Source of the DNA: Thiothrix sp.
Lineage (GTDB): Bacteria; Pseudomonadota; Gammaproteobacteria; Thiotrichales; Thiotrichaceae
Assembly (NCBI RefSeq): GCF_028714775.1
Contig: NZ_JAQTLS010000005.1
Span: 62,001 to 126,000, forward strand
Reading direction: 5' to 3'
Length of the DNA: 64,000 bases
Shown one piece after another: positions 1 to 64,000 of the stretch. The notes beneath the pieces were generated by a model that saw only the letters and a list, made by a program, of their open reading frames with translations, was not told the DNA's origin and made no database searches. Numbering within the stretch: position 1 is the stretch's first letter; each line of letters opens with the position of its first letter. Position numbers and translations under genes: made by a program.

Positions 1-1012
1 AATCCGTACCGATGGTGATGCGCAGGTATTCGTTGATGCGCGGCTTGTTGAAATAACGCACCAGCACCCCGCGCTTTTTCAATTCCAGATAAACCGCCTC
101 GGCATTGCCTTCGGGTGGGCGGGCAAACACGAAGTTGGCGGCAGAAGACAGCACCGTAAAGCCCAAGGCGCTGAGCTTTTGCACGGTGGCTTCGCGGGTG
201 CGGATGATTTTCTGGCGGGTTGCCTCGAAATACTCGCGGTCACGCATCGCGGCAGCAGCTCCGGCAATCGCCATGCGCCCCAGTGGGTAGGAGTTGAAGG
301 AATTTTTCACCCGTTCCAGCGCTTCGATCAGGTGCGGATGCCCGACCGCGAAACCAACACGCAAGCCAGCCAGCGAGCGGGATTTGGAAAAGGTTTGCGC
401 AACCAGCAGGTTCGGGTACTTCGCCACCAGTGGAATCGCGGTTTCTGCGCCGAAATCGACGTAGGCTTCATCAACCACCACTACCGAATTCGGGTTGGCT
501 TGCAGCAATTGTTCGATAGCATCCAGCCCGACCGCCATGCCGGTGGGGGCATTGGGGTTGGGGAAAATGATGCCGCCGTTTTCACCGCTGTAATCCGCCA
601 AGTTCAGGCTGAAATCGTCCCGCAGCGGGATTTGCCGTGCCGCTATCTGGTAGAGGGTGGCGTAAACCGGATAGAAACTGTAGCTGATGTCCGGGTACAG
701 GATCGGGGCATCGTGCTTGAGCAAGCCGTGGAAGATGTGTGCCAGCACTTCATCCGAGCCGTTACCAACGAAAATGTTGGCGCGGGCAATACCGTAATAG
801 TCGGCGATGGCGTCTTTGAGTTCATCCGCGTTCGGGTCGGGGTAGAGGCGCAGGGTTTCATCCGCTGCCGCGTGGATCGCAGCCAAGGCTTGCGGCGATG
901 GCGGGTACGGGCATTCGTTGGTGTTCAGCTTGATGTAGCGCTGGTCTTTGGGCTGTTCGCCCGGCACATACGGGTCGAGGTCGTGTACCAGCTTGCTCCA
1001 GTATTGGCTCAT
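1..1012 (-). CDS. hisC: Histidinol-phosphate aminotransferase, 3' end cut by the window edge
   Basis: PLP-dependent aminotransferase that converts imidazole-acetol phosphate to histidinol phosphate in histidine biosynthesis. Reading the minus strand from the ATG at 1012 gives about 337 residues without a stop before the window begins, so only a short C-terminal piece is missing. Family marks are the N-terminal [12 protein letters not shown] segment, LYPDPN, the substrate and PLP region NPNAPTG, DEAYVDF, and the Schiff-base lysine motif [14 protein letters not shown]. No other his gene is visible in the window. The downstream neighbour is unknown. Fold type I identity is secure; HisC rather than a related aminotransferase is the best fit. 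Confidence 0.93.
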
Positions 1013-1070
1013 GCGTGCTTCCGGCTGTGGGAGTGTAAAGGGGGGATGATATAGGGGAAAAGGTGCAGAA

Positions 1071-1205
1071 GAAACCCCCTCCACCGCTACGCGGCGGGCG
1101 CTCCCGTTGCAGCCGCACGCTGGCGCTGCTCCGCGACGCGCCTGCTCACGTCCGCCACGTCCGCGCAAGGATTCCGCCTCCGGCGGCTGCGGCTCCGCCG
1201 CCCTG
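1071..1205. repeat. GC-rich stretch with overlapping hairpins next to the TIR-FGE stop codon
   Basis: Strongly GC-biased non-coding segment between hisC and the TIR-FGE gene. It contains stacked inverted repeats: CCGCC/GGCGG at 1174-1178 and 1182-1186, and GGCGGC/GCCGCC at 1182-1187 and 1197-1202. It starts only about 15 bases beyond the stop codon of the minus-strand TIR-FGE gene. It could be a terminator-like structure, part of a dispersed repeat family, or the hairpin often found just downstream of a retroelement variable region. No U-tract is seen. Confidence 0.5.
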
Positions 1206-1217
1206 CCCGGCCTTAGC

Positions 1218-2417
1218 TCAATGACCTAGGGCAAGGCGAAAGCCCAAGTCGATGCCACGGTCATCAGGCTCGTTCCCGTAACGGTAGGCAGAACGCACGC
1301 CCCTGCCGTAGTAGAGCCACGAGCCGCCGCGAACGACGCGCAAAACGCCTGACTGTGAACCCTCCGGGTTCGTTACCGGCTCCGCCGGATAAGAACTGTA
1401 CCAATCCTGACACCATTCCCACACGTTACCGTGCATTTCGTACAGACCCCACGGATTCGCAGGAAGTGATTTGACCGAAACAGTTTTCCCAACATTGTCA
1501 TTGAAATTTACCTGCTGTGCCGTAATGTTATCACCAACAGAATAACGGGGCATTGTTCCTGCACGACAGGCATATTCCCACTGCGCTTCGGTTGGCAGTT
1601 TCGCCTTCAGGTCAGACGCTATACCATTCAGTGTACGGATAAAACCCTGTACATCATTCCAACTGACCGTTTCCACCGGATTGTTTGCGGTGTTCCTGAA
1701 AATGGAGCTGAAATGGGAAGGGTTGTTACCCATCACTGCCTTCCACAAAGCTTGGGTACAAGTGCTATCCGCCAACCAAAACCCTTGCGTCAACGTCACT
1801 TCATGCTGGATTTCATCACTTCCTCGCTCCTTTTCGGAGGCTGGCGACCCCATCAGGAACTTGCCCGGTTTGATCCAGCGGAAGCGTTGGATAACACCCT
1901 TCACATCCAGATCGGCATATCGCCCATAGCCATCCTCACCCATTACCTTTGCCCAAACGGGTTCTGCTTGCTTGGGCGCTGGGGATGGAGGAATGGGCGG
2001 TGACGGCTGGACTTTCGGCGGATCAGGCAGCGGGATGTGGATACGGATGGTATGCATCAACTTTTGCCAATCCACTTGCTGGGAAAAGTTCAAATGCTGC
2101 AAGGGGATCAACCATAATGGCAAATCGTCCAAGTTTTCCGCCAAAATTGGCACAATGGGAATATTCATCCGCTTCGCCATCTGGAACTCGGCGAACACCC
2201 ATTCAGAATGCTTGACCTTATTCGATACCACCAACACCACAAGCTGGCTGGCTTTCAATTGGCGCTCGATTTCCTTTACCCACTCCATCCCCGGCAGAAC
2301 ACCCGTCTCGTCACGGAACACAGTGAAGCCTTGCCCATGCAAATGCTGCTGCGCCTGTTTCGCGAGGCGTTGACCGTGGGATTGGTCTTGGGCGTAACTG
2401 ATGAAAATCTGCTGCAT
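1218..2417 (-). CDS. TIR domain protein with C-terminal FGE/C-type-lectin domain, probable diversified receptor
   Basis: Protein of 399 residues. Residues 1-125 form a TIR domain: FISYAQD at the start, then the S-x-W-x-x-x-E stretch SEWVFAEF, with Glu77 in the place of the catalytic glutamate of TIR NAD hydrolases. A proline-rich linker spans about 130-155. Residues 180-399 are a formylglycine-generating-enzyme type (FGE-sulfatase, C-type-lectin fold) domain, with [43 protein letters not shown] and RGGSW. The last ~35 codons resemble a retroelement variable region (see findings). No signal peptide, so cytoplasmic. Likely role: ligand sensing by the lectin-like half and NAD-consuming output by TIR; this is inferred from domain families. 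No sulfatase is nearby, so a true sulfatase-maturing role is unlikely. Confidence 0.9.
1233..1340 (-). other. Candidate DGR variable region (VR) at the 3' end of the TIR-FGE gene
   Basis: The codons after RGGSW read CTC TAC TAC GGC AGG GGC, then invariant-looking GTG CGT TCT GCC, then TAC CGT TAC, and later GAC CGT GGC ATC GAC before the TTG GGC TTT CGC CTT end. Eleven codons at the positions usually occupied by AAC in diversity-generating retroelement templates end in C, while the intervening fixed codons end in G or T as well as C. This is the pattern expected from adenine-specific mutagenesis of AAC codons. No reverse transcriptase or template repeat was seen in this window. Confidence 0.5.
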
Positions 2418-2504
2418 TGGTTCGTGGGGTAGATGGTTTGCTGATAGGCGTAGGATAGCATTTATTGCTCAGAGTGAGTTACCCCAGTCGGTTATACTCA
2501 TCAG

Positions 2505-3506
2505 ATGAATAAACGTACTGAGTCTTCCTTCCTCCCCGCGTGGTGGCTGCGCTCGCCCCACCTGCAAACCTTGTGGCCTGTGTTTTTCCGCCGCCGCCCA
2601 CACTTGCCCTTGCAAGCCGAACGGGTGGAACTCGCCGATGGGGATTTCATTGATCTGGCGCACTACCCGCGCCCGGATTCCCCGCTGGTGCTGGTGATCC
2701 ACGGGTTGGAAGGTTCGGTGGATTCGCATTACGCCCAGACCTTGATGCAAGCGTTGCACGAAGAGGGGTTCGCCAGCGTTTTCATGCACCTGCGCGGACG
2801 CAGCCAAACCCCAAACCGCCTGCCGCGCAGCTACCATTCCGGTTTGACCAGCGACATCGCGGAAGTGCTTGCCCACCTGCAACAAAGCGGGCGGATGCCG
2901 GATGCAGCGGTCGGTTTTTCGCTCGGCGGCAACCTGATCCTGAAATATCTGGGGGAAACTGGCAAAGATTCGGGTTTGAAAACGGCAGTCGCGGTTTCCG
3001 TACCGTTCCAGTTGCAGGAATGCGCCCGCAAGCTCGAAAGCGGGTTTGCGCGGGTGTATGGGCTGCATCTGGTGAACCGCCTGAAACGCACCTACCGCGA
3101 CAAATTCAGCCGGATGCCAAGCCCGCTGACCGTTGATGTCAGCAAGCTGAAAACGCTGTTTGAATTCGACGACCGGATTACTGCCCCACTGAATGGCTTT
3201 GCCGACGCGGAAGATTACTACCGGCGCAGCAGTTCGGCACAATTCCTGCGTAGCATCCAGACCCCGACGCTGATTATCCACGCCAAGGATGACCCGTTCA
3301 TGCACCCGACCACCGCGCCGAGCGAAGACATGCTCAGCGACAGCGTAACGTTGGAACTCGCGGCACACGGCGGGCACGTTGGGTTTATCAGCGGTAGCTT
3401 ACCGTGGCAGGCAGAATACTGGCTGGAACCGCGCATTATCGCGTGGCTCCGCACCAACTTACCCCCTAAAACACCGCACACGAAGCAAAGGAACACACCA
3501 GCATGA
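2505..3506 (+). CDS. YheT family alpha/beta hydrolase
   Basis: Predicted cytoplasmic serine hydrolase of 333 residues, close to the usual ~320-340 of the YheT/UPF0017 family. The family N-terminus WWLRSPHLQTLWP is present. It is followed by the oxyanion segment VIHGLEGS, the nucleophile elbow GFSLGGN and a late histidine in AAHGGHVGF, which together form the catalytic triad region. The physiological substrate of the family is not settled; esterase activity is the usual assumption. The stop overlaps the start of the next small membrane-protein gene by ATGA, so the two are probably co-translated. Confidence 0.88.
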   Translation: MNKRTESSFLPAWWLRSPHLQTLWPVFFRRRPHLPLQAERVELADGDFIDLAHYPRPDSPLVLVIHGLEGSVDSHYAQTLMQALHEEGFASVFMHLRGRSQTPNRLPRSYHSGLTSDIAEVLAHLQQSGRMPDAAVGFSLGGNLILKYLGETGKDSGLKTAVAVSVPFQLQECARKLESGFARVYGLHLVNRLKRTYRDKFSRMPSPLTVDVSKLKTLFEFDDRITAPLNGFADAEDYYRRSSSAQFLRSIQTPTLIIHAKDDPFMHPTTAPSEDMLSDSVTLELAAHGGHVGFISGSLPWQAEYWLEPRIIAWLRTNLPPKTPHTKQRNTPA

Positions 3507-3694
3507 ATTTCCTCGCGGCTATTGCTGTAATGCTCGTTTTGATCGGCCTCACGACGCTGGTCATTGGTGGCATCCGCCACTTTTTCCCGTTCGTGGAGGC
3601 GTACATCCCCGACAGCTTCAAGCAACCGTTGTCGATCCGTTATGCTGCGTATTACTTGCTGGCGGGGCTGTTAATTTTGCTGATTTTGCCGTAG
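3503..3694 (+). CDS. Small two-helix membrane protein, unknown function
   Basis: Encodes 63 residues. Residues 3-24 (FLAAIAVMLVLIGLTTLVIG) and about 46-63 are hydrophobic and would form two membrane helices joined by a short polar loop containing an FVEAYIPDSFKQPL segment. The ATG lies inside the stop of the YheT gene (ATGA overlap), which supports a real, translationally coupled gene. I do not recognise a named family, and no functional residues are evident. Confidence 0.6.
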   Translation: MNFLAAIAVMLVLIGLTTLVIGGIRHFFPFVEAYIPDSFKQPLSIRYAAYYLLAGLLILLILP

Positions 3695-3705
3695 CAAGCC
3701 CTCTA

Positions 3706-4818
3706 TCAGTTCGGCAACCACTTATTCCGCAGGCTTTCGTGGATGCTGTCACTCACACCCTGCGTTTCACGCAATTTCAGCAAAGCGCGGTTGACAGGTT
3801 CCACCAAGGGGCTGTCGGGCGGGAATGCGATGCCGTAGCTTTGCGGGTTAAAACTGACCGGCAACACTGACACCTGTTGCTTCTCCGGCGCACTCTTGTT
3901 GTGCTGGTTTGCCAGATACACCAAGCGCGGGCCATCATGCACCAGCGCATCCACATCCTTGCTGATGACTTTTTGCATTCCTTCCGCCAAATCTTTGACC
4001 GGAACAATGTTCACGCCCATTTTCAGCAAGTAGTCCTTGGGGGCATCGGTCGCCACCACCGCCACGCGCTTGTCGAGCAGGTCTTTAGGACTTTGGATGC
4101 TGCTGTCGATATTCTGCGCGGTCAACGCGGCGGTGATCACGGAACTTAAGATGCCCAAATACAAGAATCCCATCAGGAACCACCCCAAATCCACTAACCG
4201 CGCCAAACCCCGGCGTGGCGGCGTATCCCACGTAGTAAACATGGTCAGCGCCCACCACAGTGCTTCATTGATGCCGGAACGGTAATCTTCCGGGAAAGTG
4301 GGTTCGCCACCGCTGAAACGCCGGTCAACCAACCAGCGGACATGGGCGAAAACGACCACCAGCAATGTCACCGCCAACAACACTTGCCACGTAAACAGCT
4401 TGCCGATCTCTTGGATAGCCACTAACCACGGATTGGGGCGCGTATCCGCCGGAACCATGATTTGCAAACCCAATTCATACATGGAGTTGGAAAAATCCAC
4501 CTGCTGTTCGCGGGCATTGGTCACGGTGATGGCAGAAATCCCAGCATTAACCTTACTTTCTTGGGTAGCTTGGATCAGCTCCGGCACGGTATCGAAATAC
4601 ACCCACTGGGTCTTCGCGCCCATTTCAGCAGCAATGGCATTCCACAAATCAATGCTGAAACCACGCGGCTGGCGCTGTTCTGGCGGCAGTTTAGCGTCGA
4701 ACATCACCCACGGTTCGGAAAGTTTGACCCCCACTTTCAAGGTCTCTTCGGCGAACACATTACCCGCTGCAAAAAACACCAGCAACAACAAGCCGCTGAT
4801 TACATGCCATAGCCTCAT
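3706..4818 (-). CDS. Periplasmic-binding-fold protein with an ion-channel-like insert (GluR0-type)
   Basis: Protein of 370 residues with a signal peptide (about 1-23) and a solute-binding family 3 fold split in two. Lobe 1 covers 25-130 (LKVGVKLSEPWVMF, GFSIDLWNAIA, SAITVTNAREQQVDFS). Lobe 2 covers 240-370 (SPKDLLDKRVAVV, YGIAFPPDSPLVEPVN). Between them lie a membrane helix (~143-163), a re-entrant pore-like segment (~185-202, ALWWALTMFTTWDTPP) and a second helix (~207-233). This is the architecture of prokaryotic ionotropic glutamate receptors. The potassium-filter signature TVGYG of GluR0 is replaced by TTWDT. Probable role: ligand-gated channel or membrane-tethered sensor for an amino-acid-like ligand. 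It converges on the YheT/small-protein pair with a 12-base gap. Confidence 0.82.
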   Translation of the reverse strand: MRLWHVISGLLLLVFFAAGNVFAEETLKVGVKLSEPWVMFDAKLPPEQRQPRGFSIDLWNAIAAEMGAKTQWVYFDTVPELIQATQESKVNAGISAITVTNAREQQVDFSNSMYELGLQIMVPADTRPNPWLVAIQEIGKLFTWQVLLAVTLLVVVFAHVRWLVDRRFSGGEPTFPEDYRSGINEALWWALTMFTTWDTPPRRGLARLVDLGWFLMGFLYLGILSSVITAALTAQNIDSSIQSPKDLLDKRVAVVATDAPKDYLLKMGVNIVPVKDLAEGMQKVISKDVDALVHDGPRLVYLANQHNKSAPEKQQVSVLPVSFNPQSYGIAFPPDSPLVEPVNRALLKLRETQGVSDSIHESLRNKWLPN

Positions 4819-4954
4819 AAAACTCCCTCTCGCTAGCCGGATTTATCACCCTGCGCAGGGGAAATCCGAATGGTTAAAATTATTGCCTGAACAGTACTGG
4901 CCTCGCCCCCGCAGTATCCCGCAAATTTCTGCCGCAGTCTGCTACCATCCGCGC

Positions 4955-6697
4955 ATGGACATTATCTTTCGTGAATACGGGTCAATCATCCGTCAAAAGT
5001 GGGGCTGGTTTCTAGTCGTGATGCTGGGCATCAGCGGCGGCGTGGGGCTGGATGCCGCCGTACCGCTGTTTTATAAGGATATTGCCAATGGGCTAGCGCT
5101 GCCCTATTCCCCCACGACGTTGGCAATGTTATTGCAAAGTTTAGGGTATATCGGGCTGATGTACGTCGGCATCTGGTTGAGTTGGCGGGCGTTGGAACTG
5201 GGCATGATCATGTTCCAAAGCTGGGGCTTAAACCTGCTCGACAAGCGTTGTTTCGAGGTGCTGGTGCGCCAGCGTTACCACTTTTTCGAGAACAACTTTG
5301 CGGGCAGTTTGGTTAAGCAGGCCAACCGTTTCATCAAAGCGTTTGAAACCATTATCGACTGGCTGATTTTCCAGTTTTTCGGCAATTTGCTGCTGATCAC
5401 GGTGGCTTTCGTCATTTTCTACCAGCAACAACCGCGCTTTGCGGTGTATTTCCTGATTTGGGTCGCCATTTTCATGGGCTGGAGCGCGGGCTATTTGGTG
5501 TGGAAGCTGAAATTCGACACACGGGTAGCGGAACTGGACTCCAAACTCGGCGGGGCGTATTCCGACGGCATTGCCAATATTTCCATCGTCAAAAGTTTCG
5601 CACTAGAACAGCAGGAACGCCGCAATATCAGCGACATTGCCGATGAATCCTACCGCAGGCGCAATATCGCGTGGCTGCTGATGTTCGTTTCGTTTGCGGT
5701 GCAAGGCGTGCTGGTGTTCGGGATTGAATTGCTGCTGGTGTACTTGATGATCCGCAAATGGGCAGCAGGTAACTTCGAGATCGGGGAATTCGTGCTGTTC
5801 CAGACCATTTTGATGCTGCTGATCCGGCATTTGTGGGATTTTGGGCGCGATTTCCGACGTTTTTTCACGGTATTGGCGGATGCGCGGGAAATGGCAGATG
5901 TGTTCCGCCAAGCCGACATCGAACAGGACAAGCCGGGTACACAAGCGCACACGATTACCCACGGCGACATCCAATTCGAGGACATCGGGTTTGCTTACGG
6001 TGGTGCGGGCTTGTTCCGTGATTTCAACTTGCACATCAAGGCGGGGGAAAAGGTGGCGCTGGTCGGGCATTCCGGCTCGGGCAAAACGTCACTCACCAAG
6101 TTGCTGTTCCGCTTCGTTGACCCGCAGCAAGGCCATATCCGCTTTGACGGGGTGGATGCGCAAGATTTTACCCTGACCGCGCTGCGTTCGCAGATTTCGC
6201 TCGTGCCACAACAACCGGAACTGTTTCACCGCAGCATCCGTGACAATATTGTGCTGGGCAAGGAAATCCCTCTCGAACAACTGCGCGACGTGGCACGCAA
6301 AGCGCGGGCGCTGGACTTCATCGACAAGCTGCCGCAAGGCTTTGACACGCTGGTGGGCGAACGTGGGGTGAAACTTTCCGGCGGGGAAAAACAGCGCGTG
6401 GCGATTGCACGGGCATTCCTCGAAGACGCGCCGATTGTAGTGCTGGATGAAGCTACCAGTGCTTTGGATTCACTCACCGAGCAGCAAATCCAAGTAGCCA
6501 TTTTCGACCTGATCGAACACAAAACCGCGATTGTGATTGCCCACCGGCTGGCAACCATCCTGCGTATGGATCGGATCGTGGTGCTAGAAAACGGACAGAT
6601 TATCGAGCAAGGCACGCACGCAGAACTGCTGGCGCTGCGCGGGCGCTACCATGAAATGTGGCAGCACCAGAGCGGCGAATTTTTGCAGGTGGATTAG
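4955..6697 (+). CDS. ABC transporter, fused permease and ATPase (MsbA/ATM1-like exporter)
   Basis: Half-transporter of 580 residues from the ATG at 4955. A much longer open frame runs upstream, but it lies antisense to the receptor gene, and MDIIFREYGSIIRQKWGWF is a normal start. Residues ~15-310 hold about six membrane helices. The nucleotide-binding domain follows, with Walker A GHSGSGKT, Q-loop LVPQQPELF, signature LSGGEKQR, Walker B IVVLDEATSALD and the H-loop AHRL. It acts as a homodimer in the inner membrane; the substrate cannot be told from sequence. The stop codon overlaps the convergent sensor-kinase gene by 4 bases. Confidence 0.9.
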   Translation: MDIIFREYGSIIRQKWGWFLVVMLGISGGVGLDAAVPLFYKDIANGLALPYSPTTLAMLLQSLGYIGLMYVGIWLSWRALELGMIMFQSWGLNLLDKRCFEVLVRQRYHFFENNFAGSLVKQANRFIKAFETIIDWLIFQFFGNLLLITVAFVIFYQQQPRFAVYFLIWVAIFMGWSAGYLVWKLKFDTRVAELDSKLGGAYSDGIANISIVKSFALEQQERRNISDIADESYRRRNIAWLLMFVSFAVQGVLVFGIELLLVYLMIRKWAAGNFEIGEFVLFQTILMLLIRHLWDFGRDFRRFFTVLADAREMADVFRQADIEQDKPGTQAHTITHGDIQFEDIGFAYGGAGLFRDFNLHIKAGEKVALVGHSGSGKTSLTKLLFRFVDPQQGHIRFDGVDAQDFTLTALRSQISLVPQQPELFHRSIRDNIVLGKEIPLEQLRDVARKARALDFIDKLPQGFDTLVGERGVKLSGGEKQRVAIARAFLEDAPIVVLDEATSALDSLTEQQIQVAIFDLIEHKTAIVIAHRLATILRMDRIVVLENGQIIEQGTHAELLALRGRYHEMWQHQSGEFLQVD

Positions 6698-9543
6698 GCG
6701 ACTTCCTCTTCCACCAGCTTGGCTTTCACTTTCAACCACTTTTCCAGTTTGCGCTGTAGCTCGTCCAGCCGCACAGGTTTGGACAAGTAATCATTCATAC
6801 CCGCCGCGTAGCACTTTTCTTCGTCGCCAGTCATGGTGTGCGCGGTCAGGGCAACAATCGGCAACTCCTGATAATAGGCGTCTTCCAACTTGCGGATTTT
6901 GCGGGTGGCTTCGTAGCCATCCATCACTGGCATCTGGCAATCCATCAACACTAGGCCGTAGCGGTGTTTTTGCACCGCCAGCAAGGCTTCTTCACCGTTG
7001 ACAGCGCAATCGACATGGCTACATCCCAGCTTTTTCAACATCGCCAAAGCAACTTTCTGGTTAACCATGTGGTCTTCGGTCAACAGGATACGGATGCTGC
7101 CATCGCCTGCTTGCGGAACTACCTCGACAGGTGCGGCGGGTGTTTCCGCAGCAATCGCAGGCGACTCGGCGGCTGGCACGGCAATTTGCAAATGCGACAA
7201 TTGGCGCTGGATGACGGAGTGCTTGAGCGGTTTATTCAGCAAGTGGATATGCCGCCCTAAGCGCACCCCTTCCAGTGCCACGATTTGTTTGCTGCTGCCA
7301 TAAATGACCAGTGGGGCTTGGCTGTATTCGCGCACCGATTTGACCACGGCTGCCATCCCTAGCGGATGGTCGGGGCGGTAATAAGCCATATCGGCATCCA
7401 ACGCAATCAAATCAAAGGCATTATTGCCCTCCAATAGCATGATCAAGGTATTGAGGCTGTCAACCATCACCGGCTCCATCCCCCACTGGCGTAGCTGCGC
7501 TTCGTAGTAGCCATTCAGCATCGGCTTGGCTCCTAGCATCAAAACGCTGGTCAAGCAGGGGTGGAACGCGCAATGGGTACATGTGCTGACCACGGCCTCA
7601 ATCGTAACCCAGAAATTGGAACCCACCCCAACTTTACTGAGCAAGCCGACATCACCGCCCATCAGGTGCGCCAGTTGCTTGCAGATCGCCAAGCCCAACC
7701 CAGTACCACCGTATTGGCGGGTAATCGAGCCATCCACTTGGGAAAAAGCGGTAAACAAGCGTGCTTGCGCTTCTTCGGGAATCCCGCAGCCCGTATCAAT
7801 CACATCGAAACGCAGGTGTTGCCGTTCGCCTTCCTGCCCTACCGATGCATCCACGTTACTGATTTTGAGTACGACATAACCACGCTCGGTGAATTTGATG
7901 GCATTGTTCAGCAAGTTGATCAGAATCTGGCGCAGGCGTACCGGGTCACTGACGATGGCTGCCGGAACATTCCGGTCGACAAAAAACGCCAACTCAATCC
8001 CCTTGTTTTGGGCATTGTCCGCCAGCAAGTCAATCACCCCTTCAATCACCGGCAACACTTCAAACGCCGAATTACTGATCGTCAGCTTACCTGCCTCAAT
8101 CTTGGAAAAGTCCAAAATGTCATTGATGATGCGCAGCAAGGATTCAGCACTGTGCTGCACCGTGCGCACCTGATCACGTTGCTCGCGGGACAATGCGCCA
8201 TCCAGTAACAGTTCCGCCATGCCGATTACCCCGTTCATGGGGGTACGGATTTCATGGCTCATATTGGCAAGGAATTCGGACTTAAGGCGGGCGGATTCGA
8301 GTGCTTCGTCGCGGGCTTTCGCCAACTCCTGCTGTGCTTGGATACGGTGGCTAATGTCGCGGATGATCCCGGTAAACACCACATTGTCGCCGAAACGTGC
8401 TTCATTCACGGATAAGTCGACAGGGAAAATACTGCCATCCTTACGCCGGGCTTTAAGCTGGCGGGCGCGGCCTATGATGCCCGGTTCACCCGTTTCTAGG
8501 TAACGCTGGATGTATTGGTCATGTTTGTGCTGATGCTCGCCCTCCACCAACACGCTGACGTTTTGCCCCAACAACTCTTCCGGCTCATAACCAAACACCG
8601 GGTAAACTGACTTGTTGGTTTCGATAATGATCCCACGGGAATTGATCACCACAATCGCGTCCAGCACCGAATCGACAATGGTGCGGGTTTTGACTTGGCT
8701 GGCCTTGAGGTCTTCTGCCAAACGCTCGCGCTCTTCGATTCCCAGCACCAATTTCTGGTTAGCCAAGCGGGCGGCATCTGCTGACGCTTCAGACTCCTTC
8801 AATGACCGGCGTAAACTGCGCAAAGCCAGCACCAGCATGACCAGCATGGCTACCCCCAAGCCCAGCAACATGAGGAAGGATTCCATCATCGCTTCTTTGG
8901 TAGCCTTCTCAAACCCACTGAGAGGGCGGCTGACTGCCAACACCCCACGCACATCGCCCACTTTCCAGTCCCTTTTCGGCGTACCGGGGTAAGAATTATG
9001 GCAATTCACGCAACTTTGCCCCATCTGGTCAGCACGTGCATAGCGCAACACTTGTGCATCACCCTCGCCTTCAAAACGCCACACCGCCTTATCCGGGTTT
9101 TTACGCAATTCCTCCAACGCCCATTTTTCAAACCCATCATGCAACCCACCATCCTTGCGCCAAGGAAAAGGCAGGTCGCTGTAAAAGCGGATACGGTAAT
9201 CGCTATCTTTGCTATCGGTGAGGAACTTGGCGAAATCAATCATCATGGTGGCAGGGATCGGCAAGGCATCCTTGCGCTCCAAGTAATCATGCGTGAGGGG
9301 GATGCCATTTTCCTTCGCCCGTGGCACAAACTGTTCGGAATAGAAGGTGCGGAAACGCGAAACCGACGCGGTGAACTGGCTCGCCTCGTAGACCGCAATC
9401 TGTTCATTGATGGAATGGTTTTTCTGGTAGCTGAACCAAAACACCAGCGCAGACCCCATCACCAACAGGAAGGAGAGGATGTAAACAATGTAACGGGTGA
9501 TAAAACCGTCACCCAGACCCGCACGTGTATTCTCGGTAGTCAT
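6694..9543 (-). CDS. Hybrid sensor histidine kinase with periplasmic heme-type DUF3365 domain
   Basis: Protein of 949 residues. Membrane helices at about 19-38 and 222-243 enclose a periplasmic DUF3365 (Tll0287-like) domain carrying the heme c attachment motif CVNCH (Cys178, Cys181, His182). Next come a PAS domain (~280-400), a HisKA domain with the phosphorylated histidine in [12 protein letters not shown], and the ATPase domain (DTGCGIPEE, GTGLGLAICK). Then a degenerate receiver-like segment and a canonical C-terminal receiver ([23 protein letters not shown]). Likely a redox or gas sensor feeding a phosphorelay. No HPt or response regulator is adjacent. Divergent from the DUF1015 gene. Confidence 0.9.
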   Translation of the reverse strand: MTTENTRAGLGDGFITRYIVYILSFLLVMGSALVFWFSYQKNHSINEQIAVYEASQFTASVSRFRTFYSEQFVPRAKENGIPLTHDYLERKDALPIPATMMIDFAKFLTDSKDSDYRIRFYSDLPFPWRKDGGLHDGFEKWALEELRKNPDKAVWRFEGEGDAQVLRYARADQMGQSCVNCHNSYPGTPKRDWKVGDVRGVLAVSRPLSGFEKATKEAMMESFLMLLGLGVAMLVMLVLALRSLRRSLKESEASADAARLANQKLVLGIEERERLAEDLKASQVKTRTIVDSVLDAIVVINSRGIIIETNKSVYPVFGYEPEELLGQNVSVLVEGEHQHKHDQYIQRYLETGEPGIIGRARQLKARRKDGSIFPVDLSVNEARFGDNVVFTGIIRDISHRIQAQQELAKARDEALESARLKSEFLANMSHEIRTPMNGVIGMAELLLDGALSREQRDQVRTVQHSAESLLRIINDILDFSKIEAGKLTISNSAFEVLPVIEGVIDLLADNAQNKGIELAFFVDRNVPAAIVSDPVRLRQILINLLNNAIKFTERGYVVLKISNVDASVGQEGERQHLRFDVIDTGCGIPEEAQARLFTAFSQVDGSITRQYGGTGLGLAICKQLAHLMGGDVGLLSKVGVGSNFWVTIEAVVSTCTHCAFHPCLTSVLMLGAKPMLNGYYEAQLRQWGMEPVMVDSLNTLIMLLEGNNAFDLIALDADMAYYRPDHPLGMAAVVKSVREYSQAPLVIYGSSKQIVALEGVRLGRHIHLLNKPLKHSVIQRQLSHLQIAVPAAESPAIAAETPAAPVEVVPQAGDGSIRILLTEDHMVNQKVALAMLKKLGCSHVDCAVNGEEALLAVQKHRYGLVLMDCQMPVMDGYEATRKIRKLEDAYYQELPIVALTAHTMTGDEEKCYAAGMNDYLSKPVRLDELQRKLEKWLKVKAKLVEEEVA

Positions 9544-9620
9544 AGTTTTATTTTATGTATGTATTATCTGCCCGATAGTAGCAAGAAAATGGTGTTAATG
9601 CAGCAAAACGTGATGACCGT

Positions 9621-9626
9621 TATAAT
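9621..9626 (+). promoter_or_regulatory. Candidate -10 box upstream of the DUF1015 gene
   Basis: A perfect TATAAT lies 34 bases before the ATG of the DUF1015 gene, in the intergenic region shared with the divergent kinase gene. No convincing -35 hexamer is seen at the right spacing, so this is only a weak sigma-70-like call. Confidence 0.35.
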
Positions 9627-9659
9627 GCCCCGGTTTTTAGCTTCGATGGATAATTCAAC

Positions 9660-10898
9660 ATGAACTTGATTTCGCCGTTCAAGGGTTTGCGCCCTGCCCA
9701 AGGCCGCGCTGCTGACGTGATTGCCCCACCGTATGATGTCCTGAATTCTGCCGAAGCGCGTGAGCGGGCGGCAGGCAAACCGTGGAGCTTCCTGCACATT
9801 TCCAAGCCGGAAATCGACCTGCCAGAAGATACCGACCCGTACAGCACCACGGTTTACGCCAAAGCCGCCGAAAACCTTGCCCGCACGGTTGACGCTGGTT
9901 TGCTGGTACGCGATGGCGCACCGTGCTATTACGCTTACCGCCTGATCATGAATGGGCATCAGCAAACTGGGCTGGTGGCTGGCGCATCGGTTGCCGATTA
10001 CGATACCAACCGCATCCGCAAACACGAATTTACCCGTCCGGTGAAAGAAGACGACCGGGTACGCCAGATTGATGCCGTAAACGCGCAAACTGGCCCCGTT
10101 TTACTGGCTTACCCTGACGCACCTGTGGTTGACCAGATTTTGGCAGCAGCGATGCAAACCGAACCGGCACTGGATGCAACCGCTGATGACGGCATCCAAC
10201 ACACCCTATGGGTGATTGATCAGCCTGAAACCATTGCGCAATTGACCGATGCTTTCAACGCCATGCACGCGCTGTACATTGCTGACGGGCATCACCGTTC
10301 GGCAGCAGCTTCGCGCATTGCCAAGATGCGTCATGCGCAACATGGCAGTGATGGCGTAGCGCCGTGGGATTATTTCCTGTCAGTGATTTTCCCTTACCAC
10401 CAAATGAAAATCTTCGACTATAACCGCGTGATCAAAGACTTGCACGGTTTGGAACCAGCGCAATTTCTGGCAGCCGTGGAAGAGCATTTCGCGCTGGAAC
10501 CTTCCGCCATGCCCGTTAAGCCTTCCGAACCCGGCACTTTCGGCATGTACATGGATGGGCAATGGTTCAAACTGACCCTGAACGCTGAATTGATGCCGAA
10601 TGATGACCCGGTAGCACGCTTGGATGTCAGCCGTCTGGCACGTTACCTGATTGAACCTGTTTTGGGCATCAGCGACCCACGCCGCGATGACCGCATTGAT
10701 TTCGTCGGCGGCATCCGGGGCTTGGAAGGGCTGGAAAAGCGCGTCAGCAGCGGTGAAATGGCGGTAGCTTTCTCACTTTTCCCCACCAGTATGCAGGACT
10801 TGATGGCAGTCGCGGACAATAACGATGTCATGCCACCCAAATCCACGTGGTTTGAGCCTAAACTGGCGGATGGTGTGGTTTCTTACCTGCTGGACTAA
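9660..10898 (+). CDS. DUF1015 family protein
   Basis: Protein of 412 residues, a typical length for DUF1015. Conserved marks are the start ISPFKGLRPAQGRAADVIAPPYDVL, shortened here to its key parts FKGLRP and APPYDV, then RKHEFTRPVKEDDR and the central ALYIADGHHRSAAA. The last is the most conserved segment of the family and is probably part of the active site. No signal peptide. The biochemical role is not firmly established. A strong terminator follows, so this is probably a single-gene unit. Confidence 0.88.
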   Translation: MNLISPFKGLRPAQGRAADVIAPPYDVLNSAEARERAAGKPWSFLHISKPEIDLPEDTDPYSTTVYAKAAENLARTVDAGLLVRDGAPCYYAYRLIMNGHQQTGLVAGASVADYDTNRIRKHEFTRPVKEDDRVRQIDAVNAQTGPVLLAYPDAPVVDQILAAAMQTEPALDATADDGIQHTLWVIDQPETIAQLTDAFNAMHALYIADGHHRSAAASRIAKMRHAQHGSDGVAPWDYFLSVIFPYHQMKIFDYNRVIKDLHGLEPAQFLAAVEEHFALEPSAMPVKPSEPGTFGMYMDGQWFKLTLNAELMPNDDPVARLDVSRLARYLIEPVLGISDPRRDDRIDFVGGIRGLEGLEKRVSSGEMAVAFSLFPTSMQDLMAVADNNDVMPPKSTWFEPKLADGVVSYLLD

Positions 10899-10917
10899 AA
10901 CACACAACCAAATTGAG

Positions 10918-10950
10918 CAAGGGCATCACCCTTAAGATGCCCTTGTTTTT
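10918..10950 (+). terminator. Rho-independent terminator after the DUF1015 gene
   Basis: Perfect 10-bp stem CAAGGGCATC / GATGCCCTTG with an 8-base loop, followed directly by TTTTT. It lies 20 bases after the DUF1015 stop. Confidence 0.9.
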
Positions 10951-10973
10951 AAAGTAACTTGAGCACTTACCGC

Positions 10974-11483
10974 ATGAAAAGACTGGAAAACAATTTCGAG
11001 CATTTCTTATTCACTAGCCGCTGGCTGATCGCGCCGGTCTATCTGGCCTTGGTCGTTGCCCTGCTGGTGTTGCTGGTCAAAACCGCCAAACAGTTGTGGG
11101 TACTGGTCAGTACCGTGATGACCGCTGACGGCAACGAAATCATTGTCGGGGTACTTTCCATCGTCGACATTTCCCTGATCATGAACTTGCTGATCATCAT
11201 CATTTTCAGCGGCTATGAAAACTTCGTCTCCAAAATGGAAGACCTGCACGGACACGCTGACCGCCCGGATTGGATGGGGCATATCGGCTTTACCGACCTG
11301 AAACTGAAACTGATTGGTTCCATCGTTGCTATTTCTGGGATTGAGCTGCTCAAGGCATTCATGGCGGTGGATACGTATAGCGACCGCCACATGGGTTGGA
11401 TGTTGGGCATCCACCTGACGTTTGTGGTGTCGGGCGTGTTGTATGCGTTGATGGATAAACTCAGCCACCACGATTCGCAGTAA
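10974..11483 (+). CDS. yqhA: YqhA family (UPF0114) inner-membrane protein
   Basis: Protein of 169 residues from the ATG at 10974; an in-frame TTG at 10959 is a weaker alternative. It begins like the E. coli protein, with a short cytoplasmic ENNFEHFLFTSRWLIAPVY. It has about four hydrophobic helices, including the conserved IMNLLIIIIFSGYENFVS and the later KLIGSIVAISGIELLKAFM and HLTFVVSGVLYALMDKL. Length matches the family (~165). The function of UPF0114 is not established. Confidence 0.88.
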   Translation: MKRLENNFEHFLFTSRWLIAPVYLALVVALLVLLVKTAKQLWVLVSTVMTADGNEIIVGVLSIVDISLIMNLLIIIIFSGYENFVSKMEDLHGHADRPDWMGHIGFTDLKLKLIGSIVAISGIELLKAFMAVDTYSDRHMGWMLGIHLTFVVSGVLYALMDKLSHHDSQ

Positions 11484-11597
11484 AGTCGCAGCATACGCTA
11501 CCCGGCAGCCTGCGTATCGCCACCTATCCTGTCAGCACAACCAGTTTCGCCTGAGCCACGTATACTTAAGGCTAATACACACGGATTGGGTCATACC

Positions 11598-14261
11598 ATG
11601 CTAATACTGTTCAGCCTCATTGCCGGAGCCATCCTGTTGGCAGCGTTGGGCGAGTCCCCCTTCGTGGGGGCGGCGCTCGGCTTGTTACTGAGTTGGGTCT
11701 ACACCCTATCGGAACGTATCCGGCACTTGGAGCAACAACGGTGGCGGGACACGCGAGTTGCACCGCCAACGCCCGTGCAACAGGTTTCCCGCCCAGCCAT
11801 GCCCGTATCCCAGCCACAAAGGATGCCCGTAGAAACGGCTGTGCAACGCCCACCGCCTTTGCCAAACAAACCTGTGGTGCAAACAACGGCAACGCCGCCA
11901 GTTTACCGCCCTGCCCCCACCTATACCCCGCCGCAAGGCAATGCCTTGGACAAAGCCTTTGCATCCGGTTGGGAATGGCTGATCGGTGGCAACCCGTTTG
12001 TCCGCGTCGGGATTATCTTGCTGTTCCTCGGCGTGGTGTTCCTGCTGCGTTATTCCTTGGATCAGGGTTTGTTGCCAGTGGAGTTGCGCCTTACTGGAGC
12101 GGCGGGTGGGGCAATAGCATTACTGGCTTACGGCTGGAAATTGCGGGCGCGGCAAGGGGCGTATGGCTTGATCCTGCAAGCGGGTGGGGTTGGATTACTG
12201 TATTTGACGGTGTACGCAGCATTCGGCCTATACCACCTGATTCCCTCGTTGCTGACCTTTACGTTGCTGGTAGTAATTGCTGCCGGGGCTGCTACTTTGG
12301 CGGTGATGCAAAACAGTTTGCCACTGGCGGCATTCGCCACAGCGGGCGGTTTCCTTGCACCATTGCTGGCCTCCAGTGGCAATAACAATTACATCGGTCT
12401 GTTTAGCTTTTACGCCATCCTCAATGCCGGGATTGTCGGCATTGCGTGGTTCAAATCGTGGCGGGTGCTGAACTTGCTGGGCTTTGTGTTTACCTTCGTG
12501 ATTGCCTCGCTGTGGGGTTGGAACAGTTACCAACCGGAAAATTTCACCACGACCGAACCGTTCCTGATCCTGTTTTTCCTGTTTTACGTGGCGATTGCAG
12601 TGCTGTTTGCCACCCGTACCCCGGTCAATTTCAAAGACAAGGTGGATGGTACATTGGTATTCGGCACACCGATCCTCGGCTTCATTATGCAAGTGGCATT
12701 GGTGCAGAATTTTGAATACGGCAATGCCATCAGCGCCTTGGTCGTGGGGGTATTTTACCTACTGGTCGCGGCGGGCGTATGGCAAGGGTTAGGCAAACAG
12801 CAGCCATTACTGACGCAAACCTTCCTCGCCTTGGGGGTGATTTTCACCACACTGGCAATTCCGTTTGCGGTCGATGGGGTTGTAACTTCAACGGCGTGGG
12901 CATTGGAAGGTGCGGGCATTTTGTGGGTCAGCACCCGCCAACAGCAATGGTTGCAACGGGCATTTGCGGTATTGATGCATTACGCGGCATTGGCTTCCCT
13001 GATGGTTGGGATGGTATCGGAACCCTTGCCCGTAGAGGCGCAGGCATTTTCCAACGGGCATTTTCTGGCGATGCTGTTGGTAACGGTGGCAATGCTGGTA
13101 TCCAGCCGTTTGCTGTCGATGAATTACGCGGGTAAACGTGGGTTTGAACCGTCAGCGGCAATGGCGTTGCTGTTCACCGGGCTGCTGTTCCTCTCGTTGA
13201 TGTTTGAGCAGCAGATTGCTGATTTTGCGTTGCAGGCGCACTTTACCGCGCTGCATTTGGGGTATGCGCTGATTGCAGCGGGCGTATTGCTGGTTATGGG
13301 GCAGTTTGCCTGTTGGCAATTGTTGCGCTACGCACTACTGTTGCCCTTGGGCTTGATGGGGATGGCGGCGCTCAATGTTATCGGGCTAGACCATTCGCTC
13401 CTGAATGATAATGGCAACTGGTGGTGGCCTGCGGCATTTATCGGCCTGTACGGGGTATTATACTTGTACCAGCGCCGGGAATGGTTTGCGCAATGGCTGG
13501 AATTTATGCAAGTGGCACTGTTGTGGTTGCTGGTGCTGCTATTAAGCCATGAAGTCCATATCCAGATGCAGCCGCATTTCTTGTCGATGAATGCGTGGTA
13601 TGTTGCCAGCTTGCCGTTGGTGGCGATTGCAGCATTGTGGCTGATGATGCGCGGCAACCTGTGGCCGATGTGGGACTACCAAGCAGTGTTGTTACGTTAC
13701 GTGGGCTTGCCGCTGACAGGCTTACTGGGCTTGTGGGTGCTGTTTTCGCTGCACGCTTCCGGCGACAGTACCCCGCTGCCGTGGCTACCCGTGCTCAATC
13801 CACTGGATGTGGTCACGCTACTGCTGGGCTTTACCCTGTTCACGTTGTACCGCGAACGGCTGGATGGTTGGGAAGAAATCTTGCTCCATGCCGGTGCGGC
13901 ACTAGCATTCGTGTGGTTGAACATGCTGGTGTTACGCGCCCAACATCACTGGAACGGCCTGCCGTGGGAATTCCCCGACTTGTTGCTGGAACCCGGTACG
14001 CAAACCTTGTTGGCAATTTTGTGGACACTAACGGGCATGATACTGGCGTGGCGCGGCAACCGTATCGCCAACCGCAAATTGTGGATTGCCGGGGCAAGCC
14101 TGCTGGGAATGGTGGTACTCAAGCTGTTCGTGGTAGATTTTGCCTCATCCGGCACATTAGCGCGGGTGGTGTCGTTCATCAGCGTGGGCGTACTGCTGCT
14201 GTTTATTGGCTACCTTGCACCGTTGCCACCGCCAGAGGATGATCCGCAAGGGCATTCCTGA
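11598..14261 (+). CDS. DUF2339 multi-spanning membrane protein
   Basis: Protein of 887 residues from the ATG at 11598. An N-terminal hydrophobic segment is followed by a charged helix ([12 protein letters not shown]) and a proline/glutamine-rich linker (~45-120). A long array of more than twenty hydrophobic helices starts around [20 protein letters not shown], which is the hallmark of DUF2339. The C-terminus ends in a short charged tail. Function unknown; an inner-membrane location is certain. The last 59 bases overlap the 3' end of the convergent rnhB gene, so both stop codons are embedded in the neighbour. Confidence 0.87.
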
Positions 14262-14802
14262 CCGGGGCGAAACTGCGGCGATGGATCGGCGTTGCACCAT
14301 GTTCGCGCAGCGCCGTCAGATGTTCCGCCGTGCCATAGCCTTTGTGTTTAGCGAAACCGTATTGCGGATACTGTTTGTCCAGTTCCACCAATTCGGCGTC
14401 ACGCACCACTTTGGCAAGGATGGAAGCGGCGCTGATTTCTGCCACGGTAGCATCCCCGCCAACGATGGCTTGCATCGGATAGGATGACTTCGGACAGCGG
14501 TTGCCGTCGATTTTCACCAGATCGGGTTGGATGCTTAAACCTTCCAGCGCCCGTTGCATGGCAAGAAAAGTGGCTTGCAGGATGTTGATGTCGTCGATTT
14601 CTTCCACTTCCGCCCGCCCAAGGCTCCACGCCAGCGCTTTGCTGCGGATTTCTGCTGCCAATTGCTCACGGCGCTTGGCACTCAGTTTTTTGGAATCATT
14701 CAGGCCAACAATCGGTTGCTGCGGGTCGAGAATAACCGCTGCCGCAACCACTGCACCTGCCAATGGCCCGCGCCCGACCTCATCGACACCCGCAACCAAC
14801 AT
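14203..14802 (-). CDS. rnhB: Ribonuclease HII
   Basis: Endonuclease of 199 residues that removes ribonucleotides and RNA primers from RNA-DNA hybrids in the cytoplasm. Catalytic acidic residues are visible in [13 protein letters not shown] (Asp, Glu) and later in VKIDGNRCP and [13 protein letters not shown]. It is the last gene of the minus-strand envelope operon, following lpxB as in many proteobacteria, but here two additional genes intervene. Its start abuts the stop of the methyltransferase-like gene, sharing one base. Confidence 0.95.
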
Positions 14803-15341
14803 CAGGCTTTCTTCAGCACAAACACGGATGCAGGCGGAATATTGAAGAACACCGTGCTGACCCGCTGGACTTTAAACCCTTCGCGTTGCAAACGGTCAAA
14901 CAAGCGGATTTGCCGAATAAACGGCGTGTAACTCATCTGCACAATGGTTGACCCCGAATTCAGCGCATCGCGGAACTGTTCCACCAACTTCTCGGAATAG
15001 AACGGCCCGGTAACAGGCATACAGGAAACCATCAGGCAGTTCGCCAGCCCTTCCCCACTTTCATCAACGGGCAGGGTGAAAAAGTCTTTCGCCAGCAACG
15101 GGGTATGTGCACCAAAGCGCTCATGGAACTGCCGGACAAAAGCCGGGTGCTTTTCCACAAAAGCGAAAGGCATGGGTGTTTGCATGAAATATTGCGCCAC
15201 TACACCACTGCCAGTGCCAATGAATATGCCGCGTGTATAGTGGTGGAAGTAACGTGCTGATACTTCAAACATCTTTGCCCCAAACTGGTCACTGGAGCTG
15301 ATCACAGAGCCAGTGTGTTTGAGTTTGGTCAGATAAACCAT
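14802..15341 (-). CDS. PmtA-like phospholipid N-methyltransferase-type SAM methyltransferase
   Basis: Protein of 179 residues. Features are the N-terminal [15 protein letters not shown], motif [15 protein letters not shown], an acidic residue after the next strand ([10 protein letters not shown]), and the C-terminal [11 protein letters not shown] and [13 protein letters not shown]. These match the small class I methyltransferases related to phosphatidylethanolamine N-methyltransferase PmtA and the rRNA adenine methylase superfamily. Membrane-lipid methylation fits its place in the lipid A operon, but the substrate is inference. It overlaps the aldolase gene upstream by 13 bases and touches rnhB downstream. 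Confidence 0.6.
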
Positions 15342-15979
15342 GATGTATCCTTTTGAAACTGTGTCGTATTTATCAATTGCATGAGCCGCCCTTCAGCGTC
15401 TGCCAGCGTTGTGCCCCAAGCCACGATGCCATCTTCATGCCCCAGCATTGCCAGCAGCCCCACTTGCATCGCACTATTATCCAACAAAATGTGGCGGACT
15501 GCTGCCGCCATCTCCGGTGTACCGTAAGCCACTGTTTTAGGTGTTACCGGCAAACCCTGTTGCTGTGCATTTTGCCATAAATTGGGTGAATGGACATGAA
15601 TCACTGCATGTACTTGCGGCAAAGTTTGGTAAATCACCGCATGGGTCATGGCTTCGGAAGAAGGCAGCGTTTCGCCGATTGCCTGCAACTGGTTCTGCGC
15701 CGGGTCGCAGGCCGTCACCAGCGCATAATGTTGCCTATCCAACACTGGCAAATGCCCGGTTTGCGAACCAGTAATGAGAAAGGCATCCGGCTTGCCCGGT
15801 AAAACCACCCGCTGGCTGACATTGCCATAGCCTAACCCAGCGTAGCGCTGGTCATCTTGCCCGATCAAGCCTTGTGCAAATAACCGCGCCCGACAAGCAT
15901 TCAGTTCATCCAACAAGAAACCATCCGCCAATGCTTGGGGAGAAAAATCCAGATGGTATTGAATAACACCTTCGGTCAT
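15329..15979 (-). CDS. Class II aldolase/adducin family protein
   Basis: Protein of 216 residues. It has GLGYGNVSQR near the N-terminus, FLITGSQTG, and the metal-binding HAVIHVHSPNLW (HxH), followed by PVTPKTVAYGTPEMA and a late MLGHEDGIVAWG, which supplies a further histidine. These are the zinc-site elements of class II aldolases, epimerases and the methylthioribulose-1-phosphate dehydratase group. The specific sugar-phosphate substrate cannot be assigned. It is translationally linked to lpxB (4-base overlap) and to the methyltransferase gene (13-base overlap), so it is transcribed with the envelope operon. Confidence 0.75.
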   Translation of the reverse strand: MTEGVIQYHLDFSPQALADGFLLDELNACRARLFAQGLIGQDDQRYAGLGYGNVSQRVVLPGKPDAFLITGSQTGHLPVLDRQHYALVTACDPAQNQLQAIGETLPSSEAMTHAVIYQTLPQVHAVIHVHSPNLWQNAQQQGLPVTPKTVAYGTPEMAAAVRHILLDNSAMQVGLLAMLGHEDGIVAWGTTLADAEGRLMQLINTTQFQKDTSWFI

Positions 15980-17124
15980 GACAGAAAAAACCGTTTGATG
16001 AGTGCTGCGGCGGCACTCTTGCTGGCGTTGCGGCGCAATTGCCCATGCAGTTCGTGGAAACGTTGCAAAATATAGCGGCGGCGCTCTGGTGGCAGGTTAA
16101 ACATCTGTTCCACTGCTTGCACCAGATTCGCGGGTGTTATCTGTTCTTGCAGAAATTCAGGCACAAGCGCTTCGTTCGCCAAATTATTCGGCAAGGTCAC
16201 AAAGCGTACTTTCAGCAGTTTGAAGGTACGCAATATCCACGCTGTCAACGGCGCAACCCGGTAAGCCGCCACCATAAGCCTACCTGCCAACATCCCTTCC
16301 AACACCGCCGTGCCAGAAGCCAACAGTATATAATCCGCCGCTTGCATCAACGTGCGTGATTGTCCATCCAACACGGTAAGAACCAAGTCAGGGGCAGATT
16401 GCTGGCGAATGCTTTCCAATTCCAAACGCAAACGCGCATTCACCGCAGGCGTAACAAACACGACATCAGGGTATTTCTGCTGCAATTGCGCGGCAGCTTG
16501 GAAAAAATCGGCAGCAAGGTGACGGATTTCCCCACTACGGCTACCCGGTAGAATGGCAAGGATGCGCTTATCCTGCGGCAAGCCCAGTTGCGCCCGCGCT
16601 GCTTCCCGACTGGCATCGAAGTCGACTTCATCTGCCAACGGATGCCCAACAAACTCGGCAGCAATCCCATGTTGGTGGTAAAAATCCACTTCAAACGGAA
16701 ATAGCGTCAGCATCAGGTCGAGGTTGCCTTGCATCTTGCGCACCCGCTTTGCCCGCCACGCCCATACCGAAGGGCTAACGTAATGGGCAGTCGGAATACC
16801 GGCGGCATGTAATTTAGCAGCTAAAGGCAGGTTAAAATCCGGCGCATCTACACCAATGAACAAATCTGGCGGGTTGTTTTTCCAGCGATTGAATAGCTGC
16901 TGGCGTATAGACAGGAGTTCAGGCAGGTGTTTGAGGACTTCTATTAAGCCCATGACAGAAAGTTTTTCCAACGGAAACAGGCCCATACAGCCTGCCGCGA
17001 GCATTTCAACCCCGGCAATGCCTTCAAACTGGCAGTCAGGGTAAGCTTGGCGTAACGCAAGGATCAGGCGAGCGGCTAATAAATCCCCCGACGTTTCTCC
17101 TGCAATGATGGCAATCCGCTTCAT
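15976..17124 (-). CDS. lpxB: Lipid-A-disaccharide synthase
   Basis: GT-B fold glycosyltransferase of 382 residues. It condenses UDP-2,3-diacylglucosamine with lipid X on the inner-membrane face in lipid A synthesis. Marks are the start IAIIAGETSGDLLAARLI, the segment LFIGVDAPDFNLPLA, YVSPSVWAWR, LPGSRSGEI and ASGTAVLEGML. Length matches the E. coli enzyme (382). It follows lpxA by 3 bases in the conserved lpxD-fabZ-lpxA-lpxB order. Confidence 0.97.
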   Translation of the reverse strand: MKRIAIIAGETSGDLLAARLILALRQAYPDCQFEGIAGVEMLAAGCMGLFPLEKLSVMGLIEVLKHLPELLSIRQQLFNRWKNNPPDLFIGVDAPDFNLPLAAKLHAAGIPTAHYVSPSVWAWRAKRVRKMQGNLDLMLTLFPFEVDFYHQHGIAAEFVGHPLADEVDFDASREAARAQLGLPQDKRILAILPGSRSGEIRHLAADFFQAAAQLQQKYPDVVFVTPAVNARLRLELESIRQQSAPDLVLTVLDGQSRTLMQAADYILLASGTAVLEGMLAGRLMVAAYRVAPLTAWILRTFKLLKVRFVTLPNNLANEALVPEFLQEQITPANLVQAVEQMFNLPPERRRYILQRFHELHGQLRRNASKSAAAALIKRFFLS

Positions 17125-17127
17125 GCG

Positions 17128-17910
17128 CTAACGGATCAATCCCCGTTGGCTGTTGCGGCAGAAATCCAGCAACAGGGCAATGTCTTGGTGTTCGCCAAAC
17201 TCGGCTTCGATCTTTGCCAACGCATCTGCGGTGGACAGGTGCTGGCGGTAGAGGATACGGTGTGCTTCTTTGATGCGCTGGATGGCTTCTTTGCTGAAAC
17301 CACGGCGTTTCAAGCCTTCCAAATTGATGCTGTGTGGTTCGGCAGGTGCGCCGGAAACCATCGCATACGGTGGTACATCCTTGCTCACCGCAGACCCCAT
17401 GCCAGTAAAAGCATGTTCGCCAATGACGCAAAATTGGTGTACCAGCGTGAAGCCACCGAGGATGACCCAATCACGGATGTCCACATGCCCCGCCAAGGTC
17501 GCATTGTTGGCAAAAATGGTGTTATTGCCGATGATGCAATCGTGCGCAATGTGCACGTAGGCCATGATCCAGTTATCGTCACCAACAACGGTTTTACCCT
17601 TGTCCTGCGCCGTACCACGGTTAAACGTACAGCACTCGCGGATCACATTGCGGTCGCCAATGATCAATTCCGTGGGTTCGCCGTTGAATTTCTTATCCTG
17701 AGGTGCTGCGCCAATCGACGCAAACGGATAAATCTGGTTTTCTGCCCCGATCCGGGTCGGGCCATCAATCACCACGTGTGAAGCGACGCGGCTTCCACGC
17801 CCAATGCTGACATCTGCCCCAATGACCGTATACGCACCGACTTCAACCCCTTCCGCCAATTGTGCTGAAGGGTGAATAATCGCAGTGGGGTGGATCAAAT
17901 CAGCACTCAC
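17128..17910 (-). CDS. lpxA: UDP-N-acetylglucosamine O-acyltransferase
   Basis: First committed acyl transfer of lipid A synthesis, a left-handed beta-helix trimer. Starting at the GTG at 17910 gives 260 residues, matching the family (262 in E. coli). The GTG overlaps the fabZ stop (GTGA). A longer ATG start inside fabZ would add 11 atypical residues and is rejected. Hexapeptide repeats start at HPTAIIHPSAQL. The catalytic histidine lies in AYVHIAHDCIIGNN, and the C-terminal helical cap is present. Confidence 0.96.
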   Translation of the reverse strand: MSADLIHPTAIIHPSAQLAEGVEVGAYTVIGADVSIGRGSRVASHVVIDGPTRIGAENQIYPFASIGAAPQDKKFNGEPTELIIGDRNVIRECCTFNRGTAQDKGKTVVGDDNWIMAYVHIAHDCIIGNNTIFANNATLAGHVDIRDWVILGGFTLVHQFCVIGEHAFTGMGSAVSKDVPPYAMVSGAPAEPHSINLEGLKRRGFSKEAIQRIKEAHRILYRQHLSTADALAKIEAEFGEHQDIALLLDFCRNSQRGLIR

Positions 17911-18365
17911 GCAGATGCTTTCTCTTCTTTTTTCGCCGCGCACATCAGTTCAGCGGAAACTGCCAGCTTACCATTGACCCGTGCTTCGGCATTGAATACC
18001 CACATGATGCCTTTGCGCTTAACCAGTTCAACGTGCATCACCAATTGGTCGCCGGGAACAACCGCTTGCTTGAAACGCGCCTTATCCACCGCCACCAACA
18101 AGTATAGGGTATCGGTTTGCGGCTCTTCACCCATCGTGCGAAAACCCAGCAGCCCGGTCGCTTGCGCCATGGCTTCAATAATCAACACACCGGGCATGAT
18201 CGGCTGGTGCGGAAAGTGCCCATTCACCCACGGCTCATTGACCGTCACGTTTTTGATAGCGGTGAGCGACTTACCGACTTCGTATTCAACAACGCGGTCT
18301 ACCAACAAGAAAGGGTAACGGTGCGGAAGGTAATTTCTAATCTGTTCAACATTCATCGTGCCCAT
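17907..18365 (-). CDS. fabZ: 3-hydroxyacyl-[acyl-carrier-protein] dehydratase
   Basis: Hot-dog fold dehydratase of fatty acid synthesis, 152 residues from the ATG at 18365, which is preceded by GAGG five bases upstream; an in-frame ATG at 18356 is also possible. Diagnostic segments are LPHRYPFLLVDRV, the catalytic histidine in NGHFPHQPIMPG and the glutamate in IIEAMAQATG. It lies 7 bases after lpxD and overlaps lpxA, as usual for the lipid A operon, where it competes with LpxC for hydroxymyristoyl-ACP. Confidence 0.96.
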   Translation of the reverse strand: MGTMNVEQIRNYLPHRYPFLLVDRVVEYEVGKSLTAIKNVTVNEPWVNGHFPHQPIMPGVLIIEAMAQATGLLGFRTMGEEPQTDTLYLLVAVDKARFKQAVVPGDQLVMHVELVKRKGIMWVFNAEARVNGKLAVSAELMCAAKKEEKASA

Positions 18366-18372
18366 AGTCGCC

Positions 18373-19362
18373 TCAATGTGTATCCTTATTCTGTAAATCT
18401 GCCAGTTGCTTTTCAAGCTCAGCCAAACGCCGGGCTAATTTATCCAACTGGTTAAAGCGGGCGGCATTCTTGCGCCAAACAGCGTTTTCCGTCACAGACG
18501 TGCCAGAAGAATAAACCCCCGCTTGGGTAATCGAATGGGAAACCATGCTGGTTCCCGTCACAATCACATGGTCAGTGATGCTTAAATGACCTGCAATTGC
18601 GCACATGCCTGCAATTTGGCAATGACGCCCAATCTGGACGCTGCCTGCCACTGCCGTACAAGCAGCAATGGCGGTGTAATCCCCAATCTGGGTGTTGTGC
18701 CCAATCTGGATGAGATTATCTAATTTCACACCGTTGCCAATCCGGGTGGAACCCAAGGCCGCACGGTCGATAGTGGTATTCGCGCCGATTTCTACGTCAT
18801 CGCCCAATACCACATTGCCAACTTGGGGAATCTTGTACCACATTCCCCGATCTGGCGCAAAACCAAACCCGTCCGCACCCAATACTGCCCCGGAATGGAT
18901 GATGCAACGCTGCCCCACTTGGGTGTTGTAGCCCAAGGTTACATTGGGGTAAATGCAGGTATCCGCCCCAATTTGGCAGCCCGCTCCCAACACACAACCC
19001 GCACCAATGCTAACCCCTTCGCCCAACACCACATCGTCAGCAATCACCGCCGTCGGATGCACACCCGCCGCTGGACGGGTAGTAGGATAAAACAAGGTAA
19101 CAACTTTGGCGTAAGCAAGATAAGGGTCAGGATTAACGAGACAATGCCCAGAATAATCAGCGGCTAAATCAGGCGGAAGGATTAAAGCACCCGCTTGGCT
19201 TGATTGCAGGTAATGGCGGAATTTACCACCCCGGATATAACTAATATCACTTGCCTGTGCCTGCTCAATAGAAGCAACCGCATAACAGCGGAACCCGCTA
19301 TCCCCCTGTAAACGGGAACCCGTGTGCTCAGCCAGTTCTGCTAATGAAAAACCAGTATCCAT
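18373..19362 (-). CDS. lpxD: UDP-3-O-(3-hydroxymyristoyl)glucosamine N-acyltransferase
   Basis: Third lipid A enzyme, 329 residues. An N-terminal uridine-binding domain (about 1-100) is followed by a left-handed beta-helix of hexapeptide repeats ([19 protein letters not shown] and onward). The active-site histidine region is [12 protein letters not shown]. The C-terminus carries a charged helix ([14 protein letters not shown]) that packs against acyl-carrier protein in the family. It follows skp by 6 bases. Confidence 0.96.
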
Positions 19363-19368
19363 GCTGTG

Positions 19369-19974
19369 CTATTCCTTTGCTTTGGAATCAGGGGAAACAG
19401 CCGCTTTTTCTGCTTGGAACTTCTGCTCCAGATGCTGCATGACTTTCGCGGTTATATCCCCCCGGTCGCTGGCAACGATGTAATCACTTTCGCGCAACAC
19501 CACATCAATCTGTTCCTGTTCGCGGACTTCCCCAATCGCTTGGACAATCTGCGTCTGCAAGTTATCGACCGCCGTATCACGGGCGGTACGCACTTCTTCA
19601 CGAAAATCTTCCAGTGCTCGGGTATTTTTGCGTTTACGGTCACGTAATTCACGCTGTTGCTGCAACTTTTCCTCTTCGGAAATACTGCCTGCTTCAAGGC
19701 GCACAGCGAGTTCTTCCTCCGCTTGCTGAATCGCCTGTTGTTCCTTGTTCAAGCCCTCTTCCCTCGTCACAAAAGCTGCCTTGAGCTTGTCATTGGCAGC
19801 TTTTGATTGCGGGGAACTTTCCAACAAGGTAGAAACATTCACAATCGCCAGACGAAAAGGCCGGGCGGCATCATCTGCCAACGCCATAGACGCCCCTAAC
19901 AGCGCTAGCACGGCAAACAAAAGCCTACTAACCCACCGATTTCCAACTCGCTCACTCAATCCGTTAGCACTCAT
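19369..19974 (-). CDS. skp: OmpH/Skp family periplasmic chaperone
   Basis: Protein of 201 residues with an N-terminal signal segment (RLLFAVLALLGASMALA). The mature start FRLAIVNVSTLLESSP corresponds to the trimerisation strand of Skp, followed by a long highly charged coiled-coil hairpin (about 60-150) and a final DVVLRESDYIVASDRGDIT strand. It holds unfolded outer-membrane proteins in the periplasm. Located directly after bamA and before lpxD, the standard position. Confidence 0.93.
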   Translation of the reverse strand: MSANGLSERVGNRWVSRLLFAVLALLGASMALADDAARPFRLAIVNVSTLLESSPQSKAANDKLKAAFVTREEGLNKEQQAIQQAEEELAVRLEAGSISEEEKLQQQRELRDRKRKNTRALEDFREEVRTARDTAVDNLQTQIVQAIGEVREQEQIDVVLRESDYIVASDRGDITAKVMQHLEQKFQAEKAAVSPDSKAKE

Positions 19975-19979
19975 GGGAA

Positions 19980-22271
19980 TTAGAAAGATGCCCCGATGCT
20001 GAACTGTACCGATTGTTTCTTATCCCCTTCCTTGGACTTTATCGGCCTAGCATAACTGATTTCAAACGGGCCAATAGGAGACAACCAAACAGCGCCAATC
20101 CCTGCTGAAGCACGCAGCCCCGGCGACAGCGTTGTGCCTTTATCTTTGGAAAGCTTACCTGCATCGACGAAGGTACTCATTTTCAGACCCTTGACATCTT
20201 CTGCGAACGGGACTGGGAATTGGAGTTCAGCCGAAGCTGTTGCCATTGAATCACCACCCGTTGGATCGCCGTTGGAATCGCGTGCACCAACGCTGTTGTC
20301 TTCAAAACCACGCACAGAACCGATGCCACCCACGTAATATTTATCGAAAAACGGGACTTCCGTAGTCTTACCGGAGGCTTTAGCAACACCCGCTTTCCCT
20401 TTGACCGCAAACGTTACATTGTCATTGATTGGCACATAAAGCGCACCGTTATAACTCAACTTTTGGTACTGCAACTTGCTGCCGGGAGCGGTTGCTTGCA
20501 GGGACACACGATGGTGCTGCCCATCAGTCGGGAAAATGGTGCGGTTGCGAGTATCATGGACGTAACTGACCGTAACCGGAACCTGCGTATAGCTAGCTCC
20601 ATTCGCCGTAATATAATTTTGGATTTCTGTGGATGGCGTAGTACCCAGCACAATTTTGCGCTTTTCAGCACCCACACTGGCATATACCGAGTCATTTTCA
20701 CTTAACGGCACAGTGTAATTTACATTAGCGCCGTAACGGTTTGATGCATAGCTGGAAATACTGGCTTTCTGGGCATCGTACTTATTGTAATAAACCCCAA
20801 AACCACGGCTGATGCCATCTGGCGTGTAATATGGGTTGGTATAGTTAATGCTGTAGTTCTTATTGACCTTACTGTTATCAACATTCACATCCATCTGCTT
20901 GCCTGAACCCATGAAATTTTCTTGGTTCAGGTTGATGTTGAACAACATACCTTCGGATTGGGAATAACCTGCACCCACCCGGAACTGGTTGGAAGAGCGT
21001 TCCTTAACCGTTACGATCAGGTCAAGCTGGTCGTCCGCTCCGGCAACTGGTTCGGCTTCAATGGTCGCTTCCTCAACGTAAGGCAAGCGCTCCAGACGGG
21101 TTTTGGAACGTTCCACCTGTTCTTTGGAGAACTGGGAGCTTTCCAATTGGCGCAGCTCACGGCGATAAACTTCGTCTTTGGTACGGTTGTTACCCCGGAT
21201 GTCGATACGGCGGACGTACATACGCCGTCCTGCATCCGCTTCCAAGGTGATGCCGACTTGCTTGTTGGCTTCGTCAAATTCTGGTGTAGCCTTGATTTTA
21301 GCGGCGGCAAAACCTTGGGAACCCAATTTGCTTTCCAGATTCTTGCGGGTTTCTTCCAAATTTTTCTGGGAGAACACTTGGCCTTGACGGATTTTGATGG
21401 ACTCTGCCAATTGCTTCTGTGTCAAGCCAGACCCTTCGGCAACATTGACATCACTGATCTGATAACGCTCACCTTCATTCACCCCGACTGTGACAAAAAG
21501 GTCTTTTTTGTCAGGTGACATCGTTACATCGGTGGAGGTAATCTGGAAATTCAAGTAACCACGGTCGCGGTAGAAAGAACTCAGTTTTTCCAAGTCGCCA
21601 ACCAGCTTTTCTTTGGAATATTTATCGCGGCTGCTCAGGAATGGGATCGAAAGCGCACCGCGTGGGCCAGATTCAAATTGGTTCAGCAAGACAGACTCAG
21701 GGAATGCTTGGTTGCCAACAATTTTGACACTCTTGATGCGGGTTGGCGCGCCTTCGTGGACATTGATATTGACAGCTACGCGGCTACGCAGCAGCGGCTC
21801 AATGGTTGTTTCAACCGTTGCACCGTAATACCCCATAGCCCGGTACTGTTCTTCCAATTCTTGCTGGATTCCCAACAGCGCGGCTTTGTCGAGGGTATCA
21901 CCCTTGCCGACATTGCGCAGTTTCAGGACTTCCATCAACTTGGCAGTCTCAATCTTGCGGTTGCCTTTGATATTGATCTCGCCGATGGCAGGACGCTCAA
22001 CCACATTGACGATGAGCACATCGCCACGACGACCCATTTTCACATCTTCAAACAGGCCAGTATCAAACAGCGCTTTAATCGCATTCGAGGACTGTGCATC
22101 ATCAAACTGTTGACCAACACGGGCGGGCAGGTAATTGAGCACTGTACCGGCTGGAACGCGCTCCAAACCGTTAACCTCAATATCACGCACCACAAAGGCG
22201 GCTGCCCACGAGGTCTGGCTCAAGACCACCAAACAGCTTGCAATAGATAAACCAAGTGTCTGTTTTTTCAT
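19980..22271 (-). CDS. bamA: Outer membrane protein assembly factor BamA
   Basis: Protein of 763 residues: signal peptide (1-23), five POTRA domains (about 24-420, starting FVVRDIEVNGLERVP), and a 16-strand outer-membrane barrel ending in SVQFSIGASF with the terminal aromatic residue. The conserved lid-loop motif VRGF is visible in GGIGSVRGFEDNSVG. It inserts beta-barrel proteins into the outer membrane with the other Bam subunits. It lies 2 bases after rseP in the conserved envelope operon. Confidence 0.97.
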   Translation of the reverse strand: MKKQTLGLSIASCLVVLSQTSWAAAFVVRDIEVNGLERVPAGTVLNYLPARVGQQFDDAQSSNAIKALFDTGLFEDVKMGRRGDVLIVNVVERPAIGEINIKGNRKIETAKLMEVLKLRNVGKGDTLDKAALLGIQQELEEQYRAMGYYGATVETTIEPLLRSRVAVNINVHEGAPTRIKSVKIVGNQAFPESVLLNQFESGPRGALSIPFLSSRDKYSKEKLVGDLEKLSSFYRDRGYLNFQITSTDVTMSPDKKDLFVTVGVNEGERYQISDVNVAEGSGLTQKQLAESIKIRQGQVFSQKNLEETRKNLESKLGSQGFAAAKIKATPEFDEANKQVGITLEADAGRRMYVRRIDIRGNNRTKDEVYRRELRQLESSQFSKEQVERSKTRLERLPYVEEATIEAEPVAGADDQLDLIVTVKERSSNQFRVGAGYSQSEGMLFNINLNQENFMGSGKQMDVNVDNSKVNKNYSINYTNPYYTPDGISRGFGVYYNKYDAQKASISSYASNRYGANVNYTVPLSENDSVYASVGAEKRKIVLGTTPSTEIQNYITANGASYTQVPVTVSYVHDTRNRTIFPTDGQHHRVSLQATAPGSKLQYQKLSYNGALYVPINDNVTFAVKGKAGVAKASGKTTEVPFFDKYYVGGIGSVRGFEDNSVGARDSNGDPTGGDSMATASAELQFPVPFAEDVKGLKMSTFVDAGKLSKDKGTTLSPGLRASAGIGAVWLSPIGPFEISYARPIKSKEGDKKQSVQFSIGASF

Positions 22272-22273
22272 AA

Positions 22274-23647
22274 TTAATTCATCAACCGCATGAAATCGTT
22301 ATACAAAGCAAGCATCATTAACCCAGCAATGAGTGCTATCCCTACCCGGAAACCGGCAGCTTCTACCTCAGCCGAAACGGGGCTACCTTTAACCAGTTCA
22401 ATCAAGTAATACAGTAAGTGCCCGCCATCCAGCATCGGTACTGGCATCAGGTTTAACACCCCCAGACTGATACTGACAATTGCGAGAAATCCCAAAAAGG
22501 GGACTAAACCAATGGATGCACTTGCCCCCGCAAACTGGGCAATCGTCACTGGCCCGCTGACATTCTTCAGCGCAACTTCGCCCGTGAGCATACGCCCCAT
22601 CAGTTTCAAAGTCACGACAGACATCTGTTTGGTTTTAATAAGCCCTTGCCACACCGCTTCTAAGGGCGAGTAACTTTGGGTAAACGTCAAGCGCTCACGG
22701 TCAGCTTCGGCCATGTACGAAGCCACCCCCGCACCGATACTACCAACCGATTCGCCATCAACCACTTTGGTTTCGGGGGTAACACTCAGTGTAAGCGTGT
22801 CATCACCGCGTTTTACTTGCAGGCCAACAGGTTTCCCCAAATGCTGGCGGACATAAGCAATAAAGTGTTGGACGTTATCCAAATCATTGCCATCAACGGA
22901 TAGAATTTTATCCTTAGCCTGCAAACCTGCACGTTCCGCTGCTGAACCAGCAAGAATATTGCTAATCCCAACGCCATGCACCCATAACGACAGACCGACC
23001 TTATCGAGGAAACCTGATTCATCCTTGAACATGGGTTTATCCCCCATCTCCAAAGTGCGTACCGTCTCACCGCCCTCGTTCGTCGTGACCCCAATATCAA
23101 GTTTGGTGGATTTCAAGTAATCCTCCACCAACAACATATTAACGTCAGCCCACGAATCGACCGGCGTACCGTTGATGGAGTTTATTTTGTCACCGAGTTG
23201 GAATCCGGCAATGGCGGCAGGCGAATCATTGCGCACTTCCACCACAGGGTAAGAAGCTTCCACGCCCAACAGGTACGTCAGGGTATAAACGGCAATCGCT
23301 AACAGAAAATTAGCCAGTGGCCCGGCAAAGACAATCGCGGCACGTTTCCACAGCTTTTGGCGGTTGAATGCCCGTGGCAATTCCTCTTCAGGTATTTGAG
23401 CGCCTTCCTCGCATTCGCGCTCATCCAGCATTTTGACATAGCCGCCCAGTGGCAAGGCAGAGAGTACATATTCTACCTTGTCAGCATCGCTAGAAACGCG
23501 ACGCCACAACGGCTTGCCGAAGCCAATGGAAAAACGCAATACCTTGACGCCGAGTTTGCGGGCAACCCAATAGTGCCCGAATTCGTGTACTGTAACCAGC
23601 ACACCAATCGTGACAAGAAACGCGGGGATGATAATAAGCAAACTCAT
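22274..23647 (-). CDS. rseP: RIP metalloprotease RseP (site-2 protease)
   Basis: Inner-membrane zinc protease of 457 residues that cleaves RseA-like anti-sigma factors within the membrane. The zinc motif VHEFGHY is near residue 21. A second metal ligand lies in NLMPVPMLDGGHLL near the C-terminus. Two PDZ domains lie between (YPVVEVRNDSPAAIAGFQLG, and the later GSAAERAGLQAKDKI). Four hydrophobic membrane helices are visible. Gene order dxr-rseP-bamA is conserved in gammaproteobacteria. Confidence 0.96.
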   Translation of the reverse strand: MSLLIIIPAFLVTIGVLVTVHEFGHYWVARKLGVKVLRFSIGFGKPLWRRVSSDADKVEYVLSALPLGGYVKMLDERECEEGAQIPEEELPRAFNRQKLWKRAAIVFAGPLANFLLAIAVYTLTYLLGVEASYPVVEVRNDSPAAIAGFQLGDKINSINGTPVDSWADVNMLLVEDYLKSTKLDIGVTTNEGGETVRTLEMGDKPMFKDESGFLDKVGLSLWVHGVGISNILAGSAAERAGLQAKDKILSVDGNDLDNVQHFIAYVRQHLGKPVGLQVKRGDDTLTLSVTPETKVVDGESVGSIGAGVASYMAEADRERLTFTQSYSPLEAVWQGLIKTKQMSVVTLKLMGRMLTGEVALKNVSGPVTIAQFAGASASIGLVPFLGFLAIVSISLGVLNLMPVPMLDGGHLLYYLIELVKGSPVSAEVEAAGFRVGIALIAGLMMLALYNDFMRLMN

Positions 23648-23650
23648 GAT

Positions 23651-24847
23651 TCAGTGCATTTTCTTATTTTTGATCCAAGATAGTGAATGGCTACGGCTTT
23701 CCCCATCCTGAACAATAATATCCTCTAGGTTCATCGGTGTGCCTGCGGATGCTTGCTGCATCACATGCCCCACGAGCACTGGAATATCGGTGAAACCGAT
23801 CTCCCGTTTGAGAAAGGCTTTCACCGCTTCCTCATTGGCTGCATTCAGGGCAATCGTGGCATAGCCCCCTTGCGCATGGGCTGCATAAGCCAGTTGCAAA
23901 CAAGGGAAACGCTCCACATCCGGGCGTTCAAAATCCAACCGTGCGGTCGCAAACAAATCCAGCGGAGCGACACCCGACACCAAACGTTCAGGCCACCCCA
24001 GCGCGTAAGCAATCGGGGTACGCATGTCCGGGTTGCCCAATTGCGCCAGCACAGAACCATCATTATAGGACACCATTGAATGGATTGTACTTTGCGGATG
24101 TACTACCACTTCCACCCGTTCGGCAGGCAGGCCAAATAGCCAGCAAGCCTCAATCACTTCCAGCCCCTTATTCATCAAGGTGGCTGAATCGACGGAAATT
24201 TTTTGCCCCATCGACCAGTTGGGATGCGCAACTGCCTGTTCCGGGGTAACAGCCTGCAAGTCGCTGGCAGGCCATAGGCGGAAAGGGCCACCGGAAGCGG
24301 TCAGCAGGATTTTTTCAATCCCATCCCGTGCGCTGTGTGTAGCGGCAGCGAAAGAAGCTGGCAGGCACTGGAAAATGGCATTGTGTTCGCTGTCGATGGG
24401 CAACAGTTCTGCACCGTGTTCACGCACCGCATCCATGAACAACTGCCCGGACATTACCAGCGCCTCTTTGTTCGCCAGCATCACGCGCTTGCCTGCCCGT
24501 GCAGCAGCCAACGAAGGCAATAAACCTGCCGCACCGACAATCGCCGCCATTACGTAATCAGTTTGCGGATGGCTGGCAACCATCTCCAACGCTTGCGCAC
24601 CAGCCAACACTTCCGTTTCGCTGCCCGCTTCCCGCAGGCGCTTTGCCAGCGATTCTGCTGCCACTGGCTCGACCATCACGGCATAACGGGGGTGGAATTG
24701 CAGGCACTGCCCTAACAGGCGTTCGACATTATGATTGGCGGTTAAGGCAAAAACGTGGAAACGTTCAGGGTGACGGGCAAGCACATCCAGCGTACTGACC
24801 CCGATGCTGCCACTCGAACCCAGTACGGTAATGCCTTTGGAAACCAT
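23651..24847 (-). CDS. dxr: 1-deoxy-D-xylulose 5-phosphate reductoisomerase
   Basis: NADPH-dependent second enzyme of the methylerythritol phosphate isoprenoid pathway. The ATG at 24847, preceded by GAGG, gives 398 residues. Alternative ATGs at 24859 (ATGA overlap with cdsA) and 24868 would add a few residues. Motifs are the nucleotide-binding [23 protein letters not shown], the acidic metal site [13 protein letters not shown], and ASGGPFR. It connects functionally to uppS upstream, which uses isoprenoid products. Confidence 0.95.
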
Positions 24848-24855
24848 TGCAGACC

Positions 24856-25659
24856 TCATCTCAGCCACAGCAGGCCAAGGGTGAAAATCGGTGCGGCAGC
24901 TAACATACTGTCAACGCGATCCAATATGCCGCCGTGACCGGGGAGGATTTTACCGCTGTCTTTAACCCCCGCTTCGCGCTTGAGCAGGCTTTCAAACAAA
25001 TCACCCGCCACCGACATCAATACCACGAACAGCGACAGGATCATGAAATGGACTTCCTTACCCTGCGGTAACGGCAACCAGAAAGCAGACAACCCTGCCC
25101 AAACCGCAGTTGCCACCACCGCGCCTGACAAACCCTCACGTGATTTGCCGGGGCTGAGCGCAGGCGCGAGCTTGGTCTTACCCAATTTACGCCCGGTGAA
25201 ATACGCCGCCGTATCCGCCAAGGCCACCAGCGAAATCAGGTACAGCACGTAACGGTAATCCATCGCGTGCAGCTTAAACAGCGCAAACCACGCAGGCAAC
25301 AATACGAAAATGCCTAATATCCGCATCTGTAAGGAGTGCTGCTTGTAAAAACCTTGGGGGTTCGGGTAGTACCACAAAGCCACCAGCGCCATTGCCCACA
25401 CTGGCACACTTACCCACAACACCGCCACCGTAGGTAAGGGCAAAAACACCAGCGGAACCGATGCCATCAGGATCATCATGGTTCCCATCATGCGCTTTTC
25501 TGGCAGGTAACAGCCGGTCAAACCTGCCCATTCCCATGCACCTAAGCCGACGATGAACATCATGGAAAACAGCGCAAATAATTCGGTGGGTAGGAAACGA
25601 ATCCCCGCGAAGATCAGTGCAATCAGCACCAGCCCCGTAATCACCCGTTGTTTAAGCAT
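24856..25659 (-). CDS. cdsA: Phosphatidate cytidylyltransferase
   Basis: Inner-membrane enzyme of 267 residues making CDP-diacylglycerol. About eight hydrophobic helices. The C-terminal signature [18 protein letters not shown], followed by DRVDS, carries the metal-binding lysine, aspartate and histidine residues. It overlaps the end of uppS by 8 bases and overlaps or abuts dxr, in the usual operon order. Confidence 0.95.
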
Positions 25660-26380
25660 TTTTCGCCCCTGATACTTGATCGCCTGTCATTCCGAAACGC
25701 CGCTGACGCCTAGCAAAATCGGCAAACGCTGTTTGCAGGCTAGCTTCATCGAATTCCGGCCATAATGTATCCGTGAAATACAACTCGGCATACGCCAGTT
25801 GCCACATCAGGAAATTGCTGATGCGCCGTTCCCCACCTGTACGGATGAACAAGTCAGGCGTTGGCACATCACCCGTTGAAAGTGCCGCATCAAACCGCGC
25901 CTCATCCATATCCGCCAAGGCCAGCTCACCGCTTACCACCTGCGCTGCCAGTGTTTGCGCAGCTTGGAGGATGTCCCAACGCCCACCGTAATTGGCGGCA
26001 ATCAGCAAACGCATCCCCCCACAAGCGGCGGTCATCCCCTCCACTTGGGCAATCTTGTCTTGAAGCTCGGTGGAAAAAGCACTGCGGTCTCCGATGAACT
26101 GCATCCGCACCTGATGGCGTTGCAAGGCCGCTGCTTCACGTTCCAGCGCGGAAACAAACAGCGACATCAGGCCACTGACCTCATCTTCTGGGCGCTTCCA
26201 GTTTTCACTGCTGAACGCAAACAGGGTCAAGCATTCGACCCCGGCATCGCTGCACGCACGGATAACCTTGCGGGCAGATTCCACCCCCCGATGATGCCCC
26301 ATCAAGCGGGGCAAAAAGCGTGCTTTCGCCCAGCGCCCGTTTCCATCCATCACAATGGCAACATGCCGGGGAACAGTCAT
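25652..26380 (-). CDS. uppS: Undecaprenyl diphosphate synthase
   Basis: Cis-prenyltransferase of 242 residues that makes the C55 carrier for peptidoglycan and O-antigen. The catalytic aspartate motif is IVMDGNGRWAK at the N-terminus. The C-terminal pyrophosphate site is IRTGGERRISNFLMWQ, followed by AELYFTDTLWPEF. The start codon shares one base with the frr stop (TGATG). Confidence 0.96.
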   Translation of the reverse strand: MTVPRHVAIVMDGNGRWAKARFLPRLMGHHRGVESARKVIRACSDAGVECLTLFAFSSENWKRPEDEVSGLMSLFVSALEREAAALQRHQVRMQFIGDRSAFSTELQDKIAQVEGMTAACGGMRLLIAANYGGRWDILQAAQTLAAQVVSGELALADMDEARFDAALSTGDVPTPDLFIRTGGERRISNFLMWQLAYAELYFTDTLWPEFDEASLQTAFADFARRQRRFGMTGDQVSGAKNA

Positions 26381-26937
26381 CAGACCTCCATCAATTCTTT
26401 TTCTTTCTTCTCTAGCACTGTTTCCACTTCCTTGATGTAGTGGTCAGTCAGCTTCTGGATGTCGTCAGCAGCTTTGCGCTCTTCGTCTTCGGAAATGTCT
26501 TTCTCTTTCAGCAATGCCTTGAAATCGGAATTGGCATCGCGGCGGATATTGCGGATCGCAACCCGCGCACCTTCGGCTTCACCTTTAACCACTTTCACCA
26601 AATCGCGGCGGCGCTCTTCGGTCAATGCAGGCAAAGGTACACGGATAGTATTGCCGTCATTGGATGGGTTCAAACCCAGATTGGAAGTCAGGATAGCCTT
26701 CTCAATCTTGCCCGCCATCGGCTTTTCCCACGGCGTCACTTTCAGGGTACGTGCATCTTCCGTACCGATATTGGCTACTTGGCTCAACGGCACTTCAGAA
26801 CCGTAGTAGTCCACCGTGATTTGATCCAACAAGCTCGGATGTGCACGGCCTGTACGGATTTTCGTTAAATCGTTGCGCAGGGACTCAATACTTTTCTGCA
26901 TCCGCTGCTCTGCATCTTTTTTAATGTCTGCAATCAT
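26380..26937 (-). CDS. frr: Ribosome recycling factor
   Basis: Protein of 185 residues (family 185). It begins [19 protein letters not shown] and contains [29 protein letters not shown] and the three-helix-bundle C-terminal half. With EF-G it splits post-termination ribosomes. Four bases separate it from pyrH, the conserved order. Confidence 0.97.
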
Positions 26938-26941
26938 TTAT

Positions 26942-27676
26942 TCAAACCTCAACCAAAGTTCCAACCGCTTCACCGCCTACAATGGCAGCAAGCGCACCCG
27001 GTGCGAACATATCGAACACACCCAAGGTAAGTTTATTATCACGGCACATCACCATGGCCGTTAAGTCCATCACACCCAACTGACGTTGGATAGCATCGTC
27101 GAAGGATAACCGATCAAAGCGTTTCGCATCAGGATTTTTTTTCGGATCAGCATCATAAATGCCGTCCACTTTAGTGGCCTTCAGCAATAAATCGCATTGC
27201 AATTCCACCCCGCGCAAACTGGCGGCGGTGTCGGTGGTGAAAAACGGGTTGCCGCTGCCTGCCGCGCAGATGACTATATCGCCTTGTACCAGATAACGGC
27301 GGGCTTGGTGGGCGGAATAGCGTTCGCCGACCTGATCAATCCCCAGCGCGGTCAGCACCCGGCAGTTGCCGCCGAGTTTCTCGATAGCGTCTTGCATCGC
27401 CAGCGAATTCATTACGGTTGCCAGCATCCCCATTTGGTCGCCACGCACCCGATCCATGCCTTTTTCCGCCAAACCCGCGCCACGGAACAGGTTGCCACCA
27501 CCGATCACCACGGCAACTTGTACGCCAGAACGTTGCAATGCCAGTGTTTCGCTAGCCACACGGTAGAGGATTTCAGGGTCAATGCCGGAGTCTTGCTTGC
27601 CTAACAGGGCTTCACCACTGAGCTTCAGCAGGATGCGGCGGAAACGGGGTTCGGGGCTGGAAGGTGTCGCTGACAT
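26942..27676 (-). CDS. pyrH: UMP kinase
   Basis: Hexameric bacterial UMP kinase, 244 residues from the ATG at 27676, with an AGG-containing ribosome site upstream. Motifs are ILLKLSGEALLG, VIGGGNLFRGAGL and a nucleotide segment LLKATKVDGIYDADP. In most proteobacteria pyrH follows tsf in one operon. Here an island of about 7.8 kb on the opposite strand lies between them, and a separate promoter-like sequence stands just upstream. Confidence 0.96.
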   Translation of the reverse strand: MSATPSSPEPRFRRILLKLSGEALLGKQDSGIDPEILYRVASETLALQRSGVQVAVVIGGGNLFRGAGLAEKGMDRVRGDQMGMLATVMNSLAMQDAIEKLGGNCRVLTALGIDQVGERYSAHQARRYLVQGDIVICAAGSGNPFFTTDTAASLRGVELQCDLLLKATKVDGIYDADPKKNPDAKRFDRLSFDDAIQRQLGVMDLTAMVMCRDNKLTLGVFDMFAPGALAAIVGGEAVGTLVEV

Positions 27677-27708
27677 GGATTCGCCTACGCTTATTAAAAT
27701 TGGGTGCA

Positions 27709-27737
27709 TTTATACAGGTGGGAGGAAAAAGGGGCAA
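27709..27737 (-). promoter_or_regulatory. Sigma-70-like promoter for pyrH and the downstream operon
   Basis: On the minus strand TTGCCC (27737-27732) and TATAAA (27714-27709) are separated by exactly 17 bases. They stand about 33 bases before the pyrH ATG. This would supply transcription of pyrH onward now that the gene is cut off from rpsB-tsf. Confidence 0.5.
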
Positions 27738-27816
27738 GCCAATATCGCGCCAGATTCATTGTTGCGGAAAAATCCCGTATCATCTGACGGATTATCCGCC
27801 CAAGGTAAACGCCCCC

Positions 27817-30732
27817 ATGCCTAAGGTTTTCATCAGTTATAGCCACGATTCGGACGCGCACCGCGAATTTGTGCGCGGCCTATCCGACCGTTTGCGCAAA
27901 GAAGGGCTGGATTGCCTGATTGACCTGTACGTGAACGGCTTTCCACCCGAAGGCTGGCAGCGTTGGATGGAAAATCAGATTGAAGCGGCTGACTTTGTGC
28001 TGTTGGTTTGCACCGAAACCTATTTGCGGCGTTATCGTGGGCAGGAAACAGACGGTGGGCGCGGCGTGACGTTTGAAGGCGTGGTCATTTCGCAAACGTT
28101 GTACGACCACTATTACCATAATGCCAAATTCATTCCGGTCATCCCCGATAATGGCAACCTTAATCATGTGCCTTTGCCGCTGAAAGGCTATTCCACTTAC
28201 CATCTGCCCAACCAATATGATGTGCTCTACCGGGTGTTGACCGGGCAGGCAGCGTACATAATGCCGGAATTGGGGGAAATCCGTTCCATGCCTGCGGCGA
28301 ATGGGCAGTCATCGCCGCTCATCCACTCCGACCGTTTGCCTACTGTTAAGGGTGGATTTTTTGGGCGGGTGGCGGAATTGCAAATGCTGGATGAGGCGTG
28401 GCAGGAAGATGCCCTCACCCCCCGGCCCCCTCTCCCGCGAAGCGGGCGAGGGGGAGGAAGAACGCGCATTGTTCAGTTTATTGCGCCGGGTGGTACGGGC
28501 AAAACAAAACTGCTGCGCCACTGGCTTGACCACAGCGCCGACATTCCGGTGCTAATTGCGTGGTCGTTCTATTCGCAAGGTGCAAGCGAAGATAAGCAGA
28601 CTTCCGCCACGCCGTTTTTCAGCCATGCGTTTGCCAAGCTGGGTTCGAGCCGCGAGCGGTTTGCGTCGGAGGAGGACAAGGGCGACCACCTCGCCGAGTT
28701 GTTGCACGGCAAACGCTACGTGCTGGTGCTGGATGGGCTGGAGCCTTTGCAACACGGCGGCGCGGCGATGCGCGGCGAACTCAAGGACAAAGCACTGCGA
28801 CAGTTGCTGCGCCAGCTTACCCGCCATCCGAGCGGCTTGTGCATTATCACCACGCGGATTGCGCTGCATGAACTCAGTGACCGCGACGCGCCCACCGTCA
28901 TCCGCCACGATTTGCAAAACCTGACGGCGGCGGATGGCATCCAGTTGCTGCAATCGTTGGGGGTGACGGGCAGCGCGGCGGAACTGGGCAAGGCGGTGCG
29001 TGAATACGGTGCTCATGCGCTGGCGTTGAGTTTGCTGGGGAATGTGTTGCGGCTGCGGCATCAGGGCGATGTGCGCAAGCGCGATACGCTCAAGGCACTG
29101 GTCAAAGCAAAGGGCAATCAAGACAGCCGCCACGCATTCAAGGTGATGCAGGCTTACGCGGAATGGTTTGCGGGCGAGCCGGAACTGGCGTTGCTGCACT
29201 TGTTGGGGCTGTTCGACCACCCCATCGGGCAAGAGGTGCTGCAAATGCTGTGGGATGCGCAGATTCCGCACCTGACCGCAGGCATTGATGAAGATGAATG
29301 GCTGGAAGCCATCGCCAGTTTGCGAGAAGAACACCACCTGTTGTCGCAGCATGACAGTGGCGGCGACCTCGATTGCCACCCGCTGATCCGCGAATACTTC
29401 GGCGGGCAACTGCAAACGCAGCAGCCGCAAGCGTGGCAGCAAGCGCATGAACGGCTGTACGAGTACTACAAAGCCCTGCCGGAGAACCCATTGCCCGATA
29501 CGTTGGAAGAAATGCAGCCGCTGTTCAGTGCGGTGGCGCATGGGTGTGCAGCGGGGTTGCATCAACAAGTTTGGGACGAAGTATTTTGGAAACGTATTCA
29601 AAAAGAATGCTTTTACCTTTGGAGAAACTTAGGTGAATTCAGTGATAATTTAGCGACTCTTGCTCATTTTTTTGATACCCCTTGGGAAAAACCGTCACCA
29701 AACCAGTCAGATACTCGCCAAGCAGAATTATTTAATTGGACAGGCTTCGGCTTACGCGCCTTGGGGCGGCTGCGTGAGGCACTGGAGCCGATGCAGGCAG
29801 CCGTTGATTTATTCGCAAAGCAAGAAAACTGGCAACAAGCCGCCATCAACGTCAGCAACCTCAGCGAACTGCAACTCACCCTCGGTGATGTGGCGCAAGC
29901 GGTGGAGAGCGGCGCACGCAGCAGCCGCTACGCCGACCAGTCCGGGGATATGTTCCAGTTCCAGCGCATGGTCAACCGCACCACCCACGCCGATGCCCTG
30001 CATCAGGCAGGGAACACCGCCGCCGCCCTTGCCCTGTTCCGGGAAGCGGAGCAACTCCAGCAGGAACGCCAGCCTTCGTTCCCGCACCTGTATTCGCTGT
30101 GGGGTTTCCGCTACTGCGACCTGCTGCTGGCGCAGGGCAGCACAGCGAAGGTGCTGGAGCGGGCGGAATATACTTTGAAAGTTTCAACAGAGCATCTTGG
30201 TTTATTGGACATTGCACTGGATCAACTCACCCTCGGACGCGCCCACCTGCAACAACTCTTACTCCCCTCTACCTCCGGGAGAGGGGCTGGGGGTGAGGGT
30301 CTTCACTGGTTAGATCAGGCTGTCGCTGGTTTACGTGTAGCAGGAGATATTACTCGTTTACCGTGGGGTCTGCTCGCCCGTGCTGCGCTGCACCGCCACA
30401 CCCGTAACTTCGCCCGCGCCCGGCAGGACTTGCAGGAAGTGTTCGACATCGCCGACGGCAGCGGGATGCGGCTGCATTTGACGGATTATCATTTGGAGAT
30501 GGCGCGGTTGTTGGTAGCGGAGGAAGAAAATCCCCCTCAATCCCCCTTTTGCAAAGGGGGAAGCCAAGAGGCTGCGGGGTCTGCTGTTCCCCCCTTTGAA
30601 AAAGGGGGGCTAGGGGGGATTTCTCTCCAAGCTCACATCGAAGCCGCTGCGAAGCTGATCGCGGAAACCGGCTACCACCGCCGCGACAAAGAACTAGCCG
30701 AACTCAAGCAACAAGCCGGAATGACGGTATGA
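27817..30732 (+). CDS. Fused SEFIR - STAND NTPase - TPR protein
   Basis: Protein of 971 residues from the ATG at 27817; the open frame extends upstream but loses the SEFIR start. Residues 1-145 are a SEFIR domain (KVFISYSHDSDAHREFV, IEAADFVLLVCTETYL, KFIPVIP). A STAND-type NTPase follows, with Walker A FIAPGGTGKTK (~221-231), Walker B YVLVLDGLEPLQ (~301-312) and sensor IITTR. A winged-helix-like part leads to TPR-like helical repeats (~600-950). Palindromic repeats are translated in frame at about 198-214, in the TPR region and near the C-terminus. Probable cytoplasmic conflict or abortive-infection protein: TPR senses, NTPase oligomerises, SEFIR executes. This role is inferred from families. 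It is a close paralogue of the split pair at 31037-34311. Confidence 0.88.
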   Translation: MPKVFISYSHDSDAHREFVRGLSDRLRKEGLDCLIDLYVNGFPPEGWQRWMENQIEAADFVLLVCTETYLRRYRGQETDGGRGVTFEGVVISQTLYDHYYHNAKFIPVIPDNGNLNHVPLPLKGYSTYHLPNQYDVLYRVLTGQAAYIMPELGEIRSMPAANGQSSPLIHSDRLPTVKGGFFGRVAELQMLDEAWQEDALTPRPPLPRSGRGGGRTRIVQFIAPGGTGKTKLLRHWLDHSADIPVLIAWSFYSQGASEDKQTSATPFFSHAFAKLGSSRERFASEEDKGDHLAELLHGKRYVLVLDGLEPLQHGGAAMRGELKDKALRQLLRQLTRHPSGLCIITTRIALHELSDRDAPTVIRHDLQNLTAADGIQLLQSLGVTGSAAELGKAVREYGAHALALSLLGNVLRLRHQGDVRKRDTLKALVKAKGNQDSRHAFKVMQAYAEWFAGEPELALLHLLGLFDHPIGQEVLQMLWDAQIPHLTAGIDEDEWLEAIASLREEHHLLSQHDSGGDLDCHPLIREYFGGQLQTQQPQAWQQAHERLYEYYKALPENPLPDTLEEMQPLFSAVAHGCAAGLHQQVWDEVFWKRIQKECFYLWRNLGEFSDNLATLAHFFDTPWEKPSPNQSDTRQAELFNWTGFGLRALGRLREALEPMQAAVDLFAKQENWQQAAINVSNLSELQLTLGDVAQAVESGARSSRYADQSGDMFQFQRMVNRTTHADALHQAGNTAAALALFREAEQLQQERQPSFPHLYSLWGFRYCDLLLAQGSTAKVLERAEYTLKVSTEHLGLLDIALDQLTLGRAHLQQLLLPSTSGRGAGGEGLHWLDQAVAGLRVAGDITRLPWGLLARAALHRHTRNFARARQDLQEVFDIADGSGMRLHLTDYHLEMARLLVAEEENPPQSPFCKGGSQEAAGSAVPPFEKGGLGGISLQAHIEAAAKLIAETGYHRRDKELAELKQQAGMTV
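28412..28457 (+). repeat. GC-rich palindromic repeat inserted in frame in the SEFIR-STAND gene
   Basis: Sequence of the CCCTCACCC...CCCCCTCTCCCGC-GAA-GCGGGCGAGGGGG type forms a near-perfect hairpin. It is translated as LTPRPPLPRSGRGG, immediately before the Walker A strand. The paralogue at 31729 lacks these codons at the same place, so it is an insertion. Confidence 0.85.
30262..30302 (+). repeat. GC-rich palindromic repeat inside the TPR region of the SEFIR-STAND gene
   Basis: CCCCTCTACCTCCGGGAGAGGGG hairpin (arms CCCCTCT/AGAGGGG class) followed by CTGGGGGTGAGGGT, translated as PSTSGRGAGGEG. The same element sits at the equivalent place in the second STAND gene (33825-33865). Confidence 0.85.
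30528..30622 (+). repeat. Pair of inverted palindromic repeats near the 3' end of the SEFIR-STAND gene
   Basis: Two hairpin units are present: 30528-30561 (CCCCCTTTTGCAAAGGGGG core) and 30587-30622 (CCCCCCTTTGAAAAAGGGGGG core, then CTAGGGGGGATTT). The second is an inverted copy of the first. They are translated as NPPQSPFCKGG and PPFEKGGLGGI. This repeat type differs from the CTCTCCC type elsewhere in the island. Confidence 0.85.
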
Positions 30733-30755
30733 ACTGACCCATTGCCGAGGAAAAC

Positions 30756-30982
30756 ATGACCAAGCAAACCTTCACATTGACCGATTTAAAAAAGCATCTT
30801 GCCCAGAAAAGCAAAGAACAGCTCATTAAGCCCGGTTCTCGGTTGCCCGTAACGCTTTCAATGACTTCAAAAAGCTAACCGATGAGTACCGGGATCGTGC
30901 GTACAGCATCGTCAAAAATGCTACCGAAGGCTGGGGGCATCAGGATTCATTGCGGGATAGCCATGATGATGTTTATGTGTGA
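30756..30982 (+). pseudogene. Decayed DUF6155-like gene (internal deletion and frameshift)
   Basis: The ATG at 30756 opens a 40-codon frame beginning MTKQTFTLTDLKKHLAQKSK, typical of the DUF6155 N-terminus. It stops at 30876-30878. A second frame over about 30842-30982 encodes FNDFKKLTDEYRDRAYSIV and EGWGHQDSLRDSHDD, resembling the C-terminal FKERC..IGWGxxDxL part of the same family. The roughly 100 residues normally between these ends are missing, so this is a remnant. It lies between the fused and the split SEFIR/STAND modules. Confidence 0.45.
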
Positions 30983-31036
30983 GGGTGTCATGACAGACAG
31001 CATAATTAACGCCCCGAGAAAACAGGACTTACTCAC

Positions 31037-31726
31037 ATGACCAAGGTTTTCATCAGTTACAGCCACGATTCAAACGCGCACCGCGAATTTGTGCGCAGTA
31101 TTTCCGACCGTTTGCGCAGTGAAGGGCTGGATTGCCTGATTGACCTGTACGTGAACGGCTTTCCACCGGAAGGCTGGCAGCGTTGGATGGAAAATCAGAT
31201 TGAAGCGGCTGATTTTGTGTTGATGGTTTGCACGGAAACTTACCTGCGGCGGTATCGCGGGCAGGAAACCGAAGGTGGGCGCGGCGTAACGTTTGAAGGC
31301 GTGGTCATTTCGCAAACGTTGTATGACCACTATTACCGCAACACCAAATTCATTCCGGTTATCCCAGCGAATGACAGTTTGGACAATGTGCCGATAGCGT
31401 TGAAAGCTTATTCAACCTACTGCCTACCTGATGATTACGATAAACTGTACAGGGTATTGACAGCCCAACCCGAATATCAAGCTCCACCGCTAGGGCAGGT
31501 GCGCAAACTGGTATCCAATGGCGGCGTTGCACCTGCTCCCGCACCAACACAAAATACCTCGATACCCAGCAGAGGGATGCAATCCATCAATAATGAGCGA
31601 CGGGTACGCTTACAGGAAAAGTTGCGGCGATTATACGAGCAATACGATTTGGAAACCCGTGTCGAAGAGAAGATGCGCATGAAGGTGATCATTGACCAGA
31701 CTGAAAGCGATTTGCAGGGATTGTAA
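31037..31726 (+). CDS. SEFIR domain effector with C-terminal docking-type helix
   Basis: Protein of 229 residues. Residues 1-145 are a SEFIR domain almost identical to that of the fused protein at 27817. After a short Pro/Ala-rich linker the last ~43 residues form a charged helical segment (ERRVRLQEKLRRLYEQY and onward). The same segment, 29 of 43 residues identical by hand alignment, opens the next protein. This fits an effector that is recruited by the adjacent STAND NTPase through like-with-like helix contacts. The SEFIR output is probably NAD-directed or scaffolding; that is inference. Two bases separate the stop from the next ATG. Confidence 0.85.
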   Translation: MTKVFISYSHDSNAHREFVRSISDRLRSEGLDCLIDLYVNGFPPEGWQRWMENQIEAADFVLMVCTETYLRRYRGQETEGGRGVTFEGVVISQTLYDHYYRNTKFIPVIPANDSLDNVPIALKAYSTYCLPDDYDKLYRVLTAQPEYQAPPLGQVRKLVSNGGVAPAPAPTQNTSIPSRGMQSINNERRVRLQEKLRRLYEQYDLETRVEEKMRMKVIIDQTESDLQGL

Positions 31727-31728
31727 AA

Positions 31729-34311
31729 ATGATGCCGGACTTGATTGAGGAACGCCGCGAGCGGTTGCAGGGAAAACTCAGGGGGTTGTATGAGGAATAC
31801 GACCGAGAAACCCGTTTTGAGGAAAAGTTGCGGCTCAAGGCAATTATCAGCGATACAAAAAAAGACTTGCAGGAGTTGGCAGCAAACTCACGCGCAACGC
31901 CAACACCCAGCAACATCCGCATCGACCGCCTGCCCACCGTTCAAGGTGAATTCTTCGGACGTGAGGCCGAACTACAACTACTAAATGATGCTTGGACAAA
32001 CGGCAAGACCAACATCATCCAATTCATAGCACCCGGCGGTACGGGTAAAACCAAGATGCTGCGCTACTGGCTGGATCAGGTGCGCCCTGAAAAGCTGATT
32101 GCATGGTCTTTCTATTCACAAGGTGCGAGTGAAGAGAAGCAGCCTAGCGCAACCCTATTTTACAACCTTTTGTTTGACTTGCTTGATCCATCAAAAACGG
32201 TCACGGATTTTGCCAATCAGCCGGAAAAGATGGGCGAGTATTTGGCTGATCTGCTGCGGCAGCAAAATTGTTTGCTGATACTGGATGGTTTTGAGCCATT
32301 GCAACATTCCAGTGCGGTACTGCGTGGTGAACTCAAAGACCGAACTCTGCGTGCTTTGTTAAAATCACTGGCAGCGCACCACGCCAGCCTTTGTATCATC
32401 ACCACCCGCATTGCGATACGCGAACTTAGTGGTCATTCACAACCTGTCGTAATTTCTCATGACTTGCAAAATCTTGCCGAGCAGGATGGTGTCAAGCTAT
32501 TGAAATCCCTGAATGTAACAGGTAGCGACACCGCTTTGCTCAAGGCTGTAAACGAATACGGTCGTCATGCACTGGCACTGCACTTGCTGGGCAATGCGCT
32601 CACTATCTATCTGGATGGCGATATTCTCAAACGCGACACACTGGATGAGTTGTTTGGCGAAGAAGCCTACACCGACGTTGAACGACACGCCTTCAAAGTC
32701 ATGCAGGCATATAAAACATGGCTGAAAGATACGCCAGAATTACAACTGCTGTATTTGCTGAGTTTGTTTGACCACCCGATTGAGGCCGAAGTGCTGGAAG
32801 TGTTATGGAAAGCACAGATTCCCGGTTTGACGGATAAGATTCCGCTCAAGGCTTGGAAAGTTGCTATTCGTGACTTGCGTGAAAAACATCGTTTGCTCTC
32901 AACACACGAAGGTCGTCCTGACTTGCTCGACTGCCACCCGCTACTCCGCGAGTACTTCGGCAAGCAACTGCAAATCCAGCGACCTAAAGCGTGGCAACAG
33001 GCACATAAAAAACTATATGAATACTACAACGCCCTGCCTAAGAAAACCTACCCAGATACTTTGGAGGAAATGCGCCCCTTATTCCATGCCGTAACACATG
33101 GGTGTGCCGCAGGCTTACATCAACGGGTGGTAACGGAAGTTTATTATTCACGTATTGAGCGCAAAGAAGAATTTTATAACGTCAAGAAGCTTGGAGCTTT
33201 CAATGATGACCTTGCCGCCATCGCCTGCTTTTTTACCGAGGTATGGAAAAAACCTTCCGCCAAATTGCCTGACATATGGCAACTTAGGTTGTTAGGCTAT
33301 GCAGGCTTCTGCTTACGGGCATTGGGACGGTTACATGAGGCATTAGAACCTATGGCCGCAAACGTTGCATTAGCCGTGAAGCAAAAAAATTGGAAAGAAG
33401 CAGCTATCGGTGCCAGCAACCTCAGCGAACTGCAACTCACCCTCGGCGATGTGGCGCAAGCGGTGGAAAGCGGCGCACGCAGCAGCCGCTACGCCGACCA
33501 GTCCGGGGATATGTTTCTGCGTATGGGATTCCGCGCCACCCACGCCGATGCCCTGCATCAGGCAGGAGACACCGCCGCCGCCCTTGCCCTGTTCCGGGAA
33601 GCGGAGCAACTCCAGCAGGAACGACAGCCGGAGTTCCCGCGCCTGTATTCGCTGCCCGGTTTCCGCTACTGCGACCTGCTGCTGGCGCAGGGCAGCACTG
33701 CGGAGGTGTTGGAACGGGCGGAATATGATTTGGATTGTTGGACGAACCATTTTAGAAATGGGAGTTTGCTGGATTTTTCACTGCCAAAACTCACCCTCGG
33801 ACGCGCCCACCTGCAACAACTCTTGCCCCCCTCTACCTCTGGGAGAGGGGCTGGGGGTGAGGGTCTTCACTGGCTGGAGCAGGCTGTCGCTGGTTTGCGT
33901 GCAGCAGGAGACGCAGAAATGGTGGCACTCGGTCTGCTCGCCCGCGCTGCCCTGCACCGCCACACACACGAATTCACCCGCGCTCGGCAAGACTTACAAA
34001 AGGTCTTCGACATCGCCGAACCCAGCGGGATGCAACTGCATTTGACGGATTATCATTTGGAGATGGCGCGGTTGTTGGTGGCGGAAACCCTCACCCCAAC
34101 CCCTCTCCCGCCAAGCGGGCGAGGGGCTAAGACTGGGGAAAGTGCATCTTGCCCCCCCTCTACCGCTCAGCGGGAGAGGGGGGCGGGGGGTGAGGGTCTT
34201 CAATACCACGTCGCCGAAGCCGAACGCCTGATCAACGAAACTGGCTACCACCGCCGCGACGCCGAACTGGCTGAACTCCAACAACAATTAGCCAAAGGAA
34301 ACACCCCATGA
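31729..34311 (+). CDS. STAND NTPase - TPR protein with N-terminal docking-type helix
   Basis: Protein of 860 residues with no SEFIR domain. Residues 8-50 are the charged helix matching the C-terminus of the preceding SEFIR protein. The NTPase follows (GREAELQLL, FIAPGGTGKTKML Walker A, CLLILDGFEPLQH Walker B, CIITTRIAIREL). Then come a helical region and TPR-like repeats (~560-830). Palindromic repeats are translated in frame in the TPR part and near the C-terminus. It corresponds to the fused protein minus its SEFIR part. The stop overlaps the HipA-like gene (ATGA). Likely the sensor and switch of a conflict system. Confidence 0.87.
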   Translation: MMPDLIEERRERLQGKLRGLYEEYDRETRFEEKLRLKAIISDTKKDLQELAANSRATPTPSNIRIDRLPTVQGEFFGREAELQLLNDAWTNGKTNIIQFIAPGGTGKTKMLRYWLDQVRPEKLIAWSFYSQGASEEKQPSATLFYNLLFDLLDPSKTVTDFANQPEKMGEYLADLLRQQNCLLILDGFEPLQHSSAVLRGELKDRTLRALLKSLAAHHASLCIITTRIAIRELSGHSQPVVISHDLQNLAEQDGVKLLKSLNVTGSDTALLKAVNEYGRHALALHLLGNALTIYLDGDILKRDTLDELFGEEAYTDVERHAFKVMQAYKTWLKDTPELQLLYLLSLFDHPIEAEVLEVLWKAQIPGLTDKIPLKAWKVAIRDLREKHRLLSTHEGRPDLLDCHPLLREYFGKQLQIQRPKAWQQAHKKLYEYYNALPKKTYPDTLEEMRPLFHAVTHGCAAGLHQRVVTEVYYSRIERKEEFYNVKKLGAFNDDLAAIACFFTEVWKKPSAKLPDIWQLRLLGYAGFCLRALGRLHEALEPMAANVALAVKQKNWKEAAIGASNLSELQLTLGDVAQAVESGARSSRYADQSGDMFLRMGFRATHADALHQAGDTAAALALFREAEQLQQERQPEFPRLYSLPGFRYCDLLLAQGSTAEVLERAEYDLDCWTNHFRNGSLLDFSLPKLTLGRAHLQQLLPPSTSGRGAGGEGLHWLEQAVAGLRAAGDAEMVALGLLARAALHRHTHEFTRARQDLQKVFDIAEPSGMQLHLTDYHLEMARLLVAETLTPTPLPPSGRGAKTGESASCPPSTAQRERGAGGEGLQYHVAEAERLINETGYHRRDAELAELQQQLAKGNTP
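33825..33865 (+). repeat. GC-rich palindromic repeat inside the TPR region of the second STAND gene
   Basis: CCCCCCTCTACCTCTGGGAGAGGGG hairpin type followed by CTGGGGGTGAGGGT, translated as PPSTSGRGAGGEG. It is the same element at the same position as 30262-30302, with few base differences. Confidence 0.85.
34087..34199 (+). repeat. Two GC-rich palindromic repeats near the 3' end of the second STAND gene
   Basis: Unit 1 (34087-34128) has the core CCCCTCTCCCGC-CAA-GCGGGCGAGGGGC. Unit 2 (34151-34199) has the core CCCCCCTCTACCGCT-CA-GCGGGAGAGGGGGG, followed by CGGGGGGTGAGGGT. They are translated as LTPTPLPPSGRGA and PPSTAQRERGAGGEG. The fused paralogue carries a different repeat family at this same place. 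Confidence 0.85.
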
Positions 34312-35045
34312 CCACCCCGCAAATCACCCAAATCATCCGCCGCACCGACCAAGGCGCAACTCGCCCCTTCATTTGCCGTGCCGACGATGGCAACGTGTAT
34401 TACGTCAAAGGTCGGTCAGCTTCCACAGGTGAACGCATCCGCGAATGGATGGGAACCCATCTGGCAACCGCATTCGGCTTGCCCGTCCCACCCATGTGCC
34501 TACTCGAAATTCCCGATGTACTGATCAGGTCGAGCGGTGATGATACCGCCCATGATTTGGGTACAGGCTACGCAGTCGGTTCCCGCCAGATTTTGGCAGC
34601 AAGCGAACTCCGCCATGATGAAATCCCTTTGGTTCCCGCCAACATCCAACAATCGGTGTTATTGTTTGATTTCTGGGTACAAAATGAAGACCGCACCCTC
34701 TCAGACCTTGGTGGCAACCCCAATTTATTGTGGAACAAAGCAACGACCAGCCTTCACGCCATTGATTACAACCTCATCCTACCCAATGTCTTTGATGCGA
34801 CGGAATTCTGGCAAACCCACGTATTCCGCCACGCCTTCGCCCAACGGGGTCTGGATGAACCGCACAAACAGCAGTTTGAACAACAGATGCAACACGCACT
34901 CGCCACTTGGCAACAAGCATGGGATCAACTGCCAGAGGAATGGCTGGACGAAAACCAAGCCACAGGTTCTTTTGACGGCACAACTGTGCTAAAACGGTTG
35001 GAGCATGACGCTACTGGCGCTATTTGGGAGGAGTTCAACACATGA
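34308..35045 (+). CDS. HipA-like kinase domain protein
   Basis: Protein of 245 residues resembling the short HipA_2-type kinase fold rather than full HipA. It has an N-terminal beta-rich part with YYVKGRSASTGERI, VPPMCLLEIPD, the catalytic-loop-like LLFDFWVQNEDRTLSD (D and N positions) and the metal-binding LHAIDYNLIL. Genes of this type are commonly paired with DUF3037, as here. It overlaps both the STAND gene before it and the DUF3037 gene after it by ATGA, showing tight translational coupling. Substrate unknown; a protein-phosphorylating role is inference. Confidence 0.7.
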   Translation: MTTPQITQIIRRTDQGATRPFICRADDGNVYYVKGRSASTGERIREWMGTHLATAFGLPVPPMCLLEIPDVLIRSSGDDTAHDLGTGYAVGSRQILAASELRHDEIPLVPANIQQSVLLFDFWVQNEDRTLSDLGGNPNLLWNKATTSLHAIDYNLILPNVFDATEFWQTHVFRHAFAQRGLDEPHKQQFEQQMQHALATWQQAWDQLPEEWLDENQATGSFDGTTVLKRLEHDATGAIWEEFNT

Positions 35046-35443
35046 AAGAAGCGTTCCAATACAATATCATCCGCTTCCAACCCGACACGGAAACGGGCGA
35101 ATTCGCCAATATCGGCGTGGTCGTATACGCTCCCGTCGCCCATAGCTTAGCATTCCGCCTGCTTACACCGGGACAACATCAGCGCATTACCGGATTTTTC
35201 AGCCCACTGGATAACAGTGTTTTCCAAAGCACCTTAGCCTTAGCGCAAACCGAATTGCAACGGGTGCAAAAATTATTACCCAAGGTAACAAACCCCGCAG
35301 GCTTGTACGAAGAATTGATCCGCGCCCGCGAAGACATTATCCGCTACGCCCCCACTGGCGTAATTCTGGGCGATGCCCCGCAAACCAGTGCGAATGAGCT
35401 GTTCAACCGCTACGTAGAACGGGTACAGCCGCTAGCCGCCTGA
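35042..35443 (+). CDS. DUF3037 family protein
   Basis: Protein of 133 residues from the ATG at 35042, which overlaps the HipA-like stop. It has the conserved start FQYNIIRFQPDTETGEFANI and VVVYAP. The middle SPLDNSVFQSTLALAQTEL region is followed by REDIIRYAPTGVILGD and a C-terminal helix. Function is not established; the family regularly sits next to HipA-like kinases and may be a partner or inhibitor. Last gene of the four-gene cassette. Confidence 0.75.
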   Translation: MKEAFQYNIIRFQPDTETGEFANIGVVVYAPVAHSLAFRLLTPGQHQRITGFFSPLDNSVFQSTLALAQTELQRVQKLLPKVTNPAGLYEELIRAREDIIRYAPTGVILGDAPQTSANELFNRYVERVQPLAA

Positions 35444-35460
35444 GCAAATCCCAGACGTAA

Positions 35461-35485
35461 GAAAGGGGCAACCAGTGCCCCTTTC
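35461..35485. terminator. Hairpin between the DUF3037 gene and tsf
   Basis: Perfect 10-bp stem GAAAGGGGCA / TGCCCCTTTC with a 5-base loop, 17 bases after the DUF3037 stop. Neither side has a clear U-tract, so it is a weak or rho-assisted terminator candidate for the island and possibly for tsf. Confidence 0.5.
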
Positions 35486-35507
35486 CGCAAAAACCCTTCC
35501 ACTCTTC

Positions 35508-35547
35508 GCCCCTCTACCTATGGGAGAGGGGTTGGGGTGAGGGTTCC
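35508..35547. repeat. GC-rich palindromic repeat directly after the tsf stop codon
   Basis: CCCCTCTACCTATGGGAGAGGGG core followed by TTGGGGTGAGGGTT, the same family as 30262-30302 and 33825-33865, here intergenic. It abuts the tsf stop codon at 35548. Confidence 0.85.
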
Positions 35548-36414
35548 TTAACCCGCTGCCGCAGCCGCTTGCGCCGCTACTTCATCAGCAAAGTTTTCCT
35601 GTTTCTTCTCAATGCCTTCGCCCACTTCCAGACGGATGAATTGGCTGATACTTGCACCTTTGGATGCCAGCAAGTCGCCTACCGTTTGGTCAGGGTTCAT
35701 GACGAACGGCTGGCCTACCAGCGTGATTTCGCCCAAGAACTTCTTCATGCGACCGACAACCATTTTTTCCGCAATTTCGCGTGGTTTGCCGCTTTGCATC
35801 GCGATGTCGATTTGGATTTCGCGTTCACGATCAACCACTTCGCTCGGCACACCGGATTCGTCGATGCAAACCGGACGGCTAGCCGCGATGTGCATAGCAA
35901 CGTGCTTGCCAACTTCGCCTTCGCCACCGCTCATGCACACAACAACACCGATTTTCGCGCCGTGTTGGTAAGATGAAATTTGGCCTTCACCCGCATCAAC
36001 CGTCACCAAACGACGGACTTGGATGTTTTCACCGATCTTAGCGATCAGTGCAGTACGGCTAGCTTCCACCATCGCAGACAGGGTTTCAACGTCTGCTACC
36101 GCGTTTGCCAATGCCAGTGCGCCAACTTCGTTAGCGAAATCAGCAAAGTTGCTGTCTTTCGCGGCAAAGTCAGTTTCGCTGTTGACTTCAACAACCGCAG
36201 CACGTTTGCCATCGTCAGAAACGGTGATGACCACGCGGCCTTCTGCGGCGATACGGCCTGCTTTCTTGTCAGCTTTAGCCGCACCGGATTTACGCATCAG
36301 GTCGATTGCCGCTTCCATCTCCCCGTTGGTTTCCGTCAGGGCTTTCTTACATTCCATCATGCCTGCGCCAGTACGTTCGCGCAGTTCTTTAACCATTCCA
36401 GCAGTAATTGCCAT
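35548..36414 (-). CDS. tsf: Elongation factor Ts
   Basis: Guanine nucleotide exchange factor for EF-Tu, 288 residues. The N-terminal UBA-like part has [20 protein letters not shown], followed by [20 protein letters not shown] and the core domain with [12 protein letters not shown]. It follows rpsB with the usual 36-base gap and a GGAG ribosome site. Its normal partner pyrH has been separated from it by the plus-strand island. Confidence 0.97.
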
Positions 36415-36450
36415 AGGGGGTATAACTCCTTATCTCAACGGCAACAGGGC

Positions 36451-37224
36451 TTAGGCGCCTGCATCCGTGGTTGGGGCAGCTTCAGCAGCAGCCTCGTCAG
36501 TGGTGGTTTCTTCAGCGACCATTTCCTGTGGAGCAACGGCAGCGCTGGTGTGGCCTTCGTTAACCGCATCGGAAGTGGCAGACACGTACAACTGGATCGC
36601 ACGGATCGCGTCGTCGTTGCCCGGAATAATGTAATCAACGCCTTGCAGGGAGTTGTTGGTATCGACAACGCCGATAACTGGGATACCCAGTTTGTTGGCT
36701 TCCTGCACTGCGATTTTTTCGTAGCCCACGTCGATGATGAAAACAGCATCCGGCAGGCCGCGCATATCTTTGATACCGCCAAGGCTGCGTTCCAGCTTTT
36801 CAGCTTCGCGGGTCAGGGTCAGGATTTCTTTCTTGCCCAACTTTTGGAAAGTACCGTCTTCAGCCATTTTCTCAAGGTCTTTCAGACGCTTGATGGAGCC
36901 TTTTACGGTTTTGAAGTTGGTCAGCATACCACCCAACCAGCGATGGTTGACGTATGGCATTTTGCAAGCAACTGCTGCATCACGCACTGCATCACGTGCA
37001 GAACGCTTAGTGCCGACGAACAGGATTTTACCACCTTTGGATGCCAGCTTACCGACCACGTTCAGCGCGTCGTTGAACATTGGCAGGGTCTGTTCCAAGT
37101 TGATGATGTGAATTTTGTTGCGTTCGCCGAAGATGTACGGACCCATTTTTGGGTTCCAGTAACGGGTTTGGTGGCCGAAGTGGACACCTGCTTCCAGCAT
37201 CTGGCGCATAGTAACTTTAGGCAT
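36451..37224 (-). CDS. rpsB: 30S ribosomal protein S2
   Basis: Protein of 257 residues from the ATG at 37224, preceded by AGGAG; upstream in-frame residues are not typical. It begins [20 protein letters not shown] and contains [32 protein letters not shown] and [11 protein letters not shown]. The C-terminal tail is acidic and alanine-rich. Divergent from map. Confidence 0.97.
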
Positions 37225-37344
37225 TGTCAGTCTCCTGTGGGTTATGCCTCCATACATCCCATCAACGCAACCAGATGAAACTCATCCAGCACCCTGCGCG
37301 ACGTGTCGATGTATGTGTGAATTAAAAAACAATCAGTAAAACAA

Positions 37345-37372
37345 TTTGCGCTTAGCGCGGCGGCTTTATACC
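37345..37372. promoter_or_regulatory. Divergent promoter region between rpsB and map
   Basis: The plus strand shows TTGCGC (37345-37350) and TATACC (37367-37372) with a 16-base gap, pointing to map. On the minus strand TATAAA (37370-37365) could be the -10 of rpsB, with only a poor -35. The whole intergenic stretch 37225-37410 holds no other feature I can support. Confidence 0.35.
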
Positions 37373-37410
37373 ATGAAACGCTTTTAAGTGCTACTTAGGA
37401 AGTGCGGCAA

Positions 37411-38217
37411 ATGGCGAAGACCGAAAAGAAGCGGGACATCAAGATCAAGACAGCAACAGAAATCGAGAAAATGCGGGTGGCAGGACGCCTCGCGGCAGAA
37501 GTGCTGGAAATGATCGCGCCCCACGTGGAAGTGGGTGTTTCCACCAATGAGCTTGACCGTATCTGCCATGATTACATTACCAATGTGCAGCAGGCCATCC
37601 CTGCCCCGTTGAACTATCACGGCTTCCCCAAATCCATCTGCACCTCCGTTAACCACCAGATTTGCCACGGCATCCCCAGCGATAAAATCTTGAAGAAAGG
37701 CGACATTATTAATGTCGACATTACCGTGATCAAAGACGGCTACCACGGCGACACCAGCAAGATGTTCATCGTCGGGCAACCCACCATTCCGGGAAAACGC
37801 CTGTGCGAAGTGACCCAGCGCTGCCTTTATTTAGGCATCATGCAGGTCAAACCGGGCGGAACCTTGGGCGACATAGGCCGCGCCATCCAAACTTACGCCC
37901 ACAGCCAGCGCTGCTCGGTGGTGGAAGAATATTGCGGTCACGGCATCGGGCTGGATTTCCACGAAGACCCGCAAGTGCTGCACTATTACAGCAAAGACAG
38001 CGACAAAATCATCATGCAACCGGGCATGACCTTTACCATTGAGCCGATGATTAACTTGGGCAAACGCCACATCAAACAATTGCCAGACAAATGGACAGTC
38101 GTCACCAAAGACCATTCCCTCTCCGCACAGTGGGAACACACCCTGCTTGTCACCAACAACGGTTTTGAAATCCTCACCCTGCGCAGCGAAGAAGCAGACT
38201 GGCGCTCAACCCTATGA
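37411..38217 (+). CDS. map: Type I methionine aminopeptidase
   Basis: Removes the initiator methionine from nascent proteins. The ATG at 37411 gives 268 residues; a GTG nine bases upstream is too close to the AGGA. Metal ligands are visible in NVDITVIKDGYHGDTSKMF (two aspartates), GHGIGLDFHEDP (histidine), TIEPMI (glutamate) and the terminal SAQWEHTLLV (glutamate). The stop overlaps glnD by ATGA, the usual map-glnD pairing opposite rpsB. Confidence 0.96.
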   Translation: MAKTEKKRDIKIKTATEIEKMRVAGRLAAEVLEMIAPHVEVGVSTNELDRICHDYITNVQQAIPAPLNYHGFPKSICTSVNHQICHGIPSDKILKKGDIINVDITVIKDGYHGDTSKMFIVGQPTIPGKRLCEVTQRCLYLGIMQVKPGGTLGDIGRAIQTYAHSQRCSVVEEYCGHGIGLDFHEDPQVLHYYSKDSDKIIMQPGMTFTIEPMINLGKRHIKQLPDKWTVVTKDHSLSAQWEHTLLVTNNGFEILTLRSEEADWRSTL

Positions 38218-40844
38218 TGCACTTTAACCCCCTGCTGGATGTTTTGAATAAACTGCTGGAACGCAGTGAGCTGAAAATTGCTGATTACGCCCAAGCCATC
38301 CGCGATGCCCGCAAACTGCTGGGCGAAAACTTCCGCGCCGGGGGTGAAATACTGGAGTTATTGCAGCAACACGCCGAATTCATCGACAAGCTGCTCCAGC
38401 ACCTGTGGGAAAACAGCAAGATTTCTTCCAACCGTGCCACTTTGATTGCGGTCGGCGGTTACGGGCGACGTGAATTGCACCCTGCTTCCGACATCGACCT
38501 GATGGTGCTGCTGACCGAAACACCGGGCGAGGAATGCCGCGAACGCCTTTCCGCATTCATTACCCTGCTGTGGGACATTGGGCTGGATGTAGGCCATAGC
38601 GTGCGCACCCTCGACGAATGCTTGGAAGAAGCGCAGCGTGACCTGACCGTCATCACCAACCTGATTGAAGCACGTTACCTCAGCGGCAATGACAGCCTGT
38701 TTATGCGCCTGCAAGCCGCGATTGCGCCGGAACGCATGTGGAGCAGCCACGAATTTTTCCTCGCCAAACTGGAAGAGCAACAAAAACGCCACCTCAAATT
38801 TGGTGACACCTCACACCGGGTCGAACCCAACCTCAAGGAAGGGCGCGGCGGCTTACGCGACATCCAGACCATCGGCTGGGTCACATTGCGCGAATACGGC
38901 ACATTTTCCCTGCAAGAGCTGTATGAAAAACGCCTGCTGGAATACGACGAATTTGAAACCCTGCGGGCAGGCCGTGAACTCTTATGGCGCATCCGTTTTG
39001 CCCTGCACGAGTTGGCTAAGCGCAAGGAAGACCGCCTGCTGTTCGATTACCAGCGTAATCTTGCGCATACGTTTGGGCATACCGATGATACCGATAATGC
39101 AGCGGTAGAAGCCTTCATGCAGCGTTACTACCGCACCATTACCGAGTTGGAACGTTTGAGTGAAATGCTGATGGGGATTTTCCGCCAGAAAATCCTGACC
39201 TTGCATCCGCCACCGCCAGAAATGTTAGGCGAGTGGTATCAAAAGCGCGGCAACCTGATTTCGGTGAACTCGCCGGATGTGTTCGTGCTCTACCCGACCG
39301 CGCTGCTGGAAATGTTCCTGTTGTTGCAGATGACGCCGGGGGTTACGGGGCTGACGCCGGATACTATCCGCCTGATCCGCCACAATTTGCACCGTATTGA
39401 TGCCGGGTTCCGCCAACAATCACGCCACCGCCAGTTATTCATCCAGATATTGCGCCAACCCAAAGGCATTACCTTTGTGATGCGCTTGATGAACCGCTAC
39501 GGCATTCTCGCAGCGTACATCCCCGCATTTGCCAATATCGTCGGGCGGATGCAGTACGACCTGTTCCACATGTACACCGTGGATGAGCATACCCTGTTCG
39601 TGGTGCGCAACCTGCGGCGTTACAGCACTGCGTTGGGCGCACAGGAACTGCCGTTTTGCGCGGAAGTGTTCAACACCTTGCGTAACCCGGAACTGCTGTA
39701 TCTGGCGGGGCTGTTCCACGACATTGCCAAAGGGCGCAAAGGCGACCATTCCGAATTGGGGGCGAAAGATGCCTTCGTGTTCTGCCGCGAACACGGGTTA
39801 AACCTGCACGATGCCTCGCTGGTCGGCTGGCTAGTACGCAACCACTTGCTGATGAGCCTGACCGCGCAACGCAAGGACATCAGCGACCCGGCAGTCGTGC
39901 AAGAATTCGCCGAGCATGTCGCCTCACAAAGCCGCCTTGACGGCCTATTCCTGCTGACCATCGCCGACATTCGCGGGACTAACCCCACCCTGTGGAATGG
40001 CTGGAAACAAGCACTGCTGCACGAGCTTTACCACGCTACCCGCAACCTGTTACGCAACCGCACCGCCATTTCCCACGAAAGCACGCTGCTGATCGAAGAA
40101 AAACGCCACGCGGCACTGGAACAATTGTTACAAGAAGGCTTCCGCGAGCGCGATTGCCAATCATTGTGGGAACGCTTTGGCAGCGATTACCACTTACTGC
40201 ATTCGGTCGAATCGGTGATTTGGCACACCCGCCACATCCTGCGCCAAGGCGGGGAAAATCCAACAGTTATCCAGATTCGCCGCACCCTCTCGGGCAGCAG
40301 CAATGTGATTTTCGTTTACGCCCGCGACCGCGACGATTTGTTTACCCGTGTGCTGTCGTCGATGGAACAGCTCAACCTCAACGTCGTACAGGCACGGATT
40401 GTTTCGACTACCGACAGCCACGACCTGTATACCTTGCACGTTTTGGGGCCAGCCAATCAGGTCATTACCAGCCCCAGCGAATTGCAGCAAATTGCCGACA
40501 CCTTGCAAGCGAATCTGGAACGCGAAAAACCCTGCCGCCCGGTACACCGCAAGCCACGCATCCTGCGCCATTTCAATGTGGTAACGCGCATTATCTTTAG
40601 CCAACAAGCCGAAAAAGGACTGACACTGATGGAAATCAACGCGGGGGATATGCCGGGGCTACTCTCACGGCTAGGGGAAGCGATGGATGGCTTGGGCATC
40701 CGCGTGCATAACGCCCGCATCAATACGCTGGGGGAACAGGCGCAAGATATTTTCTACATCACCACCCGCAGCGGCGAGCGCATTACGGATGAGGCACAGC
40801 AAGATGTGATCCGTAAAACCTTGGAAAAAGCGCTAAAGGATTAA
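38214..40844 (+). CDS. glnD: Bifunctional uridylyltransferase/uridylyl-removing enzyme
   Basis: Nitrogen-status sensor of 876 residues that modifies PII proteins. The nucleotidyltransferase site is GGYGRRELHPASDIDLMVL. The HD-type hydrolase domain has LAGLFHDIAKGRKGDHSEL. Two C-terminal ACT domains bind glutamine (VIFVYARDRDDLFTRVLSSM and LTLMEINAGDMPGLLSRLG). Its 3' end is followed by a strong terminator shared with the convergent pnp gene. Confidence 0.96.
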   Translation: MMHFNPLLDVLNKLLERSELKIADYAQAIRDARKLLGENFRAGGEILELLQQHAEFIDKLLQHLWENSKISSNRATLIAVGGYGRRELHPASDIDLMVLLTETPGEECRERLSAFITLLWDIGLDVGHSVRTLDECLEEAQRDLTVITNLIEARYLSGNDSLFMRLQAAIAPERMWSSHEFFLAKLEEQQKRHLKFGDTSHRVEPNLKEGRGGLRDIQTIGWVTLREYGTFSLQELYEKRLLEYDEFETLRAGRELLWRIRFALHELAKRKEDRLLFDYQRNLAHTFGHTDDTDNAAVEAFMQRYYRTITELERLSEMLMGIFRQKILTLHPPPPEMLGEWYQKRGNLISVNSPDVFVLYPTALLEMFLLLQMTPGVTGLTPDTIRLIRHNLHRIDAGFRQQSRHRQLFIQILRQPKGITFVMRLMNRYGILAAYIPAFANIVGRMQYDLFHMYTVDEHTLFVVRNLRRYSTALGAQELPFCAEVFNTLRNPELLYLAGLFHDIAKGRKGDHSELGAKDAFVFCREHGLNLHDASLVGWLVRNHLLMSLTAQRKDISDPAVVQEFAEHVASQSRLDGLFLLTIADIRGTNPTLWNGWKQALLHELYHATRNLLRNRTAISHESTLLIEEKRHAALEQLLQEGFRERDCQSLWERFGSDYHLLHSVESVIWHTRHILRQGGENPTVIQIRRTLSGSSNVIFVYARDRDDLFTRVLSSMEQLNLNVVQARIVSTTDSHDLYTLHVLGPANQVITSPSELQQIADTLQANLEREKPCRPVHRKPRILRHFNVVTRIIFSQQAEKGLTLMEINAGDMPGLLSRLGEAMDGLGIRVHNARINTLGEQAQDIFYITTRSGERITDEAQQDVIRKTLEKALKD

Positions 40845-40871
40845 GCGCAGCAATCCATGACCCCAGAAACG

Positions 40872-40900
40872 ACAAAAGGCCCCGAAGGGCCTTTTGTTTT
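40872..40900 (+). terminator. Rho-independent terminator after glnD
   Basis: Perfect 11-bp stem ACAAAAGGCCC / GGGCCTTTTGT with a 4-base CGAA loop, followed by a short T run. It lies between the convergent glnD and pnp genes and probably serves glnD. Confidence 0.88.
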
Positions 40901-40918
40901 AGGGAGATGGAGTAAAAC

Positions 40919-43012
40919 TTACTCGCCTTCGCCCACTTCTTTCATGCTCAAACGCATACGACCTTGGCGGTCGATTTCGATGACCTTAACTTTGACGGTA
41001 TCGCCAACGTTGACGTAATCGGTAACATTTTCCACGCGCTCATTGCTGATCTGGGAAATGTGCAACAGGCCATCTTTGCCCGGCAGGATGGTGACGAATG
41101 CACCGAAGTCCATCAGGCGTGCAACTTTGCCGGTATAAACCTTGTTCAATTCAACTTCGGCAGTGATGGCTTCGATCATGCTGCGTGCGTCATACGCGGC
41201 TTTCGCGTCAACAGCGGCAATTTTGATGAAACCTTCGTCGTCGATGTTAACTTGTGCGCCGGTTTTTTCGGTAATACCACGGATAGTTTCGCCACCTTTA
41301 CCGATAACTTCGCGGATTTTTTCCGGGTTGATCTTCATGGTGACGTAACGTGGCGCGTATTCGGAGATGTCGTCACGCGGCGCTTCCAGACCTTTCGCCA
41401 TTTCACCCAAGATATGCAAACGACCAGCTTTCGCTTGGGTCAGTGCTTGCTGCATGATCTCTTTGGTGATGCCGTTGATCTTGATGTCCATTTGCAGCGC
41501 GGTAATACCGTCAGCAGAACCGGCTACTTTGAAATCCATATCGCCGAGGTGGTCTTCGTCACCGAGGATGTCGGTCAGGACAGCGAAACGCTCGCCTTCC
41601 TTGATCAGACCCATGGCGATACCAGCAACAGGGGCTTTGATCGGCACGCCAGCATCCATCAGGGACAGGGAGCTGCCGCACACGCTCGCCATTGAGCTGG
41701 AACCGTTGGATTCAGTGATTTCAGACACGCAACGGATGGTGTATGGGAAATCATCAGTGTGCGGGATCATGGCTTTCACGCCACGCTTAGCCAAACGCCC
41801 ATGACCGATTTCACGGCGCTTAGGGGAACCGAAACGGCCTACTTCACCCACGCAGTACGGCGGGAAGTTGTAGTTGAACAGGAAGTTATCTTTGTACTCG
41901 CCGGTAATTGCGTCGATCACCTGCGCGTCACGCTCAGTACCCAAGGTGGTAACAACCAATGCTTGGGTTTCACCACGAGTAAACAGTGCGGAACCGTGGG
42001 CACGCGGCAGCACGCCTAAACGCACGGTGATCGGGCGCACAGTTTGCAGGTCACGACCGTCGATACGCGGTTTGCCATCGAGGATACTGCCACGCACGAC
42101 TTTCTTTTCAGCGTTTTTGAATTCGCCTTTAATGTCGTCAGCACTGAAACCAGCTTCGCCTTCTTTCGCAGCCAGTTTCTCAACCACTGCATCCAGAATG
42201 TCGTGGATGCGTGCGTAACGCGCTTGCTTATCAGCAATTTGGAAGGCTTCCACCAAGTCGGCGTCACACGCTGCGGCAACGGCATCTGCCAGCGCAGTAT
42301 TCGCTTCTGGCGCAGTCCAATCCCAAGCTGGGTTGCCCACTTCAGCCGCCAATTCATTGATCGCTTTGATCGCCACTTGCATCTGTTCGTGACCGAACAT
42401 GACCGCGCCCAGCATGACATCTTCGCTCAACTCGTCAGCTTCGGATTCAACCATCAGCACGGCTGTTTCTGTACCCGCGATCACCAGATCAAGGCCAGAC
42501 GTTTTCAGCTCTTCTTTGGAAGGGTTCAGCAAGTACGCGCCATCGCGGTAGCCAACCCGTGCCGCACCGATAGGGCCTTGGAACGGCATACCAGACAGCG
42601 CCATTGCCGCAGAAGCACCCAACAGCGCTGGAATGTCCGCGCTGACCGCCGGGTTCATGGAAACCACAGTAGCAATCAGTTGCACTTCATTGGTGAAGCC
42701 ATCCGGGAACAGTGGGCGCAAAGGGCGGTCGATCAGGCGGGCAATCAAGGTTTCATCTTCTGTCGCGCGGGCTTCGCGCTTGAAGAAACCACCGGGAATA
42801 CGGCCTGCTGCGTAGAATTTTTCTTGGTAATCAACCGTCATTGGGAAGAAATCGCGGCCTACAACGGCTGCTTTTTGGCCTACAACGCTGACCAATACGC
42901 TGGTGTCATCCATTGTGACCATAACGGCGGCGGTAGCTTGGCGGGCGATTTCACCCGTTTCGATGGTAACGGTGTTTTGCCCGTACTGGAATGTCTTGGT
43001 AATTTTTGCCAT
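40919..43012 (-). CDS. pnp: Polyribonucleotide nucleotidyltransferase
   Basis: Phosphorolytic 3'-5' exoribonuclease of the RNA degradosome, 697 residues. Two RNase PH-like domains are separated by a helical domain. The second carries [29 protein letters not shown] and the catalytic [13 protein letters not shown]-type aspartates. A KH domain ([15 protein letters not shown]) and an S1 domain ([20 protein letters not shown]) follow. It lies downstream of rpsO, as usual, with a structured leader. Confidence 0.97.
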
Positions 43013-43049
43013 GACGTTATTTTTCCTTAGAGATTATTTACAGTGAGAT

Positions 43050-43131
43050 GTCACGGGCAGGCTGTTGAGAAACATTTTGGGAGGCAACAGGTTTTGCCCC
43101 AAAACCCTTATCAACAACCTTCCTGCGTGAC
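43050..43131 (-). promoter_or_regulatory. Long leader stem-loop upstream of pnp
   Basis: Imperfect inverted repeat of about 80 bases: arms GTCACG/CGTGAC, CAGG/CCTG, TGTTGA/TCAACA and CATTTTGGG/CCCCAAAA stack in register. It lies in the rpsO-pnp spacer, 38 bases before the pnp ATG. In E. coli a comparable stem is cut by RNase III and underlies pnp autoregulation. The same role here is inferred from position and shape. Confidence 0.6.
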
Positions 43132-43163
43132 GAATGATAATAAGTGACGTTTTATACATAACA

Positions 43164-43187
43164 AAACACCGCACAAAGGCGGTGTTT
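43164..43187 (-). terminator. Terminator after rpsO
   Basis: Perfect 9-bp stem AAACACCGC / GCGGTGTTT with a 6-base loop. On the minus strand the 3' arm is followed by TGTTATG, a short U-rich tail. It lies 18 bases after the rpsO stop. Read-through into pnp is common in this arrangement. Confidence 0.75.
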
Positions 43188-43204
43188 CGTCGGCTAGCAC
43201 CTGA

Positions 43205-43474
43205 TTAGCGGCGCAGACCAAGGCTCAGGATCAGCTTCTGGTAACGCCCCAAGTCTTTACGCTTGAGGTAGTCCAGCAGCTTACGGCGCTGGTTTACCAT
43301 TGCCAACATACCACGGCGGGAATGGTGGTCATGTTTGTGGGTTGAAAAATGGTCCGTCAGGTGCTTGATTCGTGCTGTCAACAGCGCTACTTGCACTTCC
43401 GGGGACCCGGTATCTGTATCTGATTGGCGGTATTGTTCAACAACACCAGCCTTAATTTCTGCACTCAGAGACAT
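43205..43474 (-). CDS. rpsO: 30S ribosomal protein S15
   Basis: Protein of 89 residues, the family length. It contains [40 protein letters not shown] and [17 protein letters not shown]. It binds 16S rRNA helices early in 30S assembly. Upstream of pnp in the conserved order. Confidence 0.97.
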
Positions 43475-43516
43475 ATTCGCCTAGGCTCCAGATTAAAGGT
43501 TGCTAAAAAGGCGGAG

Positions 43517-43522
43517 ATTATA
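43517..43522 (-). promoter_or_regulatory. Candidate -10 box of rpsO
   Basis: On the minus strand a perfect TATAAT stands 43 bases before the rpsO ATG, in the gap between the caspase-like gene and rpsO. The -35 position (TGTACT at 17 bases) is a poor match. Confidence 0.4.
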
Positions 43523-43546
43523 CATAGACTTGGATAGTCAGTACAG

Positions 43547-44344
43547 CTAAACCTGAAACGGCTTTTGCTGATCAAACCCCACATCTGGCACGCCGATCAG
43601 CGAATGTTCCGGCGGCTGGAAAACATACATCAAATCATAGACCCGCCCGAAAAAGCTGGCATAGTTACCGCTAAAATGCCCGTCATCCCACACCTGTTTC
43701 AGCGTTTTGGTGAAAAAGCCATTCGGCGTACCGCCATAAATACCGTCGTAAGCCAACTCCCCTTCCGCGCTGGCAGACAGCAGGCGCACCGTTGCCAGCA
43801 CTGCCTTATCGGCATCAGCCCCATTCATCAGGTTGAGGTAAAAATCCCGCTGCTTACGCCATGTTGCCAAGGCGACATCCATCGGCATGGCACGCGGTGT
43901 CCCGATAGACGCCTCGCGTGTAACCGTCCCACTGTGGCAACTGTCCGAAATGACCAAAATACGTACCCCGGCAGCAAAGCTACTCCACAGCAAATACAAT
44001 TCGTCATCCAGCAAATGTCCGTCGTACAGACACCACGTTTCATCTTGGTAATCCGCTTCATCGCCGGATACATCGCGGATTACCCCGCCATGCCCACCGA
44101 ACGACAGCAACAGGATGTCACCTGCCGCCAAGACCGTACTGGCCTGAAAGATTGCCTGCGTTACCGTATCACGGGTAGCAGCTTCCCCCAGCAACTTACT
44201 GGCCTGAAACCCTTGGGATTGGGCAATGGCATACATATCTTCGGCATCCTGTACCGCCCCCACCAGCGTCCCTGTCCAACTACCATCGTAGCAGCTAGGG
44301 TCGACTGCATTTAGGCCAATATGGATGGAAATGCCTTGTGCCAT
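43547..44344 (-). CDS. Caspase-family (C14, metacaspase-like) cysteine protease
   Basis: Stand-alone caspase fold of 265 residues. The N-terminal ISIHIGLNAVDP strand is followed by the catalytic dyad regions LLLSFGGHGG (His85) and RILVISDSCHSGT (Cys136). A p10-like C-terminal part includes GIYGGTPNGFFTKTLKQV and PPEHSLIG. No signal peptide or extra domain. Bacterial caspase-like proteases often act as effectors in NTPase-controlled suicide systems; no partner gene is adjacent, so the activator is unknown. The gap to the multicopper oxidase gene upstream is only 15 bases, so they may be co-transcribed. Confidence 0.88.
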   Translation of the reverse strand: MAQGISIHIGLNAVDPSCYDGSWTGTLVGAVQDAEDMYAIAQSQGFQASKLLGEAATRDTVTQAIFQASTVLAAGDILLLSFGGHGGVIRDVSGDEADYQDETWCLYDGHLLDDELYLLWSSFAAGVRILVISDSCHSGTVTREASIGTPRAMPMDVALATWRKQRDFYLNLMNGADADKAVLATVRLLSASAEGELAYDGIYGGTPNGFFTKTLKQVWDDGHFSGNYASFFGRVYDLMYVFQPPEHSLIGVPDVGFDQQKPFQV

Positions 44345-44359
44345 TGCCCGCCTCCCGTA

Positions 44360-46813
44360 TCAGACGCCCGGTTTGACAACGAGTTTGCCCATCATGCCCG
44401 CATCCTCATGTTCAAGGATGTGGCAGTGGAACACATACTCGCCCACCTGTTCCGGCTTATCGAACAGCACATCAATGTCAATGTAACCCATCGGCGGAAC
44501 CGGGAAGGTGTCATGCATACCGTATTCCACGGGCTTTACCCGCGCGGTCATTACCATTGGTGCTGCCGCTGTCCCTGTCGTCCCTACCGGCACTTGGCGT
44601 TCCACCAACTTGAAGCTAGCCGGGACATTGTGGAACAGCTCGGCATACGATTTCACGCATTGCTCATCCATGCCTTCCACCAGATCAGCATCACCCACGT
44701 TTTCAGGCAAGTAACCATCCTTGTCCACCAACCTGAAGGCATTGACCGGGGTATCGCCCTGCGGCGGTAACGTACATGCCGCACCTTTCACCCCTACCAC
44801 ATGGAATTTCATCTGGTGGATGTGGAAATTGTGTATCTGCGCCGAGAGGTTATGGACGCGCCAGCGCTCCGGTTTGTGGCTGGTTTGGGTACACACATTG
44901 GTTTTGATCACCCCGGTCTTTTCAATGCGGAACTTATGGGATACCAAGCCTTTCAGCGCATCTGCCACAAGGTTGGGAACGCCGTATTCCTGCAACTTTT
45001 TGTCGAGGTTGTAGCTTTGCCCTGCTTTCGCCGGGTCAGCAAATTGGCTTTGGTACTCGACGCGCCATTTCTGGATCGTATCGGCAGTAACAGGCGCACC
45101 TTCATTCAATTCACCCGCTGCGACTAAACCAAAATGCTCTTTGGTAAATTCACCTTGGGCATCCGGTTCTGTCCCGCCATAGAACAAGGCCAGATGACGG
45201 TTAACCCCATCCTTGTCAGCCACCGGCTGGCTAGGTGTGCAAGCATCATCCGGTACTCTGACATCCTCATGGGCGACATTGGTGGGTTTCTTGGCATTCT
45301 TCAACGCCAGTTGGTAAGCGTCCAGATCAACACCGTGCAGCTTGTCGTTGGGCGTCAACTTTGCCAAACGCACCGCAGGCCAATCATCTTCGCCGGTATC
45401 AATGCCTTCTTGCGTCAGGTTATAGGAAGCAATCTTTGCTTGTGCCGCCAGCTTTTTCTTGCCGCTGTCATCCAGCACGGTGTGTTTTACGTCGTAACTG
45501 ACGGTTTTATTGCCATCCTTTTCCGTTACCACCACTTTGAGTTCACACGCCGAGCCAGTCGCTGCCACTGCCTCAAAATCGACCGCAACCCCGACCCGTG
45601 TGGCGGGCGTCATCGCCAACGTACAAACCTGTTGCACATCAGTCAGCGACTTGTCGATGGTTGTCATACCGTCTTTTTCCACCACTTTAAACGGCGGGGT
45701 GTAATAGGTTTGTTCCGTACCGGGCTTTTGCTGTTGGACAGCATCCGGTTCCAGCACCAGCCGGTAAGTGGCATTGGCACTGCTGTTGGCGATACGCAAA
45801 TACGCTGCTTTCGGCACATCCACACTGGGGAAAAGTTGACCGTTGACCAAGAACAACCACGAATATGCCTGCTTGCTTGCCTGCGAATGGTAATCGCAAC
45901 GCCCCGGTGTATCGCTGTCAAACGCCCATTCGTCATCACTGGTTTTGTCGTGGCAAATGGTTGCCACTGCTGGGACAAACTTTTCAAACTGGTAAGTATT
46001 TGCCGCCTGTTGCTTGCTGGACTGCATGTCTTTCAACTGCAAATAAACCGGGTTCAGCAGCTTTTCAGCCTGTTCATCCCCAACCATCAGCAAACCGGAC
46101 ATGCCGCCTTCCAACTGAAAACCGCTCGTGCCGTGCGGGTGGGGGTGATACCAGTTCAAGCCAATTTCATGGTCAGGCAGGATGGGGTAACGGTAGGGGA
46201 CGCTATCCCCGGTGGTGGAACACACATCGGCAGGATTAACCCCAGCAGGCAACTGCTGCTGTTTGGAATCCAGCAAAATGCCCAGCACATTGTCACCACG
46301 CCCGTTCTTATTGTCTTTGAAATCCCAAGCCGTCACCAAACCGTGGGTATGCAGGTTAGAAAACTGCGGTTTCATGTCAGGCAGATTTTCCGCCGGATCG
46401 TGTGAACCCAAGGCATCAAAACGCCCGTCCGCAGGCATGGTCAGCATATTTTTGAAGCTGATGCGCAATTCATCACCCCGGCGCAGTTCCAAGCGCTCAG
46501 GAATAAGGCTGTCGTTGTAAACCAGCGCGTCATTCATGGTCAGCGCAGGCTGGCTACCGTTTTCCACAGGAATTTTGACCGCTTGACGGCTAGCAGTCAG
46601 GGAATAGTTAAGGGTATTAGAACCATTCGCCCCTGATTCAAGGGTACAGTTTTTAGTTTTGGATTGGGTAATGGTCGAACATACCGGCTCACCCGCTTTG
46701 GCTTGTGGTTCCGGGGTTTGGTTTACATCGGCTTTTTGGCAATTCACCAACAAGGTAACAACAGCGGATAAGCTGAAGACACCTAGCAGCCTCGCAGTCT
46801 GCAACGGTTTCAT
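44360..46813 (-). CDS. Large multicopper oxidase
   Basis: Exported protein of 817 residues, well above the ~500 of CueO-type enzymes, with long inserts between the cupredoxin domains. The hydrophobic N-terminus ends LLVNCQKA, which could be an unusual lipobox. All four copper-ligand segments are present: HTHGLVT, HPHPHGTSG, FHIHQMKFH and the C-terminal HCHILEHEDAGMMGKL with the type 1 cysteine and axial methionine. Periplasmic or surface oxidation of metals or phenolics is likely, but the substrate is not predictable. Divergent from the HupE-type genes. Confidence 0.88.
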   Translation of the reverse strand: MKPLQTARLLGVFSLSAVVTLLVNCQKADVNQTPEPQAKAGEPVCSTITQSKTKNCTLESGANGSNTLNYSLTASRQAVKIPVENGSQPALTMNDALVYNDSLIPERLELRRGDELRISFKNMLTMPADGRFDALGSHDPAENLPDMKPQFSNLHTHGLVTAWDFKDNKNGRGDNVLGILLDSKQQQLPAGVNPADVCSTTGDSVPYRYPILPDHEIGLNWYHPHPHGTSGFQLEGGMSGLLMVGDEQAEKLLNPVYLQLKDMQSSKQQAANTYQFEKFVPAVATICHDKTSDDEWAFDSDTPGRCDYHSQASKQAYSWLFLVNGQLFPSVDVPKAAYLRIANSSANATYRLVLEPDAVQQQKPGTEQTYYTPPFKVVEKDGMTTIDKSLTDVQQVCTLAMTPATRVGVAVDFEAVAATGSACELKVVVTEKDGNKTVSYDVKHTVLDDSGKKKLAAQAKIASYNLTQEGIDTGEDDWPAVRLAKLTPNDKLHGVDLDAYQLALKNAKKPTNVAHEDVRVPDDACTPSQPVADKDGVNRHLALFYGGTEPDAQGEFTKEHFGLVAAGELNEGAPVTADTIQKWRVEYQSQFADPAKAGQSYNLDKKLQEYGVPNLVADALKGLVSHKFRIEKTGVIKTNVCTQTSHKPERWRVHNLSAQIHNFHIHQMKFHVVGVKGAACTLPPQGDTPVNAFRLVDKDGYLPENVGDADLVEGMDEQCVKSYAELFHNVPASFKLVERQVPVGTTGTAAAPMVMTARVKPVEYGMHDTFPVPPMGYIDIDVLFDKPEQVGEYVFHCHILEHEDAGMMGKLVVKPGV

Positions 46814-47021
46814 AGGATAGCATCCTCCTTGACGTGGAACTTCTTATTCCCTGAATACTAGTCAGGAATCAACTGCATATCTGGCGCGGCAGGGAAAAAC
46901 CCGACGAAAGGTCACATTAGGCATTTGAATAACACCCCCGCGATTACCTGCCTGAATCCTTGCGCAGACTGGTAGGCGATCAGCTATAGTTACGCCATCA
47001 ACCCTATACGGAATTAAAGCT

Positions 47022-47612
47022 ATGCGTTTCATCACTTCGGCTGGATTGTTGCTTGCCCTGTTTGTGGGGACGACCTCGGTGGCGTTTGCCCACACCGGCG
47101 GCGGAATCGGCGGCGGTTTTGCCAGTGGTTTTACCCACCCATTAAACGGCTTGGATCATATTGCGGCAATGGTCGCGGTTGGCCTGTGGGGCGCGTTCCT
47201 CGGGCGGCCTGCGATTTGGTTGCTGCCGGTGGTATTCCCGTTGGTAATGACCTTTGGTGGGGCAATGGGGATTATGGGTATTCCTGTGCCTGCGGTGGAA
47301 ACGGGGATTGCGGTTTCCGCGATTGTCCTTGGCTTGATGGTGGCGCTGGCAGCAAAACCACCGTTGTGGGTGGCGGCAGTCTTGGTCGGGGTGTTTGCGA
47401 TTTTCCACGGCTATGCCCACGGCGCAGAATTGCCCCAAGCGGCGAATCCGCTGGCGTATAGCGTAGGTTTTGTAGTTGCCACGGGTTTGCTGCATTTGTG
47501 TGGGATTGCGGTGGGCTTGTTGGTGCAATGGTCAGCGGGGCATGTGGCTGTCCGCGCTGGCGGGGCGGTCATTAGCCTGATTGGGGTCGCTTTCTTGCTC
47601 GGGCTATTGTGA
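47022..47612 (+). CDS. HupE/UreJ family metal permease-like protein
   Basis: Membrane protein of 196 residues. A signal-like N-terminus (LLLALFVGTTSVAFAHTGGG) leaves a histidine near the mature start. The family motif FTHPLNGLDHIAAM follows, then FHGYAHGAELP and six or so hydrophobic helices. HupE/UreJ proteins are linked with nickel or other metal supply to hydrogenase and urease. No such enzyme is in the window. Coupled to the next gene by TGATG. Confidence 0.85.
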   Translation: MRFITSAGLLLALFVGTTSVAFAHTGGGIGGGFASGFTHPLNGLDHIAAMVAVGLWGAFLGRPAIWLLPVVFPLVMTFGGAMGIMGIPVPAVETGIAVSAIVLGLMVALAAKPPLWVAAVLVGVFAIFHGYAHGAELPQAANPLAYSVGFVVATGLLHLCGIAVGLLVQWSAGHVAVRAGGAVISLIGVAFLLGLL

Positions 47613-48142
47613 TGTATGGCTTGGTGGCGGGGGCATTACACCCCTTACTGACACCTGCGCACCTGATCGTGTTGGTGGCGCTGGGGTTGTTGTTGGGGCA
47701 ACAAGGCGTGCGGCATTGGACACTGGATTTCCCCAGTTTCGCCGTGACCTTGGTGGCAGGGCTACTGCTTAGCAATGTGTATGGCAATCCCTTCCCGTTT
47801 GACAATAACCTGATTTTGTTGGCCGTGGCCTTATTGGCGGGGCTGTTGGCGGTGGTGGCTTACCCGCTGCCACGTTGGTTGGTGTGGTTATTGGTGGTCA
47901 AGGCGAGCACGGTGATTGGGCTGGATACTGTCCCGACGGTGTTACCCGGCATTGCCGCCCATAAAATCTACCTGACCTTGGCAGGCTCGGCACTTAGCAG
48001 TTGCGCTTTGCTGCTGGGCTTGAGTGTTTTCAGTTTTTACCTGTCTAAGCTGTGGGAAGGCATTGCGGTGCGGGTATTGGGGTCATGGGTAACAGCCAGT
48101 GCCGTCTTGACCTTGGCCTTACGCTTTGCCCACAAAACTTAA
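47612..48142 (+). CDS. Second HupE-like membrane protein
   Basis: Membrane protein of 176 residues with a start overlapping the previous stop (TGATG). Its N-terminus MYGLVAGALHPLLTPAHLIV has the paired histidines seen in short HupE-type proteins, followed by LVALGLLLGQQG and about five more hydrophobic helices. Probably functions with the first HupE protein as a metal permease pair; this is inferred from the arrangement. Confidence 0.68.
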   Translation: MYGLVAGALHPLLTPAHLIVLVALGLLLGQQGVRHWTLDFPSFAVTLVAGLLLSNVYGNPFPFDNNLILLAVALLAGLLAVVAYPLPRWLVWLLVVKASTVIGLDTVPTVLPGIAAHKIYLTLAGSALSSCALLLGLSVFSFYLSKLWEGIAVRVLGSWVTASAVLTLALRFAHKT

Positions 48143-48161
48143 ATCCATTCGCGGAGTTTCC

Positions 48162-48767
48162 ATGAACAAGTTTGTTTTATCCGGGGTCTTTGCCCTGACG
48201 GCTTTGTGTTCGGCCCCCAGTTTTGCGCACGACTTCCATCACCAGATCAGCGTTGATACCGCGCTGAAAACCAATGCCCAAGGTGAGTTGGTCGGCTTGC
48301 AAATGCATTGGCTGAACGATGAAAATGTGTCCAAAGCCATGCTGGAAGACGAAGACATGTCGCCGGAACACCGTGAGCAAACCTTGCAGCAAATTGGTGG
48401 GCGCTTATTGCATGACCTGCGTCCTATGGGTTACTACACCCAACTGAAGTTGGATGGGCAAACGATCCAACCCGCCGAAGCCAAGGAATACACATTAACG
48501 GTCACTGCTGACCAGCGCTTGATGTTGGATTTTCTGTTGCCATTACCTGCTGCCACGGCAATGCAAGGCAAAACTTTGACGTGGAATATGCTTGACCCAG
48601 AGGGTTCGGGCATTTTGCGCTACGCGGACAGTTCCCACCTTTCGCTGGGTGAAAACCCGCCTGCCCACTGCCAACTCACCTTGAGTGCGGCTACCGCAGC
48701 CGCTGATGCAACACCGGAAGAGCAAAGCAAAGCTAGCCAAACCGTGAGTTTAACCTGCCCTTCATGA
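48162..48767 (+). CDS. DUF1007 family secreted protein
   Basis: Protein of 201 residues from the ATG at 48162 with GGAG upstream. The signal peptide ends FALTALCSAPSFAHDFHHQIS, and the mature N-terminus is histidine-rich (HDFHH), suggesting metal binding. DUF1007 proteins usually accompany nickel/cobalt or other metal permeases, which fits the two HupE-like genes just upstream. A C-terminal cysteine pair (HCQLTLS, SLTCPS) may form a disulfide in the periplasm. Confidence 0.75.
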   Translation: MNKFVLSGVFALTALCSAPSFAHDFHHQISVDTALKTNAQGELVGLQMHWLNDENVSKAMLEDEDMSPEHREQTLQQIGGRLLHDLRPMGYYTQLKLDGQTIQPAEAKEYTLTVTADQRLMLDFLLPLPAATAMQGKTLTWNMLDPEGSGILRYADSSHLSLGENPPAHCQLTLSAATAAADATPEEQSKASQTVSLTCPS

Positions 48768-48811
48768 GTCCCCACCAACCACTGGCTCGGCTTTCGTAGC
48801 ATTTACCAATG

Positions 48812-48845
48812 CATGTGGATTAGTATAGCTATAACTATCCACATG
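48812..48845. promoter_or_regulatory. 34-bp palindromic operator candidate upstream of the RHH/MazF pair
   Basis: Perfect 9-base outer arms CATGTGGAT / ATCCACATG surround a near-symmetric TAGTATAGCTATAACT centre. It ends at the ribosome-binding site, 9 bases before the antitoxin ATG. This is a typical place for autoregulation by a ribbon-helix-helix antitoxin. Confidence 0.65.
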
Positions 48846-48854
48846 GAGGCCGAT

Positions 48855-49088
48855 ATGCGCACCGTACAAATGACTTTCGACGACGACCTTGTTACTGAAC
48901 TGGATCAGATCGTCCAAGAAACCCGGACTAACCGTTCAGCGTTTACCCGCGAAGCCTTACGGATGGCGATAGCCTTCTATCACCAACGTAAGCTAGTGGA
49001 AAAACACCGTGAAGGCTACCGTCGCCACCCTGTTACCGCCGACGAATTTTCAGTATGGGAAGACGAGCAGGCGTGGGGTGATGAATGA
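48855..49088 (+). CDS. Ribbon-helix-helix antitoxin
   Basis: Protein of 77 residues from the ATG at 48855, preceded by GGAGG. The N-terminal MRTVQMTFDDDLVTELDQIV strand-helix and RTNRSAFTREALRMAI helix form an RHH DNA-binding fold. The acidic C-terminal tail (FSVWEDEQAWGDE) would wrap the toxin. It overlaps the toxin gene by ATGA. Confidence 0.87.
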   Translation: MRTVQMTFDDDLVTELDQIVQETRTNRSAFTREALRMAIAFYHQRKLVEKHREGYRRHPVTADEFSVWEDEQAWGDE

Positions 49089-49411
49089 AGCGAGGGGAAA
49101 TCCGCTGGTATACCTTCAAAGAACCGGACAAACGCCGCCCGGTCATGATCCTGATCCGTTCGGATGTGATCCCACATTTGGGTGAAGTCACCATCGCGCC
49201 AATTACCACCACGATTCGGGACATCCCCAGCGAAGTGGTCTTAAGCACCAAAAACGGAATGCCCCGCGATTGCGCCATCAATTTTGACCACATCCAGACC
49301 GTGCAGAAAGGCAAGTTGGGCGCATTGATCACCACACTCTCCGCCAGCAAGTTGCAAGAGGTTGATCAGGCGGTGAGTTTTGCACTCAGCTTGGACGATT
49401 TCGTGAAATAA
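49085..49411 (+). CDS. MazF/PemK family endoribonuclease toxin
   Basis: Protein of 108 residues. The family start MKRGEIRWYTFKEPDKRRPV has the RRPV motif, followed by VTIAPITTTIRDIPSEV and AINFDHIQTVQKGKLG. It is a sequence-specific mRNA interferase neutralised by the upstream RHH protein. The gene ends 19 bases from the convergent hsdR. Confidence 0.92.
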   Translation: MKRGEIRWYTFKEPDKRRPVMILIRSDVIPHLGEVTIAPITTTIRDIPSEVVLSTKNGMPRDCAINFDHIQTVQKGKLGALITTLSASKLQEVDQAVSFALSLDDFVK

Positions 49412-49429
49412 GCGGGCGACGACATCCCT

Positions 49430-52327
49430 TCACGCCGGTGCGTCGTGAATATACGTCCGTACAAATGCCATGAGCCTGTCCAGCACCCGCTGACCCACCG
49501 TTTTGCGCTGGAGAATCTTCGGCTTGGTGGTCATGGCGTCAATCACGTCATCGCGCAGCGGTTCGCGCTCGGTAAACACATGGTCGCGGATGATCGTCTT
49601 GACCTTTTCCGGCTCCAGCCCTTCGTCGGTACACAAGCTTTGCAAAGCACTGTCATATTCCGCCCGCCAGAAGGCACTGAAATGGGTGGCAACCGCCGCC
49701 GAGTCAGTAATGTTCGGCAGGTTTTCGTGGATGAATTTCTGGATCAGTTCACGCTTGCTGCGCAGCCGCGCATCGCCTGAAACAATATCGAGGATGGCCT
49801 TGCTCTGGCGCTGGCGTTCGCCGTCGTCTTTTTCGTCCTTGAGCTTGCCCAGTAATTGCAGGATGTAACTGACATTGATTTCATCGCGGTGGATCAGCTC
49901 CAGCTCAAAGTCAACATCATTGAGGATGGAAACCTTCTCGGTCTGGCGCTCAGTTTTCACCGTGTCGTACAAATCCAAGTACTTGCTGCGGTAGTCGGCA
50001 AACTCCTGCTCTGCCATGCCCACATCCGCCATGTCGAAATCGCTGAAACTTTCCAGCACATTGCGCAAGCGCATCAGTTGGCGGAATGCCTTGATGAACT
50101 CGAACTGGGCTTTTTCATCCGGTAACTCGTTGACACTTTCAACCGTGGGGGCAAGCGCTTTCAGTTCATCCAGCGCCTGCCTGAAATCGGCGACGTAATC
50201 TTCATACGGCTTGAGGATGATAGTTTCTTTCGCATCCTTATTGGCAAACAGGGTAATGGCGTCATCGGTAGCCTGCTTGATGTTGCGGAAACAGACAATA
50301 TTGCCCTGCGATTTGACTTCGTTGAGGATGCGGTTGGTGCGTGAAAATGCCTGTATCAAGCCGTGAAACTTGAGATTTTTGTCCACATACAGGGTATTCA
50401 GGGTCTTGCTGTCGAAGCCAGTCAGGAACATATTCACCACCAGCAAGATGTCGATTTTGCGATCCTTCACCTGCTTGGCAATGTCGTTGTAATAGTTGTA
50501 AAACGACTGGCTGTCTTTGGTGCTGAAGCTGCTGCCAAACAGCGCATTGTAATCGGCAATGCAATTATCCAGCTTTTCGCGACTGTGCAAGTTGGGCGCA
50601 GCACCCTCCCCCGCTAACGGGTCATCATCCAGCAAACCGTTGGCATCTTTGTCGTCTTCGTTGGCGGTGTAACTGAAAATAGTGGCAATGCGTAACTTAT
50701 CCGATCTCCCGGCCTGCGCTTCCTTGAACAACTGGTAGTAGCGGTACAGCACCTCCACACTGCTGACGCAAAACATCGCGGTGAAATCGCGGCTATGGGT
50801 CTTGCGCTCGTGGTTGGCGAGGATGTAATCCACAATCGGCCTAAGGCGCTTGTCGGACTCCAGCAATTCCTTGGTATCAATGTCCTCCACTTCAATATCG
50901 CGGTAGGTTTCGCTGTCCTTGTTTTTGTAACGCCCGACGTATTCCACCGAAAACTTCAGCACATTTTCATCGCGGATCGCATCGGTAATCACGTACTGGT
51001 GCAGGCATTCTTCAAACAGGTCTTTGGTGGTGCGCTTGCCCAAGTGGTTGTTGGCGACGTTATCGGCAAAGATCGGTGTGCCGGTGAAACCAAACATCTG
51101 GTAATCGGTGAAATACTCGGTGATGCGCTTGTGGGTATCGCCGAACTGGCTGCGGTGGCATTCGTCGAAAATGAACACCATGCGTTTGTCTTTCAGCGCA
51201 TCGGTGCGGGCTTTGTAACGGTCGCGGGTAATCGCGGTATTGAGCTTCTGGATGGTGGTAACAATCAGCGGGGTATCATCCGTCAACTGGCTGACCAGCT
51301 TGTGGGTATTGTCCGTGCCATCGACGCTGCCTGCCTGAAAAGCGTTGAATTCCTTGCTGGTCTGGTAATCCAAATCCTTGCGGTCGACCACGAACACCAC
51401 TTTGTGGATTTTCGGCAAACCGACCAATATCTGCGCCGCTTTGAAGGAAGTCAGGGTTTTACCAGAACCCGTGGTGTGCCAGATGTAACCGTGATGGGTG
51501 CTATTTTTTACCTTGTCGATGATCGCTTCCACCGCGTAATACTGGTACGGGCGCAACACCATCAGCACCTTGTCGGTCTGGTTGAGCACAATGTATTGGG
51601 TGAGCATTTTCGACAGGTGGCACTTTTCCAGAAACGCCTTGCTGAACGCTTCCAGCGGGGTGATCAGGTTATTGTCCTTATCCGCCCAGTAAAAGGTGTG
51701 CTTGAACGACTGCTGGCGGTTATTGGCGTAATACTTGGTATTGACCCCATTGCTGATGACAAAAATCTGGATGTACTGGAACAACCCCACGCCCGCGCCG
51801 TAAGAATGGCGTTGGTAACGGTTGGTCTGGTTGAAGGCTTCCTTGAGTTCCAAGCCCCGGCGCTTGAGTTCGATTTGCACTAGCGGCAAGCCATTGATCA
51901 GCAGAGTGATGTCGTAACGGGTGGTGTATTTGCCGTCCATTGTCACTTGGCGGGTGACTTGATAGCGGTTTTGGCACCATTCAAGCTGGTCGATGAATTC
52001 CAGATAGACCGTTTCGCTGCTGCTGGAAGGCTGGTTGGCTTGTTCCACCCGGTAATAGGCGGGCATTTCTGCTGCACCTTCGCGGCGCAAGGCCATTTTG
52101 TCGCGCAGGGTTCTGGCACGCTCAAAGACGCTGCCTTTGTCCAGATGGTTTAGCACCTGCTTGAAATCGCTGGCGGAGAGGTGAATACCGTTGTGGCGTT
52201 CGAGTTGGATTTTCAGGTTGGCGAGCAGCGCGGCTTCATTGGGGAGGTCGATGTATTCATAGCCCAATGTGCCGAGTTGCTGAATCAGCTTGTCTTCCAG
52301 TTGTTGTTCCGACTCGGTTGAACACAT
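49430..52327 (-). CDS. hsdR: Type I restriction enzyme, R subunit
   Basis: Protein of 965 residues from the ATG at 52327, with AGGGG upstream. An N-terminal nuclease domain carries the D...ExK core in RYDITLLINGLPLVQIELKR. The SF2 translocase motor follows, with Walker A WHTTGSGKTLTS, DECHRSQFGD and FTGTPIF, and a late helicase core LLVVNMFLTGFDS. The C-terminal helical region binds the methylase. It cuts DNA at a distance from unmodified sites, together with HsdM and HsdS. It is separated from hsdS by three unrelated features. Confidence 0.95.
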   Translation of the reverse strand: MCSTESEQQLEDKLIQQLGTLGYEYIDLPNEAALLANLKIQLERHNGIHLSASDFKQVLNHLDKGSVFERARTLRDKMALRREGAAEMPAYYRVEQANQPSSSSETVYLEFIDQLEWCQNRYQVTRQVTMDGKYTTRYDITLLINGLPLVQIELKRRGLELKEAFNQTNRYQRHSYGAGVGLFQYIQIFVISNGVNTKYYANNRQQSFKHTFYWADKDNNLITPLEAFSKAFLEKCHLSKMLTQYIVLNQTDKVLMVLRPYQYYAVEAIIDKVKNSTHHGYIWHTTGSGKTLTSFKAAQILVGLPKIHKVVFVVDRKDLDYQTSKEFNAFQAGSVDGTDNTHKLVSQLTDDTPLIVTTIQKLNTAITRDRYKARTDALKDKRMVFIFDECHRSQFGDTHKRITEYFTDYQMFGFTGTPIFADNVANNHLGKRTTKDLFEECLHQYVITDAIRDENVLKFSVEYVGRYKNKDSETYRDIEVEDIDTKELLESDKRLRPIVDYILANHERKTHSRDFTAMFCVSSVEVLYRYYQLFKEAQAGRSDKLRIATIFSYTANEDDKDANGLLDDDPLAGEGAAPNLHSREKLDNCIADYNALFGSSFSTKDSQSFYNYYNDIAKQVKDRKIDILLVVNMFLTGFDSKTLNTLYVDKNLKFHGLIQAFSRTNRILNEVKSQGNIVCFRNIKQATDDAITLFANKDAKETIILKPYEDYVADFRQALDELKALAPTVESVNELPDEKAQFEFIKAFRQLMRLRNVLESFSDFDMADVGMAEQEFADYRSKYLDLYDTVKTERQTEKVSILNDVDFELELIHRDEINVSYILQLLGKLKDEKDDGERQRQSKAILDIVSGDARLRSKRELIQKFIHENLPNITDSAAVATHFSAFWRAEYDSALQSLCTDEGLEPEKVKTIIRDHVFTEREPLRDDVIDAMTTKPKILQRKTVGQRVLDRLMAFVRTYIHDAPA

Positions 52328-52387
52328 GATTAATGCCCCTTGGTGGTGGAAAGCATCATAGCAGTTTTTCAACCGAATCGGAGAGCC

Positions 52388-52451
52388 TCACGCGGAACAT
52401 CCCCCCCATCCCCAGCCCTTCCCCCGCAAGGGGTGAAGGGGGTAAGAAACG
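52388..52451 (+). repeat. GC-rich ~63-bp repeat, copy 1, between hsdR and the glycosidase-like gene
   Basis: CACGC-G-GAACATC followed by CCCCCATCCCCAGCCCTTCC and a CCCCGCAAGGGG palindrome, ending TAAGAAACG. Nearly identical to 53440-53502 in the same orientation, with two substitutions and a small indel. The two copies bracket the gene at 52484. Confidence 0.88.
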
Positions 52452-52483
52452 GGAGAGGGCTTGTTCCGAGCACAAGACAGGCG

Positions 52484-53251
52484 TTATTTGCAGCCGGTCA
52501 AAATCGCGGATAGTTCGGTCGTCCAATAGCTGGGCAAGGTATCCCACGGGTTATCCAGCTTGTCGTTGGTCACAAACAATTCCCCGGCGTTCCGCACCGC
52601 ACCCAGTTTGACGGCATTGGGCATTTGGGCTGCTGAGGTAGCATAAACAAGATGGGTTATTTTGCTGGCGGGGTAATTGGATAACCATGTAGGCATGACC
52701 CAGTTCAGGTAATTGGCGTAGCTGTCTTCAAACACCACGGTGGTATCCGCCATATTGACGTAGCTCGCCGCAGGCACAACACCGGGGTTCAGCATGACGA
52801 AACCGCCCTTAGCACTGCGGATGTAGTTTGCAATCTGCTGGTATTGGGGCACAAAGGCAGCACTGCTGGCGACTTCATCCACAAAAATGCCGTCAACACC
52901 GTACCAGTTTTTGTAGCTGTCAATTTCGCTCTGCATCATTTGCAGCGGGCGGATGGTTTGGTCGCCATACGCGGAAGCCACATACCCCAGCACTTTGATG
53001 CCTGCTGCTTGCGCGGCCTTTACGGACTGCACGTATTGGGGGTCTTGGGACAATCCCGGCCCGCTGTTGGGGTTCATGATCATCACGTTAACGCGGGGGG
53101 CTGAATTGGTGGAGGTAGTCCAGGTTGTGCCGGGGTAGAAATACGCTGGGATAGCAATGCCGGGGCATGATCCGGCTTCCGCACTGGCGGTGAATCCCAA
53201 GGAAGCTAGCATCACCAACGATGCCGCTAATACAGGACGTAACTTAGCCAT
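52484..53251 (-). CDS. Secreted spherulation-specific family 4 / polygalactosaminidase-like protein
   Basis: Protein of 255 residues from the ATG at 53251, with GGAG upstream; a 40-residue upstream extension in frame looks non-coding. The signal peptide ends LASLGFTASAEA. The mature protein shows a TIM-barrel-like layout: PAYFYPG, VNVMIMNPNSGPG, KVLGYVASAYG, VDGIFVDEVAS (acidic pair), VMLNPGVVP and VFEDSY. This matches the spherulation-specific family 4 related to alpha-1,4-polygalactosaminidases. Possible exopolysaccharide cleavage outside the cytoplasm. It is out of place in a restriction locus and is flanked by direct repeats. Confidence 0.75.
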   Translation of the reverse strand: MAKLRPVLAASLVMLASLGFTASAEAGSCPGIAIPAYFYPGTTWTTSTNSAPRVNVMIMNPNSGPGLSQDPQYVQSVKAAQAAGIKVLGYVASAYGDQTIRPLQMMQSEIDSYKNWYGVDGIFVDEVASSAAFVPQYQQIANYIRSAKGGFVMLNPGVVPAASYVNMADTTVVFEDSYANYLNWVMPTWLSNYPASKITHLVYATSAAQMPNAVKLGAVRNAGELFVTNDKLDNPWDTLPSYWTTELSAILTGCK

Positions 53252-53373
53252 AAATGAATCTCCATTTTTTTTAACATTGAGTTGTTTGGGAATTGTCGAG
53301 TTTGCAGCATACGCCTGTGCTGCTAACTCATCGCCAGTGCCGCCATCCCTCAGTGCAGGCAACGTCGGCAATG

Positions 53374-53389
53374 GTTACATTAGTGTAAC
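53374..53389. promoter_or_regulatory. Small palindrome upstream of the glycosidase-like gene
   Basis: GTTACA / TGTAAC perfect arms with a 4-base centre, 123 bases before the ATG at 53251. It could be a regulator site. The rest of 53252-53439 shows no feature I can support. Confidence 0.35.
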
Positions 53390-53439
53390 GTATCAATGCT
53401 GATCATTATCAAATTTTATGAAGAATTTCTTGAAGGCTA

Positions 53440-53502
53440 TCACGCAGAACATCCCCCCCATCCCCAGCCCTTCCCCCGCAATGGGTGAAGGGGCAAGAAA
53501 CG
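53440..53502 (+). repeat. GC-rich ~63-bp repeat, copy 2, at the truncated BrnA gene
   Basis: Near-identical to 52388-52451, same orientation, with the palindrome core CCCCGCAATGGGTGAAGGGG. It ends where the surviving part of the BrnA-like frame begins. Confidence 0.88.
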
Positions 53503-53557
53503 TGCCTGCATAACCGCAACGCTTCGGCGTTTCCCGAATACCCGGCGAACCCATACA

Positions 53558-53749
53558 AGTGACATCCCGGAACTGGACGAAGCCTTTTGGCAAAATGCAC
53601 AGGTCGTCGCACCGCAGGTTAAACCGACGATCAGCTTACGTCTTCCTCGTGAAGTGTTGGAGTTCTTCAAAGCGGAAAACCCGAAAGGCTATACCGCCCG
53701 CATGGCTGCTGTACTGACGGCTTATGTGAATGCGCATCAACGTTCTTGA
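53558..53749 (+). pseudogene. 5'-truncated BrnA-type (COG3514) antitoxin remnant
   Basis: The open frame ending in TGA at 53747-53749 encodes SDIPELDEAFWQNAQVV, ISLRLPREVLEFFKAENPK and GYTARMAAVLTAYVNAH. This is the C-terminal two thirds of the antitoxins that pair with BrnT-like or similar toxins. In frame upstream there is no ATG or GTG before a stop within the repeat copy at 53486, so the start has been lost. No toxin gene is adjacent. Confidence 0.6.
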
Positions 53750-53787
53750 AGACTCCCATCCCCTCGCCAACAGCCCTCTTAACTCCC

Positions 53788-54282
53788 TTAATGCCAAAAT
53801 GGTTCAGCAAGCTGTTCCCAGTCCAGCGCCTTGATTTGCTCAATTACGTGATTATCCAGTGGCATGGCGAGTTCGTCCTGATACCAAGCCAGTGTTAGTT
53901 GTGAGCCGTTGGATTCCTCGGTGTCATTCAACAGGGGTTGGGAAAAAAATGTGCCGAAGCAGGTTATCAATGGCAACCGTTCCAGCACTGTGCCGCGCCT
54001 GCCTTGCTGCGGAGTGTCCGAATGGCATTCCTTTGCATGTTGCAGCGGGTCTTCGATGAAATGGATGTTGCCGAGGAAGTTGCTGGTTGTCCAAGTGCTG
54101 ACTGGCTCGATCAGGTGTATCTTGTCGCAGTTCAGCAGCTTTGGGGCGTATTCGCAGCTTTGCTCAATATTCCGCTGATTGGTTTCAGCGTTTGGCTGAC
54201 CCAGCAACAAGCCGCCGTAGGTGTAATACTGGTGCAGGCGGGTGAGGCGGATTTTGCGTTGGTTGTTAAGCTCGATTTGCAT
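53788..54282 (-). CDS. Unknown protein inside the type I restriction operon
   Basis: Protein of 164 residues from the ATG at 54282, preceded by AAGGAA; a longer frame upstream overlaps hsdS and is arginine-rich nonsense. It begins IELNNQRKIRLTRLHQYYTYGG and contains CDKIHLIEPVSTWTTSNFLG and LPLITCFGTFFSQPL. It is soluble, without signal or membrane segments. It is 16 bases from the hsdS stop and on the same strand, so it is co-transcribed with hsdM-hsdS. I recognise no family; an accessory or anti-restriction role is only a guess. Confidence 0.6.
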   Translation of the reverse strand: MQIELNNQRKIRLTRLHQYYTYGGLLLGQPNAETNQRNIEQSCEYAPKLLNCDKIHLIEPVSTWTTSNFLGNIHFIEDPLQHAKECHSDTPQQGRRGTVLERLPLITCFGTFFSQPLLNDTEESNGSQLTLAWYQDELAMPLDNHVIEQIKALDWEQLAEPFWH

Positions 54283-54298
54283 GGTAAATTCCTTTTGA

Positions 54299-55519
54299 TT
54301 AAACAAACATCTGCTGAAGCAGTCCCTTCTTGAACGTCTCCGCCTGCGCAACTTGCGCACTCACCTGCTGAATCTTGGCATCAATCGCCACCAAAAATCC
54401 CGCAATCTTCCCCTGCTCCTCAAAACAAGGGTAAGCCATTAGATGGCTTGAAACAAAACTCCAATCTGAGCGAGGCATTTTGGAACCAAATGAAACATTC
54501 GCAATTTCTTGAAACTCATGAGTTTGAATCAGATAAAAGAGGAAGTCATTCTGTATTTTCTTACCATCTAAAACCCAAATTTCTGTTGAACACACACCAT
54601 CAAACGACGCCATCCAGTACTTTTTCAGGTAAGGACGTAACTTCCCAAATAAAACATTTCCTTTCTTGAACTTGCTCTTAATACTAGCTTGCTCTCTCGA
54701 AGAATATGTTTGTCGTAACACACCAGTTTCCTGGCCTAGACTGTCAAGCTCAACGCAAATAAAATCCACAATTTCTTTATTAGGATCATACTTGCTTGAT
54801 TTATTTGTGACAAACTTACCGAACTCGTCTTCCTCCCAATTCGGGTAATCGCGCCCGTCATCATCCTGGAACCGCACCTGCTGGCTGAACAACTGCTGCA
54901 TCACACCTTTTTTGTACTGTTGCATGAGTTCGCGCTCGCGTTTGAGCTGCTGAATTTTAGTATCGACAGCCGTCAGGAAGTCAGCGATTTTTTTTTGCTC
55001 TTTAAACGAAGGAATAAAGAAATCAAAATCCTTAAAATCTTTTGTTGTAAAACTAGCCTGATTTACAGCAGGCTTTGTTATTAGCGCTATGTGCTTTTCA
55101 TACCTAGACGTATGAAACAGGTAATACATATACCTTAAAGACACATTCGCTTTAAAAGTCAATCGCATAATATTGGTTGTATAGATAAAATCTCGACCAA
55201 GAATATTTCTGTATTCAGCAACCTTACCAATTTGAGCGAGACTATTAATAAAATTAACCAATAAATCGCCATCTTTCAAAATAAAGTTTTTTAAATTCAC
55301 CCCTTTGTCATCAACTTTATACCAATATTTCAAATCTGAAAAATCAAGTTGACCATCAATCAAGTTTGTAGAACGAAGTACTGGATAACCAATATCTTGA
55401 TCACTCAATAATCTGGATACGCCACTCTGCATTTGGTCAACCACGTCACCAAGGCGGCGTTTAGACCAACCAAACGAACTATCAAATCTCAATGCAGGAA
55501 GATTAATTATATCAGCCAT
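54299..55519 (-). CDS. hsdS: Type I restriction enzyme, specificity subunit
   Basis: Protein of 406 residues with two target-recognition domains (about 1-175 and 210-370). They are separated and followed by the conserved helical spacers (EQKKIADFLTAVDTKIQQLK and EQGKIAGFLVAIDAKIQQ), which set the distance between half-sites. It directs HsdM/HsdR to a bipartite DNA sequence. The DNA of both recognition domains is visibly AT-richer than the neighbouring genes, as expected for horizontally exchanged specificity modules. The start shares one base with the hsdM stop. Confidence 0.94.
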   Translation of the reverse strand: MADIINLPALRFDSSFGWSKRRLGDVVDQMQSGVSRLLSDQDIGYPVLRSTNLIDGQLDFSDLKYWYKVDDKGVNLKNFILKDGDLLVNFINSLAQIGKVAEYRNILGRDFIYTTNIMRLTFKANVSLRYMYYLFHTSRYEKHIALITKPAVNQASFTTKDFKDFDFFIPSFKEQKKIADFLTAVDTKIQQLKRERELMQQYKKGVMQQLFSQQVRFQDDDGRDYPNWEEDEFGKFVTNKSSKYDPNKEIVDFICVELDSLGQETGVLRQTYSSREQASIKSKFKKGNVLFGKLRPYLKKYWMASFDGVCSTEIWVLDGKKIQNDFLFYLIQTHEFQEIANVSFGSKMPRSDWSFVSSHLMAYPCFEEQGKIAGFLVAIDAKIQQVSAQVAQAETFKKGLLQQMFV

Positions 55520-57081
55520 CAGAATGGACTCGCTATGCCGAGTTGTTGGCAGAAGTCGGCAATGGTTTTGTCGGTCGCCGCCATCCCGCTTTCGAGCGCC
55601 TTGAGTTCGGCAGTGACCGCAGCAAGGTCAACCGCCGCATCTTCCTCAAACGTATCGACGTAACGCGGAATATTGAGGTTGTAATCGTTTTCGGCAATCT
55701 CCGCCAATGGCACAACCGCGCTGTATTTGGCTTCGGCAGACCGCGCTTTGTACGTGCTGATAATCTTGTCGAGGTCTTCCGGGCGCAAATTGTTCTGGTT
55801 CTTGGCCTTTTCAAACCCCTGACTGGCGTCAATGAACAGGATGTCGTGCGGATGCGTGCGGCATTTCTTGAACACCAGAATACAAGTCGGGATGCTCGTG
55901 CCGTAAAAGATATTGGCAGGCAAACCAATCACCGCATCCAGCAAATTACGCTCGGCAATCAAATGCTGGCGGATGTGCCCTTCCGCCGCGCCCCGGAACA
56001 ACACCCCATGCGGCAACACCACCGCCATATTCCCGTTATCAGCAAGGTGATGGATCATGTGCAGCACAAACGCAAAGTCCGCCTTGGTTTGCGGCGCGAG
56101 CTTGCCGTATTGCGAAAAACGGTCATCACTTTGGAACAGCGGGTTGGCGCTCCAGTGCGCTGAAAACGGCGGATTAGCGACAATCGCCTCAAAACGCTCG
56201 TTAATATGCTGCGGATGTTCCAGCGAATCTTCCTGCACAATGTCGAACTTGCGGTAGTTGACGTTGTGCAAAATCATGTTCATGCGGGCAAGGTTATAGG
56301 TGGTGCGGTTGAGTTCCTGCCCGTAAAAATGCCCCACATCGCGCACTTCCTTGGCGACCCGCAACAACAGCGAACCGGAACCACAGGTCGGGTCATACAC
56401 CGATTTCAGCACCTGTTTGTCTGCCGTCACCAGCCGCGCCAAGATCGAGGAAACCGTTTGCGGCGTGTAAAACTCCCCCGCTTTCTTGCCCGCACCGCTG
56501 GCAAACTGCCCGATCAGGTATTCATAGGCATCACCCAGCACATCCGCGTGGCTATCCTCCAGCCGGAAATCAATCTTATCCAGATGGTTCAGCACCTTGA
56601 CCACCAGCTCGTTTTTCTGCTTTTCAGTCTTGCCCAACTTACTGGAAGTCAGGTCGAGGTCTTCAAACAACTGGTTGAAATCGTCCTCACTTTCCGTGCC
56701 CATCGTCGAGCGCTCAATATTGCTGAGGATGCGGGTAAGGTCATCGAGGATGAAGCTATTGTCCTGCCCGCGTTGCGCCACGGCACTGAACAGTTCGGCA
56801 GGTTTGAGCATGAAACCCAACTTGGGAACCGCTTCCTCGGCAATCGCCGCGATGATTTCTTGGTCTTCGGCACTGGCTTCATTCAGTTCGGTGTAATCCA
56901 ACCCGCCGCCATCCTCATCCAGCAAGGTATTGGCGTACAAATGCATCTTTTCCGACAAGTATTTGTAGAAAATAAAGCCAAGGATGTAGTCCCGGAACTC
57001 ATCCGCATTCATCTTGCCGCGCAAAGTATTGGCAATATTCCACAGTTGCTGTTCCAGCAAACGCTTTTGTTCTTCTGACAT
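55519..57081 (-). CDS. hsdM: Type I restriction enzyme, methylase subunit
   Basis: Adenine-N6 DNA methyltransferase of 520 residues. An N-terminal helical HsdM_N part (LEQQLWNIANTLRGKMNADE) precedes the SAM site VYDPTCGSGSLLLRVAKEV and the catalytic VANPPFSAHW (NPPF). IPTCILVFKKCR and the C-terminal helices that bind HsdS follow. First gene of the minus-strand operon. Confidence 0.96.
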   Translation of the reverse strand: MSEEQKRLLEQQLWNIANTLRGKMNADEFRDYILGFIFYKYLSEKMHLYANTLLDEDGGGLDYTELNEASAEDQEIIAAIAEEAVPKLGFMLKPAELFSAVAQRGQDNSFILDDLTRILSNIERSTMGTESEDDFNQLFEDLDLTSSKLGKTEKQKNELVVKVLNHLDKIDFRLEDSHADVLGDAYEYLIGQFASGAGKKAGEFYTPQTVSSILARLVTADKQVLKSVYDPTCGSGSLLLRVAKEVRDVGHFYGQELNRTTYNLARMNMILHNVNYRKFDIVQEDSLEHPQHINERFEAIVANPPFSAHWSANPLFQSDDRFSQYGKLAPQTKADFAFVLHMIHHLADNGNMAVVLPHGVLFRGAAEGHIRQHLIAERNLLDAVIGLPANIFYGTSIPTCILVFKKCRTHPHDILFIDASQGFEKAKNQNNLRPEDLDKIISTYKARSAEAKYSAVVPLAEIAENDYNLNIPRYVDTFEEDAAVDLAAVTAELKALESGMAATDKTIADFCQQLGIASPF

Positions 57082-57269
57082 TCCGTAGGGTTTCCGGGAT
57101 CAAGGTAAAGCGCGAGTGTACACACCCGGAAACGGCACGACCAGCGCGTCAACTTACGTGATTACCATAGCCACACCGTAACAAAATTTACTGGCACTGC
57201 ACTGACCTGTGTGCCATGATCATTATCAATAAACAAAAATAATCAGCAAACCAACAGGATTCATTGGTC

Positions 57270-58682
57270 ATGGAAACCATTTCCCACATCGCCGCTGTCC
57301 AGCCTGATTATGAGCGTCCCCTCGTGCGGCAATTGCGTTCCGCCGGACTCACACCAGACAGCCCGCCAGACGCCGCCGCTTGGCGCGATTTTCTGGAGCG
57401 CATGAACCGGGGCTACCGCGACAATAGGCAAAACCACTACTTGCTCGAACAGGCATTGGAAGTTTCCTCGCGGGAAATGTTGGCGATGAATGCAACCCTC
57501 CAGCAGGAATCACAGGAAAAAATCCGCGCCTTGCAAAAGTCGCAGGAAAAATCGCGCTTCCTTGCCAACATGAGCCATGAAATCCGTACCCCGATGAATG
57601 GCGTACTGGGGATGCTGGATATTTTGGGACAAACCGAACTCAGCCCACAGCAGCGTGAATACCTGCGCACCGCTTACAGTTCCTCAGAAATACTGCTGGA
57701 AGTGATCAACTCAGTACTCGACCTGTCCAAGATTGAGGCAGGCAAACTGGTGCTGGAACACATCCCCTTCGACCTATTCAATTTGCTGGACGACATGACA
57801 ATGCTGTTCAGCGGTTCCGCCACCAAGAAACACCTGCAACTTTACAAAACCCTGCCAGCAGGGCAGCACGCTTGGTATTACGGCGACCCCATCCGTCTCA
57901 AACAGATACTCGGCAATTTGCTGGGCAACGCCATCAAATTCACCCAGCGCGGCAGTATCGGCGTTAAAGCCGAACGGCTGGAAGATACGCCCACTACTTC
58001 CCGCATCCGCCTGCTAATCACCGATACCGGCTCCGGTATCAGCCCCGAACATCTCGAAGCCCTTTTCAATGCCTTCAGCCAAGCCGATGAATCCACTACC
58101 CGCCTCTACGGTGGCACTGGCTTAGGGCTGACCATCGCGCAAGAGCTGGTACACCTCATGGGCGGCAACATCCGCGTCAAATCAACCCCCGGACAAGGCA
58201 GCACGTTTTATTTCGACCTCACCTTTAACAAATACACCATTACCGCCCAAGCACAATCGGCACTCCCCTCCCCACTGGCTTACATCAAGGAACACGCGCC
58301 ACTCGGGGGGCACTTACTGTTGGTTGAAGACAATCTGGTGAATATCAAGGTGGCTCACGTCATGCTGACCAAAATGGGGTTCAGCTTTGACATTGCGATG
58401 GATGGGCATGAGGCCGTCGACCTGCTGGCAAAAAACCATTACGACCTCGTGCTGATGGACTGCCAGCTTCCCGGCATGGATGGCTACGAAGCCACCCGTT
58501 GTTTCCGCCAGATGGAACTGGAACGTCATCATCCCCGTACCCCGGTGGTTGCCATGACCGCCAACGCCATGCAGGGCGACCGGGAAACTTGCCTGCAAGC
58601 GGGGATGGATGATTACATGACCAAGCCTATCTCGATGGATGGCTTACGCCAGAAACTGCAATGCTGGCTTGTTCCACAATAG
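57270..58682 (+). CDS. Soluble hybrid sensor histidine kinase
   Basis: Protein of 470 residues from the ATG at 57270 (a TTG at 57264 is possible). An N-terminal helical part (1-80) leads to a coiled coil ([20 protein letters not shown]). A HisKA domain with the phosphohistidine in [15 protein letters not shown] follows, then an ATPase domain ([35 protein letters not shown]) and a receiver with the phosphoacceptor in [19 protein letters not shown] and the KPIS lysine. No membrane helix, so it senses a cytoplasmic signal or a partner. No response regulator is adjacent. Confidence 0.92.
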
Positions 58683-58801
58683 CGAGGCGCAAAGCCATCC
58701 GTCGGACGGTCATTGCTTCCAGTCGGATATATGCCAAACTAATTTCAATAATAAAAAAACATGTAACGAATAGGGTGTCGATAACAACAAAGGGAATTAC
58801 C

Positions 58802-60631
58802 ATGCCTTACCCCCGGCTTTTACGTTTATGTGCCTTCACCCTCGCTGTTGGCGCAGCCCTGAACTCACCGTCTGCCCTTGCCAATATGCCCGTCAAGCCA
58901 GACATTACCCCCAAAGTCCCGAGTACCCAACCGGATACTGACCAGCTCATCGTGCGTTTCCGCGACACTACCAGCACTGCTGCGGCTGATAAAGTCTTGG
59001 GCAAAATGCGCACCGAAAAGAAACAAAGTTTCCGCTACACCAAAAGTACCTTTCAAAAGTCCGATGTATTCCGCTTCGACAAACGTAAGGGCAAGGCCGA
59101 GTGGGACACGCTCTCAACTTGGCTGAAAGCTCAACCGGAAGTCGAATACGTCGAGCCAGACTACATCCTGACGAAAATGGTGACACCGACCGTTCCCCCT
59201 GCTTACACACCTAATGACCCTTACCTCAGTTACCAATGGCCTTTGCTGGATGCGATCAGCGGTATACGCGCGGATCAAGCGTGGGGTTACACCACCGGAA
59301 GCGGCAGCGTGGTGGCGGTGATTGATACTGGCATATTGCCACACGCGGATTTGAAGCCGAACTTACTGCCCGGTTACGACATGATTAATGACACGCTGGT
59401 TGCCAACGACGGCAATGGGCGTGATGCAGACCCTACCGACCCCGGCGACTACGTGCTGGCGGGCGAATGCGGCAGCGCCAGCGCGATCAGCAGCAGTTGG
59501 CACGGCACGCACGTTGCAGGCACGATTGCCGCCGTGGGCAACAATGCCACTGGCGTTGCGGGGGTAGCCTTTGGCGCAAAAGTCATGCCGCTACGGGCAT
59601 TGGGCAAATGCGGCGGTTATACCTCTGACATTGCTGACGCCATCACATGGGCGGTCGGTGGCGCGGTCACGGGCGCACCCGTTAACCCAACCCCTGCCCG
59701 CGTTATCAACATGAGCTTGGGCGGCACATCCACTTGCGGCATTACCATGCAAAACGCCATCAATACCGCCCGCAGCAAAAAAGCAGTGGTGGTGGTCGCA
59801 GCGGGTAACAGCAATACCGACGCCAGCACTTCTTCCCCAGCCAACTGCCCCGGTGTCATTACCGTCGCGGCAACTGGGCGCAATGGCGGCAAAGCGTATT
59901 ACTCCAACTACGGTAGCATCGTTGACATTGCCGCACCGGGTGGTTCAATGAATACGGGCAGTGCTGACGGCATCCTTTCCACCTTGAATACTGGCAAGCA
60001 ACAAGCCGTTGCTGACACCTATGCCTACTATCAAGGAACCAGCATGGCAACCCCGCACATTGCTGGCGTTGCTGCACTGATGTTAGCCGCCAACCCAGCA
60101 CTGACGCCGGATCAAGTGGAAAGCCTGCTCAAATCGTCTGCCCGCGCTTTCCCTGCCCCTTGCACTGGCTGCGGCACAGGCTTGGTGGATGCCAATGCGG
60201 CGGTACAAGCCGCCATCAGCACCCCACCGCCCGCCGTTGACCCTTATGCTGCGATCCGCACCGCACTAACCGCCAACAGCACACTCTGGACTAACAAGAA
60301 AATCCGCAATTACAGCTACATACTGGAACAAACCACTGGCGGTACGGCAACCCCAGTGCGACTGCAACTGGTCATCCGTTCCGGCATCTTGTATTCCGGG
60401 GTGAACCTGAGTACCGGCAAAACACTGTCGTATACGGACTTGAAAACCAAAGGCAAAACCATTGAACAACTGTTCTCGACAGTAAACAGTGCCATCAATG
60501 CCAAAGCCGCCAGCATCAAGGCCAGCTATGACCTAACGTTGGGCTACCCTACCAGTATTTTCGTCGACCCAAGCAGCAGTGTGGTTGGCGATGAAAATAC
60601 GCTGAAAGCATCCAGTTTCATCCGTTTATAA
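58802..60631 (+). CDS. Secreted S8 (subtilisin-like) serine protease with C-terminal DUF6174-like domain
   Basis: Protein of 609 residues from the ATG at 58802 with AGGGA upstream. The signal peptide ends AALNSPSALA. An I9-like propeptide (about 45-115, DQLIVRFRDTTS to VEYVEPDYI) precedes the S8 domain, with triad motifs VVAVIDTGI (Asp), SWHGTHVAGTIA (His) and YQGTSMATPHIAG (Ser). The last ~125 residues (KIRNYSYILEQ, TIEQLFSTVN, LGYPTSIFVDP) resemble DUF6174, an uncommon partner. Cysteines in the catalytic domain suggest extracellular folding. Confidence 0.92.
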   Translation: MPYPRLLRLCAFTLAVGAALNSPSALANMPVKPDITPKVPSTQPDTDQLIVRFRDTTSTAAADKVLGKMRTEKKQSFRYTKSTFQKSDVFRFDKRKGKAEWDTLSTWLKAQPEVEYVEPDYILTKMVTPTVPPAYTPNDPYLSYQWPLLDAISGIRADQAWGYTTGSGSVVAVIDTGILPHADLKPNLLPGYDMINDTLVANDGNGRDADPTDPGDYVLAGECGSASAISSSWHGTHVAGTIAAVGNNATGVAGVAFGAKVMPLRALGKCGGYTSDIADAITWAVGGAVTGAPVNPTPARVINMSLGGTSTCGITMQNAINTARSKKAVVVVAAGNSNTDASTSSPANCPGVITVAATGRNGGKAYYSNYGSIVDIAAPGGSMNTGSADGILSTLNTGKQQAVADTYAYYQGTSMATPHIAGVAALMLAANPALTPDQVESLLKSSARAFPAPCTGCGTGLVDANAAVQAAISTPPPAVDPYAAIRTALTANSTLWTNKKIRNYSYILEQTTGGTATPVRLQLVIRSGILYSGVNLSTGKTLSYTDLKTKGKTIEQLFSTVNSAINAKAASIKASYDLTLGYPTSIFVDPSSSVVGDENTLKASSFIRL

Positions 60632-60640
60632 ACCAATCGC

Positions 60641-60669
60641 CCCGCCCTTCCCTGATTGGGGAGGGTGGG
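60641..60669 (+). terminator. Strong GC hairpin after the S8 protease gene
   Basis: Twelve-pair stem CCCGCCCTTCCC / GGGGAGGGTGGG (two wobble pairs) with a 5-base TGATT loop, 9 bases after the protease stop. No U-tract follows, so it may stabilise the 3' end rather than terminate alone. Confidence 0.6.
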
Positions 60670-60692
60670 ACAAATACCCGAAAGATTTGATC

Positions 60693-60896
60693 ATGGATAC
60701 TGCGTCATTACTGTGGGGACTGCTATTCAGTTCCATCGGCTTCGGCTATTTCCTCTACGGCAAGAAACAATCCAGCGCCGTGCCACTACTGTGTGGTTTG
60801 AGCTTAATGATTTTCCCGTACTTCATGACCAGCAACCTGTTACTGGTTGTGATCGGCAGCTTGTTAAGCGCTACACCGTATTTTATCCGGCTGTAG
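60693..60896 (+). CDS. Small membrane protein, unknown function
   Basis: Protein of 67 residues from the ATG at 60693 (TTG at 60687 possible). It has a first helix SLLWGLLFSSIGFGYFLYG, a charged loop GKKQSS, a second helix VPLLCGLSLMIFPYFM and a third hydrophobic stretch LLLVVIGSLLSATPYFI. It resembles a widespread family of ~67-residue three-helix proteins that some genomes label amino acid transport protein without evidence. Codon use and boundaries look real. Confidence 0.6.
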   Translation: MDTASLLWGLLFSSIGFGYFLYGKKQSSAVPLLCGLSLMIFPYFMTSNLLLVVIGSLLSATPYFIRL

Positions 60897-60909
60897 GCCA
60901 AGTCGTGGG

Positions 60910-60933
60910 TTACTGTAACAATTATTACAGTAA
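60910..60933. promoter_or_regulatory. Palindrome upstream of the VapBC-type operon
   Basis: Perfect 9-base arms TTACTGTAA / TTACAGTAA with a CAATTA centre, about 70 bases before the antitoxin ATG. A second short palindrome ACATA-ACG-TATGT (60976-60988) overlaps the ribosome site. Either could bind the antitoxin; the first could also end the preceding small gene. Confidence 0.45.
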
Positions 60934-61001
60934 CATTGGGTACGCTAGCCACGGTGAAAATATGCTACGCTACACACATAACGTATGTAGGAGAGCACCT
61001 A

Positions 61002-61265
61002 ATGCAACGTGTACAAGTTTTTTTGCGTAATGACCAATGTGAAGCCCTCGGCAGACTCGCCAAACTATCGGGCGTCGCCAAAAGCGACCTGATTCGTCAA
61101 GGCGTTGAATTATTTCTGAGAAAACAGCAACAAGCACAAACCGACTGGAAACAGGCAACCCGTCAGCTTTACGGCATTTGGGAAGACCGCAACGATCTAG
61201 AAACCACCCACCAACACATCCGCCAGTCCTTAAATGCACGGTTGGACAGGTTCGCGCATGAATAA
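61002..61265 (+). CDS. Ribbon-helix-helix antitoxin (VapB-type partner)
   Basis: Protein of 87 residues from the ATG at 61002 with AGGAG upstream. It begins MQRVQVFLRNDQCEALGRLA, then KLSGVAKSDLIRQGVELFL, an RHH-like arrangement, followed by a helical tail that would bind the toxin. Its stop lies 8 bases inside the toxin gene. Confidence 0.82.
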   Translation: MQRVQVFLRNDQCEALGRLAKLSGVAKSDLIRQGVELFLRKQQQAQTDWKQATRQLYGIWEDRNDLETTHQHIRQSLNARLDRFAHE

Positions 61266-61629
61266 ATTGCTGGATACTTGCATCCTCATCGACTTTTCAC
61301 GCGGCAATCCCCAAGCGCAGACCTTCATGGAATCGCTAGAAGTTGCGCCTTGCCTATCTGCACTGACAGTCACGGAAATTCTGGCGGGCGTGCGCAATAA
61401 ACGTGAGCAATCCCTGTTCGACAACTTGTTTGGTTTGTGGGAAATTTTCCCGGTCAGCGCTGAAATTGCCACGGTCGGCGGGCATTTTCTCAACCAATAC
61501 ATGAAAAGCCACGGCACAGATTTGGTCGATGGCATCATCGCTGCGACCGCGCAGGTGCATGGACTGGAAGTCATAACGTGCAATATCAAACACTTCCCAA
61601 TGTTTCCGGGTTTGAAAGCACCGTATTGA
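61258..61629 (+). CDS. vapC: PIN-domain VapC-type ribonuclease toxin
   Basis: Protein of 123 residues from the ATG at 61258. The PIN acidic residues are visible in LLDTCILIDFSRG (Asp), LTVTEILAGVR (Glu), HGTDLVDGIIAATA (Asp) and the late TCNIKHF. It cleaves RNA (in the family often tRNA or rRNA) when free of the upstream antitoxin. Confidence 0.9.
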   Translation: MNKLLDTCILIDFSRGNPQAQTFMESLEVAPCLSALTVTEILAGVRNKREQSLFDNLFGLWEIFPVSAEIATVGGHFLNQYMKSHGTDLVDGIIAATAQVHGLEVITCNIKHFPMFPGLKAPY

Positions 61630-61644
61630 TTGCGCCTACGACAG

Positions 61645-62058
61645 CTACTCAGCATCCTTCAGCAAATCCACGTAAGACTGCAATTCCAGCGCCCGCGCTT
61701 TCACCACATCCACCCGTTTGGCGATCATCACCGGAATCCACATTGTGCCATCCAGTTGCGCGTGGATCGCATTGATCAGGTCAAATTCCTTGTCGCGCTG
61801 CGCTATCCACTCGCGTTGCGCCTGTTTCAAGGCATCTTGGCCTTTCGGCTTGAGCTGGCCTTGCAGTGCTTTGTACACGCGGTTGAGTTCGTTATCCCAT
61901 TCCTGCTCGGCACGGGTGTAACACTCCACCATGCCGGAGGTGGAAGGGTTCTTGTCGGTGCAAGCCTCTGCGGTCAAGTCGATGACGTGCTGTTTTTCTT
62001 TGGCATGGACATTAACCGCCAGCATCAAGGCAATAAGGGCAAACATTAGACGACGCAT
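61645..62058 (-). CDS. LprI/DUF1311 family periplasmic protein
   Basis: Protein of 137 residues from the ATG at 62058, preceded by GGAG. Signal peptide MRRLMFALIALMLAVNVHA. The mature part has the family pattern with a cysteine pair (EACTDKNPSTSGMVECYTRA), then EWDNELNRVYKALQGQL and ALKQAQREWIAQRD. DUF1311/LprI proteins include lysozyme inhibitors; inhibition of lysozyme here is inference. Convergent with vapC. Confidence 0.82.
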   Translation of the reverse strand: MRRLMFALIALMLAVNVHAKEKQHVIDLTAEACTDKNPSTSGMVECYTRAEQEWDNELNRVYKALQGQLKPKGQDALKQAQREWIAQRDKEFDLINAIHAQLDGTMWIPVMIAKRVDVVKARALELQSYVDLLKDAE

Positions 62059-62185
62059 GGGTATTTCTCCTTTGGGTAGTGAATGCATCCAAGTTTAGGC
62101 CAAAGCAATCGGCAAAGGTTTCTTTTTCCGTATGGAAGGTTTGGCGTATTATTGATATTCCGCAAATAACGGGGAGGATGGAGCA

Positions 62186-63280
62186 ATGAACCGATACCTA
62201 TTGGCAAGCGTACTGGGGGTAAGCTTAAGCATTGCCGCCGCCGACAACGAAAAGCCCACCACGGAAACCTATACCCGCGCCGAAGTTGACCATGCTTTCG
62301 GCACGACACCGGGCAAAGTCTATAACCCAACGAAAGCCGTCGATACCGATGATGCACCCAGCGTAGCCTTTAATGCTGAAACCAGCAGCAGCGAACCACT
62401 GAAAACTTACGAAGTCATCCCCGGCACGTATTTCCTCTACGGCAATATCGCGGAAGTGGATGAAAATAACCGGGGATTCAACGGTAATGCAGGCTTCGTC
62501 GTGACCAACGACAGTGTGGTGGTGATCGACTCGCTGGGTAGCCCGCGCTTGGGACAACGCATCATTAGCACGGTTAAGCAAGTGACCGACAAGCCCATCA
62601 AATACCTGATCCTGACACACAATCACCCTGACCATGCGTATGGCGCGATTGCCATCAAGGACTTAGGCAATGTCACGGTCATCGGGCATGAAGGCACACT
62701 GGAATACATCAATTCCGAACGCATCGGGCATTCCGTGAGCTACCGTGAAACATTCATCAAGCCGGACATGGCTGGTTTCAAACCCGTCACGCCCGACATC
62801 TTGATTGGCGGCGAACTGTATTCCAAAAACACCATCAGCACGGGCGGGAAAACCTTCGACATTTACAATACCGGCCCGCACCATTCGTTTGGCGACCTGA
62901 TCGTGCACCAGAAAGAAGACAATATCGTGTGGATTTCCGACCTTGCTTTCAACAACCGCGTGACCTTCATGGCGGATGGCAGCTCACAGAAATCCATCGA
63001 CGCGCAGACGTGGCTGCTGGACACCTTTAAGGATGCGAAATTCATGATTCCTGGTCATGGCAGCGTGCAGTCACCACCCTTCCCGATGGTGACAAAGACC
63101 CGCAATTACATGCAGCGCTTGCGCAAAGACATGGCAAAAGCGGTGGACGATGGCACTGACTTGCAAACCGCCGTGGACTCAAGCCGCTACGAAGATTGGA
63201 GCAAAGTCAGGCTGTACGAGTTGAACCATAAAAAGAACGTGGATTTCGTCTACCGCGAGGTCGAGTTAGAGCAATTCTAA
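62186..63280 (+). CDS. Exported metallo-beta-lactamase-fold hydrolase (SoxH / quinoprotein-relay type)
   Basis: Protein of 364 residues with an N-terminal signal segment (LLASVLGVSLSIAAA). After a ~50-residue polar region the MBL core begins TYFLYGNIAEVDENNRGFNG. Zinc ligands are in LILTHNHPDHAYG (HxHxDH), YNTGPHHSFGDL and MIPGHGSV. The layout fits SoxH-like or quinoprotein relay zinc metallohydrolases, which are found in sulfur oxidisers and methylotrophs. No sox gene is adjacent, so the pathway is uncertain. Confidence 0.8.
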   Translation: MNRYLLASVLGVSLSIAAADNEKPTTETYTRAEVDHAFGTTPGKVYNPTKAVDTDDAPSVAFNAETSSSEPLKTYEVIPGTYFLYGNIAEVDENNRGFNGNAGFVVTNDSVVVIDSLGSPRLGQRIISTVKQVTDKPIKYLILTHNHPDHAYGAIAIKDLGNVTVIGHEGTLEYINSERIGHSVSYRETFIKPDMAGFKPVTPDILIGGELYSKNTISTGGKTFDIYNTGPHHSFGDLIVHQKEDNIVWISDLAFNNRVTFMADGSSQKSIDAQTWLLDTFKDAKFMIPGHGSVQSPPFPMVTKTRNYMQRLRKDMAKAVDDGTDLQTAVDSSRYEDWSKVRLYELNHKKNVDFVYREVELEQF

Positions 63281-63344
63281 AACGCCACCCGTTGTTTGCT
63301 ACCTTTTGTCTAGTCGGGTATCCCTGTTTGTGGGAGGCTGACCC

Positions 63345-63350
63345 TATAAT
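63345..63350 (+). promoter_or_regulatory. Candidate -10 box before the SGNH-type gene
   Basis: Perfect TATAAT 17 bases before the ATG at 63367, or 32 before the ATG at 63382. The short leader with the first ATG argues that the real start may be one of the later ATGs. No clear -35. Confidence 0.35.
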
Positions 63351-63366
63351 CGGTGGGTAAAAATCA

Positions 63367-64000
63367 TGGCAGATATGGATATGCGCAAACCTCTTTCCCG
63401 CCGCAAAGAATGGCTGTTCCGTGCCATTTCTTTCTTGTTCGGCCTGAGCATCGTGCTCGGTGGGCTGGAAATCGTGTTGCGTTTCCTGCCCGTCAGCGGC
63501 GTCTATACCGCGTTGCCCGTCAATGCGACCAACCCCTTGATGCGTTACCCACCCTATTCCACCCACCAATACAGCAGCGGCTGGAACTTTGCCATTGCCC
63601 AGCAAAAACAGGCCAATAACGACGGTTTTTACAGCGATTACGATTATGTACAAACCACCAAACCCTTGATGGCGGTGATCGGCGACAGTTTCATTGAAGC
63701 CGAACAAATCCCCAATAAAGATACCGTGCAGGCATTATTGAACGCGGGGCTGAGGGGCGAAGGGCGCGTTTATGGTTTCGGTATCCAAGGTTCCCCGCTC
63801 AGCCAATACCTGATCTTTGCCGACCATGCGCGGCGCGAATACCAGCCCAAGGCAATGACGTTCACCATCATTGCCAATGATTTCGACCAAAGTCTGATGG
63901 AATATGGCAAGGACATCCTCAGTGGCATGTACCTGTTTTCCGACACCAGCGAGCAAGCGCGTTTAGAACTGCTGGATTATCCGGGCAGCTACCGCAGCGG
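63367..64000 (+). CDS. SGNH/GDSL-like membrane-anchored protein, 3' end beyond the window
   Basis: At least 211 residues from the ATG at 63367 (ATGs at 63376 and 63382 also possible), open to the window end. An N-terminal membrane anchor (AISFLFGLSIVLGGLEIVL) is followed by a periplasmic part with PLMAVIGDSFIEAEQI (GDS motif), then FGIQGSPLSQYLIF and FTIIANDFDQS. This is the start of an SGNH hydrolase-like fold, as in polysaccharide acetylation-associated proteins. The catalytic Asp/His block lies outside the window, so activity cannot be judged. Confidence 0.7.

Follow-up and report, generated by a model that had tools for sequence, protein, structure and literature searches.

A Thiothrix gene for a putative TIR effector with a lectin domain probably written in trans by a diversity-generating retroelement

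Positions 62001–126000 of contig C5 in a Thiothrix sp. genome (G000), a stretch of 64,000 nucleotides called the window below, contain a solitary gene flanked by housekeeping genes. Its product joins a TIR domain directly to a domain of the FGE/C-type-lectin kind, and its C-terminal end had been predicted to be the target of a diversity-generating retroelement (DGR). The questions raised by this locus are whether its variable repeat (VR) was written by a DGR situated elsewhere in the genome, and whether it is still being rewritten.

The arrangement of TIR domain, FGE domain and C-terminal motif in the original prediction was borne out by the open reading frame and by Pfam, and the eleven C-ending codons quoted from the C-terminal end were all found (11/11). 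The N terminus matches Pfam TIR_2 with an E value of 9e-18, and is also matched by PADLOC and Pfam TIR/ThsB models. In a multiple alignment the Glu77 motif is unchanged in 8/8 TIR-FGE homologues; this residue is the putative TIR glutamate, whose role we take to be catalytic, as in TIR NADases. No signal peptide was seen by eye, and the protein is presumed to be cytosolic. The VR lies at the 3′ end of the gene, in the FGE domain. Among solved sequences the nearest belongs to a DGR variable protein of Treponema denticola; the C-terminal variable segments of the two proteins align, and we infer a C-type-lectin fold for the C terminus of the window protein. The structure predicted for the full-length protein from an alignment of eight sequences was of poor quality (mean pLDDT 57, below 50 in the lectin C terminus) and was set aside. 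Coordinates are collected in Table 1.

Table 1. Coordinates of the window gene, its variable repeat and hairpin, and of the template and accessory gene on contig C31
Feature	Position	Strand	Basis
TIR-FGE gene, 399 aa, probable remote DGR target	1218..2417	-	ORF; Pfam; syntenic orthologues in G015 and G006
TIR domain, residues 4-116	2070..2408	-	Pfam TIR_2
Putative catalytic Glu77, motif SEWVFAE	about 2187-2189	-	invariant in 8 homologues
FGE/C-type-lectin domain, residues 181-396	1230..1877	-	Pfam FGE-sulfatase; best solved match 2y3c
VR, homologous to DGR template	1221..1351	-	alignments to templates
Variable codons of window VR	1245-1316	-	alignments to templates
3′ constant part of VR, initiation-of-homing-like	1221-1244	-	alignments to templates
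Cis hairpin, 16 bases, 5-bp stem and GGA loop, 15 bases past stop codon	1188..1203	-	motif search; fold
C31 non-coding template repeat	11335-11486	-	DNA search, alignment
HRDC-domain accessory protein gene beside C31 RT and template	L040 12193-12690		Pfam

The Pfam FGE-sulfatase match, together with the occurrence of FGE enzymes among the solved relatives, might suggest that a TIR domain has been joined to a functional formylglycine-generating (sulfatase-maturing) enzyme. True FGEs have two catalytic cysteines in the C-terminal segment. The window protein has no cysteine after residue 336, so the C-terminal catalytic pair is missing, and its nearest solved relative is a DGR variable protein rather than an enzyme. 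An enzymatic role is hardly credible.

The source assembly consists of 4.30 Mb in 70 contigs, with a completeness of 100. A DNA search of the whole genome with the window repeat gave, besides the repeat itself, three strong matches on contig C31 and one on C3. On its minus strand C31 carries a DGR cassette comprising a 1049-aa FGE target with a VR, an HRDC accessory gene, a reverse transcriptase (RT) gene, a template, and a 274-aa FGE target with a VR. Genes for an AAA/MoxR-like ATPase, a trypsin-like protein (just under the Pfam cut-off) and a Trypco2 protein lie upstream. A DGR RT and a template repeat had been suggested as the things to look for in the complete genome, and this search succeeded in part: a homologous template stands beside a DGR RT gene, but the template is of a different class and the RT is without its catalytic core, as described below.

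In an alignment with the C31 template, 12/25 adenines and 14/83 non-adenine bases are mismatched in the window VR (p=0.0025). The derivation of the C-ending codons from AAC, as originally proposed, stands for eight of the eleven (CTC, TAC, TAC, GGC, TAC, GGC, ATC and GAC), which fall on AAC codons of the templates found. It does not stand for codon 9 (GGC), which is a fixed GGC in the templates, and for codons 16 and 24 it depends on the template: codon 16 (TAC) corresponds to TAC on C31 and to ATC in the template of a sister species, G007, and codon 24 (GAC) to GAC and AAC, respectively. Codons with mutable adenines extend beyond these eleven to two AGG codons, codon 10, which is unchanged, and codon 19, which has become GGG; AAC codon 20 of the window VR, also absent from the first list, is unmutated. 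The interval 1218–1340 given at first holds all the variable codons, but homology to the template runs from about 1221 to 1351 and the hairpin falls outside.

Ordinary divergence of FGE paralogues could produce a similar picture, with the C-ending codons reflecting codon usage and the variability of the loop reflecting relaxed constraint. Paralogues that are not DGR targets also mismatch somewhat more at template adenines (48–68%) than at non-A positions (31–46%), and for some of them p=0.007–0.01. Since the value obtained for the window VR with the template of its own genome is near these, the case for it rests on the sister genomes and on the hairpin.

Sister species were compared with one genome per species. 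One of these genomes, G012, is matched at 100% over 2301 bases by Thiothrix caldifontis DSM 21228, which places the source genome, as a member of the same genus, in Thiothrix, a group of filamentous sulfur bacteria. In G007, an intact RT and a template are on contig C5 and the TIR-FGE gene is on C6; the encoded protein is 58% identical to the window protein in a multiple alignment, and the two genes are not syntenic within the region examined. Of the positions in the G007 template, 17/27 adenines and 2/81 non-adenines are mismatched in the VR of this gene (p=4e-11). One of the two non-A mismatches is a C-to-G change, AGCTC to AGGTC, by which every VR inspected departs from the templates. The genome of G015 is a single contig on which the TIR-FGE gene is 457 kb from two DGR-locus VRs. 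Its VR differs from these at 17 and 12 sites, all of the adenine type (17/17 and 12/12), as are the 12 differences between the two DGR-locus VRs (12/12). The location of the G007 VR on another contig and the distance of 457 kb in G015, combined with differences restricted to adenines, indicate a remote (trans) DGR target.

The TIR-FGE genes of G015 and G006 have the same flanking pair as the window gene, a hydrolase gene and hisC. Between the window VR and its syntenic G015 orthologue, the amino acid differs at 14/14 adenine codons and at 2/21 other VR codons; in the DNA, 25/29 adenine-type sites differ vs. 5/76 others (p about 3e-15). Outside the VR, 43/178 residues differ in the upstream part of the FGE domain and 35/119 in the TIR domain. 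The VR of the G006 gene matched none of the templates found. A TIR-FGE homologue is also present in Leucothrix pacifica, where a pattern search recognised no template near the RT.

The second line of evidence is the hairpin behind the window gene, GGGCGGCGGAGCCGCA. With at most one mismatch allowed, it occurs at four sites in the 4.3-Mb source genome, each just 3′ of a VR: those of the window gene, of a TIR-FGE gene on C3 and of both C31 targets. The same search of the whole genome found no copy behind the C31 template. In 16 Thiothrix genomes, coordinate comparison places 22/26 sites immediately 3′ of a VR or of a repeat resembling one; these include the sites behind the TIR-FGE genes of G007 and G015. 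As a control, the reversed pattern gave no sites in the source genome and two in the other fifteen. Four hairpin sites have no recognised VR (G014:C32:55974, G013:C4:1465298, G003:C1:314362 and G006:C9:15988); they may be further remote targets or may have arisen by chance. In the Bordetella phage DGR a hairpin is likewise located downstream of the target, and the position of the window hairpin resembles it.

Divergence of ordinary paralogues is largely refuted by these observations, and its probability is now slight: non-A positions are nearly invariant when the class of template is matched (2/81 differing in G007, none among the G015 VRs), the template is a non-coding repeat adjacent to an RT gene, and the hairpin goes specifically with VRs. 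A shuffling of the variable segment without an RT, through gene conversion among FGE paralogues, would be permitted by the several homologous VRs per genome, but such conversion copies variants that already exist. It does not generate novel residues restricted to adenines of the template, and it needs neither a template nor a VR-specific hairpin; this rival is very improbable. That the window VR was a DGR target in the past appears almost certain. The proposal of a TIR effector joined to a DGR-diversified lectin domain is thus backed by the presence of a template repeat and of a cis hairpin, and by variation restricted to adenines, both in sister species and against the syntenic orthologue, and the writing of the lectin domain by a DGR acting in trans is, from these comparisons, highly probable.

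What wrote the window VR last is a separate matter. Its non-A mismatches with the C31 template cluster in two places. One is codon 12, where the window VR and the G007 template share GTG; the other is codons 29–35, of which 33–35 (CTTGCCCTA) are identical to the G007 template. Two VRs of G003 are of the same class as the window VR, which differs from them at 16 and 15 sites, 14 and 12 of these being of the adenine type. By these alignments the window VR is assigned to a template class other than that of the current C31 template, and the last writer was therefore most likely a template undetected in the source genome.

The RT encoded on C31 lacks 97 residues relative to the 335-aa RT of G007. 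The deletion is in frame and includes the segments GLPIGSLTSQ and YMDD, and the protein, as read from its gene, is without a catalytic core. A search of the source genome with PF00078 revealed three other RTs, which were set aside as donors on a reading of their sequences without a classifier. The RT on C45 resembles the protein of a group II intron, that on C6 adjoins a Cas1-like gene, and that on C4 has 636 aa and relatives across the genus. Neither the PF00078 profile nor similarity to the C31 RT revealed a second DGR-type RT in the source genome, and no intact error-prone RT, the mark of an active DGR, was found in the searches of this genome.

Contig C14 contains a further pair. A 949-aa TIR-nSTAND1-FGE protein is encoded at 2791–5640, with a template at about 5845–5966 just downstream (L134, G000:C14:72000-86000). 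The VR and this template match at 82/82 non-adenine bases, and 11/26 adenines are changed. No RT was found on C14 that could have written this pair.

The same remote target might still be diversifying in this strain, if the assembly failed to capture an intact RT and a template that fits, or if the deletion in the C31 RT is an assembly error. The division of the assembly into 70 contigs would allow this, and the C14 pair suggests recent RT activity from somewhere. However, the completeness is 100, the deletion is clean with the contig ends distant, no second DGR-type RT turned up, and the window VR departs from the C31 template both at codon 12 and over codons 29–35. Continued diversification is therefore considered unlikely. 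The present hypermutability that had been ascribed to the gene is not supported, given the same disagreement with the C31 template and the loss of the core from the sole DGR-type RT found. We favor past mutagenic retrohoming in trans, which would have written the window VR from a template of slightly different class; given the defective C31 RT, the failure to find another of the DGR type, and the mismatch in template class, the VR is probably now frozen in this strain.

In the mechanism proposed, the VR would form the ligand-facing loop of the lectin domain, and the diversified surface would bind a ligand. Binding could lead to oligomerisation of the TIR domain and to NAD+ cleavage or a nucleotide signal, as with other bacterial TIR defence proteins. 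The infected cell would then stop, through death or dormancy, and the filament would be protected. By analogy with those proteins, a role as a TIR sensor-effector is somewhat favoured, and the protein may function in immunity or self-recognition. Thoeris ThsB and other bacterial TIR defence proteins likewise have a TIR domain with a conserved Glu motif; none of them, as far as is known, uses a lectin surface diversified by a DGR as its sensor.

TvpA of Treponema denticola (2y3c) also has a lectin fold of the FGE type and a C-terminal VR, but it has no TIR domain. It is a lipoprotein-type surface protein, unlike the window protein with its TIR domain and presumed cytosolic location. The gene layout of the C31 cassette resembles that of clade 5A DGRs, described in multicellular bacteria (Dore et al., 2024; PMC10907252); the likeness is one of layout. 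In Thiohalocapsa sp., the same work describes FGE-type C-type-lectin targets, some of them with TIR domains, and an HRDC/RT/template cassette that adjoins genes for a MoxR-like ATPase and for proteins of the trypsin-like and Trypco kinds. It also describes candidates for remote targets, with diversification in trans, and degenerate loci that lack an RT. All of these have counterparts here. The TIR targets named there also bear CHAT or STAND domains, whereas the window TIR is joined directly to the lectin. The solitary position of the window gene and the loss of the core from the C31 RT are further differences. The text of PMC10907252 that was searched does not mention Thiothrix, and a literature search for Thiothrix together with diversity-generating found no paper. 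TIR-like domains among the N-terminal partners of the variable lectin domain, and the commonness of remote variable proteins, were reported in 2020 (PMC7517822) for a different phylum; remote status was assigned there by 50% identity to a template or target, and here by a hairpin unique in the genome to VRs. Links of FGE and DGRs to conflict systems have also been described (PMC7159879). Precedents therefore exist for TIR-bearing DGR targets, for remote targets and for degenerate RTs (PMC10907252, PMC7517822). The present locus adds a receptor pared down to two domains, an unusually clean case of trans targeting within the genus, and a hairpin tag with which remote DGR targets can be sought genus-wide. 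It bears on what DGR-diversified proteins do inside cellular bacteria. Because the protein is small, apparently soluble and composed of one effector and one diversified domain, binding, TIR activation and phage protection could be assayed with a single gene, and the intact RT of G007 makes trans retrohoming across the chromosome testable.

A second stand-alone TIR-FGE gene of the source genome, on C3 (L041 3203-4546), also carries the hairpin, behind a VR whose template class is that of C31. Relative to the C31 template this VR is mismatched at 12/25 adenines and at 4/83 non-adenine bases, and the gene is likewise a remote DGR target.

Elsewhere in the genus, MoxR-linked loci that hold two FGE targets and their hairpins, but neither an RT nor an accessory gene nor a template, are present in G015, G003, G012 and G005 (L138, L176, L177 and L178). 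Genome searches found no DGR-type RT anywhere in G005, G012 or G015. DGR machinery thus appears to have been lost recurrently in Thiothrix. One tentative and rather doubtful explanation is that a DGR diversifies scattered lectin receptors, with TIR or other domains, and that the RT, often with the template, is then repeatedly lost under selection; if so, each lineage would fix a private receptor repertoire. The paired VRs without an RT in G003, G005, G012 and G015 and the core deletion in the C31 RT fit this scheme, and neutral decay fits them too. G003 has two truncated DGR-type RT genes (L264 and L265) and one longer RT of another type.

Follow-up and report, generated by a model that had tools for sequence, protein, structure and literature searches.

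Palindromic repeats that are read in frame within genes have been described in other bacteria. Several families of Rickettsia palindromic elements (RPEs) lie in frame in many unrelated genes, according to extracts of two accounts (PMC10969869, PMC3733652), and an extract of the second also describes intragenic REPs, which were suggested to sit in linkers or loops. The closest working model is the RAYT gene bracketed by its cognate REPs, as set out in extracts of PMC8266576 and PMC3733652. Regarding DUF559 proteins, one such gene was assigned to the EDxHD homing endonucleases in an extract of PMC9403480, and a Caulobacter DUF559 protein was treated as a Vsr-like repair nuclease in an extract of PMC12907096. 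We found no paper in the open-access literature searched that links DUF559 to palindromes. As judged from that literature, in-frame palindromes (RPEs) and intragenic REPs are already known, and the link between DUF559 and palindromes that we describe below appears new.

The DNA that we analysed (the window) is a 64,000-nucleotide stretch from Thiothrix sp. One of the related genomes used for comparison, G007, was identified as Thiothrix fructosivorans by 100% identity over 3315 bp, in agreement with this genus. The window contains a SEFIR-STAND-TPR gene for an immune-like protein with a 971-aa ORF (27817..30732, + strand), followed by a paralogous pair composed of a separate SEFIR gene (31037..31726, +) and a STAND-TPR gene (31729..34311, +). 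The N-terminal start of the 971-aa protein is a SEFIR domain (Pfam PF08357, 2.3e-16). For the middle part we used an NTPase-only model (mean pLDDT 76.7, 20 sequences) in place of the full-length model (mean pLDDT 64.5), in which the NTPase part was of low confidence. Foldseek results with the NTPase-only model indicated a fold like that of Apaf-1 (3e-8), plant NB-ARC and bacterial STAND-TPR proteins (6mfv, 1e-7), and the full-length model placed TPR-like helical repeats C-terminal to the NTPase part. As modelled, the protein combines an NB-ARC-like fold, a GGTGKT P-loop and then repeats, the features of a STAND NTPase. The Walker A loop GGTGKT was read directly from the sequence at 28489..28506 (+).

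Ten codons before this loop lies a palindromic unit of 48 bp (28412..28459, +), with the in-frame reading LTPRPPLPRSGRGGG and a predicted hairpin fold of -28 kcal/mol. We refer to its position as insert site 1. The first-pass annotation had recognised an in-frame palindromic repeat just before the Walker A strand, which our analysis confirmed as a copy of a dispersed family; the start that it gave was correct, but the unit ends at 28459, not at 28457, and the extra residues number 16 relative to empty orthologues rather than about 17. Residues ~199-213, which correspond to the insert, had pLDDT values below 50 in the NTPase-only model and fell in the segment that joins a helix to the Walker A strand. 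Site 1 was empty in 13 of 18 STAND homologues. The tandem paralogue was among these, as had been claimed, but two other sites in it have inserts that derive from the repeat. Every relative that bore an insert had palindromic DNA there, and none had the extra residues without repeat-like DNA. That the extra residues at site 1 arose by insertion is well supported, and we read the inserted DNA as a copy of a mobile palindromic element whose members are dispersed.

A 111-bp query around the window copy produced 50 matches in its own genome at E<=0.001, and the core pattern CTCTCCCN{2,14}GGGNGAGNG produced 82 strand matches, compared to 0 for the reversed control pattern. A profile census of the 42 own-genome stretches flagged by query or pattern matches (C4, C16, C43 and C48 left out) counted 82 units at 57 places, a lower bound, comprising 32 single units and 25 pairs. 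All 25 pairs were ordered + then -, never -+. The units are GC-rich hairpins of ~40-48 bp that start with CCCTCACCCC and end with GGGGGAGCAAGA or GGGGCTAAGA, and they occur singly or as a +/- pair of ~100 bp. Type A units measure 46-48 bp (start CCCTCACCCCCC, end GGGGGAGCAAGA), and type B units ~40 bp (start CCCTCACCCCAA, end GGGGCTAAGA). Loop sequences distinguish subtypes II (AGAGGTAG), III (TCAAG) and IV (GCNNAGC); the window copy is a type A unit of subtype IV with the loop GCGAAGC. Of 81 copies, 43 had the motif AAGA no more than 8 nt from the 5' border, compared to 4 with AAGA in an interval further out. GGAAGA flanks the window copy on both sides, and AAGA also belongs to the 3' end of the unit itself. 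We rejected the idea that openness in all frames is a special property of the elements: units were open in 1 to 5 of the 6 frames, most of them in 3 or 4 (45 of 82 in 4 or 5), and these counts were not unusual against random 48-mers of the window, 29% of which were open in 5 or more frames. Because the units are not unusually stop-free, their persistence in frame is best explained by selection that acted once they had inserted.

Insertion of a palindrome in frame is not rare in this genome, contrary to what the first-pass annotation had supposed, because at least 20 of the 57 places in the sampled stretches were internal to and in frame with recognisable genes; the remaining places were at gene ends, uncertain, or outside genes. 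The likeness that it drew to palindromic elements inserting in genes of other bacteria fits well, the Rickettsia elements being a case in point. Four in-frame places belong to the two window STAND genes (28412, 30262, 33826 and the pair at 34088), three to two further STAND paralogues (L046), and two to an nSTAND1-WD40 protein. One place each was found in the genes for TmcA, 6-phosphogluconolactonase, a TIR-Lcl protein, SMC, lipoyl-E3, E2, PrmC, an ABC ATPase, NuoG, CobB and HsdS, the last with a Pfam match for one half only and the other half judged by its repeated motif. Most in-gene copies lie between Pfam domains. We considered and rejected the insert as a special ATP-binding feature, as most other internal insertions are between domains or in other loops. 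Because most of them sit in linkers, proximity to Walker A looks like a trait of tolerant loops and domain borders and not of ATP binding. The copies in TmcA and PrmC also lie just before a nucleotide or SAM motif, yet at domain borders.

The 971-aa protein carries two further inserts, which the full-length model places, at lower confidence, in inter-helix loops. At site 2, in the TPR region, there is an in-frame unit with a AGAGGTAG-type loop (30262..30299, - strand) that is read LPSTSGRGAGGEG. The insert at site 3 (30527..30624, +) is of type C, a different palindrome family with 9 own-genome matches at E<=0.001, and reads NPPQSPFCKGG...PPFEKGGLGGI. The paralogue has an in-frame unit at its site 2 (33826..33863, -) and an in-frame pair, + then -, at its site 3 (34088..34196). 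The second and third inserts of the 971-aa protein, and the linked nuclease described below, had escaped the first-pass annotation.

Comparison among relatives revealed that the same sites were used repeatedly. Inserts were present at site 1 in 5 of the 18 STAND homologues and were of three palindrome kinds. The window gene and genomes G013 and G014 had subtype IV, G015 had a CCCTCACCCCAACCCC unit, which is different, and G002 had a longer, unrelated GTAGAGACGC palindrome, both of the latter at the codon position of the subtype IV inserts. On a tree of the NTPase part built without the insert, the site-1 states require four changes. Peptide kinds at the other two sites were read by eye from the alignment, with the DNA checked for part of them; on this reading, site 2 had an STSGRGAGGEG-like insert in seven of the 18 homologues, an ETPPNLPLSGE-like insert in four, the other seven being empty, and at site 3 the insert kind differed in nearly every homologue. 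The SMC hinge behaved similarly. In-frame palindromic inserts were found there in 8 of the 16 genus genomes (all 16 examined) and the other eight were empty; the inserts occupied the same two loops (one loop only in G005) and, depending on the genome, were of subtype III or of the CCCTTCCCCCGCAAGGGG kind (I).

A repeat pair in L056 encloses a gene of the DUF559 family (PF04480), and all three DUF559 genes of the window's own genome were bracketed by palindromes. The protein is small (~110 aa) and free-standing. Its profile matched 3hrl, an endonuclease-like protein of solved structure, and had a weak match (E=0.0026, profile positions 39-108) to the mobile-intron nuclease 3r3p, which we take to be I-Bth0305I. 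At least one DUF559 gene was present in each of the 15 genus relatives searched. We fetched 46 loci from the genus, family and class, of which 39 remained once two without a profile match, two duplicates and three with weak, long proteins had been removed. By subtype patterns that were drawn up after the flanks had been seen, 22 of the 39 loci had the same subtype on both sides, 10 had a subtype on one side only and 7 had none of those listed; two different subtypes were found on none of the 39. Without any subtype rules, an exact word of at least 12 was common to both 200-bp flanks in 30 of the 39 loci.

Palindrome subtype also followed nuclease phylogeny. Subtypes I, II, III, C and IV each formed one clade on the DUF559 tree, with weak support (69/54) for the two-row clade IV, whereas subtype V and the unlabelled loci were not single clades. 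All labels together required 9 changes, compared to a mean of 23.8 when shuffled, and 0 of 200 shuffles was as low. The 13 clade I genes occurred in at least 11 unrelated neighbourhoods; therefore, nuclease and palindromes appear to travel together. Clades II and III share neighbourhoods in part, and part of their subtype match is thus due to common descent. Subtype IV, the kind in the window, accompanies clade IV genes: by pattern, it was present on both flanks of the gene in G013 and on a single flank of the gene in G002.

Bracketing extended beyond the genus. The query for our scan of named genomes was an alignment of genus, family and class DUF559 members, most of them bracketed, and we took the best 80 of 551 loci, from many phyla; 77 had enough flank, and one (L132) is the same locus as the genus locus L100. 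A flank-shared word of at least 13 was found at 49 of 77 DUF559 loci; among control ORFs, which were the other ORFs at these loci, the count was 4 of 159 (odds ratio 68, p 8e-26). GC-rich hairpins were present on both flanks at 40 of 77, compared to 1 of 159 controls. Shared words of at least 12 were inverted in 37 and direct in 14 of 51 cases. No shared word of at least 11 was found in 20 of the 77 named loci. Genomes carrying the cognate nuclease held more palindrome copies for subtypes II (p=0.0015), III (p=0.010) and IV (p=0.038); after subtraction of three bracketing copies per carrier, the values were p=0.0098, 0.019 and 0.063, respectively. The window's own genome held the most subtype IV copies (29 matches), yet none of its three DUF559 genes belongs to clade IV, and two genomes without a clade III nuclease had many subtype III matches (42 in G001 and 32 in G009).

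We consider it likely that a mobile palindrome inserted in a tolerant loop of the SEFIR-STAND protein, and that the movement of each palindrome family depends on a DUF559 nuclease of its own, an enzyme of Vsr-like or EDxHD homing-endonuclease type. The role of DUF559 as mover, including the cutting and copying, is one that we infer. The nuclease would make its cut close to a palindrome or in a target that contains AAGA, and a copy of the palindrome would enter during repair, in some cases as two palindromes that enclose the nuclease gene. The bracketing, the matching and the spread would all follow if cuts of this homing type were repaired on a template that carries a palindrome. The window copy would have survived because its length is a multiple of three, it is stop-free in frame, and the loop tolerates extra residues. 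In related species the same STAND loop, the two other STAND loops and the two SMC-hinge loops were hit again by different palindrome families.

Two alternatives concern the insert itself. One holds that it is an ordinary hypervariable loop grown by low-complexity expansion without any mobile element. The insert does sit in a loop that is disordered as modelled, and in G002 the sequence at this place is longer and of another kind; nonetheless, the 48 bp belong to a repeat family that is dispersed in the genome (50 matches, 0 for the control) and the site is empty in most homologues, so that we regard this reading as wholly improbable, and already refuted for the window copy by the repeat family. 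More plausible, though still doubtful, is that the window gene, G013 and G014 descend from one old insertion, which local gene conversion spread or which was lost more than once. These three share not only the subtype but also the border GAGGAAGAAC, unlike the usual GAGCAAGA, and therefore gene conversion is a possibility; the window gene and G014 can also form one clade. A single clade of all three was rejected, however (p-AU 9e-7), and the other palindromes at the same codon position in G015 and G002, together with the similar re-use in the SMC hinge, argue for separate insertions.

The remaining alternatives concern the mover. Some other enzyme might move the palindromes (RAYT/TnpA-REP, or an IS transposase in trans), with DUF559 a passenger or a parasite homing into existing palindromes. 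HuH transposases move REPs in other bacteria, according to extracts of PMC8266576 and PMC3733652, the own genome has one Y1_Tnp gene, and nuclease-free palindrome copies far outnumber nuclease genes. Yet that gene, the only Y1_Tnp match in the genome, has a repeat of another kind on its flanks (TGTAGGAGC...GCGA), and on this ground we rejected RAYT as the mover; no HuH Y1 transposase bracketed by the palindromes described here was found in the genome. Palindrome subtype tracks the DUF559 clade, locus flanks agree in subtype and never conflict, and a homing passenger would still require this specificity, all of which makes a different mover unlikely. We consider it more improbable still that DUF559 is a host mismatch-repair enzyme of VSP type, with the palindromes as its terminators or regulators and not a mobile unit. 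An extract of PMC12907096 links the Caulobacter DUF559 protein VsrA to a cytosine methylase and predicts a mismatch-repair nuclease, as this reading would have it. Against it, the same palindromes occur at dozens of other places, also inside genes, the bracketing is two-sided and predominantly inverted, and clade I is found in many unrelated places. Movement by the cognate DUF559 nuclease is our preferred reading.

Look-alike palindromic repeats occur across many bacterial phyla, and we found no named mover for this kind in the literature that we read. On a wider view, DUF559 and CCCTCTCCC-type palindromes may form a widespread, unnamed two-part mobile system, with the nuclease in the RAYT role and homing palindromes across many phyla, which in Thiothrix writes and replaces peptide inserts in loops of core proteins (SMC, STAND receptors); for this broader proposal we see the arguments as evenly balanced. 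Because nuclease clades and palindrome subtypes match one-to-one for five subtypes, the question of the mover is directly testable with a protein of ~110 aa. Palindrome insertion is one way for proteins to gain linkers, and the recurrent arrival of different families, in frame, at identical loops of essential proteins amounts to a natural experiment in insertion tolerance.

Set beside the described systems, the Thiothrix repeats resemble RPEs in that palindromic repeats lie in frame in unrelated genes. They are smaller, with units of ~45 bp and pairs of ~100 bp, compared to ~150 bp for RPEs in an extract of PMC10969869, a distinction drawn from the published description, and they differ also in having a candidate partner nuclease. 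Like MITEs, the ~100-bp pairs are non-coding and have terminal inverted repeats (CCCTCACCCC...GGGGTGAGGG); unlike MITEs, they had no identified parental IS, Y1_Tnp being the only one looked for. The nuclease resembles the EDxHD enzyme I-Bth0305I by the weak profile match given above, but is free-standing, short and bracketed by dispersed palindromes. The repeats resemble the REP/BIME-RAYT system (REPtron) in that short hairpins occur in inverted pairs, the enzyme gene is bracketed by its cognate repeat, enzyme and repeat types are matched, and copies lie within genes. The GTAG/CGTC tag at the hairpin base was absent, the borders being CCCTCACCCC and AAGA, with GTAG held by some variants within the stem only; and in place of a HuH tyrosine transposase there is a DUF559 (Vsr/EDxHD-like) nuclease. 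We read the relation between palindromes and DUF559 as a REP/RAYT-like partnership with an enzyme of homing-endonuclease type.

The palindromic insert that precedes the Walker A strand of the SEFIR-STAND protein is not confined to that protein. TmcA (863–2506 of locus L052) carries an insert of the same kind, LTPRPPLPLSGRGGG, likewise placed immediately before the Walker A motif: a second example of a pre-Walker-A palindromic insert, in a different protein. In the related genome G002, the pre-Walker-A site that holds the SEFIR-STAND insert is occupied by a palindrome of an unrelated kind, GTAGAGACGC...GCGTCTCTAC (L029, near 1180–1256).

The second palindrome family, which gives NPPQSPF..KGGLGGI peptides (30527–30624 in the window), was associated with its own clade of the DUF559 nuclease in genomes G010, G003 and G006 (L120, L222, L224). 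Immediately upstream, the SEFIR-STAND orthologue of G003 has a DUF559 gene of clade I (G003:C1:3965104–3965421; L116), accompanied by its palindromes. The G007 orthologue, too, has a fragment of a DUF559 gene nearby.

The usual gene order is rpsB-tsf-pyrH-frr. In the window (26380–37257), Pfam assignments placed the plus-strand SEFIR-STAND and HipA-like genes between pyrH (AA kinase family) on one side and minus-strand tsf/rpsB on the other; an island of ~7.8 kb therefore interrupts this order. Directly 3' of the paralogous STAND gene is a HipA_2-like kinase gene (34308–35045; Pfam).

The sole Y1_Tnp (RAYT-like) gene of the Thiothrix genome itself (L049, G000:C3:33301–33528) is flanked by the repeat TGTAGGAGC...GCGA, which differs from the in-gene palindromes. 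The arrangement of this Y1_Tnp gene and its flanking repeat resembles a REPtron.
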